From positions 45,130 through 89,345 of the forward strand of contig CADEEV010000017.1 in NCBI GenBank assembly GCA_902826455.1: a stretch of 44,216 nt of DNA, given 5' to 3'. The notes under the pieces were generated by a model. The model was given only the letters and a program-made list of their open reading frames with translations. It was not told the origin of the DNA and made no database searches. Below, in pieces: positions 1 to 44,216 of the stretch (position 1 is the stretch's first letter; each line of letters starts with the position of its first letter). Source of the DNA: an uncultured Acidobacteriota bacterium. Lineage in GTDB: Bacteria > Acidobacteriota > Vicinamibacteria > Fen-336. The translations under genes and the position numbers were made by a program.

Positions 1-1079
1 TCATCCGAACTGACCCACTGCCGAAAGAGCGGCCCCGGGAGGCGCCGGATCCTGGACTCCATTTCGAGCTCGCCCAGACGGCTCAGAACCTCGGGGATCG
101 CCTGTCCGGCGCGCCGTGCGAGATCCTCGAGGCTGGCCGGGGCGCCACCCTGGAAGGCGGCCAGGACCGGGTCGGCCGGCGTCGTCTCGGGCGCCTCGGC
201 CACGGCGAAACCCAGCTCCGCCGCCACGTCGGCCGCATCCCGGACCAGCACGGCGCCGTCGCGCAGCAAGGCGTTGGGACCGTGCGACCGTTCGTCCATG
301 GGATGGCCAGGCACCGCCATCACATCGCGTCCCTCCTCCATGGCGAAGCGGGCTGTGATCAACGCGCCGCTGCGCCTGGCGGCCTCGACGACGACCGTGG
401 CCTGGCAGAGGCCCGCGATGATGCGATTGCGCCGTGGGAAGTTCTCGGCGACAGGTCCGGCCCCGAGCGGGCATTCGGCAAGGACCGCCCCTGCCTGGCC
501 GGCGATCGCCTGGGCCAGCCCCGCGTTCTCTGGAGGGTAGATCCCGTCCATTCCGCGGCCCTGGACCGCGATGGTCGTTCCCCCCGCCTCCAGGGCTCCC
601 TTGTGGGCGGCCGTGTCGATCCCGCGGGCCAGCCCGGAAACGATCGTCGCCCCGGCCCGCGCCAGGTCGCGGGCGAGGCCTCGGGCCATCGCCACACCGG
701 CCGCCGACGCTCCTCGGGCCCCGACGATGGCCACGCAGGGCCGTTCCGGGCGGCATCCCGCGAGGTCGCCCCGGACGTAGAGGACGCCGGGGGGATCGAA
801 CGCCTGCCTCAGGAGCGGCGGGTAGTCGGGGTCGTCCAGGCCGACGAGGCGCAGGCCCAGGCCCTGGGCGCGGGCGACTTCGGCTGCGGCACGCGTGCGG
901 GCGTGGCCGTCGCGCAGCTGTTGCAAGGCCTGGGGCCGCAGCAGATCGCTCACCGCCGCGGGCCGCAGGGCCAACGCCGCCAAGGGAGCGCGGGCGCGCA
1001 ACTCGAGGAGGGTGCGCGGGCCGACGTCGGGCAAGAGGGCGAACGTCAGCAGATCGAGAGGGCTGTCCACCGTGCTCAA
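1..1079 (-). CDS. dprA: DNA processing protein DprA (Smf), 3' end cut by window edge
   Basis: DprA loads RecA onto incoming single-stranded DNA during natural transformation and protects that DNA in the cytoplasm. The reading frame gives about 359 residues with the Rossmann-like DprA core: the GARGASAAG stretch, then SGLARGIDTAAH, then PRRNRIIAGL and ARRSGALITA. It ends in a winged-helix-like tail (AIPEVLSRLGELEMESRI). The frame is still open at base 1, so the stop lies just outside the window. I chose the TTG at 1079-1077 because an AGGAG Shine-Dalgarno lies 6 nt upstream and the preceding in-frame sequence does not look like DprA. A comFC gene 8 kb away adds a second competence-type function. 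The family call is secure; the start is likely but not certain. Confidence 0.93.
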   Translation of the reverse strand, partial: MSTVDSPLDLLTFALLPDVGPRTLLELRARAPLAALALRPAAVSDLLRPQALQQLRDGHARTRAAAEVARAQGLGLRLVGLDDPDYPPLLRQAFDPPGVLYVRGDLAGCRPERPCVAIVGARGASAAGVAMARGLARDLARAGATIVSGLARGIDTAAHKGALEAGGTTIAVQGRGMDGIYPPENAGLAQAIAGQAGAVLAECPLGAGPVAENFPRRNRIIAGLCQATVVVEAARRSGALITARFAMEEGRDVMAVPGHPMDERSHGPNALLRDGAVLVRDAADVAAELGFAVAEAPETTPADPVLAAFQGGAPASLEDLARRAGQAIPEVLSRLGELEMESRIRRLPGPLFRQWVSSD

Positions 1080-1266
1080 GAGAAGCTCCTGAGGGCGGGG
1101 GAGCGCCCATCCAAAAACGGCTGCGATGCTAACGGGCGCGGCCGCCCCAATGGGTCCGGCGCCTGTCACTGGCTCAGCACAGGAGCGTCCCGTGGTCGGG
1201 ACACTCGCGTGGAGGCGAACAGCCGGAGGTCCTGCGACTGTCGTAGTCCGCTTCGTGGCACCAGCC

Positions 1267-1295
1267 TTGCTTTGCCCGGGGACGGCCGATAAGAT
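1267..1295 (+). promoter_or_regulatory. Candidate sigma-70 promoter for the TPR/lipoprotein/barrel operon
   Basis: TTGCTT (1267-1272) and TAAGAT (1290-1295) are separated by 17 bp, with transcription expected near 1302 and an AGGAG ribosome binding site before the ATG at 1323. The spacing is ideal; the -35 element matches only in part. The 243-bp gap from 1080 to 1322 otherwise holds only a small inverted repeat (GTCCCG 1187-1192 / CGGGAC 1197-1202). Confidence 0.5.
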
Positions 1296-1322
1296 CGAAA
1301 CGTCCTGCAGTCAGGAGCTCCA

Positions 1323-1679
1323 ATGAGACTGAATAGGTCCGCGCTGTCGCTCCTTCTCGTCGGCATGGCCATGCCCGCGTTCGCATCGGTCGCCGAGAAG
1401 GAAGTGCGCTTCGGCCTCGAGGTCGCGAAGAAGGGTCTCTGGCAGGAAGCCCGCTTCCGGTTCGAGAAGGCGGTGCAGCTCGAGCCCGACAACGCGAATG
1501 CCCTCAACAACCTGGGCGTCGCCTTGGAACAACAGGGCGAGTTCGAGCAGGCCCGCGCGGCGTACGAGAAGGCGCTCGCGTTGAAACCCGGCGACCTTCT
1601 GATCCAGCAGAACTACGACCTATTCCGAGAGGCTGATGACAAGCGCAACCGGAAGGCGAGGAAGCTCAAGACGCCTTAG
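1323..1679 (+). CDS. Small secreted TPR-repeat protein
   Basis: A 118-residue protein with an N-terminal signal peptide (hydrophobic residues about 7-20, ending MPAFASVA), then two to three tetratricopeptide repeats over about residues 25-100. The second repeat is clear (NALNNLGVALEQQGEFEQAR, AAYEKALALKPGD). The tail is basic. TPR proteins scaffold protein-protein contacts, and this one should act in the periplasm. It overlaps the downstream lipoprotein gene by 44 bp, so the two are probably translated together. The specific partner is unknown; the barrel fusion protein encoded at 2435 is the obvious candidate by context. The ATG at 1323 follows an AGGAG motif. Confidence 0.8.
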   Translation: MRLNRSALSLLLVGMAMPAFASVAEKEVRFGLEVAKKGLWQEARFRFEKAVQLEPDNANALNNLGVALEQQGEFEQARAAYEKALALKPGDLLIQQNYDLFREADDKRNRKARKLKTP

Positions 1680-2421
1680 CGTCCTGCTGCTCGCTGCCGC
1701 GGCCACCCTGGTGACCCACGGCTGCGCCAGCTTCGTCGAGATCCCGATCGAAACGCCGTTGCAGTCCAAGATAGACGTGTCGCGCTTCAGGCGCGTGCTC
1801 GTGGCCGGGTTCATCACCGAACCCGGGGCCTCGGACATCGAGCTCTCCTCGGAGACCTCCCGGCTCCTCCAGAACCAGCTGCGGAGCGTTTCCCGCCTGC
1901 AGGTGCTCGAGCCCGACCGCCCGCCGCTCCATGACGCCCTCGACCGCGTCAAGAGCAACCTCGCCGAGGACGATCGCTGGACGAAGGCCTCGCGGGAGAA
2001 CTTCCGCCTCGAGGCCGACAAGATCCTGACCGACGCCGAGTACTGGCGACGGCTCGGTGAGGAATACCAGAACCCGTTGATCGTCACGGGCCGGGTCTCC
2101 TTCGAGGAGCAGAGCCGCTCCGGCTTCCAGGCCGACGAGCGCGTCGTGCGCGATCCCGCCACGAGCCGGGCCCGCCTCGTGCGAGGCAACCGTTTCCTCG
2201 AGCGTAAGGCGTTTACGCTTTCCGCCGATTTCGTGTTCGTGGACGGCAAGACGGGCGAGACGCTGCACAAGGAGAAGTTCTCCGAGGAGATCCTCTACAG
2301 CGAGGATCAGAAGGTGTCGCCGCTCTCGTCCTATTTCGAGCTGATGGACCGGTTGCTGCCCAACTTCCTGGGCGTGATCGCCCCCCAGAGGATCCGGGGC
2401 ACCCGGATCCTCCTGCCCTAG
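1636..2421 (+). CDS. Predicted outer-membrane lipoprotein of unknown function
   Basis: A 261-residue protein whose hydrophobic leader ends in a lipobox (LVTHGC, lipidated Cys at residue 30) after an RR-containing n-region, so it should be a lipoprotein. The mature part begins with a segment reading RRVLVAGFITEPGAS followed by SETSRLLQNQL. This resembles the alpha/beta opening of CsgG-like and other small envelope lipoproteins that form a nucleotide-free Rossmann-like sheet; that comparison is only an impression. A later stretch (VDGKTGETLHKEKF) also fits such families. It starts inside the end of the TPR gene and ends 13 bp before the barrel fusion gene, indicating a three-gene envelope operon. 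I cannot assign a function. Confidence 0.75.
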   Translation: MTSATGRRGSSRRLSVLLLAAAATLVTHGCASFVEIPIETPLQSKIDVSRFRRVLVAGFITEPGASDIELSSETSRLLQNQLRSVSRLQVLEPDRPPLHDALDRVKSNLAEDDRWTKASRENFRLEADKILTDAEYWRRLGEEYQNPLIVTGRVSFEEQSRSGFQADERVVRDPATSRARLVRGNRFLERKAFTLSADFVFVDGKTGETLHKEKFSEEILYSEDQKVSPLSSYFELMDRLLPNFLGVIAPQRIRGTRILLP

Positions 2422-2434
2422 GGTTACTCCGACA

Positions 2435-5371
2435 ATGAAGACACGGCTGTTCGGCCTCGCCCTCCTGCTGGCCTTCCTTCCCGGTGGCAGGGCTGAAGCC
2501 CAGTTCTTCCCCTACTTCGGCAAGAACAAGGTCAAGTACGACACGTTCGCGTGGCGCGTCTACAAGAGCCCGCACTTCGAGATCTACTACTATCCCGAGT
2601 TCGAGCAGCACCTCGGGCGCATCGCCTCGTACGCCGAGAGCGGCTACCAGAAGATCTCGTCGGAGCTCAAGCACGAGATCCCCTTCTCGATCCCGCTCGT
2701 GCTGTACAAGACGCACTCGGAGTTCGAGCAGACGAACCTGATCCCGGGCTTCATCCCCGAGGCCGCCCTCGCCTTCACCGAGCCGATCCGGAACCGGATG
2801 GTGGTCCCGATCGACGAGCCTCCGGATCGCCTCCAGGGCCTCATCACCCACGAGCTCACCCACGTCTTCGAGTTCGACCTGATCCCGCGCAGCCTGTTCC
2901 AGCGGACGGTGCCCCTGTGGGTCGACGAGGGTCTCGCGGACTACCTGCGCGGAATGTGGGATCCCCTCGACGTGATGATGATCCGGGAAGGCGCCATCTC
3001 GGACCAGGTCCCGAAGATCTCGCGCAGCCAGTACGAGGCGCTGTCGGGACGCGAGGCCTACAACTACGGACACGCCGCCTTCGAGTTCATCGAAGCCCGC
3101 TACGGGAAGGAAGGCATCCGGCAGTTCCTCTACACGCTCCGCAAGAACGTGATCGGCGGCAGCCTCGACGACATCTACCTGCAGGCGTTCCGGATCAAGC
3201 CCGAGGAGTTCGACGAGGCGTACGAGAAGTGGCTCAAGGAGCGCTTCAAGCCCTATCGCGACAAGCAGCGGCCGAGCGACTACGGCAAGAACCTGTCGCC
3301 CAACCCGGACCGCACGCGCTACATCCAGGTGTTCGGCTTCGCACCGTCGCCCTCGGGCGAGATGGTCGCGGCCATCACGGGGAACCGCGCGGACGCCGAG
3401 GCCGACATCGTCCTGCTCTCGGCGAAGGACGGTACGGTCCTCAAGAACCTCACCTCGGGCTACACGAACAGCTACGAGGACATCCACATCAACATCAATT
3501 CCCAGACGATCGGCCGCTCGATCAGCTTCGACGCCAAGGGCGACACCGTGGCGTTCCTCGCGCGGCACGGCAAGGGCCGCAGCCTCTTCCAGGTCTCGGT
3601 GCTGTCCGGGGACGTGCTGAAGCGGATTCCCATCGATCTCGACCAGGCCTCGTCGCCCTGCCTGACGCCCGACGGCCGCGGCGCGCTCTTCTCGGGGATG
3701 CGCGAGGGCGTGTCCGACATCTACTTCGTGGACCTCGAGACGGGCGAGGTGCGGAACCTGACCCAGGACGCCTTCGCCGACAGCGATCCGCAGCTCTCGC
3801 CCGACGGCAGCCTCGTCGTGTACTCGCGCCGCGTCAGCGGCCACGACAAGCTGTATCTCTTCCCGCTCGCGAACCCCGCGAAGAAGATGCCGCTCACCTT
3901 CGGCATCTACGACGACGAGACCCCGGCCTTCTCCGCGGACGGCAACAAGATCTACTACGCGTCGAACGAGGACGGCGAGGTCTACAACATCCGGGTGCTC
4001 GATCTCAAGACCGGCGCCATCGACCAGTACACGGACGCCCTCGGCGGCAACATGGCCCCGTTCCCGCTGAAGGCCAGCGCCGGCGAGCGGCTCGCCTTCA
4101 TCAGCTACTTCAAGGGCGCCTTCAACCTCTACGCGAGGGACCTCGTCGAGCCGGTCCGGACCGTCGACCAGGACGTGCGCGTCACGGCCGAGGCGATCCT
4201 CGACTTCGAGCCCGACGTCACCCACCGCGTGGTTCCCGAGAACAAGCGCAAGAAGGGCCTGTTCGAGAAGCTCTATCTCGTGGGCAGGCCGCCCCTCAAC
4301 GTGGGCGTCACGTCGAGCGGCGACTTCTTCGGCGGCAGCCAGGTCGAGCTCACGGACATCCTCGGCGACCAGAACTTCACCTTCACGGCGCTGTCGATCC
4401 GCGAGTTCCGAACCTACCAGGGCAACTACCTGAACCTCGGGTCGCGCTTCCAATACGGCATCTCCGCCTTCGACCAGACGCGCTACTTCTACAGCTCGCC
4501 CTTCCAGTTCACGTCGGGATTCTCGCGCCAGGGCGCGTTCGCCACGAGTCGGGCCTACGGAGCCTCCCTCGTGGGCCAGTACCCGATCGACAAGATGCGG
4601 CGCATCGAGGTCGCGGCGGGGTTCTACAAGCTGCGGGAGCGCTACGAGAACCCCGAAGCCCAGGCTCTGGCCGAGCAGCAGGCGCGGGATGCGGGCGTCC
4701 AGTTCTATCTCAACAACGGGACCCTGCTGCCCGTTTCCTTGGCCCTGACCCAGGAGACGACGCGCTTCGCCCAGTTTGGACCCCTGACGGGGTCCACGTT
4801 CCGGGTGGCCGCCGAGACCAGCATCGGCGGCTCGCTGCGGCGCTACACGCTCGACGGCGACATGCGCAAGTACCTGCGCCTGGGCTCGACCACCACGCTG
4901 CTCGCCCTGCGCGCTCGCGGGTTCAAGTCCTTCGGCGACAACCCGGAGATCTTCTATTTCGGCGGCAACCAGGAGCTGCGGGGCTACCCCTACCTGTCCT
5001 TCGCCGGAAACGAGGGCTTCTTCGGGAACGCCGAGCTCCGGATCCCCCTGATCGACGTCGCCGCGACGCCGATCGGCCTCGTCGGGCCCCTGCGCGGTAC
5101 GGTCTTCTTCGGCGTCGGTGGCGCCAAGTACAAGGGCCAGCCGAACTACGACTTCGCGAGCAAGGACGACGGCTTGTCCTACGTGAACGACCCGGTCTTC
5201 GGCGAGCCCGTGTCGGGTTTCCACCTGGTGGACGGGCGCGCCTCGTACGGCGTCGGCCTCCAGTTCTTCTTCCTCGGCTATCCGCTGCACTTCGACTGGT
5301 CGAAGCTGACCGACCTCCAGGTCGTGTCGAAGAAGACGGAGTTCAGCTTCTGGATCGGGTTCGACTTCTAG
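2435..5371 (+). CDS. Metallopeptidase-like / TolB-type propeller / Omp85-type barrel fusion protein
   Basis: A 978-residue envelope protein with a signal peptide (cleavage after about AEA, residue 22). Residues about 35-270 form a gluzincin-like (peptidase MA-like) domain with HELTH at 139-143 and a candidate third zinc ligand Glu165 in WVDEGLADYLRG. Residues about 290-580 carry repeated WD40/PD40-type blades of the TolB kind (SPDGSLVVYSRR, FSADGNKIYYASNEDGE). Residues about 620-978 form an outer-membrane beta barrel of the bacterial surface antigen (Omp85/BamA) type, with FYFGGNQELRGYPY and a terminal aromatic residue (FWIGFDF) typical of BAM substrates. The zinc ligands are intact, so proteolysis is possible but unproven. 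Similar proteins are often annotated simply as TolB-like or BamA-like. It follows the TPR and lipoprotein genes, which may supply accessory subunits. Confidence 0.85.
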   Translation: MKTRLFGLALLLAFLPGGRAEAQFFPYFGKNKVKYDTFAWRVYKSPHFEIYYYPEFEQHLGRIASYAESGYQKISSELKHEIPFSIPLVLYKTHSEFEQTNLIPGFIPEAALAFTEPIRNRMVVPIDEPPDRLQGLITHELTHVFEFDLIPRSLFQRTVPLWVDEGLADYLRGMWDPLDVMMIREGAISDQVPKISRSQYEALSGREAYNYGHAAFEFIEARYGKEGIRQFLYTLRKNVIGGSLDDIYLQAFRIKPEEFDEAYEKWLKERFKPYRDKQRPSDYGKNLSPNPDRTRYIQVFGFAPSPSGEMVAAITGNRADAEADIVLLSAKDGTVLKNLTSGYTNSYEDIHININSQTIGRSISFDAKGDTVAFLARHGKGRSLFQVSVLSGDVLKRIPIDLDQASSPCLTPDGRGALFSGMREGVSDIYFVDLETGEVRNLTQDAFADSDPQLSPDGSLVVYSRRVSGHDKLYLFPLANPAKKMPLTFGIYDDETPAFSADGNKIYYASNEDGEVYNIRVLDLKTGAIDQYTDALGGNMAPFPLKASAGERLAFISYFKGAFNLYARDLVEPVRTVDQDVRVTAEAILDFEPDVTHRVVPENKRKKGLFEKLYLVGRPPLNVGVTSSGDFFGGSQVELTDILGDQNFTFTALSIREFRTYQGNYLNLGSRFQYGISAFDQTRYFYSSPFQFTSGFSRQGAFATSRAYGASLVGQYPIDKMRRIEVAAGFYKLRERYENPEAQALAEQQARDAGVQFYLNNGTLLPVSLALTQETTRFAQFGPLTGSTFRVAAETSIGGSLRRYTLDGDMRKYLRLGSTTTLLALRARGFKSFGDNPEIFYFGGNQELRGYPYLSFAGNEGFFGNAELRIPLIDVAATPIGLVGPLRGTVFFGVGGAKYKGQPNYDFASKDDGLSYVNDPVFGEPVSGFHLVDGRASYGVGLQFFFLGYPLHFDWSKLTDLQVVSKKTEFSFWIGFDF

Positions 5372-5404
5372 AGCGAACGGTGGCGGGTCCAAGGGGCGAG
5401 TCCG

Positions 5405-5434
5405 TTGACGGCGAAACGCCGGGCGTGCTAAAGT
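5405..5434 (+). promoter_or_regulatory. Sigma-70 promoter of rplU-rpmA
   Basis: TTGACG (5405-5410), an 18-bp spacer and an extended -10, TGC-TAAAGT (5426-5434). The spacer contains a 5-bp inverted repeat, CGGCG-AAA-CGCCG (5409-5421), that could act as an operator. A strong AAGGAGG (5459-5465) sits 8 nt before the GTG start of rplU. Confidence 0.7.
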
Positions 5435-5473
5435 CTTGCGTTTCACCGGATCTGTCGTAAGGAGGCAGGCACC

Positions 5474-5785
5474 GTGTACGCGATCGTCAAGGCCGGAGGC
5501 AAGCAATACCGGGTGGAGAAGGGCGACACGATCTATGTCGAGCTTCTCGCGACACCCGTGGGCGAAAAGGTCACCCTGGAGGACGTTCTTCTCCTTTCCG
5601 GCGAGGGCGAGACGCGCGTCGGCGCCCCCCGTATCGAGAAGGCCTCCGTCGTCGGCACGGTCGTCGAGCAGGGTCGCGACCACAAGATCCGCGTCTTCAA
5701 GTACAAGAAGCGCAAGCACTACCGGCGCACTCGGGGCCATCGCCAGTCCTACACGGCGTTGCGCATCGACGCGATCCAGGCTTAG
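5474..5785 (+). CDS. rplU: 50S ribosomal protein L21
   Basis: A 103-residue L21, the usual length. It binds 23S rRNA in the large subunit. The N-terminus YAIVKAGGKQYRVEKGD and the basic RNA-binding end (YKKRKHYRRTRGHRQ) are diagnostic. The start is GTG with a near-perfect Shine-Dalgarno 8 nt upstream. It lies 9 bp before rpmA and forms the conserved rplU-rpmA-obgE cluster, with its own promoter just upstream. Confidence 0.98.
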   Translation: MYAIVKAGGKQYRVEKGDTIYVELLATPVGEKVTLEDVLLLSGEGETRVGAPRIEKASVVGTVVEQGRDHKIRVFKYKKRKHYRRTRGHRQSYTALRIDAIQA

Positions 5786-5794
5786 GAATACAGC

Positions 5795-6055
5795 ATGGCT
5801 CACAAAAAAGGTCAGGGCTCCAGCCGCAACGGGCGCGACAGCAACTCCCAGCGCCTGGGCGTCAAGCGCTTCGGCGGCCAGGCCGTCCGGGGCGGCACCA
5901 TCCTCCTCCGTCAGCACGGCACGAAGTGGAAGCCGGGCAAGAACGTCGGACTCGCCAAGGACCACACCCTCTTCGCCCTGGTCGACGGTTTCGTCCAGTT
6001 CGAGGACAAGGGCACGCGCGGCCTGCGCGTGAGCGTCCTCCCCGCCGCGAGCTGA
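5795..6055 (+). CDS. rpmA: 50S ribosomal protein L27
   Basis: An 86-residue L27, whose N-terminus reaches toward the peptidyl-transferase centre. [16 protein letters not shown] and [15 protein letters not shown] are family hallmarks. The protein begins directly with the mature-type AHKKG sequence, without the cleaved leader known from Firmicutes. The gene is in the conserved block with rplU and obgE; its stop is followed by a strong hairpin just before obgE. Confidence 0.98.
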
Positions 6056-6062
6056 TCGACGG

Positions 6063-6084
6063 CGCCGTCCTCCTGAGGACGGCG
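6063..6084 (+). promoter_or_regulatory. Perfect hairpin covering the obgE Shine-Dalgarno
   Basis: CGCCGTCCTC (6063-6072) and GAGGACGGCG (6075-6084) are perfect 10-bp inverted arms around CT; nine pairs with a 4-nt loop are feasible. The second arm holds the only ribosome-binding-like sequence (GAGGA) before the obgE ATG at 6089. This suggests translational damping or mRNA processing between the ribosomal protein genes and obgE. No T-tract follows, so it is not a standard intrinsic terminator. Confidence 0.6.
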
Positions 6085-6088
6085 AGCC

Positions 6089-7117
6089 ATGTTCGTCGAT
6101 CGGGTCAAGATTTTCGTCAAGGCGGGTGATGGAGGCCGCGGTTGCGCGAGCTTCCGCCGCGAGTCCAAGGTTCCGCGCGGCGGCCCTGACGGCGGCAACG
6201 GAGGCCGTGGCGGCGACGTGTATCTCGTGGCCGTGTCCCACCAGAACACCCTGCTCCCGCTGAGATACCACACGGAGTGGCGTGCCGAGCGCGGCGAGCA
6301 CGGAGGCCCGTCGAACTGCACCGGCGCCGAAGGAGCCGACCTGCTGATCTCCGTTCCACCCGGAACCCTCGCGGCGCTCGACGGCTCCGAGGACTCGATC
6401 GGGGAGGTCCTCGCCGAGGGTGACCGCCTGCTCGTCGCCCGGGGCGGACGCGGCGGACGCGGCAATCGTTCGTTCCTCTCGAACTTCAACAGGGCGCCGC
6501 GAGAAGCGGAGCCCGGGGCCGAGGGCGAGGAGCACTGGCTGCGTCTCGACCTCAAGCTCCTGGCGGATGTCGGCCTCCTGGGCTTTCCCAACGCCGGCAA
6601 GTCCACTCTGCTCTCGAGGCTCTCGGCCGCCAAGCCCAAGATCGCGGACTATCCTTTCACGACGCTTTCCCCGGTCCTGGGCGTCGTGCAGGCGGGCGAG
6701 GACGAGACTTTCGTCGCCGCCGACATTCCGGGGATCATCGAGGGCGCTCATGAGGGCGCCGGGCTCGGACTGCACTTCCTGCGTCACGTCCAGCGCACCC
6801 GCGTCCTGCTCCACGTCGTGGACGCCTCCGGAACCTCCGGGCGCGACCCGGCGGCCGATCTGCGGGCGGTACGGGACGAAGTGCGGCAATGGGACGAGAC
6901 GCTCGTCGAGCGTCCGCAACTGGTGGTCGCGAGCAAGCGCGACGCCGTGGGCGAGGACGATCCGCTGGCCTCTCTCCAGGCGGAAGCGCGTCGCCTCAGC
7001 CTGGATGTCGTGCCGATCTCGGCGGTCACGGGCGCCGGGCTGCTGGACCTGAAGCGTCGCCTGTTCCGGATGGTGCAGGAAACGCGGGCCACCGTCGTGG
7101 CCGAGGGGCCGGCGTGA
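6089..7117 (+). CDS. obgE: GTPase Obg (CgtA), ribosome assembly and stress
   Basis: A 342-residue Obg GTPase that acts in 50S maturation and growth control. The glycine-rich Obg fold occupies about residues 1-160 (GGRGCASFRRE, GGNGGRGGDVYL). The G domain follows, with G1 GFPNAGKST, G3 DIPGIIEGAHEGAGLG and G4 reading SKRD (Ser282) instead of the usual NKxD. There is no C-terminal OCT domain; the protein ends shortly after the G domain, as in many Gram-negative Obg proteins. The stop overlaps the GTG start of nadD (GTGA), implying translational coupling. The rplU-rpmA-obgE order is widely conserved. Confidence 0.96.
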   Translation: MFVDRVKIFVKAGDGGRGCASFRRESKVPRGGPDGGNGGRGGDVYLVAVSHQNTLLPLRYHTEWRAERGEHGGPSNCTGAEGADLLISVPPGTLAALDGSEDSIGEVLAEGDRLLVARGGRGGRGNRSFLSNFNRAPREAEPGAEGEEHWLRLDLKLLADVGLLGFPNAGKSTLLSRLSAAKPKIADYPFTTLSPVLGVVQAGEDETFVAADIPGIIEGAHEGAGLGLHFLRHVQRTRVLLHVVDASGTSGRDPAADLRAVRDEVRQWDETLVERPQLVVASKRDAVGEDDPLASLQAEARRLSLDVVPISAVTGAGLLDLKRRLFRMVQETRATVVAEGPA

Positions 7118-7677
7118 AGATCGGGATCTTCGGCGGCACCTTCGACCCCATCCACCTGGGCCATCTCGGTGCAGCGGAGAGCGCTCGTGAGTCGCTCGGG
7201 CTCGATCGGGTCTGGTTCATGCCGGCCGGCGTCCCGCCCCATCGCCCCCAGTCGTCCACGGCGGGTCGCGATCGTTTCGCGATGGTCGCCCTGGCCACGG
7301 CCGGCAATCCCCACTTCGTCGCCTCCGACGTCGAGCTCGAGCGCCAGGGGCCGAGCTACACGATCGACACCCTGCGCGAGCTCCACCGGCGGATGCCCGA
7401 GGCCCAGTTCGTCCTGATCGTCGGGAGCGACACGTTCGCCGAGATGGACACCTGGCGAGAGCACGAGGCCGTCCAAGCCCTGGCCGCCGTCGCGGTCGTG
7501 GTTCGCCCCGGCGCGCCGCCCTTGGCCGCGGACGCCCGGGCCGTGCCGGTGCACGGTGTCGGCCTGCCCATTTCCGCGACCGACATCCGCAAGCGCGCGA
7601 GCGAGGGTCGCAGCGTGCGCTACCTGGTGACCGACGCGGTCGCCGATTTCATCGCGAAGCGGGGTCTCTATCGATGA
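7114..7677 (+). CDS. nadD: Nicotinate-nucleotide adenylyltransferase
   Basis: A 187-residue NadD, which adenylates nicotinate mononucleotide to deamido-NAD in NAD biosynthesis. The nucleotidyltransferase signature GGTFDPIHLGH is at the N-terminus and the ISATDIRKR motif near the C-terminus; both bind ATP. The start is the GTG at 7114, overlapping the obgE stop by 4 bp; a longer in-frame upstream extension has no family similarity. It overlaps rsfS by 4 bp (ATGA). The obgE-nadD-rsfS order is a common bacterial arrangement. Confidence 0.96.
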   Translation: MKIGIFGGTFDPIHLGHLGAAESARESLGLDRVWFMPAGVPPHRPQSSTAGRDRFAMVALATAGNPHFVASDVELERQGPSYTIDTLRELHRRMPEAQFVLIVGSDTFAEMDTWREHEAVQALAAVAVVVRPGAPPLAADARAVPVHGVGLPISATDIRKRASEGRSVRYLVTDAVADFIAKRGLYR

Positions 7678-8018
7678 GCGTGTCGAAGCCGGTCCAGCTC
7701 GCGGCGCAAGCCGCGCTCGACAAGAAGGCCGAGAGCGTCGTGGTGCTGGACCTGCGCCAGCAGAGCGACTTCACCGACCACTTCCTGCTGCTGTCGGGCA
7801 ACAACCAGCGCCAGCTCGTCGCCATCGCCGACGCGATCGGGGATGTGCTGCGCCCCGAGGGATACCGGCCGAACCACATCGAGGGCTATCCACGCCAGGA
7901 GTGGATCCTTCTCGACTACGGCTCCTTCGTGGTCCACATCTTCACCCCGAAGACCCGCGCCTTCTACGACCTCGAGCGGCTCTGGGGCGGAGCGATTCGC
8001 TCGGAGATCAAGGGTTGA
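7674..8018 (+). CDS. rsfS: Ribosomal silencing factor RsfS
   Basis: A 114-residue RsfS/Iojap-family protein. The family binds L14 and blocks joining of the 30S and 50S subunits, notably in starvation. Family features include SVVVLDLRQQSDFTDHFLLL, followed by EGYPRQEWILLDYGSFVVHI and the FYDLERLWG end. Length and order after nadD are typical. It overlaps nadD (ATGA) and the next gene (TTGA). Confidence 0.95.
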   Translation: MSVSKPVQLAAQAALDKKAESVVVLDLRQQSDFTDHFLLLSGNNQRQLVAIADAIGDVLRPEGYRPNHIEGYPRQEWILLDYGSFVVHIFTPKTRAFYDLERLWGGAIRSEIKG

Positions 8019-8968
8019 ACCTGGCCGCGGACGGCCTCGGACGCATTGTGGCCCGATCCGAAGCGATGCGCGCGCTCCTCGCCGTGGCGGGGCGCCTCGC
8101 GGAAGCCAGGAGCCCCGTGCTCCTCGAAGGCGAGAGCGGCTCCGGCAAGGACCTGCTCGTGCACCTGCTCCACGAGAGCGGCGGGCGCCGGGATTTTCCC
8201 CTCGTCAAGATCCACTGCCCCTCGATACCGGAAGAGCTCCTCGAGTCCGAGCTCTTTGGCCACGAGAAGGGCGCCTTCACGGACGCCCGGCGCACCAAGC
8301 TCGGAAAGCTCGAGCTGGCGCAAGGCGGAACGGTGTACCTTGATCAGGTGCAGGATCTGGCCCCAGCACTACAGGCGAAGCTGCTGCGCGTGGTCGAGGA
8401 GAAGCGCTTCGAACGCCTGGGCGGAACGCGCACGATCGAGGTGGACGTGCGCTTCGTCGCCTCCTCGAACGTCAGCCTGCGTCATGCCGTCGCGGGCGGC
8501 ACGTTCCGCGAGGATCTCTACCATCGCCTGAGCGTTGTGCCGCTGGCCATTCCCGGCTTGCGCGAGCGCCTCGACGACATCCTGCCCCTGGCCGAGCTCT
8601 TCCTGGCGCGGGAGCGCGACCGCGGCACGACGCGCGCGGCGGGCTTCGACGCGGAGGCGTGCGAGCGTCTGCGGGGCTATCACTGGCCGGGCAACGTGCG
8701 CGAGCTGCGCTCGGTCGTGGAACGCGCGGCGCTCCTCGCCCCCGGTCCCGAGCCGATCTCGGCCGCAGCGCTCCCCGTGCACCTTTCCGAACAGGCCGGC
8801 AGCCTCTGGACCGGACGCGAGCGCCGGCCCTCGCTCAAGACCGTCGAAGAGGCCTACATCCGCCACGTCCTTCGCGAGACGGGCGGCAGCCAGACGCGCG
8901 CCGCCGCCGTCCTCGGGGTCAGCCGCAAGGCCCTGTGGGAAAAGCGGCGGCGCTTCGGAATTCCCTGA
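8015..8968 (+). CDS. Sigma-54-activator-like AAA+ regulator with altered catalytic switch
   Basis: About 317 residues: an AAA+ domain of the bacterial enhancer-binding type, then a Fis-type helix-turn-helix (GSQTRAAAVLGVSRKALW). It has no receiver or other sensor domain, as in PspF. Walker A is GESGSGKD (39-46). The loop that contacts sigma-54 reads GAFTDA (86-91) instead of GAFTGA. Walker B reads VYLDQ (107-111), with Gln111 where the catalytic Glu is expected. The partner switch residue, normally Asn before Cys (as in LNCAAL of PspF), is His67. REDLYHRLSVV and WPGNVREL are normal. The TTG at 8015 overlaps the rsfS stop; the next in-frame GTG lies about 30 nt downstream. It may be a slow ATPase, or a DNA-binding regulator independent of sigma-54. 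Confidence 0.85.
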   Translation: MNLAADGLGRIVARSEAMRALLAVAGRLAEARSPVLLEGESGSGKDLLVHLLHESGGRRDFPLVKIHCPSIPEELLESELFGHEKGAFTDARRTKLGKLELAQGGTVYLDQVQDLAPALQAKLLRVVEEKRFERLGGTRTIEVDVRFVASSNVSLRHAVAGGTFREDLYHRLSVVPLAIPGLRERLDDILPLAELFLARERDRGTTRAAGFDAEACERLRGYHWPGNVRELRSVVERAALLAPGPEPISAAALPVHLSEQAGSLWTGRERRPSLKTVEEAYIRHVLRETGGSQTRAAAVLGVSRKALWEKRRRFGIP

Positions 8969-8991
8969 GAGAGGAGAGACGTCAAGACCCC

Positions 8992-9345
8992 ATGGACCAG
9001 AAGAAGACGAAGCTCATCAAGGAGCGGCTCCTGAAGCGGAAGCAGGAGATCCTCGAGGCCTACAACAAGAACAAGACGTACGGGAAGGAAGCCGACGAGG
9101 ACGGCGCCCAGGATATCGCCGACAAGGCGGCCAACTCCTACACGAAGGAGTTCCTGTTCAGCCTCTCGAATTCCGAGCGAGAGATGCTGCAGGACGTCGA
9201 CGAGGCCATCGTTCGCCTGGAGTCGCGCAAGTTCGGCTTCTGCGTGGTGTGCGAGGACGAGATGGACAAGAAGCGGCTCGAGGCCGTGCCGTGGGCGAAG
9301 CGCTGCCTGAGCTGCCAGGAAAAGCAGGAGCAGGGGCTGCTGTGA
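8992..9345 (+). CDS. DksA/TraR-family zinc-finger transcription regulator
   Basis: A 117-residue protein of the DksA/TraR family, which enters the RNA polymerase secondary channel. A predicted coiled coil has the tip motif DIADKA (41-46), matching the DxxDxA motif of E. coli DksA that is needed for activity. The C-terminal zinc finger has four cysteines, C84-x2-C87 and C105-x2-C108, within FGFCVVCEDEM and RCLSC. It is shorter than E. coli DksA (151 residues), lacking most of the N-terminal extension. AGGAG lies upstream of the ATG but rather far (about 16 nt). Its stop overlaps the comFC start (TGATG). Confidence 0.9.
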   Translation: MDQKKTKLIKERLLKRKQEILEAYNKNKTYGKEADEDGAQDIADKAANSYTKEFLFSLSNSEREMLQDVDEAIVRLESRKFGFCVVCEDEMDKKRLEAVPWAKRCLSCQEKQEQGLL

Positions 9346-10073
9346 TGTCCCTCGGGGCGACGATGCGCACGCTCGTCGACCCCGTGCTCGCCGTGGTCTT
9401 CCCGGCCCACTGCCCCGTCTGCAGCCAGGACCTCGAGCGCCCCATGCGCGGGCCCCTGTGCGAGGCTTGCTGGGCGGGCGTCGCGTCGAGTCCGCGCGCC
9501 CGCTGCCGCTGCGGCCAGTTCCTGACCGCCGGCGGCCGGAGCTGTGGTCGCTGCCGACGCGGGCTGTCGCCGCTCTCCGCGGGCTTCAGCCTTGGGCTCT
9601 ACGAAGGGGCGCTGCGCGTCGCCGTCCACGAGCTCAAGTATCGGGGTCGGAGGCGGGTCGCGGCCCGGCTGGCGGAGGCGATCGCGCAGGACGCCGTCGC
9701 CCGCGGCCTGCTGAGCCCGGAGGCGGTCCTCGTGCCGGTTCCGCTCCATCCGCGCCGCAAGCGCGAGCGGGGCTTCAACCAGGCAGAGCTCCTGGCCAGC
9801 GAGCTGGGTCGGCGCCTGGGCCTTCCCGTGGCGCCGTCGGCCCTGGTGCGACGCGCGTTCACCGCGGCGCAGACCGGCCTGTCGGCCGCGGCACGGCGCA
9901 GGAACGTCGCCGGGGCGTTCGCGGTGCGGCGCAGGGCGCAGGTGGCGGCACGGGTGGTCGTGCTCGTGGACGACGTCGTGACGACGGGCGCCACGGCGCG
10001 TGCCTGCGCGGAGGCGCTGCGCCAGGCCGGCGCCAGCGACGTGCGGCTGCTGAGCGCCGCGCGGGTCGAGTAG
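9345..10073 (+). CDS. comFC: ComF-family phosphoribosyltransferase-like protein
   Basis: A 242-residue ComF family protein, linked to DNA uptake in naturally competent bacteria. An N-terminal zinc ribbon (CPVC, CEAC, CRCGQF, CGRC) precedes a type I phosphoribosyltransferase fold, with VPVPLHPRRKRERGFNQAE and the PRPP-binding loop VVLVDDVVTTGAT. These are strong family marks. The start overlaps the stop of the DksA-like gene. Together with dprA at the window start it suggests, but does not prove, a transformation pathway. Confidence 0.93.
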   Translation: MSLGATMRTLVDPVLAVVFPAHCPVCSQDLERPMRGPLCEACWAGVASSPRARCRCGQFLTAGGRSCGRCRRGLSPLSAGFSLGLYEGALRVAVHELKYRGRRRVAARLAEAIAQDAVARGLLSPEAVLVPVPLHPRRKRERGFNQAELLASELGRRLGLPVAPSALVRRAFTAAQTGLSAAARRRNVAGAFAVRRRAQVAARVVVLVDDVVTTGATARACAEALRQAGASDVRLLSAARVE

Positions 10074-10102
10074 CGGGGGCTTTTCCGGGGAGGAGGCTGC
10101 TC

Positions 10103-10906
10103 TTGAGGATTCCGGTGTTGGCCGTGGCGGTTGTCGTGGCGTTGGGCCCCAGCGGCGTGGCCTGGGCGTGGGGGCCCGTGGCGCAGGCCGTGGTGACGGC
10201 CAAGGCCATTGACGCGCTGCCGAAGGGCTTGAAGGAGTTCTACAAGGCACACCGCCTCGAGATGCCGACTCTCGCACTCGAGCCCACGTTCCCAGAGGAC
10301 GGACCCGATCGCCGCTTTGCCGCCGACCGGCTGATGCCGTTCCCGTTCGCCGACCTGCCCCACTCCGAGGCCTCGCTCAAGCAGAAGTACGGCGACGCCG
10401 TCTCGGTCGGACGGCTGCCGTGGCTGATTCACGAGTCCTACGCCCGACTCGTGGACGCCTTCAAGGCCAAGGACAAGACCCGCATCCTGGAAGAGTCCGA
10501 CAACCTCGCGAGCCTCGTGGCGCAGATGGACAATCCCCTGGCGCTCACGGACAACGCCGACGGCCAGAAGAGCGAGCAGCACGGGCTCTACCTGCGCTTC
10601 TCCACGAAGTTCCCGGAGGCTGTCGCCAACAAGCTCAAGGTGGATCCGGACGCGGCGGTATTCCTCGACGATCCGAAGGGCTACGTCTTCTCGATGCTGA
10701 CCTCCACGTACGTGTGGGTCGACAACGTGATGCTCCTCGACGAGATCGCGAAGCGTGGCAAGTCGGCCTACGGCGACATCTATTTCGAGGACATGGCGGG
10801 CCGGGCGACCGACCTGCTCTCGCGGCGCCTGACCCAGGCCGCGAACGACTCGGCGAGCTACTGGTACACGGCCTGGACCGACGCCCAGCGCCCGGAGTTG
10901 AAGTAA
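10103..10906 (+). CDS. Secreted Zn-phospholipase C / S1-P1-nuclease-fold protein lacking metal ligands
   Basis: About 267 residues. The TTG at 10103 follows a strong GGGGAGGAGG. A signal peptide ends AWA, so the mature protein would start with Trp-Gly-Pro. S1/P1-type enzymes use an N-terminal Trp and a WGxxGH motif; here it is WGPVAQ. The core landmark, usually like GHYVADxxQPLH followed by NYDGQ and HxRFE, appears as LASLVAQMDNPLALTDNADG then HGLYLRFSTKF, so the His and Asp ligands are mostly replaced. GPDRRF and LPWLIHESYARLVDAF fit the same fold. I infer a catalytically dead homologue in the periplasm. It sits between comFC and an ECF sigma gene. Confidence 0.65.
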   Translation: MRIPVLAVAVVVALGPSGVAWAWGPVAQAVVTAKAIDALPKGLKEFYKAHRLEMPTLALEPTFPEDGPDRRFAADRLMPFPFADLPHSEASLKQKYGDAVSVGRLPWLIHESYARLVDAFKAKDKTRILEESDNLASLVAQMDNPLALTDNADGQKSEQHGLYLRFSTKFPEAVANKLKVDPDAAVFLDDPKGYVFSMLTSTYVWVDNVMLLDEIAKRGKSAYGDIYFEDMAGRATDLLSRRLTQAANDSASYWYTAWTDAQRPELK

Positions 10907-10954
10907 CATCCCGTCTTCCTAAGAGCGAGGCCGAGCGCGGAACAGACACGACGC

Positions 10955-11554
10955 GTGGACGCGAAGGTCCCTCCCGACGCGGAGTTGATCGCGCGTTGCC
11001 TGCGCAAGGAGGCCGCGGCCTGGGAAGCGATCGTCGTTCGCTACCGCCGAAAGGTCTTCCACATCGCGTACAAGTTCACCGGCAAGCACGACGAGGCCGA
11101 GGACCTCACCCAGGAGATCTTCATGAAGATCTTCAAGAGCCTCGAGAAGTTCAACCAGGACGCGGATTTCTCCACCTGGCTCTCGAGCGTCGCGCGCAAC
11201 TACTGCATCGACCACTACCGGGCGAGCAAGCGCGAGCGCGAGGTGCTGGTCGAGGACCTCGTGGCCTTCGACCTCGCTCCGGCGTCTTCGGGAAATCCCC
11301 ATCGCGCGCTCGAGGACCGCGATCGCCGGAGCTTCCTGCGCAAGGGCCTCGAGCTGCTGCCGGACAAGCTGCGGGAGGCGGTGGTGTTGCGTGACCTCCA
11401 GGGGTTGTCGTATCAGGAGATGGCCGACCGCCTGGGACTTCCGGAGGGCACCGTGAAGAGCCGGATCAACCGCGGTCGCGAGGAGCTCGCGCGCCTTCTG
11501 TTGCGTGCCCAACAGCCGGCGCGGGGCCAGAGAGGCCATGGGCGGCGTCCGTGA
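10955..11554 (+). CDS. ECF-type RNA polymerase sigma factor
   Basis: A 199-residue sigma-70 family factor of the extracytoplasmic-function class. Region 2 covers about residues 15-90 (DEAEDLTQEIFMKIFKSL, then FSTWLSSVARNYCIDHYR). Region 4 covers about 125-185 (LPDKLREAVVLRDLQGLSYQ, then LPEGTVKSRINRGREEL). It starts at a GTG without a strong ribosome binding site. No obvious anti-sigma factor with a membrane segment follows; instead a STAS-domain gene begins 25 bp downstream, which may indicate partner-switch control. Confidence 0.94.
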   Translation: MDAKVPPDAELIARCLRKEAAAWEAIVVRYRRKVFHIAYKFTGKHDEAEDLTQEIFMKIFKSLEKFNQDADFSTWLSSVARNYCIDHYRASKREREVLVEDLVAFDLAPASSGNPHRALEDRDRRSFLRKGLELLPDKLREAVVLRDLQGLSYQEMADRLGLPEGTVKSRINRGREELARLLLRAQQPARGQRGHGRRP

Positions 11555-11579
11555 GCCAAGAGCGAGAGGTGGGTTGAAG

Positions 11580-11942
11580 ATGCAGTTGCTCGTCGAAGAG
11601 AAGGACGGTGTGCGGGTCGTGCGCGTGAAGGAAGCGAAGCTCACCTACCCGGTGCTTGCGTCCTTCTTCGCCGAGGTGCGCCAGCTCGTCGAGGACGGCT
11701 CCAATCGCCTGGTGATCGACCTGCGCGAGGTGAGCTACATCGACAGCGCCTCGATCGGCTGCCTCATGGACATCCACCGGCTGGTCCAGGACCGCGCGGG
11801 CGCTCTCAAGCTCTCGGGCCTGCAGCCCCGCGTCGAGACCATGATCTCCATGACCGGCGTCCACAAGATCGTGGGCCTGCATCGCGACGAGGACGACGCC
11901 ATCCGGGCACTCGACGCCCGCAAGGGCAAAGCCGATGCGTAA
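11580..11942 (+). CDS. STAS-domain anti-sigma-factor antagonist-like protein
   Basis: A 120-residue single STAS domain like SpoIIAA/RsbV. The helix cap motif SYIDSASIGCL contains Ser56 at the position that is phosphorylated in these antagonists. The usual order beta sheet, NRLVIDLREV, then the DSxS loop is kept. The ATG at 11580 follows GAGAGGTGGG; a TTG two codons upstream is also possible. It lies directly after an ECF sigma gene and its last codons overlap the next gene by 8 bp. No cognate serine kinase is in the window, so the partner is unknown. Confidence 0.88.
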   Translation: MQLLVEEKDGVRVVRVKEAKLTYPVLASFFAEVRQLVEDGSNRLVIDLREVSYIDSASIGCLMDIHRLVQDRAGALKLSGLQPRVETMISMTGVHKIVGLHRDEDDAIRALDARKGKADA

Positions 11943-12231
11943 GGTACGCCTGACGACGGGCGCGACGGTGGCCCTCGACGGAGACCTTCTCGCCCTGCTC
12001 GAGGCGCTCTACCGGGAAGTCACCCTGAAGCACCAGCTGCAGGTCTCCTTCGAGGACATGATGAAGGAGATCCGGGGCATCGCCGACCAGATGAGCGAGG
12101 ACGAGCGCCGGTCCTACCTCGTCGAGAGCTTGTTCTTGAACTCGGTCACGTACGAGAATGAGATGCTGGACGCGTACATGCGCGGCCTCACGACCCCGAA
12201 GAAGAAGGGTCGGGGCCGAAGCGCGGACTAG
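11935..12231 (+). CDS. Conserved-looking hypothetical protein, 98 aa
   Basis: I do not recognise this family. The 98-residue product has a short beta-like N-terminus (RKVRLTTGATVALDGDLL), a central helical, acidic region (QVSFEDMMKEIRGIADQMSE) and a basic tail (KKKGRGRS). There is no signal peptide, membrane segment or cysteine. The start codon overlaps the end of the STAS gene by 8 bp and a secretory DUF1573 gene follows 14 bp later, so it is co-transcribed with the regulatory STAS protein. It could be an adaptor for it; that is conjecture. Confidence 0.7.
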   Translation: MRKVRLTTGATVALDGDLLALLEALYREVTLKHQLQVSFEDMMKEIRGIADQMSEDERRSYLVESLFLNSVTYENEMLDAYMRGLTTPKKKGRGRSAD

Positions 12232-12245
12232 CGGGAGGTGGTTCC

Positions 12246-12647
12246 GTGAAGCTTGCGATTCTCGCCCTGGCCGCTCTGGTTCTCGTCGGCGACGCCCATG
12301 CGGCCGCGCCCCTGGCGGCCGGCGCCTCGGGTCCGAAGATCAGCGTCGAACCGGCCGCCTTCGACTTCGGCAAGGCGCTCCAGAACAAGGAGCTCAAGAA
12401 GCAGTTCGTGATCCGGAACATCGGCACGGACGAGCTCGTGATCGAGCGCGTGACCACGACCTGCGGCTGCACGGTCGCGGACGGCTACGCGAAGGTCGTC
12501 AAGCCGGGGGAGTCCACCAACATGGAGGTCCGCCTCAACACCGGGACGTTCAAGGGCAGCATGGAACGGAAGGTGCTCGTGCGCTCGAACGACGCGACCC
12601 GGGACCCCCTGGAGCTCAAGGTCCAGGTCACGGTCGTCGCCCAGTAG
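12246..12647 (+). CDS. Secreted DUF1573-domain protein
   Basis: A 133-residue protein with a signal peptide (AILALAALVLVGDAHAA) and one DUF1573 domain, an immunoglobulin-like beta sandwich. Its marks are FDFGKALQNKELKKQFVIRN and the characteristic VTTTCGCTV turn, then VKPGES. These proteins are periplasmic or surface-exposed and generally uncharacterised. The start GTG at 12246 follows GGGAGGTGG. It ends 13 bp from the convergent lpxC stop. Confidence 0.88.
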   Translation: MKLAILALAALVLVGDAHAAAPLAAGASGPKISVEPAAFDFGKALQNKELKKQFVIRNIGTDELVIERVTTTCGCTVADGYAKVVKPGESTNMEVRLNTGTFKGSMERKVLVRSNDATRDPLELKVQVTVVAQ

Positions 12648-12660
12648 CGGAGCTTCCCGG

Positions 12661-13569
12661 CTAGGACGCGTCGGGAACGAGCGCCGGCGCCGAGGCCGGT
12701 CGCGGCACGAGGGGCGCCTGCTCGGCGCTCGCCACGACATCCCAGGCGTCGGGCGTCGCCAGGAGCTTCTGGCACAGCGCGGCGTGCAGGGCGTGCCCCG
12801 CCTTGGTCGCTTCGAGGTGGCCCAGGATGGGGCGACCGAGAAGGGCCACATCGCCGATCGCGTCGAGGATCTTGTGGCGGACGAACTCGTCCTCGAAGCG
12901 GAGCTTGTTGTTGAGCACGCCGGTCTCGCCGATGACCACGGCGTTCTCGAGGCTGCCCCCCAGGGCCAGGCCGTTGCGCCGCAGCGTCTCCACCTCGCGC
13001 AGGAACCCGAAGGTCCGCGCGGGAGCGATCTGTTCCGTGAAGGCCTCGGCGTTGACGCGGAACGAGGCGTTCTGATGGCGCAGCAGGGGGTGGTCGAAGC
13101 CGATCGTGTACGTCACCCGGAAGTGATCGGCCGGACTGAAGCGAGCCCATTTGCCGCCGTGAACCACCTCGACGGGCGCCAGGATCCGGAGATACTCACG
13201 GCTCTCCGGCAGTGGCTTGAGGCCGGCTTCGTGGATGAGGATCACGAAGGGCGCGGCGCTGCCGTCGAGCACCGGCACTTCGGGTCCATTCACTTCCACG
13301 AGGGCGTCGTCCACTCCGAGGGCGAACAGCGCCGAGAGGAGATGCTCCACGGTATCGATGGAGGCGCCGTCGCGCGTCAAGGTCGTGGCGTGGTCGAGGC
13401 GATCGAGGCACGAGAGCGACGCCGGGATCGAAACTCCCAGGTCGACGCGCCGGAACACGATACCGGCACCGGAGGGGGCGGGCTTCAACTCGAGACGCAC
13501 GGGACGCCCCGTGTGGAGACCGATCCCCGTGCAGCCGACCGCTCTCTTGAGTGTTCTCCGGTAGGTCAT
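12661..13569 (-). CDS. lpxC: UDP-3-O-acyl-N-acetylglucosamine deacetylase LpxC
   Basis: LpxC is the committed zinc-dependent step of lipid A synthesis, showing the organism makes an LPS-type outer membrane. The 302-residue protein starts MTYRRTLKRAVGCTGIGLHT, matching the family N-terminus. The zinc ligand motif IDTVEHLLSAL and the HKILDAIGDVALLGRP stretch (His and Asp ligands) are present, followed by the catalytic GHALHAAL. A longer in-frame start at 13641 is less likely because a TACACT -10-like box (13626-13621) lies inside that extension. It is the last gene of a minus-strand run after the aminotransferase. Confidence 0.96.
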   Translation of the reverse strand: MTYRRTLKRAVGCTGIGLHTGRPVRLELKPAPSGAGIVFRRVDLGVSIPASLSCLDRLDHATTLTRDGASIDTVEHLLSALFALGVDDALVEVNGPEVPVLDGSAAPFVILIHEAGLKPLPESREYLRILAPVEVVHGGKWARFSPADHFRVTYTIGFDHPLLRHQNASFRVNAEAFTEQIAPARTFGFLREVETLRRNGLALGGSLENAVVIGETGVLNNKLRFEDEFVRHKILDAIGDVALLGRPILGHLEATKAGHALHAALCQKLLATPDAWDVVASAEQAPLVPRPASAPALVPDAS

Positions 13570-13620
13570 GAGGTGAATGTGCAGCGGGACCAGTGCAACC
13601 TTTGGGCCACCGCTCGAGTC

Positions 13621-13626
13621 AGTGTA
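13621..13626 (-). promoter_or_regulatory. Possible -10 box for lpxC
   Basis: TACACT on the minus strand, about 52 nt upstream of the chosen lpxC start. No good -35 is visible and the preceding dinucleotide is GG, not the TG of an extended -10. It mainly supports the shorter lpxC start. Confidence 0.3.
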
Positions 13627-13672
13627 ACCCGTTGACTTCAATGACTCTCATGCGCACGGCACCGCGCTGCGG

Positions 13673-13718
13673 GGCTCCATAGCCACAGTCCCAGAACCAC
13701 ATGCGTGGCCCTGGAGCC
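13673..13718 (-). terminator. Nested inverted repeats between aminotransferase gene and lpxC
   Basis: Outer arms GGCTCCA (13673-13679) and TGGAGCC (13712-13718) enclose an inner CCAC-ATGC-GTGG hairpin (13697-13708). The structure begins 5 bp beyond the aminotransferase stop. No T-tract follows on the minus strand, so it is at best a weak or factor-assisted terminator or an mRNA processing signal. Confidence 0.3.
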
Positions 13719-13722
13719 ACAC

Positions 13723-14916
13723 CTAGAACCGGGCCCCGCCTTCGGCCTCGTGAGCCCGATAGGCACCCTCGTCCAGGATCGCGCGGGTCTCGTCGAGGGC
13801 GTACCGGATCTCGTCGTCGGTGGAGTAGAAATGCGGCGAGAACCGGATCCCGGCACCCGGACGATAGTCGACGAGGATCTCGCGCCGCACTAGTTCCCGC
13901 GTCACCGCCGCGGCATGGGGCACGTCGAGGATGACCATGCCGCCGCGCTCGTCGGGGTTCAGCGGCGAGCGAGCGGGGAATCCGCGTTCGCGTGCGAGCT
14001 CGATCAGGAGCGCGACCTGACGGCGTGACTTGCGGCGGATCGCCTCGACGCCGAGGTCGTTGACGATGTCGTAGCCGGCCTGGGCCGCGTACAGCGCCGG
14101 CACCCCCGGCGTGCCGTGCAGGAAGCGAGTACCGTCGTTGGCGTAGTCGATCTCGCCCGTCTCGAACGCGAACGGTCTCTGGTGTGCCATCCACCCCGTG
14201 AGACGTGGCTCGAGGCGCGGCACGAGCCGCGGCGCGACGTACAGGTAGCCCGCGCCCGGCCCGCCGCAGAGCCATTTCACGGAGCCTCCCGTCGCGAAGT
14301 CCACGTCCCAAGCGGTGACGTCGACCGGCACCGTCCCCGCCGACTGGTAGAGGTCGGCGACGACCATCGCGCCCACCTCGTGGGCACGACGCGTGATCGC
14401 GGCGATGTCCTGGACGAACCCGCTCTTGAACACGACGTGGGAGATCGGCACGAGCAGCGTCTCCTCGTCGATCGCGGCCAGCATCTTCTCGAGCGGGACC
14501 GTGATCCCGTCGTCGCTCGCGACCGTCACGACGCGCGCGCCCTGGGAGCGGTGCGCCTCGTAGACGTACATGACGGAGGGGAAGTTGAGGTCGTCGTAGA
14601 CGATCTTGTTGCGGCGGCCCGAGAGGTCGAAACAGGAGAGCACCAGGCCCTGGCACACCGAGACGTTCTGGTGCATGACGACGGAGCCCGCCGCGGCGCC
14701 GATCACGCGGCCGACCTTGTCGCCGGTGGTGACGGGCATCTGCCACCAGCCTTCGGCCCAGGCACGCACGCCCCGCGCCGCCCAGAGATCGGTGTAGGCC
14801 GTCAGATGGTCGGCCGCCGCCCGCGGCATGGCGCCCAGGGAGTGGCTCACGAGATACGTCGTCTTCTCGAGGATCGGAAAGTCCCGGCGGCGGGCGAGGA
14901 GGGCGTCTTCGCTCAC
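13723..14916 (-). CDS. Class V aminotransferase / kynureninase-like PLP enzyme
   Basis: A 397-residue fold-type I PLP protein. It starts with a kynureninase-like segment (TYLVSHSLGAMPR) and contains YDDLNFPSVMYVYEA, an Asp-containing PLP-ring motif (VVADLYQSAGTVP) and the lysine motif GGSVKWLCGGPGAGYL, where Lys would form the Schiff base. Substrate is not evident: kynureninase activity is possible, but related class V enzymes act on other amino acids or as desulfurases. No other kynurenine genes are nearby. The GTG at 14916 overlaps the uvrA stop (GTGA), so expression is coupled to a DNA repair gene. Confidence 0.82.
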   Translation of the reverse strand: MSEDALLARRRDFPILEKTTYLVSHSLGAMPRAAADHLTAYTDLWAARGVRAWAEGWWQMPVTTGDKVGRVIGAAAGSVVMHQNVSVCQGLVLSCFDLSGRRNKIVYDDLNFPSVMYVYEAHRSQGARVVTVASDDGITVPLEKMLAAIDEETLLVPISHVVFKSGFVQDIAAITRRAHEVGAMVVADLYQSAGTVPVDVTAWDVDFATGGSVKWLCGGPGAGYLYVAPRLVPRLEPRLTGWMAHQRPFAFETGEIDYANDGTRFLHGTPGVPALYAAQAGYDIVNDLGVEAIRRKSRRQVALLIELARERGFPARSPLNPDERGGMVILDVPHAAAVTRELVRREILVDYRPGAGIRFSPHFYSTDDEIRYALDETRAILDEGAYRAHEAEGGARF

Positions 14917-17723
14917 GCGGGCACGCCCTTGAGGGCGGCCCGCAGATAGCGGGCCGTGTGGCTCTTCCGGGACCGGGCCACGGCCTCGGGCGTGCCCTGA
15001 GCGACGATGCGCCCGCCGCTCGCGCCGGCCTCGGGTCCCAGGTCGATGACGTGGTCGGCGCTCTTCACCACGTCGAGATTGTGCTCGATCACGACGACCG
15101 TGTTGCCGGCGTCCACGAGCCGTCCGAGAACCTTGAGCAGCTTGCCCACGTCGTCGAAGTGCAGGCCGGTCGTCGGTTCGTCGAGGATGTAGAGCGTGCG
15201 GCCGGTCTCCCGGCGCGCCAGCTCCCGTGCGAGCTTGACGCGTTGGGCCTCGCCCCCGGACAGCGTGGCGGCGCTCTGTCCGAGGCGCAGGTACCCGAGT
15301 CCCACGTCCATGAGTGTCAGCAGGAGCCGGTTGAGACGCGGATGGGAGCGCAGCAGGCCCTGGGCCTCGGCCACGGTCATGTCGAGCAGGTCGGCCACGT
15401 TCCGGCCGTTGTACAGGATCTCGAGGGTTTCGCGGTTGTAGCGCCGGCCCTGGCAGGTCTCGCACGTAACGTACACGTCGGGGAGGAAATGCATCTCGAT
15501 CCGCCGCACGCCGTCGCCCTGGCAGGTCTCGCAGCGGCCGCCCTTCACGTTGAAGGAGAAGCGGCCGGGCTTGTAGCCGCGAGCCCGGGCCTCGGGCGTG
15601 AGGCTCATCAGCTCGCGGATGAAGGCGAAGGCGCCCGTGTAGGTGGCCGGGTTGCTGCGCGGCGTCCTGCCGATCGGGCTCTGGTCGATCGCGATCACCT
15701 TGTCGATCGCCTCTGTCCCGAGCACGTCCCGATGCCGCCCGGGCTCCGCGCCCGCTCCGGACAGGCGCCGGGCCAGGACGCGGTACAGGATCTCCACGAC
15801 CAGTGTCGACTTGCCGGAGCCCGAAACCCCGGTGACGGCGGTCAGCACGCCGAGGGGGAACGCGACGTCGAGGTCGCGCAGGTTGTTCTCCCGGGCGCCT
15901 TCGACGCGCAGCTCGCCCGTCGCCGTGCGCCGGGCCCGAGGCACGGGGATCTCCAGCTCGTGGCGAAGGTAGCGGCCCGTGAGACTGCCATTGAGGGACG
16001 CCGGGGGTCCCTCGTACATGAGGCGTCCGCCCTCGAGCCCCGCGCCCTCCCCGAGATCCACGATCCAGTCGGCGGCGCGGATCGTCTCCGGTTCGTGTTC
16101 GACGACGACCACGGTGTTGCCGCGATCGCGGATCTCCCGGAGCGTGTCGAGGAGGCGTTCGTTGTCCCGCGGGTGGAGACCCGCGGAGGGCTCGTCGAGC
16201 ACGTACAGGATGCCCTGCATGCGTGCGCCGATCTGCGTCGCGAGACGGACGCGGTGCGCCTCGCCGGCCGAGAGCGTCGTCGTCGGCCGGTGCAGGCTCA
16301 GATAGCACAAGCCGACCGCCTCGAGGAACTGGAGTCGTCCCAGGATCTCGTGGAGCAGGCGCTCGGCCACCGGCGTTTCGCGTTCGCTCCACTGGAGAGC
16401 CGCGAGCGCCTCGCGGAGCTCGCTCACGGCCATGCGGGCGTAGTCGGCGATGCCCCGGCCGGCGAGGAGCACGGCCCGGCTCTCCCGTCGCAGGCGGGCG
16501 CCTTCGCACTCGGGGCAGCGCTCGACCGAGAGGTAGGGCCGCAGGTCCTCGAAGGCCTCGCCGCCTTCGCGCGCCTCCCCGCCCTCGAGATCGTCACGCT
16601 CGAGGCGCACGAGGGCCTCGACCTTCCGGCGCACGTATTCCAGGACTCCCGGGAACGAGCCTTCTCCCTCGAGAAGGATGCGCCGTGCCTTGCGGGACAG
16701 ATCCTGGACGGGGGTCTCGAGCGAGAAGGAGTGCTTCCGCGCCAGGTCCTCGAGCGCCTCCCGGACGAGCCGGGCACCGTGGCGATGCCACGGTTGCACG
16801 GCGCCATCGGCGAGGCTCTTGGTCTCGTCGGGGATCACCTTCTTCGGATCGACGGCCCAGCGCACGCCGAGGCCCTCGCATTCCGAGCAGGCCCCGACCG
16901 GGCTGTTGAACGAAAAGGCCCTGGGCGACAGCTCGGGCAGCGACACGTCGCAGCGCGGGCACGCGAAGCGCCGCGACAGCAGCATCTCCTCGTCCCCTTC
17001 GAACGAGAGCAGAACGGTGTCCGCGGCGAGGATGAACGAGCGCTCGAGCGCCACGAGCAGACGCTTCTCCGAGCCCGGCTTGAGGGCGAAGCGATCGAGC
17101 AGGATCTCGACCCTGTGGTTGCGCCGGGGGTCGAGCGTCAGGGGGGCGTCGAGGCGCACCAGCCGCCCGTCGACCCGGGCGCGCGTGAAGCCCTGCTCGG
17201 CCAGCCCACGCAGCTCCTTCCGGAAGGCTCCCTGCCGGCCTCTCACCACCGGGGCCAGGATCCCGACCAGGCTGCCTTCCCTCGTGGCGAACAGTCGCTC
17301 GGCGATCTTCTCCGCGGGCAGCGCAGCGATCGGCGTCTGACAGCGCGGGCAATGCGGCTGGCCCAGGGCGGCAAACAGGACGCGCAGGTGGTCGTAGATC
17401 TCGGTGACCGTGCCCACGGTCGATCGCGGGTGACTCGCGGTCGTACGCTGCTCGATGGCGATGGCCGGGGACAGGCCCGTGACCGACTCGACGTCCGGCT
17501 TCTCCATCTGGTCGAGGAACTGCCGGGCGTAGGGCGAGAGGCTCTCCACGTAGCGCCGCTGGCCCTCCGCGTAGAGGGTGTCGAAGGCGAGACTCGACTT
17601 CCCGGAGCCGGACGGGCCCGTGATCACGACCAGCCGGTTGCGCGGCAGGTCGCAGTCGACGCCCTTCAGGTTGTGGACCCGGGCCCCCCGGATCGCAATC
17701 GGTTCGTCCCCTGCAGCACTCAT
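14913..17723 (-). CDS. uvrA: Excinuclease ABC subunit A
   Basis: UvrA is the damage-recognition ATPase of nucleotide excision repair. The 936-residue protein has both ABC modules: Walker [10 protein letters not shown] (36-43) and [10 protein letters not shown] in the second half. Zinc-finger cysteines appear as [11 protein letters not shown] with CSECEGLG, and CETCQGDG with [10 protein letters not shown]. Signature loops LSAGEAHRV and [12 protein letters not shown] and the [11 protein letters not shown] and [11 protein letters not shown] Walker B regions are intact. I chose the ATG at 17723, because the farther TTG at 17753 lies inside a probable extended -10 element. uvrB is not in this window. 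Confidence 0.97.
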
Positions 17724-17743
17724 CTGGCCGTGACCAAAACCCC

Positions 17744-17752
17744 ATCTTAGCA
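17744..17752 (-). promoter_or_regulatory. Extended -10 promoter for uvrA
   Basis: On the minus strand this reads TGC-TAAGAT, an extended -10 element; transcription would begin near 17737, about 14 nt before the uvrA ATG. No clear -35 is seen. It faces away from the plus-strand promoter at 17806, making a compact divergent promoter region of about 60 bp. Confidence 0.55.
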
Positions 17753-17805
17753 AGCCTCGCGCTCCCCGCGCGATGCGGGTCGTGACACCCGCGCAGAAAC
17801 GTTCG

Positions 17806-17814
17806 TGCTACACT
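17806..17814 (+). promoter_or_regulatory. Extended -10 promoter for the TPR-glmU genes
   Basis: TGC-TACACT, matching the TGnTAnnnT pattern seen at several other places here. A GTGACA at 17782-17787 is 21 bp from the -10, too far for a normal -35. The leader to the ATG at 17874 would be about 53 nt. Confidence 0.5.
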
Positions 17815-17873
17815 TTTCGGCTCTGTTGCTAGTGGTTGGCATCCCTCTTCGTCGAGGAGGCTCAGGAAGACCC

Positions 17874-18395
17874 ATGGCCAAGAAGCCCGCCCCCGCCGTC
17901 GACCGGCGCTCCGCACAGGCCCTCGAGCTCTTCGAGAAGGCCCTGAGGGCGCTGGGGAAGAAGGACCTCGAGCGCGCCGGGACGCTGCTCGACGAGCTGC
18001 TCGAGGGATATCCCGACGAGCGCGACATCCTGGAGCGGGCTCGTGCCTACCGGGCGGTCGTCGAGCGTCACGCCGGCAAGAAGGCCGCGTTCCGCCCGAA
18101 GTCGTTCGAGGAGCTCCTGAACTACGGGGTCTTCCTCCACAACAAGGGCGAGTTCGAGGAGGCCCTCCGCTTCCTGACGCAGGCGGCGGAGATCCACCCC
18201 CGCAACGAGAACGTCCTGTACTGCCTCGCGGCGGCCTCGGCGCGGGCCGGCGAGACGCCGGCAGCCGTGAAGGCCCTGCGGTCCGCGATCGGCGTGAACC
18301 CGGCCAACCGGGCCCAGGCCCGCAGCGACTCGGACTTCGATCCGATCCGCGAAGACGAGGAGTTCGCGGCGCTCGTGACGCCCCAGGCCTCGTGA
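17874..18395 (+). CDS. TPR-repeat protein, cytoplasmic
   Basis: A 173-residue protein with no signal peptide. The basic start (AKKPAPAVDRRSAQALELFE) leads into helical repeats: a degenerate one at about 15-50 and clear TPR-like ones at about 85-140 (LLNYGVFLHNKGEFEEALRF, NVLYCLAAASARAGETPAAV). The C-terminus resembles the ending found in other TPR proteins, SDFDPIREDEEF. The ATG at 17874 follows CAGGAAGA. The stop overlaps the GTG of glmU (GTGA). Function unknown. Confidence 0.8.
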   Translation: MAKKPAPAVDRRSAQALELFEKALRALGKKDLERAGTLLDELLEGYPDERDILERARAYRAVVERHAGKKAAFRPKSFEELLNYGVFLHNKGEFEEALRFLTQAAEIHPRNENVLYCLAAASARAGETPAAVKALRSAIGVNPANRAQARSDSDFDPIREDEEFAALVTPQAS

Positions 18396-19789
18396 GCCTC
18401 GACGGCCGCCCCGTGCAGGCGGTGCTGCTCGCCGCCGGACGCGGCACGCGGCTCAAGAGCCCGCTCGCCAAGGTCCTGCACCGGGCCCAAGGCGTGCCGC
18501 TCCTGGAGCACACGCTTCGGGCCGTCGCGGGTGCCCAGCCGATCACGATCGTGATCGGCCACGGGGCGGAGGCGGTCGAGGCGGCCTTCGCCGGGCGTGG
18601 CCGCTTCGTGCGCCAGGACCCGCCGCGTGGCACCGGGCACGCCGTCATGGTCGCCCGCGAGGCCTTCGCCGCGAATGCCGACCGCGCCCTCCTCGTGGTC
18701 AACGGCGACCTGCCGCTGCTGCGTGACCGCACCGTCGAGGCCCTGATCGCGGCTCACGAGGCCTCGGGTGCCGCCGCCACGCTGCTCACGGCGGAGCTGC
18801 CCGACGCCGGCTCCTATGGTCGCGTGCTGCGCGGCGAGGGCGATTCGGTCCGGGCGATCGTCGAGGCCCGGGACGCGTCGCCCGAGGAGCGCGCGATCCG
18901 GGAGTGGAACGTCGGCGTGTATGCGTTCCGCGTCGCCCCCCTGCTCCGGGCGCTCGACCAGCTGACGCCGCAGAACGCCCAGGGCGAGTACTACCTCACC
19001 GACGTGATCGCTCACCTGGTCGCGGATGGCGAGGGCGTGGGAGCCTGCCGCGTCGACGATGCCCGGGAGGCTCTTGGCGTCAACACGCTCCAGGAGCTCG
19101 CGATCGCGAGCCGGCTACTCGTCGAGCGGCGCCTCGGGGAGCTGATGAACGCTGGGGTCGTCGTCGAGGATCCAGCCAGCACGTTCGTGGGCGTCGACGT
19201 CCGCGTCGAGCCGGGCGCGGTCCTGCGCCCGGGCACGCACCTCGAAGGCCGCACCTCGATCGCGGGCGGCGCGACGATCGGGCCGTTCGCGCGGCTCCAG
19301 GACGCGGTGATCGGGGCCGACACGGTGGTCCTCGACCACTGCCTGCTGCGCGAGTGCGTGGTCGGATCCGGCGTGAGCATCGGGCCCTTCGCCCACGTCC
19401 GGCCGGAGACCCGGATCGAGGACACGGCGAAGGTCGGGAACTTCGTCGAGCTCAAGAAGACCCGCCTCGGCCGGGGGGCCAAGGCGCCGCACCTGAGCTA
19501 CCTCGGCGACGCCACGATCGGGGACGCCGCCAACATCGGCGCCGGCACGATCACGTGCAACTACGACGGCACCCGCAAGCACCCCACGCGGATCGGCGCC
19601 GGCGCGTTCGTGGGCAGCAACTCGACGCTGGTGGCGCCCGTCTCCATCGGCGACGGCGCCTACGTCGCGGCCGCCAGCGCCATCACCGAGGACGTCCCCG
19701 CGGACGCCCTGGCGCTCGGTCGGTCCCGTCAGACGACCAAGGCGGGCTGGGCCAGGAAGCGGCGGGACACGAAGGCCAAGGGTTCCTAG
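18392..19789 (+). CDS. glmU: Bifunctional UDP-GlcNAc pyrophosphorylase / GlcN-1-P acetyltransferase
   Basis: GlmU makes UDP-GlcNAc for peptidoglycan and lipid A. The N-terminal uridylyltransferase (about 1-230) has LLAAGRGTRLKS followed by LAKVLH, where the usual Pro before KVLH is Ala; NGDLPLLRD and the GEYYLTDVI motif follow. The C-terminal left-handed beta helix (about 250-450) has hexapeptide repeats and the acetyltransferase segment GAGTITCNYDG. The length of 465 is typical. The start GTG overlaps the TPR gene stop, and glmS follows 43 bp downstream, so adjacent steps of the same pathway are paired. Confidence 0.97.
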   Translation: MSLDGRPVQAVLLAAGRGTRLKSPLAKVLHRAQGVPLLEHTLRAVAGAQPITIVIGHGAEAVEAAFAGRGRFVRQDPPRGTGHAVMVAREAFAANADRALLVVNGDLPLLRDRTVEALIAAHEASGAAATLLTAELPDAGSYGRVLRGEGDSVRAIVEARDASPEERAIREWNVGVYAFRVAPLLRALDQLTPQNAQGEYYLTDVIAHLVADGEGVGACRVDDAREALGVNTLQELAIASRLLVERRLGELMNAGVVVEDPASTFVGVDVRVEPGAVLRPGTHLEGRTSIAGGATIGPFARLQDAVIGADTVVLDHCLLRECVVGSGVSIGPFAHVRPETRIEDTAKVGNFVELKKTRLGRGAKAPHLSYLGDATIGDAANIGAGTITCNYDGTRKHPTRIGAGAFVGSNSTLVAPVSIGDGAYVAAASAITEDVPADALALGRSRQTTKAGWARKRRDTKAKGS

Positions 19790-19817
19790 CTGGCGCTCAC
19801 GCTCGGGCGCCCTCCCT

Positions 19818-19826
19818 TGGTAGGCT
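19818..19826 (+). promoter_or_regulatory. Candidate extended -10 immediately before glmS
   Basis: TGG-TAGGCT ends only 6 nt before the glmS ATG at 19833, and the gap has no Shine-Dalgarno. If active it would give a leaderless or nearly leaderless glmS mRNA. A -35 match is not visible, and the box is GC-rich, so confidence is limited. Confidence 0.35.
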
Positions 19827-19832
19827 GACGCG

Positions 19833-21671
19833 ATGTGCGGCATCGTCGGCTACGTCGGCTCCCGTGATGCCGTCGGGGTGATCCTCGACGGCCTCAAGCG
19901 CCTCGAGTATCGCGGCTACGATTCGGCCGGGATCGCGGTCGTGTCCAGTGGCGGCCTTCAGCGGCGCCGCTCGGAGGGCAAGCTGCAGAACCTGGTGCGC
20001 AGCCTGGCGGCCGAGCCGCTCTCCGGCGCGTTCGGGCTCGGCCACACGCGCTGGGCTACCCATGGCCGTCCCAGCGAGGAGAACGCCCATCCCCACCAGG
20101 ATTGCACCGGGCGGCTGGTCGTGGTGCACAACGGAATCATCGAGAACTACCTGGCGCTCAAGGCCCGCCTCGAAGGTGCCGGCCATCGGTTCGTGACGCA
20201 GACCGACACCGAGGTCGTGGCACATCTCGTCGAGTCGCTCTACGCGGGCTCTCTGGAGGAGGCCGTTCGGCGCGCCGTCGGCGAGCTCGAGGGAATCTAC
20301 GCGCTGGTGCTCATGCACGAGAGCGAGCCGCAGACCCTCGTCGCGGCGCGCGTGGGCCCGCCCCTGGTCGTGGGCCTCGCGGAGGGCGAGCACTTCCTCG
20401 CCTCCGACGTGGCGGCGCTCCTGCCCTACACCCGCGACTTCGTCTTCCTCGACGACGGCGACATCGTCACGGTGACGCCCGGCGCGATGCGGCTCGTGAA
20501 CGCCGCCGGCGAGCCGGTCGTGCGGCAGGCGCAGCGCATCCTCTGGGATCCGATCCAGGCCGAGAAGGGTGGCTACCGCCACTTCATGCTGAAGGAGATC
20601 CACGAACAGCCCCAGGCCGTTCGGGACACCCTCTTCGGGCGCATGGGGCTCGAGGAGGGCGAGGTCCACATCGAGGAGCTCGCGGGCGCCGCGGCGAGCC
20701 TCGCCGAGGCGAAGCGGGTGGTGCTCATCGCCTGCGGGACGAGCTGGCACGCGGCCCTGGTCGGCAAGTTCCTGATCGAGCAGATCGCCGGCCTTCCGGC
20801 GGAGGTCGACTACGGAAGCGAGTTCCGGTACCGCACGCCGATCGTCGATGCCTCCACGTTGGCCGTCGCCATCAGCCAGAGCGGAGAGACCGCCGACACC
20901 CTGGCGGCGTTTCGCGAAGCGAAGCGCCTCGGAGCGTCGGGCGTCGCGATCTGCAACGTGCAGGGTTCGATGCTGACCCGCGAAGCGGCCGGCACGCTCC
21001 TGACCCACGCCGGTCCGGAGATCGGCGTCGCGTCCACGAAAGCCTTCACATCGCAACTCGTTGCGCTGGCCCTGCTGGCCTTGCATCTCGGCCGCCTGCG
21101 CGGCACGTTGTCGCGGGACGCCTGCCGTCGCCATCTCGAGTCCCTGGCGCGGCTCCCGCATCTGATGGAGCAGGCCCTGGCGGCGCCCGGACCGATCGAG
21201 GAGCTCGCCAAGGCGGCGGTGAAGGCGAGCGACTTCCTGTACCTGGGCCGCGGCATCCACTATCCCATCGCCCTCGAGGGCGCCCTGAAACTGAAGGAGA
21301 TCTCCTACATCCACGCCGAGGGCTATCCCGCAGGCGAGATGAAGCACGGGCCCATCGCCCTGATCGACGAGCGGATGGGCATCGTCGCTCTCTGCCCGCG
21401 CGGTCGCGTGTACGAGAAGATGCTGTCGAACGTCCAGGAGGTGAAGGCGCGTGGCGGCCGCGTCATCGCCGTCGCGACCGCGGGAGACTCCGAGATCCGG
21501 CGCATCCTCGACGCCGCAGACACGCTGCTCGAGGTGCCGGCCCTCGACGAACTGTGGTCGCCGCTGCTGTTCGTGCTCCCGCTCCAGCTCCTGGCCTACT
21601 ACACGGCCGTGCGCGCCGGGCGCGACGTCGACCAGCCGCGCAACCTGGCCAAGTCGGTGACCGTCGAGTGA
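19833..21671 (+). CDS. glmS: Glutamine-fructose-6-phosphate aminotransferase (isomerizing)
   Basis: GlmS makes glucosamine-6-phosphate, the entry to amino sugars. In the 612-residue protein, Cys2 of MCGIVGYVG is the glutaminase nucleophile, with YRGYDSAGIA and GHTRWATHG. Two SIS domains follow (ACGTSWHA, SQSGETADT, THAGPEIGVASTKAFT). It ends in the typical DQPRNLAKSVTVE. No glmS ribozyme-like leader fits in the 43-bp gap to glmU. The stop overlaps the helicase start (GTGA). Confidence 0.98.
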   Translation: MCGIVGYVGSRDAVGVILDGLKRLEYRGYDSAGIAVVSSGGLQRRRSEGKLQNLVRSLAAEPLSGAFGLGHTRWATHGRPSEENAHPHQDCTGRLVVVHNGIIENYLALKARLEGAGHRFVTQTDTEVVAHLVESLYAGSLEEAVRRAVGELEGIYALVLMHESEPQTLVAARVGPPLVVGLAEGEHFLASDVAALLPYTRDFVFLDDGDIVTVTPGAMRLVNAAGEPVVRQAQRILWDPIQAEKGGYRHFMLKEIHEQPQAVRDTLFGRMGLEEGEVHIEELAGAAASLAEAKRVVLIACGTSWHAALVGKFLIEQIAGLPAEVDYGSEFRYRTPIVDASTLAVAISQSGETADTLAAFREAKRLGASGVAICNVQGSMLTREAAGTLLTHAGPEIGVASTKAFTSQLVALALLALHLGRLRGTLSRDACRRHLESLARLPHLMEQALAAPGPIEELAKAAVKASDFLYLGRGIHYPIALEGALKLKEISYIHAEGYPAGEMKHGPIALIDERMGIVALCPRGRVYEKMLSNVQEVKARGGRVIAVATAGDSEIRRILDAADTLLEVPALDELWSPLLFVLPLQLLAYYTAVRAGRDVDQPRNLAKSVTVE

Positions 21672-23848
21672 GCGAAGCCGTGACGTCGCCCCTCCTCGCC
21701 GGCCTCAACGAGCAGCAGCGCGAAGCGGTGCTCGCGACGGAGGGGCCGGTCCTGATCCTGGCCGGCGCCGGCAGCGGGAAGACACGCGTCATCGTCCACC
21801 GCATCGCGCACCTGGTCCTGGAGAAGGGCGTTCCGCCCGAAGCGATCCTGGCGGTCACCTTCACCAACAAGGCCGCGGGCGAGATGAAGGAGCGCGTCGA
21901 GTCGCTGCTCGGGGGCTCGACGCGAGCGATCGTGTCGACGTTCCACAGCCTGTGCGTGCGGATCCTGCGACGCGACGCGGCCCGTGCCGGCCTGCCCGGC
22001 GATTTCGTGATCTACGACGACGACGACCAGCTGGTCGCCGTTCGCGACGCCTTGAAGGCTCTCGACCTCTCGGAGAAGCTGCACCCGCCGCGTCGCATCC
22101 TCTCGCGCATCTCGGCGCGCAAGAACGCCGGCCGGGAGGCGGACTCGGGCGACGAGGACTCCTTCGCCGGCGCCACGTTCGCGCGGATCGCCGCGCGTTA
22201 TCGCGAGGCGCTCGAGCTCGCCCATGCCCTCGACTTCGACGACCTGCTGCTGAGGACCGTGGCACTGCTGTCCCAGGACGAGATGGTCCGCGAGAGCTAC
22301 AGGCGACGCTTTCGCTACCTGCTCGTGGACGAGTACCAGGATACGAACCGGACCCAGTACGAGCTGGTGCGGCTGCTGGCCGGCGAGGCCGGCAACGTCA
22401 CGGTCGTGGGGGACGAGGACCAGGCCATCTATTCCTGGCGCGGCGCCGACATCCGCAACATCCTGGACTTCGAGCGTGATTTCCCCGGGGCGCGCATCCT
22501 GCACCTCGAGGACAACTATCGCTCCAGCCAGCGCATTCTCGACGCCGCCGCGGGCCTCGTGGCCCACAACGCGAAGCGCAAGGGGAAGACCTTGCGCGCG
22601 GTACGGGCCTCCGGAGAGCTGGTGCGTCTGCATGCCGCGAGCGATGAGTTCGAGGAGGCGGTCTGGGTCGTCGAGCGCATCGCCGGAGCCCGCTCGACCC
22701 GGAGCGCCGTGCTGTTCCGGATGAACGCCCAGAGCCGACTGCTCGAGGAAGCCCTGCTGCGCCTGCGCATCCCGTACGTCGTCGTGGGCGGCGTCGGCTT
22801 CTACGAGCGCAAGGAGGTGCGTGACCTGCTCGCCTACCTCCGCCTGGTGCAGAACCCGGGCGACGGCGTCGCGCTGCGTCGCGTGCTGAACGTCCCACCG
22901 CGCGGCATCGGGGACAAGACGGTGGCCGAGCTCGAGCGCGTGGGCCGCGAGCGTGGCCTCTCGCTCTACGGCGCCCTCGGAGAGTGCATCGACGACGCGC
23001 TGCTACCCGCGCGGGCAACGCAACCCCTCGCGCGCTTCCGCGAGGCCCTCGAGACGCTGCGCGCCGAAGCCCCTTCGCTTCCGGTGAAGGCCCTGCTCGA
23101 GCGCACCCTCGCCGTCTCGGGCTATGCCGCGGCCCTCGCGAGCGACGACTCTCGCGAGAGCCAGGACCGCCTCGACAACCTGGCCGAGCTGCTCTCCGCC
23201 GCCGCCGACTACGACGGCCGGGAAGAGTCCCCGACGCTGTCCGGTTTCCTGGACCGCGTGAGCCTGCTCTCCGACGTGGACAAGGCGAAGGACGGCGCGC
23301 CGGTGATCCTGATGACGCTCCACTCGGCGAAGGGCCTTGAGTTCGACAACGTGTTCCTCATCGGCCTCGAGGAAGGGCTTGTGCCCCACGCCCGCAGCCT
23401 GACGAACGAGGACGGCGTCGAGGAAGAGCGGCGCCTGTGCTACGTGGGCATGACGCGGGCCAGGGAACGCCTGCATCTGACGTGGGCTCGTAGTCGCCAG
23501 GTCTTCGGCCAACGGCGCGTTTCCGAAGCGTCGCGATTCCTCGCGGAGATCCCCCGAGCCGGCCTCGAGGTGACCGGAGCCCCGAGGCCCCAGGAGAGCC
23601 TCACGCGACCGCGCGGTGACGCCTGGCGCGATCGACCCGCGTCACGCGCTGCCTACGTTCCTTCAGCCGCTCCCGCGGGCTCGGACGCTGGCTTGCGGCC
23701 GGGCGCCCGCGTCCGGCACCCGTTGTTCGGCGTCGGCACGGTCTTGCGAAGCGAGGGCTCGGGCGACGACTTGAAGCTCACGGTGTCGTTCGCCGGGATC
23801 GGCGCGAAACGTCTCGTGGCCCGCTACGCGGGCCTCGAGGTGCTCTAG
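21668..23848 (+). CDS. pcrA: ATP-dependent DNA helicase, UvrD/PcrA family
   Basis: A 726-residue SF1A helicase used in repair, replication restart and rolling-circle replication. The Q-motif LNEQQREAV precedes Walker A AGAGSGKT (32-39). The other motifs are VTFTNKAAGEM (Ia), VDEYQDTN (II), GDEDQAIYSWRGA (III) and MTLHSAKGLEFDNVF (V), then YVGMTRARERL (VI). The C-terminal tudor-like tail (HPLFGVGTVLRSEG) favours PcrA over UvrD. The start GTG at 21668 overlaps the glmS stop. It converges on the next minus-strand gene with only 13 bp between stops. Confidence 0.95.
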   Translation: MSEAVTSPLLAGLNEQQREAVLATEGPVLILAGAGSGKTRVIVHRIAHLVLEKGVPPEAILAVTFTNKAAGEMKERVESLLGGSTRAIVSTFHSLCVRILRRDAARAGLPGDFVIYDDDDQLVAVRDALKALDLSEKLHPPRRILSRISARKNAGREADSGDEDSFAGATFARIAARYREALELAHALDFDDLLLRTVALLSQDEMVRESYRRRFRYLLVDEYQDTNRTQYELVRLLAGEAGNVTVVGDEDQAIYSWRGADIRNILDFERDFPGARILHLEDNYRSSQRILDAAAGLVAHNAKRKGKTLRAVRASGELVRLHAASDEFEEAVWVVERIAGARSTRSAVLFRMNAQSRLLEEALLRLRIPYVVVGGVGFYERKEVRDLLAYLRLVQNPGDGVALRRVLNVPPRGIGDKTVAELERVGRERGLSLYGALGECIDDALLPARATQPLARFREALETLRAEAPSLPVKALLERTLAVSGYAAALASDDSRESQDRLDNLAELLSAAADYDGREESPTLSGFLDRVSLLSDVDKAKDGAPVILMTLHSAKGLEFDNVFLIGLEEGLVPHARSLTNEDGVEEERRLCYVGMTRARERLHLTWARSRQVFGQRRVSEASRFLAEIPRAGLEVTGAPRPQESLTRPRGDAWRDRPASRAAYVPSAAPAGSDAGLRPGARVRHPLFGVGTVLRSEGSGDDLKLTVSFAGIGAKRLVARYAGLEVL

Positions 23849-23861
23849 GTCGTCGCCGGCT

Positions 23862-24539
23862 CTACTTCGGGTCGAGCGTCGCGACCACCCAGCGGCCCTG
23901 GGGCTTGCCCGTGGCGCCGGGCGTCATCATCTCGTACTTGCGCAATCCCATGGTGTACGGCTTCGCAGTGCCGTCGATCGTCAGGTTCATGCCGACGGAC
24001 TTCGTGATCATCTCGCCGGTCATGCCCTCGACGTCGTCGACCTGACCCACGGAGAGGATCACGGCGCGCTTCTCCTTGTCGACGGCGGCTTTCGCGTCGA
24101 CGAGCTGTTTCTTGAGCTCGCGCTCCTTCTCGGTGAACGCCTTCCAGTCGTCGCCGTACTTCTTGAGGCTCGCCGGGATCGCAGCGTCCTTCTTGATCAG
24201 GTCGCGGACCTGATCGACCTCCTTGGGATGGTCGAGGAAGTAGGTGTTGTAGGCCTTCTTGTTGTCGGCGATGGCCGCCTCCGTGTCCGCGAACTTCTTC
24301 ACGAGGTTCGGGAGCTCCGCGGGAACGCGCTTCTCCTCGCCGGGGTCCGTGATCGCCCAGGACTGGACCTTCTTGTCGAACTTCACGGCGGCGAAGCTCG
24401 CGAGGGTCTGGTCGTCGCCCTGGTTGACGGCGGCGAAGTACTGGTCCACCACCTTCTGCTCGGGGTGGCCGCAGGCGACACCGGCCGCGATCGCGACCGT
24501 AGCGAGAACGCCCCGAAGGGCCGCTTTGCTTTGCATCAT
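23862..24539 (-). CDS. Hypothetical lipoprotein
   Basis: A 225-residue protein with a lipobox (AGVACG, Cys about residue 23) after a hydrophobic leader, so probably membrane-anchored. The mature start, [19 protein letters not shown], resembles the beginning of NTF2-like or DUF4878-type lipoproteins. A lysine- and glutamate-rich coiled-coil-like region (about 95-150) follows, ending in a beta-rich piece with [10 protein letters not shown]. Function unknown. The ATG overlaps the gyrA stop (ATGA), so it is the last gene of the dnaA-gyrA run. Confidence 0.72.
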
Positions 24540-27007
24540 TCCTCTTCCTCCCCTTCGCGCTCGGCAAGGCGCGCGACCGACTTGAGCTGGTCGCCTTCCT
24601 CGAGCTGGATCAGGCGCACGCCCTGTGTGTTCCGGCCAATCGTCGAGATATCCGCGGTGTTGAGTCTGATGATCATACCCCGTCCGGTGATCAGCATCAC
24701 GCCCTCGTCGCCGGCCAGGAACCGGACACCGACGACGTCGCCGTTGCGACCGGACGTCTTGATGTTGATCAGGCCCTTGCCGCCGCGGCTCTGGAGGCGG
24801 TACTCCTCCACCGGCGTCCGCTTTCCGTAGCCGTTCTCGGTCACCGTGAGCAGCGTCCCCGTGGGCGTCACGACTTCGAGGGCGACGACGATGTCGCCCG
24901 TGTCGAGCTCGATGCCCTTGACCCCGTAGGCCGTGCGGCCCATCGGGCGCACGTCTTCCTCGCTGAAGTGGATCGCCATGCCGCCCTTCGTGCCGAGCAG
25001 CATCTGATCCTTGCCCGTCGTGAGCACGGCGCCGATCAGGGCGTCGTCGTCCTCCACGGACAGGGCGATGATGCCGCCGGCCCGCGGGTTGGAGAAGGCG
25101 GCGAGCTCGGTCTTCTTCACGATGCCCTTGAGCGTCGTGAGCAGGACGTACCCGCCCCCGTCGAAGGCCCGCACGGCCGCGAAGGCCGCGATCTTCTCGC
25201 CGCTCTGGAGCTGGACCAGGTTGACCACGGCCTTGCCCTTGCCCTGGGGACCCACGTCCGGGATCTCGTGGACCTTGAGCCAGTACACGCGTCCGCGGTC
25301 GGTGAAGATCAGGATGTAGGAGTGGGTCGAGGCGATGAAGAGCTGCGAGACGAAGTCCTCTTCCTTCGTCTTCATGCCGACGCGTCCGCGTCCCCCGCGG
25401 CGCTGCGAGCGGTAGGTCGCGATGGTCGTGCGCTTGATGTAGCCGCCGTGGGTGATCGAGATCGCCACCTCTTCGTCGACGATCAGGTCCTCGACGCTCA
25501 TGTCGTCGACAGCGTCGACGATCTCGGTGCGGCGCGGGTCGCCGTGGTCGTCACGGATCTTGCGCAGCTCGTCGCCCACGATCTTGTCGATGCGAACCGG
25601 TCGAGCCAGGATGTCCCGAAGGTCCGTGATGAGGATCTTGATCTCGCGCAGCTCGTCGACGATCTTCTGGCGCTCGAGACCCGTGAGCCGCGACAGCTGG
25701 AGCTTCAGGATCTCGTCGGCCTGGATCTCGCTGAACGCGAAGCGGCCGATCAGCCCGGCCTTCGCCTCGGGCGGCGTCTTCGAGCTGCGGATGAGGGTGA
25801 TCACCTCGTCGAGGTGATCCAGGGCCTTCTCGTAGCCCTCGAGGATGTGGGCCCGGGCCTCGGCCTTGCGCAGGTCGAACTCGGCGCGCCGCCGCACCAC
25901 CTCGCGTCGGAAGTCCAGGAACAGCTCGCAGGCCTCGCGCAGGTCGAGGACGCGCGGGCGCTGGTCGACGATCGCCAGCATGATGATCCCGAAGCTGTCC
26001 TGGAGCTGGGTGTGCTTGTAGAGGTTGTTGAGGACGACCTGCGCCACCTCGCCCTTCTTCAGGTCGATCACGATGCGCATCCCGTCGCGGTCGCTCTCGT
26101 CGCGGACGTCGGAGATGCCCTCGAGCTTCTTGTCGCGCACGAGCTCCGCGATGCGCTCGATGAGCCGTGACTTGTTGACCTGGTAGGGGATCTCTGTGAC
26201 CACGATGGATTCGCGGTCGCCCTTGCGGGTCTCGATCTCCGCCTTGGCCCGCATCACGATCTGGCCGCGGCCCGTGCGTTGCGCCTGGCGGATCCCGCCG
26301 CGGCCGCAGATCATGCCGGCCGTGGGGAAGTCGGGCCCCTTGACCCGCTCCATGACGCCCTCGAGGCGCTCGTCCGGCGTGAGGTCGGGGCTCTCCAGAA
26401 GGAACGTCAGCGCGTCGACGATCTCGCCCAGGTTGTGGGGCGGAATGTTCGTGGCCATGCCGACCGCGATGCCGGCGGCGCCGTTCACGAGCAGGTTGGG
26501 GAAGACCGTGGGCAGCACGGTGGGCTCGATCGAGGAGTCGTCGTAGGTCGGCTGGAAGTCGACCGTCTCCTTCTCGATGTCGTCCATCATCGCGGCCCCG
26601 AGACGGGTGAGGCGCGCCTCGGTGTAGCGCTGTGCGGCGGGCGGGTCGCCGTCGACCGACCCGAAGTTGCCCTGGCCGTCGACGAGTCGCGCGCGCATGT
26701 TCCACGGCTGCGCCATGCGCACCAGCGTGTCGTAGATCGCGAGGTCGCCGTGGGGGTGATAGTTGCCCATCACCTCGCCGACGATCTTCGCGCACTTGCG
26801 GTAGGGGCGACCGGGGGCGAGGCCCATCTGCTGCATGCCGTACAGCACGCGGCGGTTCGCGGGCTTCAGGCCGTCGCGGATGTCGGGCAGGGCGCGGCCG
26901 ATGATCACCGACATGGCGTAGTCCATGTAGGACTGGCGCATCTCGTCGGCGATGTTGGTCAGGACCTTGTTGAGGGCGATCGGGTTCGGGTCGGGAGTGT
27001 CTGTCAT
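24536..27007 (-). CDS. gyrA: DNA gyrase subunit A
   Basis: GyrA (823 residues) is the DNA cleavage and wrapping subunit. The active-site Tyr128 lies in AQRYTEARL. The quinolone region reads [12 protein letters not shown]: Leu89 replaces the Ser normally at E. coli position 83, while Asp93 keeps the acidic position 87. The GyrA-box in the wrapping domain is QRRGGRG (about residue 535) rather than QRRGGKG, which supports gyrase rather than ParC. It ends in an acidic tail (EREGEEEE). It starts 3 bp after the gyrB stop. Confidence 0.97.
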
Positions 27008-27010
27008 GCC

Positions 27011-29473
<2,463 letters not shown>

Positions 29474-30544
29474 TCAGGCGGGCGCGACGGTTCCCGCGTC
29501 TACGTGAAAGCGGCGCGCCAGGCCGTCGAGACGCTCCGCCCAGGCCGGATGGGCGGTCGTCACGAGGGCCTGGCTGCGGGCGGCGACTTCCCGGCAGACT
29601 CCGGTCGTGCGTTCCTCGTCGAGCTCGGAGTCGAGATCGTCCAGCAGCGCGATCGCCGGGCGACCTGTCTCCTCCCGATAGATGTCGAGGGTCGCGATCG
29701 TGAGGGCGAGCAGGACGCTGCGCGCCTGGCCCGAAGATGCGACGCTCATCGCCTCCTGTCCCTCGACGGTGATCGCGACCGCGTCCCTGTGGGGGCCGAC
29801 CAGGCTCATGCGAGCGCGCCGCTCGGCGCTTCGCCGCGCTTCGACCTCGGCGGCGAGCGCGGCGCGGGCTGCATCGTCGGAGTCCCAGGGCGCGGCGGGA
29901 GTCAACGCCACGGTGTAGGCTTCGCCGCGACCGGCCTGGGCGCGAGCGAGGGCCTGCTGCAGACGCGCGACGTAGTGTCCGCGCCGCTGCCGCAGGGCCG
30001 CGCCGGTCTCGACGAGTCGCTCGTCCCACGCCTCGAGGCCCCGCGCCCCTGACTCGAGGGCTGCGTTGCGCTGACGCACGACGCGTTCGTACTCGCGGTG
30101 GAGCTGCCGATAGGCCGGCCACAGGGCGCCGGCGCCTCGATCGAGGAACTGGCGCCGCTCGCGCATGGGCCCGCGGATGACGCGCAGCCGGTCCGTCGCA
30201 TACACGACGACGTCGAGCCGACCGTTGAAGCGTTGTGGGGACACGTCTTCTCCGTCGATGCGCAAGCGGCGACCGTCGGCCGTGACCTCGACTTCGATGC
30301 GCGTCTCGCTGTCCCGATCGCGCCCCGTGCCGCGCGCCGCGAGAGACGGCTGGCCGCGCCGGATCAGGCTCGCCGTCGTCTCGGTCCGGAACGAGCGCCC
30401 GCGCGCGAGGAGACCGACGGCCTCGAGCAGGGATGTCTTGCCCTGGGCGTTGCGGCCCATGAACACGTTCAGCCCCGGCCCGAGTTCGAGGTCGGCTCGC
30501 ACGATGTTGCGCAGATCCCGGATCTCCACCCGCAAGAGTTGCAC
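29474..30544 (-). CDS. recF: DNA replication and repair protein RecF
   Basis: RecF helps RecA load at single-strand gaps. The 356-residue SMC-like ATPase has Walker A MGRNAQGKTSLLEA near residue 30, LLARGRSFRT, an ABC signature SSGQARSVLLAL and Walker B IALLDDLDSELDEE. The start is GTG at 30544, 10 bp after the dnaN stop. The order dnaA-dnaN-recF-gyrB is the ancestral bacterial arrangement. Confidence 0.96.
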   Translation of the reverse strand: MQLLRVEIRDLRNIVRADLELGPGLNVFMGRNAQGKTSLLEAVGLLARGRSFRTETTASLIRRGQPSLAARGTGRDRDSETRIEVEVTADGRRLRIDGEDVSPQRFNGRLDVVVYATDRLRVIRGPMRERRQFLDRGAGALWPAYRQLHREYERVVRQRNAALESGARGLEAWDERLVETGAALRQRRGHYVARLQQALARAQAGRGEAYTVALTPAAPWDSDDAARAALAAEVEARRSAERRARMSLVGPHRDAVAITVEGQEAMSVASSGQARSVLLALTIATLDIYREETGRPAIALLDDLDSELDEERTTGVCREVAARSQALVTTAHPAWAERLDGLARRFHVDAGTVAPA

Positions 30545-30554
30545 TCGGTCGACT

Positions 30555-31658
30555 TCACAGCCTCATCGGCATGACGACGTAGCGGTAGTCGGTATCGCCG
30601 CCGGCCACGGGCTTCAACAAGCCCTGGCTCTCGGCGTCCTTGAGCTCGAGGGTAACCTCGTCCGTGCCCGCCGCGGCGAGGAACTCGACGAGGTACTGGG
30701 CGTTGAATGCGATGTCGAGGCTCGCGCCCTTGTACGGCACGCTGATCGATTCCTTGGCCTCGCCCAGGTCGGGGGACGACGCCTGGAGGTCGAGCTTGCC
30801 GCTGGACAAGCCGATGCGCACGGCCCGACTACGCTCCGAGGAGAGCAGGCTCACGCGGCGGATCGCGGTCGCAAGGCTCTCGCGATGGAGCGTAAGGACC
30901 TTGTCCCCCGTGATGGCGACCACCTTCTCGTAGGCAGGGAACTGCCCCTCGATCGTCTTGCTCGCCAGGGTACGGCCGCCCGCCTGGAAGACCAGGTGGC
31001 CTTCGACCTGCTGGAACACGGCCGACTCCTGCTGATCCACGAGGCGCGAGAGCTCGTGGATCGCCTTGCGGGGAACGAGGACCTTCTGGCCGTCGCCTCC
31101 CTTGATCTCCGCCTTGCGATGGACGTAGGCCAGGCGATGCCCGTCCGTCGCGATCATCGCGACGCCGTCCTTTTCGAGGACCAGCAGGGCGCCAGCCAGG
31201 TAGTAGCGCGCGTCCTCGGCGGTGATTGCGAAGGCCGTCCGCGCGATCACCTCGCGCAGCGCCGCGGCCGGGATCTCGACGCCCTTGCTCGCCTTGCCCT
31301 CGGGCAGGGCCGGGAAGTCCTCACGCGGCAGGCCCGCCATCTTGAAGCTCGTGCGCTCACACACGATCTGCGCCCAGGCGTCCGGCAGCACCTTGATCTG
31401 GACGTCGCTCTCGGGCAGCGCCCTCACGATCTCGAAGAGCTTCTTCGCCCCGAGCGTGATCGCTCCGGGCGTCACCACCTGGGCGGGGCAGCCGCAACGC
31501 AGCGACACGTCGAGATCCGTGGCGGAGATCCGCAGCTCTCCGTCCTTGGCTTCCGCGAGAACGTTGGAGAGGATCGGGATCGAGTTCTTCCGCTCGACGA
31601 TTCCCTGGACCAAGTGAAGTTCCCGTAGCAGGTCGTTCTTGCGGACGACGATCTCCAT
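30555..31658 (-). CDS. dnaN: DNA polymerase III beta sliding clamp
   Basis: The 367-residue processivity clamp, a dimer of three-domain subunits. The N-terminus MEIVVRKNDLLRELHLVQGI, the RKNSIPILSNVL motif, ATDGHRLAYV and the C-terminal YRYVVMPMRL are diagnostic. GGAAGGTAGGAAC precedes the ATG. A 226-bp gap holding a palindrome separates it from dnaA, so it may have its own promoter, although none is clear. Confidence 0.98.
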   Translation of the reverse strand: MEIVVRKNDLLRELHLVQGIVERKNSIPILSNVLAEAKDGELRISATDLDVSLRCGCPAQVVTPGAITLGAKKLFEIVRALPESDVQIKVLPDAWAQIVCERTSFKMAGLPREDFPALPEGKASKGVEIPAAALREVIARTAFAITAEDARYYLAGALLVLEKDGVAMIATDGHRLAYVHRKAEIKGGDGQKVLVPRKAIHELSRLVDQQESAVFQQVEGHLVFQAGGRTLASKTIEGQFPAYEKVVAITGDKVLTLHRESLATAIRRVSLLSSERSRAVRIGLSSGKLDLQASSPDLGEAKESISVPYKGASLDIAFNAQYLVEFLAAAGTDEVTLELKDAESQGLLKPVAGGDTDYRYVVMPMRL

Positions 31659-31686
31659 AGTTCCTACCTTCCGTTCTCTACGTAAG

Positions 31687-31704
31687 ACACTCTTCTAAGA
31701 GTGT
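31687..31704. repeat. Palindrome in the dnaA-dnaN gap
   Basis: ACACTCTT (31687-31694) and AAGAGTGT (31697-31704) are perfect inverted arms around CT. The palindrome lies 29 bp before the dnaN start on the minus strand, with no T-tract after it, so it looks more like an operator or mRNA structure than a terminator. The rest of the 226-bp gap (31659-31884) holds a near-match to a DnaA box (TTTTCCACG, minus, 31873-31865); I see no gene there. Confidence 0.5.
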
Positions 31705-31884
31705 GAAGAGAGACTCTGCGGAAATGCTGAAAAGCCTCGTAAGACGGAGCTACAAGGCCGCTTAGCCTGTGGCCATCTCTGCGCACGGACGGTGGATCGT
31801 TGCGTCTGGCCGTCGCATGCTTTCGATTCCGCGAGCGGCTCCACGAAACGAGCACGGGAGGCATCGTGGAAAAAGCCGCTAACC

Positions 31885-33189
31885 TCATCGAAATGACTGC
31901 ACAAAGCTGTTGATGAGCCTGTCGAATTCGGGATCCCGCTTGCGCAGCCCATCGATCTTGCGAACCGAGTGGATGACCGTCGAGTGGTGCTTGCCTCCGA
32001 AGCCCTTGCCGATCTCGGGCAAGGAGGCGCGCGTCAGCGTCTTCGTCAGGTACATCGCGATCTGACGGGGAACGGCAACGGCCTTCGAGTTGTTCTTCGC
32101 CTTGAGCTCGGTCAGCTTGACGTTGTAGTGGTCGGCCACGAACTTCTGGATCATTTCCATCGTGATCGGCTTGTCTTCCGTCGTGAGTAGATCCTTCAGG
32201 ACCTCTTGCGCCAGCGGCAAGTCGATGTCGTGGCCGGTGAGGCTCGCGTAGGCGATCAGACGGATCAGGCTGCCCTCGAGCTCCCGGATGTTCGTCTTCA
32301 CCTTGCTCGCGATGAAGAGCGCGACGTTCTCCGGGATCTCGACGCGCTCCGATTCGGCCTTGCGCTTGAGGATGGCGACCTTGGTCTCGATGTCCGGCGG
32401 CTGGATGTCGGCGATCAGGCCCCATTCGAAGCGGCTGTGCAGGCGCTCTTCGAGCGTCGGGATCTGGCGCGGCGGACAGTCGCTCGAGATCACGATCTGC
32501 TTCTGGGAGTCGTGAAGGGCATTGAAGATGTGGAAGAACTCTTCCTGCGTGCGGTCCTTGCCGGCGATGAATTGGATATCGTCGACGAGCAGGACGTCCA
32601 CCTGGCGATACTTCTGTCGAAAGGCCGGCAGGCGGTCGAAACGGATCGCGTTGATCATCTCGTTGATGAAGCGATCCGTGGAAATGTACGACAGCTTCAG
32701 GTGACGATTGCGGGCCTGGATGTAGTGGCCGATGCCATGCATGAGGTGCGTCTTGCCGAGACCGACGCCGCCGTAGAGGAAGAGGGGGTTGTAGGACTTC
32801 GATGGAATCTCGGCGACGGCGCGCGCCGCCGCATGGGCGAACTGGTTGGAAGCCCCGACGACGAACGTTTCGAAGGTGTATTTCGGGTTGAGCGGAGATG
32901 GCCCGAACCCCTCCTTGTCCAGCACCGTCTCGCCAGGCGCCTCCGTCTCGAAGGCGACCTGTACCTCGCCACGGCCGAGGTCGGAGAGGGCCTCGGAGAC
33001 GATGCTCTGGTAGTTGCGGGTCAGCCAGTCCTTGAACTGGGAACTCGGCACGCGCACGACCAGAGCGGACCCCTGCAGCGATTCAAAGCTGGTCGGTCGA
33101 AACCACGTCGCGAAGGTGTGCCGGTTGAGCTTTTGCTCGAGTCGGGCGAGAACGTCGTCCCAGAGATTCACGAGGGCGGCCCGAACCAT
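31885..33189 (-). CDS. dnaA: Chromosomal replication initiator DnaA
   Basis: DnaA (434 residues) binds DnaA boxes and melts the origin. Domain I (about 8-80) starts [20 protein letters not shown]. The AAA+ domain has [17 protein letters not shown] (Walker A about 140) and [16 protein letters not shown] (Walker B). Domain IV has the DNA-binding signature [14 protein letters not shown]. Domain II is short. The ATG at 33189 has no clear Shine-Dalgarno; the GTG at residue 7 is an alternative. It reads away from a 342-bp gene-free region with DnaA boxes. Confidence 0.98.
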
Positions 33190-33234
33190 CGCGGGGGGAG
33201 CAGGCTGGAACCAAAATCGCGGCCTAAGGCGTAG

Positions 33235-33240
33235 ATTGTA
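33235..33240 (-). promoter_or_regulatory. Candidate dnaA -10 box
   Basis: TACAAT on the minus strand, a good -10 match, 46 nt upstream of the dnaA ATG. No convincing -35 is visible 17-18 bp upstream. The DnaA boxes at 33298-33329 lie further upstream, where bound DnaA could influence this promoter. Confidence 0.4.
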
Positions 33241-33297
33241 ATGGATTTACGCCTCTGTGCCCGGACCGCGTCCAAGCCTTGCTGTCCCAGGGCTTCT

Positions 33298-33306
33298 TTT
33301 TGCACA
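33298..33306 (+). promoter_or_regulatory. DnaA box
   Basis: TTTTGCACA matches the TTWTNCACA consensus at every position. It is 14 bp from a second box on the other strand, within the dnaA-rpmH gap. Confidence 0.7.
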
Positions 33307-33320
33307 GAGATTTCAACAAC

Positions 33321-33329
33321 TGTGGAAAA
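33321..33329 (-). promoter_or_regulatory. DnaA box
   Basis: On the minus strand this reads TTTTCCACA, a full match to TTWTNCACA. It faces the box at 33298-33306, giving an inverted pair at the presumed origin. Confidence 0.7.
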
Positions 33330-33445
33330 GCCGTGTCGCAAAGCGGTGATTCTTGAAGGAGTCTACCGACGTTCCAAGAGCTCCAAAGCTATCACACGCA
33401 AGACCTGCGAGACAAGGCAATCGAGCGGGTCGAAGCGCGCTTCGA

Positions 33446-33474
33446 TTGACAAGGCCAGACGCTCTCCTTAGACT
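33446..33474 (+). promoter_or_regulatory. Sigma-70 promoter of rpmH
   Basis: A perfect -35 TTGACA (33446-33451), 17-bp spacer and TAGACT -10 (33469-33474). This is the best sigma-70 promoter in the window and would start transcription about 50 nt before rpmH. Confidence 0.8.
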
Positions 33475-33489
33475 GTGGAGCTTTGCCGT

Positions 33490-33507
33490 GGTCGGCCGTC
33501 GCCGACC
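33490..33507 (+). promoter_or_regulatory. Leader hairpin before rpmH
   Basis: GGTCGGC (33490-33496), CGTC loop and GCCGACC (33501-33507) form a perfect 7-bp GC stem in the rpmH 5' leader, 24 nt before the start. It has no T-tract. It might stabilise the mRNA or bind a ribosomal protein; neither is shown. Confidence 0.45.
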
Positions 33508-33531
33508 CAAGAACCAGGGGCACCAAGAGCC

Positions 33532-33666
33532 ATGAAGCGGACGTTCCAGCCGAACAATCGAAAGCGGAAGAGGACTCACGGCTTCCTGGTCCGGATGCGG
33601 ACCAAGGGCGGCCGGTTGGTACTCAAGAGGCGGCGCCAGAAGGGGCGCAAGCGGGTCGGAGCCTAA
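33532..33666 (+). CDS. rpmH: 50S ribosomal protein L34
   Basis: A 44-residue L34 starting [20 protein letters not shown], the standard sequence and length. The ATG at 33532 is fixed by this N-terminus. The reading frame continues, after its TAA stop, straight into the rnpA frame 3 bp later. Together with dnaA on the other side this marks the origin neighbourhood. Confidence 0.98.
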
Positions 33667-33669
33667 GCG

Positions 33670-34065
33670 CTGGCGCCGGCGCCTCGGGCGGCGCGCCTGC
33701 GGCCGCAAGCCCGGATCTGCGCGCCGTCGGCTTTCCGCCGCGCCTTCCGGAACGGTCTGCGTCTCGACGGCCCGCTGTTCCTCCTGATCGCAACGCCCAA
33801 CGGGCTCGCGGAGGATCGCCTGGGCCTGGTCGCGAGCCGCAAGCTGGGAGCTGCCGTGATGCGGAACCGGTCGAAGCGCCTGCTGCGCGAATGCTTTCGC
33901 AAGAACCGGCGCGACGGCTCAGCACCCGTCGATCTCGTGTTGATTCCGAAGAAGGAGATCCTGGCCCGAACAGGAGACGATGTGGAGCGTGAGTACCGTG
34001 AACGACTCCGACGTCTCGGCGCGCGACGCCTCCCGCGCCACCCGCGCCCTCCTGTTTCTGGTTGA
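33670..34065 (+). CDS. rnpA: RNase P protein component, CTG start
   Basis: The protein cofactor of RNase P, which matures tRNA 5' ends. The frame gives 131 residues with FRRAFRNGLRLDG near the N-terminus, DRLGLVASRKLGAAV and the RNA-binding RNR signature MRNRSKRLLRECF, then LVLIPKKEIL. Between the rpmH stop (33664-33666) and residue 62 there is no ATG, GTG or TTG in frame. CTG at 33670 has GGAG (33658-33661) 8 nt upstream and gives a full-length protein; CTG at 33697 is the alternative. Starting at the first GTG or ATG (33853 or 33856) would lose half the fold. The end overlaps yidD by 86 bp. Confidence 0.88.
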   Translation: MAPAPRAARLRPQARICAPSAFRRAFRNGLRLDGPLFLLIATPNGLAEDRLGLVASRKLGAAVMRNRSKRLLRECFRKNRRDGSAPVDLVLIPKKEILARTGDDVEREYRERLRRLGARRLPRHPRPPVSG

Positions 34066-34246
34066 GGCGTACCGCCTGATGCTGTCCCCCATCCTCGGCG
34101 GCCATTGTCGCTACGTGCCCAGCTGCAGCCTCTATGCGCAGGAAGCCCTGCTCCGGCACGGCGCCTGGCGAGGTAGTCGCCTCGCGGGCGCCCGGATCCT
34201 GCGATGTCACCCCTTCCGGCCGGGCGGTTTCGACCCGGTTCCGTAG
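33980..34246 (+). CDS. yidD: Membrane protein insertion efficiency factor YidD
   Basis: An 88-residue YidD, a small inner-membrane-associated protein that helps YidC insert membrane proteins. The family core is complete: VEAYRLMLSPILGGHCRYVP, SCSLYAQEAL and HPFRPGGFDPVP. The N-terminal 20 residues overlap rnpA, so the start is uncertain: ATG 33980, or the GTG at 33989 or 33998, each with a purine-rich sequence upstream. The order rpmH-rnpA-yidD-yidC is conserved. Confidence 0.93.
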   Translation: MWSVSTVNDSDVSARDASRATRALLFLVEAYRLMLSPILGGHCRYVPSCSLYAQEALLRHGAWRGSRLAGARILRCHPFRPGGFDPVP

Positions 34247-34265
34247 AAGCCCAAGAAAGATCTGG

Positions 34266-35936
34266 ATGGAAGAACGCCGGCTGCTCCTCGCGATCGCTCT
34301 TTCGTTGCTCGTCCTGACCGCCTATCAGTTCCTGTTCCCGACGAAGCCCGCGCCTCGGGAACAGGCCCCGGCCGCCGTCTCGTCGGTGCCCAGGCCCACC
34401 GCGACCACGCCTCCCGGACCGTCCGCCGAGGCCGCCAAGCCCACGCTCGCGCCGGCGGTCGCCGTGCCCGCCGTCGCCGACGAGCGGGAGCGCCGGGTCG
34501 AGGTGAACGGGCCCGATCTGTCGGTCGCCTTTACCAACCGGGGTGGACGCCTTCTCTCGTGGCGTCTCGCGGCGTTCTCGGACGAACGAGGGCGTCCAGA
34601 AGAGATGGTCCACGCCGTGAACGGCGCGGGCCGACCCTTCGATCTCAAGACCGGCGACGCGGCCGTGGATGCCCGCCTCGAGCAGGCCCTCTTCCGGCCG
34701 TCGAGCGAGACCCTCGACCTCGTCAGGGGCCAGGAGGGCATTCTCCGCCTCGAGTTCGCCGAGGGCGACCTCTCCGCGGAGAAGGTGTTCCGTTTCCCGG
34801 CCGGGGGGACGACCGTGACGGTCAGCGCGGCCGTCAGGCGAGGCGGCGTCGCGCTTCCCGTCCGATTGTTCTGGGGTCCGGGCGTTTCGAACCCGACCGT
34901 GAAGGAGTCCGAGGTGCAGGGCTACCAGCCACCGCATCTCGTCACGCTCGGAGCCAATGGCGTCGAACGGGTCGCCCCTGAGAAGCTCACCGGACCACGC
35001 ACGGTCGAGGGCGTGACCTGGGTCGGAATCGAGACCCACTACTTCACGGCGCTCCTCGTCCCGACGAAGGGCCCAGGCGTGGCCGAGCTTCGCACCTTCC
35101 CCGTTCCGGCGAGCGACGACGGAAAGGCCCGTAGCGTGCCCGAGGCCGCGCTGAGCCTCGCGCCGGGCGAGGAAGCCCTGGTCTACGTCGGGCCGAAGGA
35201 CTACCGCACGCTCGCCAAGCTCGGCCACGGGATGGAGCGGGTCGTGCCGGTCGGGGACTGGATCGGGCCGATCGTGGTCCCCCTGATCGACCTCCTGCGC
35301 GTCGTGCACCGTCACATCGGCAACTACGGCTGGTCGATCATCGCGCTCACGATCCTCATCAACCTCGCGATGAGCCCGCTCCGGCACTACAGCATCGCCA
35401 ACGGCTTCAAGATGGCCAAGCTGTCCCCGGAGATGCGCACGATCCAGGAGCGCTACCGAAAGGTGCCGGCCCTCGATCCCAAGCGCCAGGAGATGCAGAA
35501 CGAGATCGCCGCCCTGTACGCGCGCCACGGCATGAGCATGGGCACCCAGATGCTCGTGGGCTGCCTCCCCATCCTCCTGACGATGCCGTTCCTGATCGCG
35601 TTCTACAGGGTGCTCACGGTGGCGGTCGAGCTGCGTGGGGCCTCGTTCCTCTGGATCCCCGACCTGTCCCACCGGGACCCCTTGTTCGCGACACCGCTGC
35701 TCCTCGGCGTGTCGATGTTCGTGATGCAGAAGATCACGCCGACCGCGATGGATCCTGCGCAACAGCGCGTGATGATGATCATGCCCGTGGTACTGGTCGT
35801 GATGTTCTTCGCAGCCCCGGCGGGGCTCAACCTGTACTGGCTCGTGTCGAACCTGTGCTCGATCGTCCAGCAAGGCGTGACGCTGCGCCTGGTGCGGTCC
35901 GGCGAAGCTCGAGAAAAGGAGCGCAAGCGCGCATGA
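34266..35936 (+). CDS. yidC: Membrane protein insertase YidC
   Basis: YidC (556 residues) inserts and folds inner-membrane proteins. A first membrane segment (about 5-23, LLLAIALSLLVLTAYQFLF) anchors a large periplasmic domain (about 60-330), which is typical of Gram-negative YidC. The C-terminal five-helix core has YGWSIIALTILINLAMSPL, the cytoplasmic helical hairpin (KMAKLSPEMRTIQERY) and MFFAAPAGLNLYWLVSN. The linker (about 30-75) is Pro/Ala-rich. The stop overlaps the jag start (ATGA). Confidence 0.97.
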   Translation: MEERRLLLAIALSLLVLTAYQFLFPTKPAPREQAPAAVSSVPRPTATTPPGPSAEAAKPTLAPAVAVPAVADERERRVEVNGPDLSVAFTNRGGRLLSWRLAAFSDERGRPEEMVHAVNGAGRPFDLKTGDAAVDARLEQALFRPSSETLDLVRGQEGILRLEFAEGDLSAEKVFRFPAGGTTVTVSAAVRRGGVALPVRLFWGPGVSNPTVKESEVQGYQPPHLVTLGANGVERVAPEKLTGPRTVEGVTWVGIETHYFTALLVPTKGPGVAELRTFPVPASDDGKARSVPEAALSLAPGEEALVYVGPKDYRTLAKLGHGMERVVPVGDWIGPIVVPLIDLLRVVHRHIGNYGWSIIALTILINLAMSPLRHYSIANGFKMAKLSPEMRTIQERYRKVPALDPKRQEMQNEIAALYARHGMSMGTQMLVGCLPILLTMPFLIAFYRVLTVAVELRGASFLWIPDLSHRDPLFATPLLLGVSMFVMQKITPTAMDPAQQRVMMIMPVVLVVMFFAAPAGLNLYWLVSNLCSIVQQGVTLRLVRSGEAREKERKRA

Positions 35937-36643
35937 AGGACCCCGTCTTCGCAGGACCCGACGTGCCCTCCGCCGTGGAAGCCGCCGCGGACGCCCTGGG
36001 CGTCCCGGTGGACGCCTTGCGCTACGTCGTGCTGGATCCCGGGCAGGCCGGCGGGCCGGGTCGCAGCCCGAGTTCCGCACGCATCGCGGTGCTCATGGGT
36101 GCCCCGCCGGCGCCCAAGCCCCAGGCCGCCAAGGCCCCCGCCGTCGCCAGCGCGAACGCCCCGGCCGCGGGCTCCCCCGCGTCTCCCGCCGCCGTCCGCG
36201 AGACGATCGAGGCCCTGGTCGCCGAGCTGGGTCGGGCCACCGGCCTTGCGCTTTCGGCCACGTTCGAGGAGAAGGACGCCGAAACGCTCGTCGTGCGACT
36301 CGCGGGCCCGGGCGACTTCCTCCTGGCGGAGGACGGTGAGCGCCTGCAGGCCCTGGAGCACCTGTTCCAGCGCGTCGCGGCCGATGGCCTCGACCAGCGC
36401 CTCGTGGTGGACGCCGAGGGCTATCGCGCCGCCCGCGAGGGCCGCATCACCGCCAAGGCTCTCGCCCTCGCGGAAGAGGTCCGCCGCACGGGCGCCTCGC
36501 GCGAAACGGGGCCCCTCAATTCCTACGAGCGCCGGCTCGTGCACGTCGCTCTCGCGGAAGCGCCCGGCATCCGCACCTTCAGCGTGGGCGAAGGTGCGTC
36601 ACGGCGCGTCACGATCGCCCCGGCAGAACCCGCCGCGGAGTGA
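35933..36643 (+). CDS. jag: Jag/KhpB-type RNA-binding protein (KH and R3H domains)
   Basis: A 236-residue protein with an N-terminal Jag-type stretch (VEAAADALGVPVDALRYVVL), an Ala/Pro-rich linker (about 60-90), a KH domain (about 90-165) and a C-terminal R3H domain with LNSYERRLVHVAL and RTFSVGEGASRRV. Homologues bind RNA and affect cell elongation and division. The order yidC-jag-rsmG is common. The stop overlaps rsmG (GTGA). Confidence 0.93.
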   Translation: MKDPVFAGPDVPSAVEAAADALGVPVDALRYVVLDPGQAGGPGRSPSSARIAVLMGAPPAPKPQAAKAPAVASANAPAAGSPASPAAVRETIEALVAELGRATGLALSATFEEKDAETLVVRLAGPGDFLLAEDGERLQALEHLFQRVAADGLDQRLVVDAEGYRAAREGRITAKALALAEEVRRTGASRETGPLNSYERRLVHVALAEAPGIRTFSVGEGASRRVTIAPAEPAAE

Positions 36644-37191
36644 GCCCCCACGCCCGGGCGCTCGCGGCCCTGGGCGTCGAGGGTCCCTCCCGCGAGCGCC
36701 TGGCGATCTACCTGGACCAGGTGGCCGCCTGGAGCGCCCGGGTCAACCTGACCGGGGCGCGAAGTGCCGAGGAGCGGGCCCGGATCCTGGTCGAGCCGGT
36801 GCTCCACGCCGCTTCGCTTGCCGCCGGCCGTCTCCTCGACGTCGGTTCGGGTAACGGGTCGCCGGGGCTGGTGCTCGCCCTGCTCCGGCCGGAGCTGGGC
36901 GTGACGCTCCTCGAGCCCCGCCTCAAGCGCTGGGCGTTCCTGCGCGACGCCGCCCGAGCCACCGCCCGCGACAGGCTCGAGGTGCTGCGGGCGCGCCACG
37001 ACGAGTACGCCGGCCCGGCCGCCGAGACCGTCACCGTCCGGGCCCTGGCGCTGCCCCTGGCGGAGCTCGCCCCGCTCGTGAGCCCGGGGGGCCGCCTCTT
37101 GGTCTTCGGCCCTCCGCCTCGTCCCGAGCCACCGTTCCTGGCGGCCGGGGATCACGGCTCGTTCCACGTGCTGCATCGCCCGAGCGCCTGA
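36640..37191 (+). CDS. rsmG: 16S rRNA (guanine-N7) methyltransferase RsmG
   Basis: RsmG methylates G527 (E. coli numbering) of 16S rRNA. The 183-residue protein has the expected N-terminal helices (YLDQVAAWSARVNLTGARS), the SAM-binding LLDVGSGNGSPGLVLALL and TLLEPRLKRWAFLRDAARA. It is somewhat short (E. coli 207), the difference being near the C-terminus. The usual neighbour genes mnmE and mnmG are absent. A partial parS half-palindrome lies within its last codons. Confidence 0.93.
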   Translation: MSPHARALAALGVEGPSRERLAIYLDQVAAWSARVNLTGARSAEERARILVEPVLHAASLAAGRLLDVGSGNGSPGLVLALLRPELGVTLLEPRLKRWAFLRDAARATARDRLEVLRARHDEYAGPAAETVTVRALALPLAELAPLVSPGGRLLVFGPPPRPEPPFLAAGDHGSFHVLHRPSA

Positions 37192-37193
37192 CC

Positions 37194-37209
37194 TGTTCCA
37201 CGTGAAACG
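37194..37209. promoter_or_regulatory. parS-like site 1
   Basis: TGTTCCACGTGAAACG differs from the TGTTTCACGTGAAACA consensus at two positions. It begins 2 bp after the rsmG stop and abuts site 2. A half-site (GTTCCACGTG, 37161-37170) lies 24 bp upstream inside rsmG. Confidence 0.8.
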
Positions 37210-37223
37210 TTCCACGTGGAACG
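37208..37223. promoter_or_regulatory. parS-like site 2, perfect palindrome
   Basis: CGTTCCACGTGGAACG is a perfect 16-bp palindrome with the conserved CACGTG core. It overlaps site 1 by 2 bp and runs up to the TG of the parA extended -10, so ParB bound here could affect parAB transcription. Confidence 0.8.
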
Positions 37224-37232
37224 TGCTATCCT
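37224..37232 (+). promoter_or_regulatory. Extended -10 promoter of parAB
   Basis: TGC-TATCCT directly adjoins parS site 2; no good -35 is seen because that position is occupied by the parS sites. The expected transcript starts about 19 nt before the parA TTG. Confidence 0.5.
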
Positions 37233-37257
37233 CCGCCGCTCTGAAGGGCCCCTCGAG

Positions 37258-38064
37258 TTGACCCGCATCATCGCCGTCGCGAACCAGAAGGGTGGGGTCG
37301 GCAAGACCACCACCACCATCAACCTGGCGGCGAGCCTTGCCGCTGCCGAGCGGCGCGTTCTGGCCGTCGACGCGGACCCCCAGGGAAATCTGACCTCAGG
37401 CCTCGGGCGTCGCGCCAGCGCCGCGCGCCTCAGCCTCTACGACTGCCTGATCAACCAGGAGCCGGCCGAGGCCGTCCAGCTCGACACCGATCTCGAGCAC
37501 TTGAAGCTACTTCCGGCCGACCGCAACCTCACGGGGGCCGAGGTGGAACTCGTGCCGCTGCTCGCGCGCGAGTTCCGCCTCAAGGAAGCGCTGGCACCCG
37601 TCGCCGAGCGTTTCGACTACGTCCTCATCGACTGTCCTCCGAGCCTCGGCCTTCTCACGGTCAACGCGCTCACGGCGGCCCAGGGTCTGCTGATCCCGCT
37701 CCAGTGCGAGTACTTCGCCCTCGAGGGGATTGCCGAACTGATGAGCACGCGCGATCGCATCCGTCGCGCGCTGAATCCCGGCCTGGAGGTCGACGGCGTC
37801 TTGCTGACGATGGTCGACGAGCGCATGAATCTCACTCACCAGGTCATGGGCGAGATCCGTAACCACTTCAAGGACAAGGTTTTCCGGGCGAGCGTCCCGC
37901 GGAGCGTCCGCCTCGCGGAAGCCCCGAGCTTCGGCAAACCGATTCTTCTCTACGACATCCGGTCGCGAGGCGCCGAGGCCTACCTCGAGCTCGCGAAGGA
38001 GCTGATGGATCATGAAACGAAAGGCGCTGGGCAAGGGACTCTCCGCACTCCTGCCCGATCCTGA
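37258..38064 (+). CDS. parA: Chromosome partitioning ATPase ParA (Soj)
   Basis: ParA (268 residues) is a DNA-bound ATPase that moves ParB-parS complexes. The deviant Walker A NQKGGVGKTTTTINLAAS lies near the N-terminus, with DADPQGNLTSGLG and FDYVLIDCPPSLG further on. I chose the TTG at 37258, preceded by GAAGGG; the earlier GTG at 37216 lies within the parS/promoter region. parB starts 53 bp before its end, in the usual order. Confidence 0.97.
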   Translation: MTRIIAVANQKGGVGKTTTTINLAASLAAAERRVLAVDADPQGNLTSGLGRRASAARLSLYDCLINQEPAEAVQLDTDLEHLKLLPADRNLTGAEVELVPLLAREFRLKEALAPVAERFDYVLIDCPPSLGLLTVNALTAAQGLLIPLQCEYFALEGIAELMSTRDRIRRALNPGLEVDGVLLTMVDERMNLTHQVMGEIRNHFKDKVFRASVPRSVRLAEAPSFGKPILLYDIRSRGAEAYLELAKELMDHETKGAGQGTLRTPARS

Positions 38065-38860
38065 GCTCGAGGCGGCGGGGGCCGCGACGACCGAGGTTCC
38101 GGTGGATCAGCTGGAGCCGAACCCGCTACAGCCTCGAACGGCCATGGACACGACGCGGCTCGCCGAGCTCGCGGCCTCGATCGCGGAAAGCGGGATCGTC
38201 CAGCCGATCCTCGTGCGGCGGAAGGGCGACCGATACCAGATCATCGCGGGGGAGCGCCGCTGGCGGGCGGCCCAGCAGGCCGGGCTCGAGCGCGTGCCGG
38301 TCACGGTCCGCGACGTTCCCGATGCCGAGCTGCTGGAGCTCGCCCTCGTCGAGAACATCCAGCGCCAGGAGCTGACAGCTCTCGAGGAGGCACAGGCCTA
38401 TCACCGTCTCCAGGAGGAGCTGGGCCTGACCCAGGAGCAGGTCGCGAAGAAGGTCGGTCGTGACCGGGTCACGGTCGCCAACACCGTTCGCCTGCTGCGC
38501 TCGCCGCGCGAGATCAAGGAGCTGCTGGCGGCCGGGCGTCTGGATGCCGGCCACGCCCGGGCGCTGCTCGCCCTCGAGCACGCCGAGGATCAGGTGACGC
38601 TCGGACGCGAAGCCGCCCGCAAGGGACTCTCCGTCCGGGAGGTGGAGCGGCGCGTCGCCCTCCAGCGCGCGCCGCCCAAGGCGCCCGGTCGCAAGGACGC
38701 CAATACGAGGGCCGCGGAGGAACGCCTGAGAGCGGCTCTCGGGACACGGGTGCAGATCGCGCGCCGCGGGAAGGGCGGTGCGCTGCGGATCGCGTTCGCC
38801 AGCGAGGCCGAACTCAACCGGATCTTCGAGTACCTCCTGCGCGCGACCCGGGGCCGATAG
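38012..38860 (+). CDS. parB: Chromosome partitioning protein ParB (Spo0J)
   Basis: ParB (282 residues) is the CTP-dependent DNA clamp that loads at parS. Its N-terminus, MKRKALGKGLSALLPD, is the ParA-contacting start. GERRWRAA and ENIQRQELT form the CTP-binding motifs, followed by a helix-turn-helix (TQEQVAKKVGRDRVTVANTV) and a C-terminal dimerisation part. It overlaps parA by 53 bp. Its stop codon lies in the loop of a GC-rich hairpin. Confidence 0.97.
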   Translation: MKRKALGKGLSALLPDPELEAAGAATTEVPVDQLEPNPLQPRTAMDTTRLAELAASIAESGIVQPILVRRKGDRYQIIAGERRWRAAQQAGLERVPVTVRDVPDAELLELALVENIQRQELTALEEAQAYHRLQEELGLTQEQVAKKVGRDRVTVANTVRLLRSPREIKELLAAGRLDAGHARALLALEHAEDQVTLGREAARKGLSVREVERRVALQRAPPKAPGRKDANTRAAEERLRAALGTRVQIARRGKGGALRIAFASEAELNRIFEYLLRATRGR

Positions 38861-38867
38861 CCCCGGG
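38847..38867 (+). terminator. GC-rich hairpin at parB stop
   Basis: CCCGGGGC (38847-38854), CGATA loop and GCCCCGGG (38860-38867) form a perfect 8-bp stem. The next T-run (TTTT, 38882-38885) is 14 nt further, too far for a standard intrinsic terminator, and it lies in the next gene's putative -10. It could act as a partial terminator or 3' mRNA stabiliser. Confidence 0.4.
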
Positions 38868-38873
38868 ACCCCG

Positions 38874-38882
38874 TGTTACCCT
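38874..38882 (+). promoter_or_regulatory. Candidate extended -10 for the bactofilin gene
   Basis: TGT-TACCCT ends 7 nt before the GTG start at 38890, and no Shine-Dalgarno precedes that start. If the promoter is active the mRNA would be leaderless. The -35 is not visible. Confidence 0.4.
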
Positions 38883-38889
38883 TTTCTTC

Positions 38890-39291
38890 GTGATCAAGCT
38901 GAAGGGCCTCGGCGCCGCCGAAGAGTTGAACGGCTTCATGGACGAGGGCACGGAGTTCCTCGGCGAGCTCCGTTTCCGCGACACCTACCGCATCGACGGC
39001 CACGTGCGCGGGCGGATCCTCTCGGAGAACACGCTCGTGGTGGGGGAGACCGGCCGGGTCGAAGCCGACATCGACTGCGGGGTGGTCTCGATCCGCGGCA
39101 GCGTCCAGGGTCACGTCATCGGACGCCAGCGCATCGAACTGCTCGCCGGCGCGCGCGTCACGGGAACCCTGGTCTCGCCCAAGCTGGTGATCGAGGACGG
39201 CGCGTTCTTCCAGGGTGATTGCGCAATGGCGCCCCTGGCCCCGCGGCCGGCCGCCGCGCGCGCGGGCGACGCCGCGGCCGCACGGCACTAA
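38890..39291 (+). CDS. Bactofilin-family cytoskeletal protein
   Basis: A 133-residue bactofilin (DUF583). These proteins form stable filaments by stacking of a right-handed beta-helix. The core (about 20-115) has regular glycine-containing turns: FLGELRFRDTYRIDGHVRG, ENTLVVGETGRVEADI, VVSIRGSVQGHV and LLAGARVTGTLV. The disordered Ala-rich tail is basic. The GTG start has no ribosome binding site; an ATG at 38938 is possible but would trim the lead-in. It sits 29 bp after parB; in Myxococcus bactofilins position ParABS, so a link to segregation is plausible here. Confidence 0.9.
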   Translation: MIKLKGLGAAEELNGFMDEGTEFLGELRFRDTYRIDGHVRGRILSENTLVVGETGRVEADIDCGVVSIRGSVQGHVIGRQRIELLAGARVTGTLVSPKLVIEDGAFFQGDCAMAPLAPRPAAARAGDAAAARH

Positions 39292-39311
39292 GTATATAGT
39301 TTCTTATATAC
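39292..39311 (+). repeat. AT-only inverted repeat before selD
   Basis: GTATATA (39292-39298), GTTTCT, TATATAC (39305-39311). It fills almost the whole 21-bp gap between the bactofilin stop and the selD ATG and has no Shine-Dalgarno. TATAGT (39295-39300) within it could be a -10 box. It stands out sharply in this GC-rich sequence. Confidence 0.6.
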
Positions 39312-39312
39312 A

Positions 39313-40350
39313 ATGGCCGAAACCGCGCCCGCCTCCCGGCGGCTGACAGAACGGGTCGCCTGCGCGGGCTGCGCGAGCAAGATGGGTCCCGCAGACCTGC
39401 GCCGGCTGCTCTCGGGACTTGAGCTCGCCGAGGACCCACGCGTCCTCGTCGGCCTCCAGACCGGCGACGACGCCGGCGTATTCCGTCTGGACGCGCGCAC
39501 GGCCCTCGTCCAGACCGTCGACTTCTTCACTCCGGTCGTCGATGATCCCTATGCCTTCGGCCAGATCGCGGCGGCGAACGCGCTCTCCGACGTGTACGCG
39601 ATGGGGGGCCGTCCCCTGACGGCGCTTTCCATCGCCGCGTTCCCCGACACGGACTTTCCGGACGAATGGGCCGCGGACATCGTGCGCGGTGGGAACGACA
39701 AGCTTCGAGAGGCAGGCTGCGTCCTGCTCGGCGGTCATACCGTACGCGATCCCGAGATCAAGTTCGGCTACGCGATCACCGGGCTCGTGGACCCCGAGCG
39801 GATCCTCACGAACTCCGGAGCGGAGCCGGGCGACGTCCTCGTCCTGACGAAGGCCCTCGGGACGGGCGTCATCGCGACGGCACTCAAGGCTGGCAAGGCG
39901 CCCGCGGACGTCGTGGCGGGTTCGATGCGCTCGATGACGACCTTGAACCGGGATGCGGCCGAAGCGGCGCTGCGAGCCGGGCTTCGGGGAGCGACGGACG
40001 TCACGGGCTTCAGCCTGATCGGCCACGGCCTGAACATCGCGCGCGAGAGCCGGCTCACGCTGGAGTTTCGCGTCGCCGACATCCCGCTGCTGCCTGGAGC
40101 GAGAGAGCTCGCACTCGGATTCCAGCCCAGCGGCCTCAAGAACAACAGGCGCGCGTTCGAGGGCCGCGTCCGCGACGACGCGGCCTCCGACGAGGCGCTG
40201 CGCAGCCTGCTCTTCGACCCCCAGACGTCGGGCGGCCTGCTCCTTCCCGTGCCAGAGCTTGCCGTCGCCGGCCTCCTCGCCGAGCTGCCGACGGCCCGCG
40301 TCATCGGCCGCGCCATGGCCCCCGAGGAGCGCCCGATCGTCCTGCGCTGA
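39313..40350 (+). CDS. selD: Selenide, water dikinase (selenophosphate synthase)
   Basis: SelD makes selenophosphate for selenocysteine and selenouridine. The 345-residue protein has an N-terminal CAGCASKM, where Cys20 and Lys23 match the catalytic Cys-x-x-Lys; the residue is Cys and no in-frame TGA is seen. Other features are LQTGDDAGVF, VQTVDFFTPVVDDPYAFGQI, ANALSDVYAMGG and LFDPQTSGGLL. No selA, selB or mnmH (ybbB) gene is in the window. The start has no clear ribosome binding site. Confidence 0.95.
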   Translation: MAETAPASRRLTERVACAGCASKMGPADLRRLLSGLELAEDPRVLVGLQTGDDAGVFRLDARTALVQTVDFFTPVVDDPYAFGQIAAANALSDVYAMGGRPLTALSIAAFPDTDFPDEWAADIVRGGNDKLREAGCVLLGGHTVRDPEIKFGYAITGLVDPERILTNSGAEPGDVLVLTKALGTGVIATALKAGKAPADVVAGSMRSMTTLNRDAAEAALRAGLRGATDVTGFSLIGHGLNIARESRLTLEFRVADIPLLPGARELALGFQPSGLKNNRRAFEGRVRDDAASDEALRSLLFDPQTSGGLLLPVPELAVAGLLAELPTARVIGRAMAPEERPIVLR

Positions 40351-40366
40351 GGGTGGCTCGCGGGCT

Positions 40367-40396
40367 TTGACCCTCGGGAGTCGCGCGTGCTACATT
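40367..40396 (+). promoter_or_regulatory. Sigma-70 promoter of the atpHAGD genes
   Basis: TTGACC (40367-40372), 18-bp spacer and extended -10 TGC-TACATT (40388-40396). An inverted repeat GAGGGT (40349-40354) / ACCCTC (40370-40375) overlaps the -35. The organisation closely parallels the rplU promoter. Confidence 0.7.
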
Positions 40397-40439
40397 TCGC
40401 CGCCCTAACCGGGACCAAACGAGGGAGCCAAGCGCACTT

Positions 40440-40988
40440 GTGAAGAGACTGTCTGCGGGCGCCGCGCGGCGCTACGCCCGGGCCCTTCTGGACGTTGCGA
40501 TCAATCGGGGAGACCCGCGAGCGCTGGAGCGTGAGCTGAGCGGAGTGCGCGCCGACCTGGCCGGAAGCGCCGAGCTGCGCGCGGCTCTTCAGAGCCCCGC
40601 GCTCGGCGCCGAGCGCAAACGAGCCCTCATCTCCGCCCTGTGGGGCAAGACCGGCACGAGCGATCTGCTAGGACGGCTGCTCGAGCTGCTGGCCGAACGC
40701 GATCGGCTCGAGCTCGTACCGCTGATCGCCGAGAGCTACAGGCTGCTCGTGCTGGCTCACGAGAACGTCGCGTCCGCCGACGTGGTCTCGGCGGTCACCC
40801 TCGACGCCGAGCAGCTCGCGGCCGTCGAGGCCGCACTGCAGAAAGCCACGGGAACACGCGTCGAGATCGAGACCAGCGTGGATGCCGAGCTGCTCGGCGG
40901 CATCCTGGTGAAGCTCGGCGGTCGCCACTACGACGGATCGGTACGGGGCCGCCTGAAGGCGCTCCGTGCGAGTCTCGCGGGAGCCTAG
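40440..40988 (+). CDS. atpH: ATP synthase F1 subunit delta
   Basis: The delta subunit (182 residues) links F1 to the b stalk. Its helical N-terminal domain starts AARRYARALLDVAI, and the C-terminal domain has SVDAELLGGILVKLGGRHYD. The start GTG at 40440 has GAGGGAG about 12 nt upstream. It is the first gene of the F1 cluster here; atpF, atpE and atpB are not upstream, where selD is found instead. Confidence 0.94.
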   Translation: MKRLSAGAARRYARALLDVAINRGDPRALERELSGVRADLAGSAELRAALQSPALGAERKRALISALWGKTGTSDLLGRLLELLAERDRLELVPLIAESYRLLVLAHENVASADVVSAVTLDAEQLAAVEAALQKATGTRVEIETSVDAELLGGILVKLGGRHYDGSVRGRLKALRASLAGA

Positions 40989-41000
40989 AGGAGAGTTTCG

Positions 41001-44216
<3,216 letters not shown>

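Follow-up and report, generated by a model that had tools for sequence, protein, structure and literature searches.

In the known outer-membrane assembly machines, to our knowledge, the barrel is one protein, the propeller another and the protease a third. In the BAM complex, the barrel, propeller, TPR and lipoprotein roles are those of BamA, BamB, BamD and BamC, respectively, and in known Omp85 insertases the clients are handled by POTRA domains. Several POTRA-less Omp85 subfamilies are listed by Heinz and Lithgow (2014; PMC4104836), who define WD40-Omp85 by a WD40-type propeller placed N-terminally to a POTRA-less barrel, and who also distinguish a separate "Metallo" Omp85 subfamily using PF00149. 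BepA is a zinc peptidase with TPRs, which works on BAM and helps or degrades LptD (PMC8423444), while the N-terminal enzyme domain of PlpD remains periplasmic (PMC11116518).

The window analyzed here (the whole 44,216-nt stretch of DNA, derived from an uncultured member of the Acidobacteriota with a Vicinamibacteria-type genome) contains, at positions 1323–5371, a set of three genes (the trio) encoding a secreted TPR protein, a lipoprotein and a 978-aa fusion protein. The fusion falls within the definition of WD40-Omp85, i.e., a TolB-like, WD40-type propeller precedes a POTRA-less Omp85 barrel (Heinz and Lithgow, 2014), and Omp85 barrels with WD40 domains are already known. The WD40-Omp85 text of PMC4104836 describes the propeller only, mentioning neither a peptidase in the same chain nor a TPR/lipoprotein operon, and the string "acidobacter" is absent from its main text. 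Neither the triple fusion nor the trio operon was found in the literature searched (most subscription journals and all supplements being outside the search).

The make-up of the trio (BamA-type barrel, propeller, TPR protein and lipoprotein) resembles that of BamA/BamB/BamD/BamC, but when 38 members of the fusion family were compared with domain families, 16 families were matched and none was a POTRA domain. The BamA match of the single fusion sequence (TIGR03303; E 2e-6, 26.5 bits) lies under the curated cut-off of 297.15, which two other loci of the source genome pass, and the identification of the fusion as BamA was rejected on these two grounds. BepA is similar in being a periplasmic HExxH peptidase with TPR help that acts on the assembly of outer-membrane proteins; however, it belongs to family M48, has neither barrel nor propeller, and carries the TPRs in its own chain, whereas in the trio they form a separate protein (PMC8423444). 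PlpD also joins an Omp85 barrel to an N-terminal enzyme domain, but this domain is patatin-like and accompanied by a POTRA domain, without a propeller (PMC11116518). TolB shares with the trio both the propeller (Z 27) and the TolB-N-like fold of the lipoprotein, but the trio splits these folds over two proteins, and a separate TolB-like protein, just under the cut-off, is also encoded. The fold of the lipoprotein is that of PelC, CsgG, LptE and FlgT, but the window protein has no significant Pfam match.

Architecture and conservation of the encoded proteins

The following features were recognized:

1323..1679, +, 118-aa TPR protein with a signal peptide, about two TPR repeats and a basic tail at the C-terminus (Pfam TPR_2, E 8e-15; conserved neighbor)
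1636..2421, +, lipoprotein, 261 aa, FlgT/PelC/CsgG/LptE/TolB-N type fold (AF2 pLDDT 81.5; VIA Z 13.5 FlgT, 11.9 PelC)
1723..1725, +, Cys30, presumed lipidation site in the motif THGC, an atypical lipobox (Cys invariant in 13/13 aligned sequences)
2435..5371, +, 978-aa fusion of peptidase, propeller and Omp85 barrel (ORF, Pfam/profile and fold matches)
2507..3304, +, gluzincin-type metallopeptidase domain, residues about 25–290 (Peptidase_MA_2 in 28/38 at E <= 0.01; M1 aminopeptidase 3cia profile match, E 0.0022)
2849..2863, +, HELTH, residues 139–143 (H139, E140 and H143 invariant in 38/38)
2927..2929, +, Glu165, presumed third zinc ligand, within WVDEG (invariant in 38/38; aligned with the glutamate of M1 EG)
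3059..3061, +, Tyr209, presumed transition-state tyrosine (invariant in 38/38; aligned with Y of the M1 YxxG segment)
3317..4174, +, TolB-like beta-propeller, residues about 295–580 (TIGR02800, E 4e-19; PD40 in 38/38; VIA Z 27.0 over 249 residues, 2.6 A)
4247..5368, +, Omp85-type barrel, residues about 605–978 (Foldseek BamA barrels, E about 1e-11; profile 9ccg, E 2e-9; BamA, E 1e-6)
4976..4987, +, LRGY, matching the Omp85 loop-6 RGF/Y (R849 invariant in 38/38)

An earlier note on this DNA had described three open reading frames, with a 44-bp overlap of the TPR and lipoprotein genes, and a peptidase, a PD40-type propeller and a BamA-like barrel ending in Phe as successive domains of the third product. 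The frames and the 44-nt overlap were found at the positions it had given, profile and fold matches reproduced the domains and their order, and the last residue is Phe978; the three-gene observation is thus confirmed. The lipoprotein and fusion genes are separated by a gap of 13 nt. Within the trio, the GC content is 86–95% at third and 36–45% at second codon positions, and homologs aligned over roughly 90% of the fusion or more (47–68% identity, self excluded) occur in 37 of 40 related genomes, its own included, so the fusion ORF is not a chance one; codon-position GC and conservation together rule this out. A very long antisense ORF (2213–6919) was read as an artifact of high third-position GC.

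The fusion alignment (A3) comprised 38 full-length sequences out of 55 (the window, L038–L051 and L074–L113), and 25 of these 38 were used in A5 and A6. The fragment L052 was excluded from all fusion alignments, and L039 and L050 (frameshift, no start found) from A2. Only 42 columns of the 978-residue reference, start Met included, are invariant among the 38 sequences. The catalytic set H139, E140, H143, E165 and Y209 is invariant in 38/38, amid so few invariant columns, which argues that an active peptidase is probably under selection in the fusion. A profile aligns all five residues with the M1 aminopeptidase 3cia, including Glu165, previously suggested as a candidate ligand; the transition-state role of Tyr209 is presumed from M1 peptidases. 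HExxH followed by a downstream Glu, the signature of clan MA gluzincins, is present in 38/38 sequences. As a single sequence, the window protein scores 21.3 bits against Peptidase_MA_2 (PF13485), under the curated cut-off of 32.4, and the best of the 28 matching fusions reaches E 6e-10. PF00149, used by the "Metallo" subfamily, is presumably a metallophosphoesterase and not a gluzincin. The AF2 model of the fusion is weak (pLDDT 64.7, pTM 0.38), with pLDDT < 50 for residues 145–158, in the region of the putative zinc site.

The closest fold to the propeller is that of TolB; the TIGR02800 match (68.9 bits) covers the propeller part only and lies under the full-length cut-off of 343.15. A stretch of about 40 residues leads to the C-terminal barrel, whose profile and fold matches place the fusion in the Omp85 superfamily. 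Pfam Omp85 is matched by 10/25 barrels, the barrel of the window taken alone not being among them, and 17 barrel columns are invariant in 25/25 sequences. The LRGY segment is assigned to loop 6 on the assumption that RGF/Y is the Omp85-defining motif; RGY is present in 8 of 12 inspected sequences, and the other 4 have RGV, RSI or RGD. Some loci had matches that ended at residues 512–572 and seemed to lack the barrel; the 8 of these that were fetched (L137–L144) all carry it.

The AF2 model of the lipoprotein matches solved members of the CsgG/LptE/TolB-N fold with Z values from 13.5 to about 8 (9.8 for LptE and 9.5 for TolB-N) and rmsd of 2.9–3.8 A over 130–150 residues. The window protein has no Pfam match at E <= 0.05, and a sequence profile of the lipoprotein gave nothing convincing against the PDB; among 41 relatives, FlgT_M is weakly matched by 9 and LpoB by 1. 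The lipoprotein profile used in the survey of loci was built without L039, L105, L108 and L109. Identity to 12 aligned relatives of the class is 47–70%. In homologs of some other lineages the lipobox Cys is not evident, so that membrane anchoring of this partner is not general. The 118-aa protein contains two TPR stretches (Pfam). At three loci (L105, L108 and L150) single ORFs encode both this protein and the lipoprotein, which points to a probable contact between the two.

Linkage and distribution of the three genes

The trio is contiguous at 47/47 loci examined outside one clade. In this clade, composed of the other families of the class, the barrel gene lies elsewhere, and loss of the operon (L074–L093; at first 0/20 loci) was rejected when the dprA/rplU site turned out to hold the TPR-lipoprotein pair in 14/14 fusion-bearing genomes checked; therefore, one gene was relocated and the operon was not lost. 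The fusion tree includes 8 of the 20 relocated sequences. The barrel and lipoprotein genes nearly always occur together: among 297 sampled genomes (kinship uncorrected), 128 carry both the barrel gene and the lipoprotein gene, 1 and 5 carry one of them alone, and 163 carry neither; linkage of the TPR gene was scored at loci, not genome-wide. In genome G284, the TPR-lipoprotein pair is kept and the barrel gene is not detectable. Fusion orthologs were separated from paralogs at E < 1e-70, a chosen line, with no genome between 1e-81 and 6e-60. A part of the surveyed loci was hand-picked from hit lists, one set being chosen for a seemingly missing partner or barrel, or as paralogs.

In a large part of the phylum Acidobacteriota, the three genes are inherited as a set. 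The co-occurrence that the earlier note had named as its check was thereby found, and the data support that the three genes are functionally linked, as far as gene content and order can indicate it. Its description of the machine as "self-contained" was not supported: the source genome also has two BamA-grade loci and a gene for a TolB-like protein, and in one clade the barrel gene is at a different locus. Its reading of the propeller as a sensor likewise found no support, and the physical partnership that it suggested for the three proteins is backed by genetic evidence.

The identified neighbors of the trio in the window are a DprA-like gene, rplU, rpmA, obgE, nadD, rsfS and a sigma-54 activator. 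The relocated fusion genes (20 loci) are accompanied by genes for a thioredoxin-like (TlpA-like) protein (19/20), a TPR and retropepsin-like protease (18/20), an ECF sigma factor (12/20) and a zinc-finger anti-sigma factor (12/20); at 34 other loci this sigma/anti-sigma/periplasmic-protein neighborhood is absent, bar one weak sigma hit. A barrel-bearing paralog of the fusion has no partners nearby at 5/5 loci. Occurrence outside Acidobacteriota was probed to a limited extent: a close-match scan of genome contigs gave 15 loci, all within this phylum, and 46 pattern matches in viral contigs included no relative. A search of plasmids revealed, on a Salinibacter plasmid, a 633-aa protein related to the peptidase and propeller; it is too short for a barrel and therefore the front half can exist alone.

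The TolB-like protein of the source genome is full-length (positions 25–418 of 418; E 2e-98; 330.3 bits vs. the cut-off of 343.15). Only 100 of the 297 genomes pass this cut-off, and 266 have a full-length TolB-like protein at E <= 1e-40; the fusion as a plain TolB replacement was rejected on the basis of these proteins. Among 20 listed genomes that lack a TolB hit, 2 carry the fusion gene. A link of the trio to LptD was also rejected, their presence being independent (81/48/107/61, p 0.90; 297 genomes, kinship uncorrected); of the 32 genomes of the class outside the family of the window, 31 have the fusion gene and LptD was detected in 1.

Proposed function and competing explanations

We propose that the trio acts as an accessory machine for assembly and quality control at the outer membrane, a reading that in our judgment has about an even chance of being correct. 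The barrel would reside in the outer membrane with the N-terminal propeller and peptidase in the periplasm, as in other Omp85 proteins, and the propeller, occupying the usual place of POTRA, would present or recognize unfolded outer-membrane clients. The lipoprotein and the TPR protein would form a sub-complex docking on the propeller and helping client selection, and the peptidase would trim or destroy stalled clients. Assembly help and proteolysis would be joined in one chain, much like the action of BepA on BAM except that the tether is covalent. Counted in favor of this proposal were the invariant catalytic residues, the BamA-matching barrel with the loop-6 Arg in 38/38, co-inheritance of the trio, the single TPR-lipoprotein ORFs, the stress-regulator and periplasmic-protein neighbors in the relocated clade, and the precedents of BepA and PlpD. 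Counted against it were the lack of a detected POTRA, the incompletely kept loop-6 motif, the restriction of the neighborhood clue to one clade, the lineages without the lipobox Cys, the weak AF2 model of the fusion, and genome G284.

Dedicated secretion or maturation is an unlikely alternative, in which one or few substrates, the lipoprotein possibly among them, leave through the Omp85 barrel and are processed by the peptidase en route, like two-partner secretion with a built-in enzyme. A single-substrate exporter would account for the tight gene set, and ShlB/FhaC is weakly matched by 4/25 barrels (best E 2e-4). Secretion substrates usually vary fast, but the lipoprotein, conserved among its 12 class relatives, at some loci fused to the TPR protein in a single ORF and in some lineages without an evident lipobox, suits a fixed periplasmic part. 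A device for polysaccharide or lipid export or insertion, like PelB-PelC or LptD-LptE, with the lipoprotein as a ring or plug gating the barrel together with the TPR protein, would agree with the PelC/LptE/CsgG fold and with PelB, in which TPRs are likewise combined with a barrel. We consider it very improbable, as the trio occurs independently of LptD, the genes identified beside it in the window are not polysaccharide genes, and the invariant protease is hard to account for.

The TolB likeness raises the quite unlikely possibility of a Tol-Pal-like link between the outer membrane and the wall, with the propeller and the TolB-N-like lipoprotein as a split TolB, the TPR protein in the role of CpoB, and the peptidase remodeling envelope proteins at division. 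The propeller and lipoprotein folds, the single weak LpoB match, the sub-threshold score of the separate TolB-like protein, the low number of genomes passing the TolB cut-off and the two fusion-bearing genomes without a TolB hit speak for it. However, that protein is full-length in the source genome and in most of those sampled, and the fold is a common one with many matches, among which TolB-N ranks below FlgT and PelC. The barrel might also be a mere anchor for a surface or periplasmic nutritional protease, with the TPR protein and the lipoprotein as maturation factors, as the Salinibacter relative and the partnerless barrel-bearing paralog could suggest; but the 17 invariant barrel columns were judged to be beyond the needs of an anchor, and lipoprotein co-inheritance in 128 genomes is unlike a nutritional protease, which makes this explanation highly doubtful.

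A stronger form of the assembly and quality-control proposal, which we put forward tentatively and regard as rather unlikely, is that the trio serves as a second outer-membrane assembly machine, lacking POTRA domains, with insertion and proteolysis coupled covalently. In place of its client-handling arm, a BamA-like barrel would have acquired a TolB-type propeller and a gluzincin peptidase; with a lipoprotein-TPR adaptor feeding this fusion, a single protein would decide whether a client is inserted or cut. Such a machine would be old in Acidobacteriota and retained in a large share of its members. Barrel, propeller and protease are here one chain, catalytically conserved and inherited with its partners over much of one phylum. 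If the proposal is true, the trio would be a natural fixed-stoichiometry system for the choice of the cell between assembling and destroying an outer-membrane protein, and a conserved gene set of Acidobacteriota, a soil phylum that is abundant yet poorly understood, would gain a role in the envelope.

Architecture of the trio and of the fusion protein

The trio is composed of a TPR gene, a lipoprotein gene (together, the pair) and a fusion gene:
1323-1679, + strand: ORF of the TPR gene
1636-2421, + strand: ORF of the lipoprotein gene
2435-5371, + strand: ORF of the fusion gene

The first two genes overlap by 44 nt, and a gap of 13 nt separates the lipoprotein gene from the fusion gene. The trio probably ends at 5371, since the next genes (rplU, rpmA, obgE, nadD and rsfS) lie 102 nt downstream, with a promoter-like match at 5405-5434 in between. 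Upstream, a minus-strand frame presumably encodes DprA (the hmmscan of this region covered a wrong-frame ORF). All 15 close relatives in named records are titled Acidobacteria, Acidobacteriota or Vicinamibacteria, and the window is therefore assigned to an Acidobacteriota genome.

The 978-aa fusion protein has the following layout:
N-terminal: signal peptide
residues ~25-290: peptidase domain
residues 295-580: propeller
residues 605-978: barrel

Peptidase_MA_2 (Pfam) was found in 28 of 38 fusion sequences, whose identity to the window protein falls to 33%, and PD40 in all 38. The HExxH motif, Glu165 (of an EG motif) and Tyr209 (of YxxG) are invariant in 38/38, in an alignment with only 42 all-invariant columns, the start Met included. 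A profile of 25 peptidase domains matched M1 aminopeptidase 3cia (E 0.0022), with these three elements paired. The AF2 model, weak overall (pLDDT 64.7, pTM 0.38), matched TolB propellers over 249 residues at 2.6 A (Z 27), and its barrel matched those of BamA (Foldseek E ~1e-11; VIA Z 23.3 against a BamA model); the barrel profile retrieved 9ccg (E 2e-9) as well as BamA chains. Omp85 (Pfam) was matched by 6/38 full-length proteins and 10/25 barrels taken alone; unlike these ten, the window's own barrel gave no Omp85 match when scanned alone, and no POTRA domain was detected in the fusion protein. The LRGY motif (residues 848-851) corresponds to the Omp85 loop-6 motif; its Arg is invariant, and RGY is present in 8 of 12 sequences shown.

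The window's lipoprotein has no significant Pfam match, and FlgT_M was matched weakly by 9/41 lipoprotein sequences. Its AF2 model (pLDDT 81.5) shows a fold common to FlgT (Z 13.5), PelC (11.9), LptE (9.8), TolB-N (9.5) and CsgG (9.2). The lipobox Cys is invariant in 13 aligned sequences and not evident in some other lineages. The TPR partner, small and of a generic type, forms one ORF with the lipoprotein at L105, L108 and L150.

Conservation and co-inheritance of the trio

The trio is contiguous in 47/47 loci: 15/15 named (L038-L052), 20/20 from outside the class Vicinamibacteria (L094-L113, two of whose lipoproteins were found only by profile) and 12/12 further loci (L137-L144, L150-L152 and L154). 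L039 is counted among the named loci although its lipoprotein frame is broken. There (878-4624), the frame shifts and then runs into the fusion gene, probably through an assembly error in a metagenome contig, possibly as a real change.

Loci L074-L093 represent other families of this class; in 20/20 of them, the fusion gene lies apart from the TPR and lipoprotein genes. The pair sits between dprA and rplU, as in the window, in 14/14 fusion-bearing genomes checked, 13 of which belong to this set of 20. In a 48-row tree the 8 relocated sequences sampled form a single clade (100/100), so that one move of the fusion gene explains them.

Among 297 genomes (fusion gene called present at E < 1e-70; TPR gene scored at loci only), 128 carry both fusion and lipoprotein genes, 1 the fusion gene only, 5 the lipoprotein gene only and 163 neither (Fisher 6e-77, shared ancestry ignored). 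The LptD control against the fusion gene gave, in the same order, 81/48/107/61 (p 0.90, shared ancestry again ignored).

The pair is kept at L120 (G284) and L129 (G231) in genomes with no detected fusion gene, for which loss or an assembly gap is possible; in G284 it precedes rplU without dprA. In a set of 32 genomes that share the window's class but not its family, LptD (PF04453) was found in 1 and the fusion gene in 31; these bacteria may lack LPS export or carry a divergent LptD.

Neighbours of the relocated gene, and more distant relatives

The relocated fusion gene adjoins genes for an ECF sigma factor (12/20 loci), a zinc-finger anti-sigma factor (12/20), a thioredoxin/redoxin-like protein ("TlpA-like" is our own label; 19/20) and a ~515-aa TPR and retropepsin-like aspartyl protease (18/20), each family being checked on one example. 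It often lies between the divergent sigma/anti-sigma/thioredoxin-like group and the convergent protease gene. Such neighbours were absent from 34 other loci scanned, save for a weak sigma match in L043. The neighbours of this one clade suggest envelope protein handling under stress control.

Paralogues with ~30% identity to the fusion protein (L145-L149, in G009, G024, G003, G276 and G287) form a distinct clade (100/100) and keep HExxH and RGY; within the stretches fetched, none of the 5 loci has TPR or lipoprotein partners. Only such weaker-grade matches were found in 17/297 genomes. Outside the phylum, Salinibacter ruber plasmid pSR116 (L130, 3908-5809) encodes a 633-aa protein related to the peptidase-propeller part; it is annotated as basic secretory protein-like and is too short to include the barrel.

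Proposed role in the cell envelope

A 2014 paper (PMC4104836) placed Omp85 proteins with a WD40 propeller, and others termed metalloprotease-bearing, in distinct subfamilies; here, peptidase, propeller and barrel share one chain. Within the available text of the literature searched, the supplementary tables of PMC4104836 aside, neither such a chain nor a conserved trio was described.

The barrel would reside in the outer membrane, and the propeller and peptidase would project beneath it into the periplasm, a placement modelled on other Omp85 proteins. The enzyme domain of PlpD, once held to be exported, was found in the periplasm, and BepA, a zinc peptidase with TPRs, can both aid and degrade an outer-membrane client on BAM (extracts of PMC11116518 and PMC8423444, respectively). 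In the simplest joint reading, to which we give an even chance, the trio would act as an accessory machine for assembly and quality control, and the lipoprotein-TPR pair would be its adaptor. The analysis shows the anatomy of the trio, its conservation and its co-inheritance; from these we infer its topology, the formation of a complex, its clients and the direction in which proteolysis acts. Of 20 genomes listed as lacking a TolB match, 2 carry the fusion gene. The genome of the window holds two BamA-grade loci and a full-length TolB-like protein (330.3 bits against a family cut-off of 343.15), and therefore the trio probably adds to the BamA and TolB machines.
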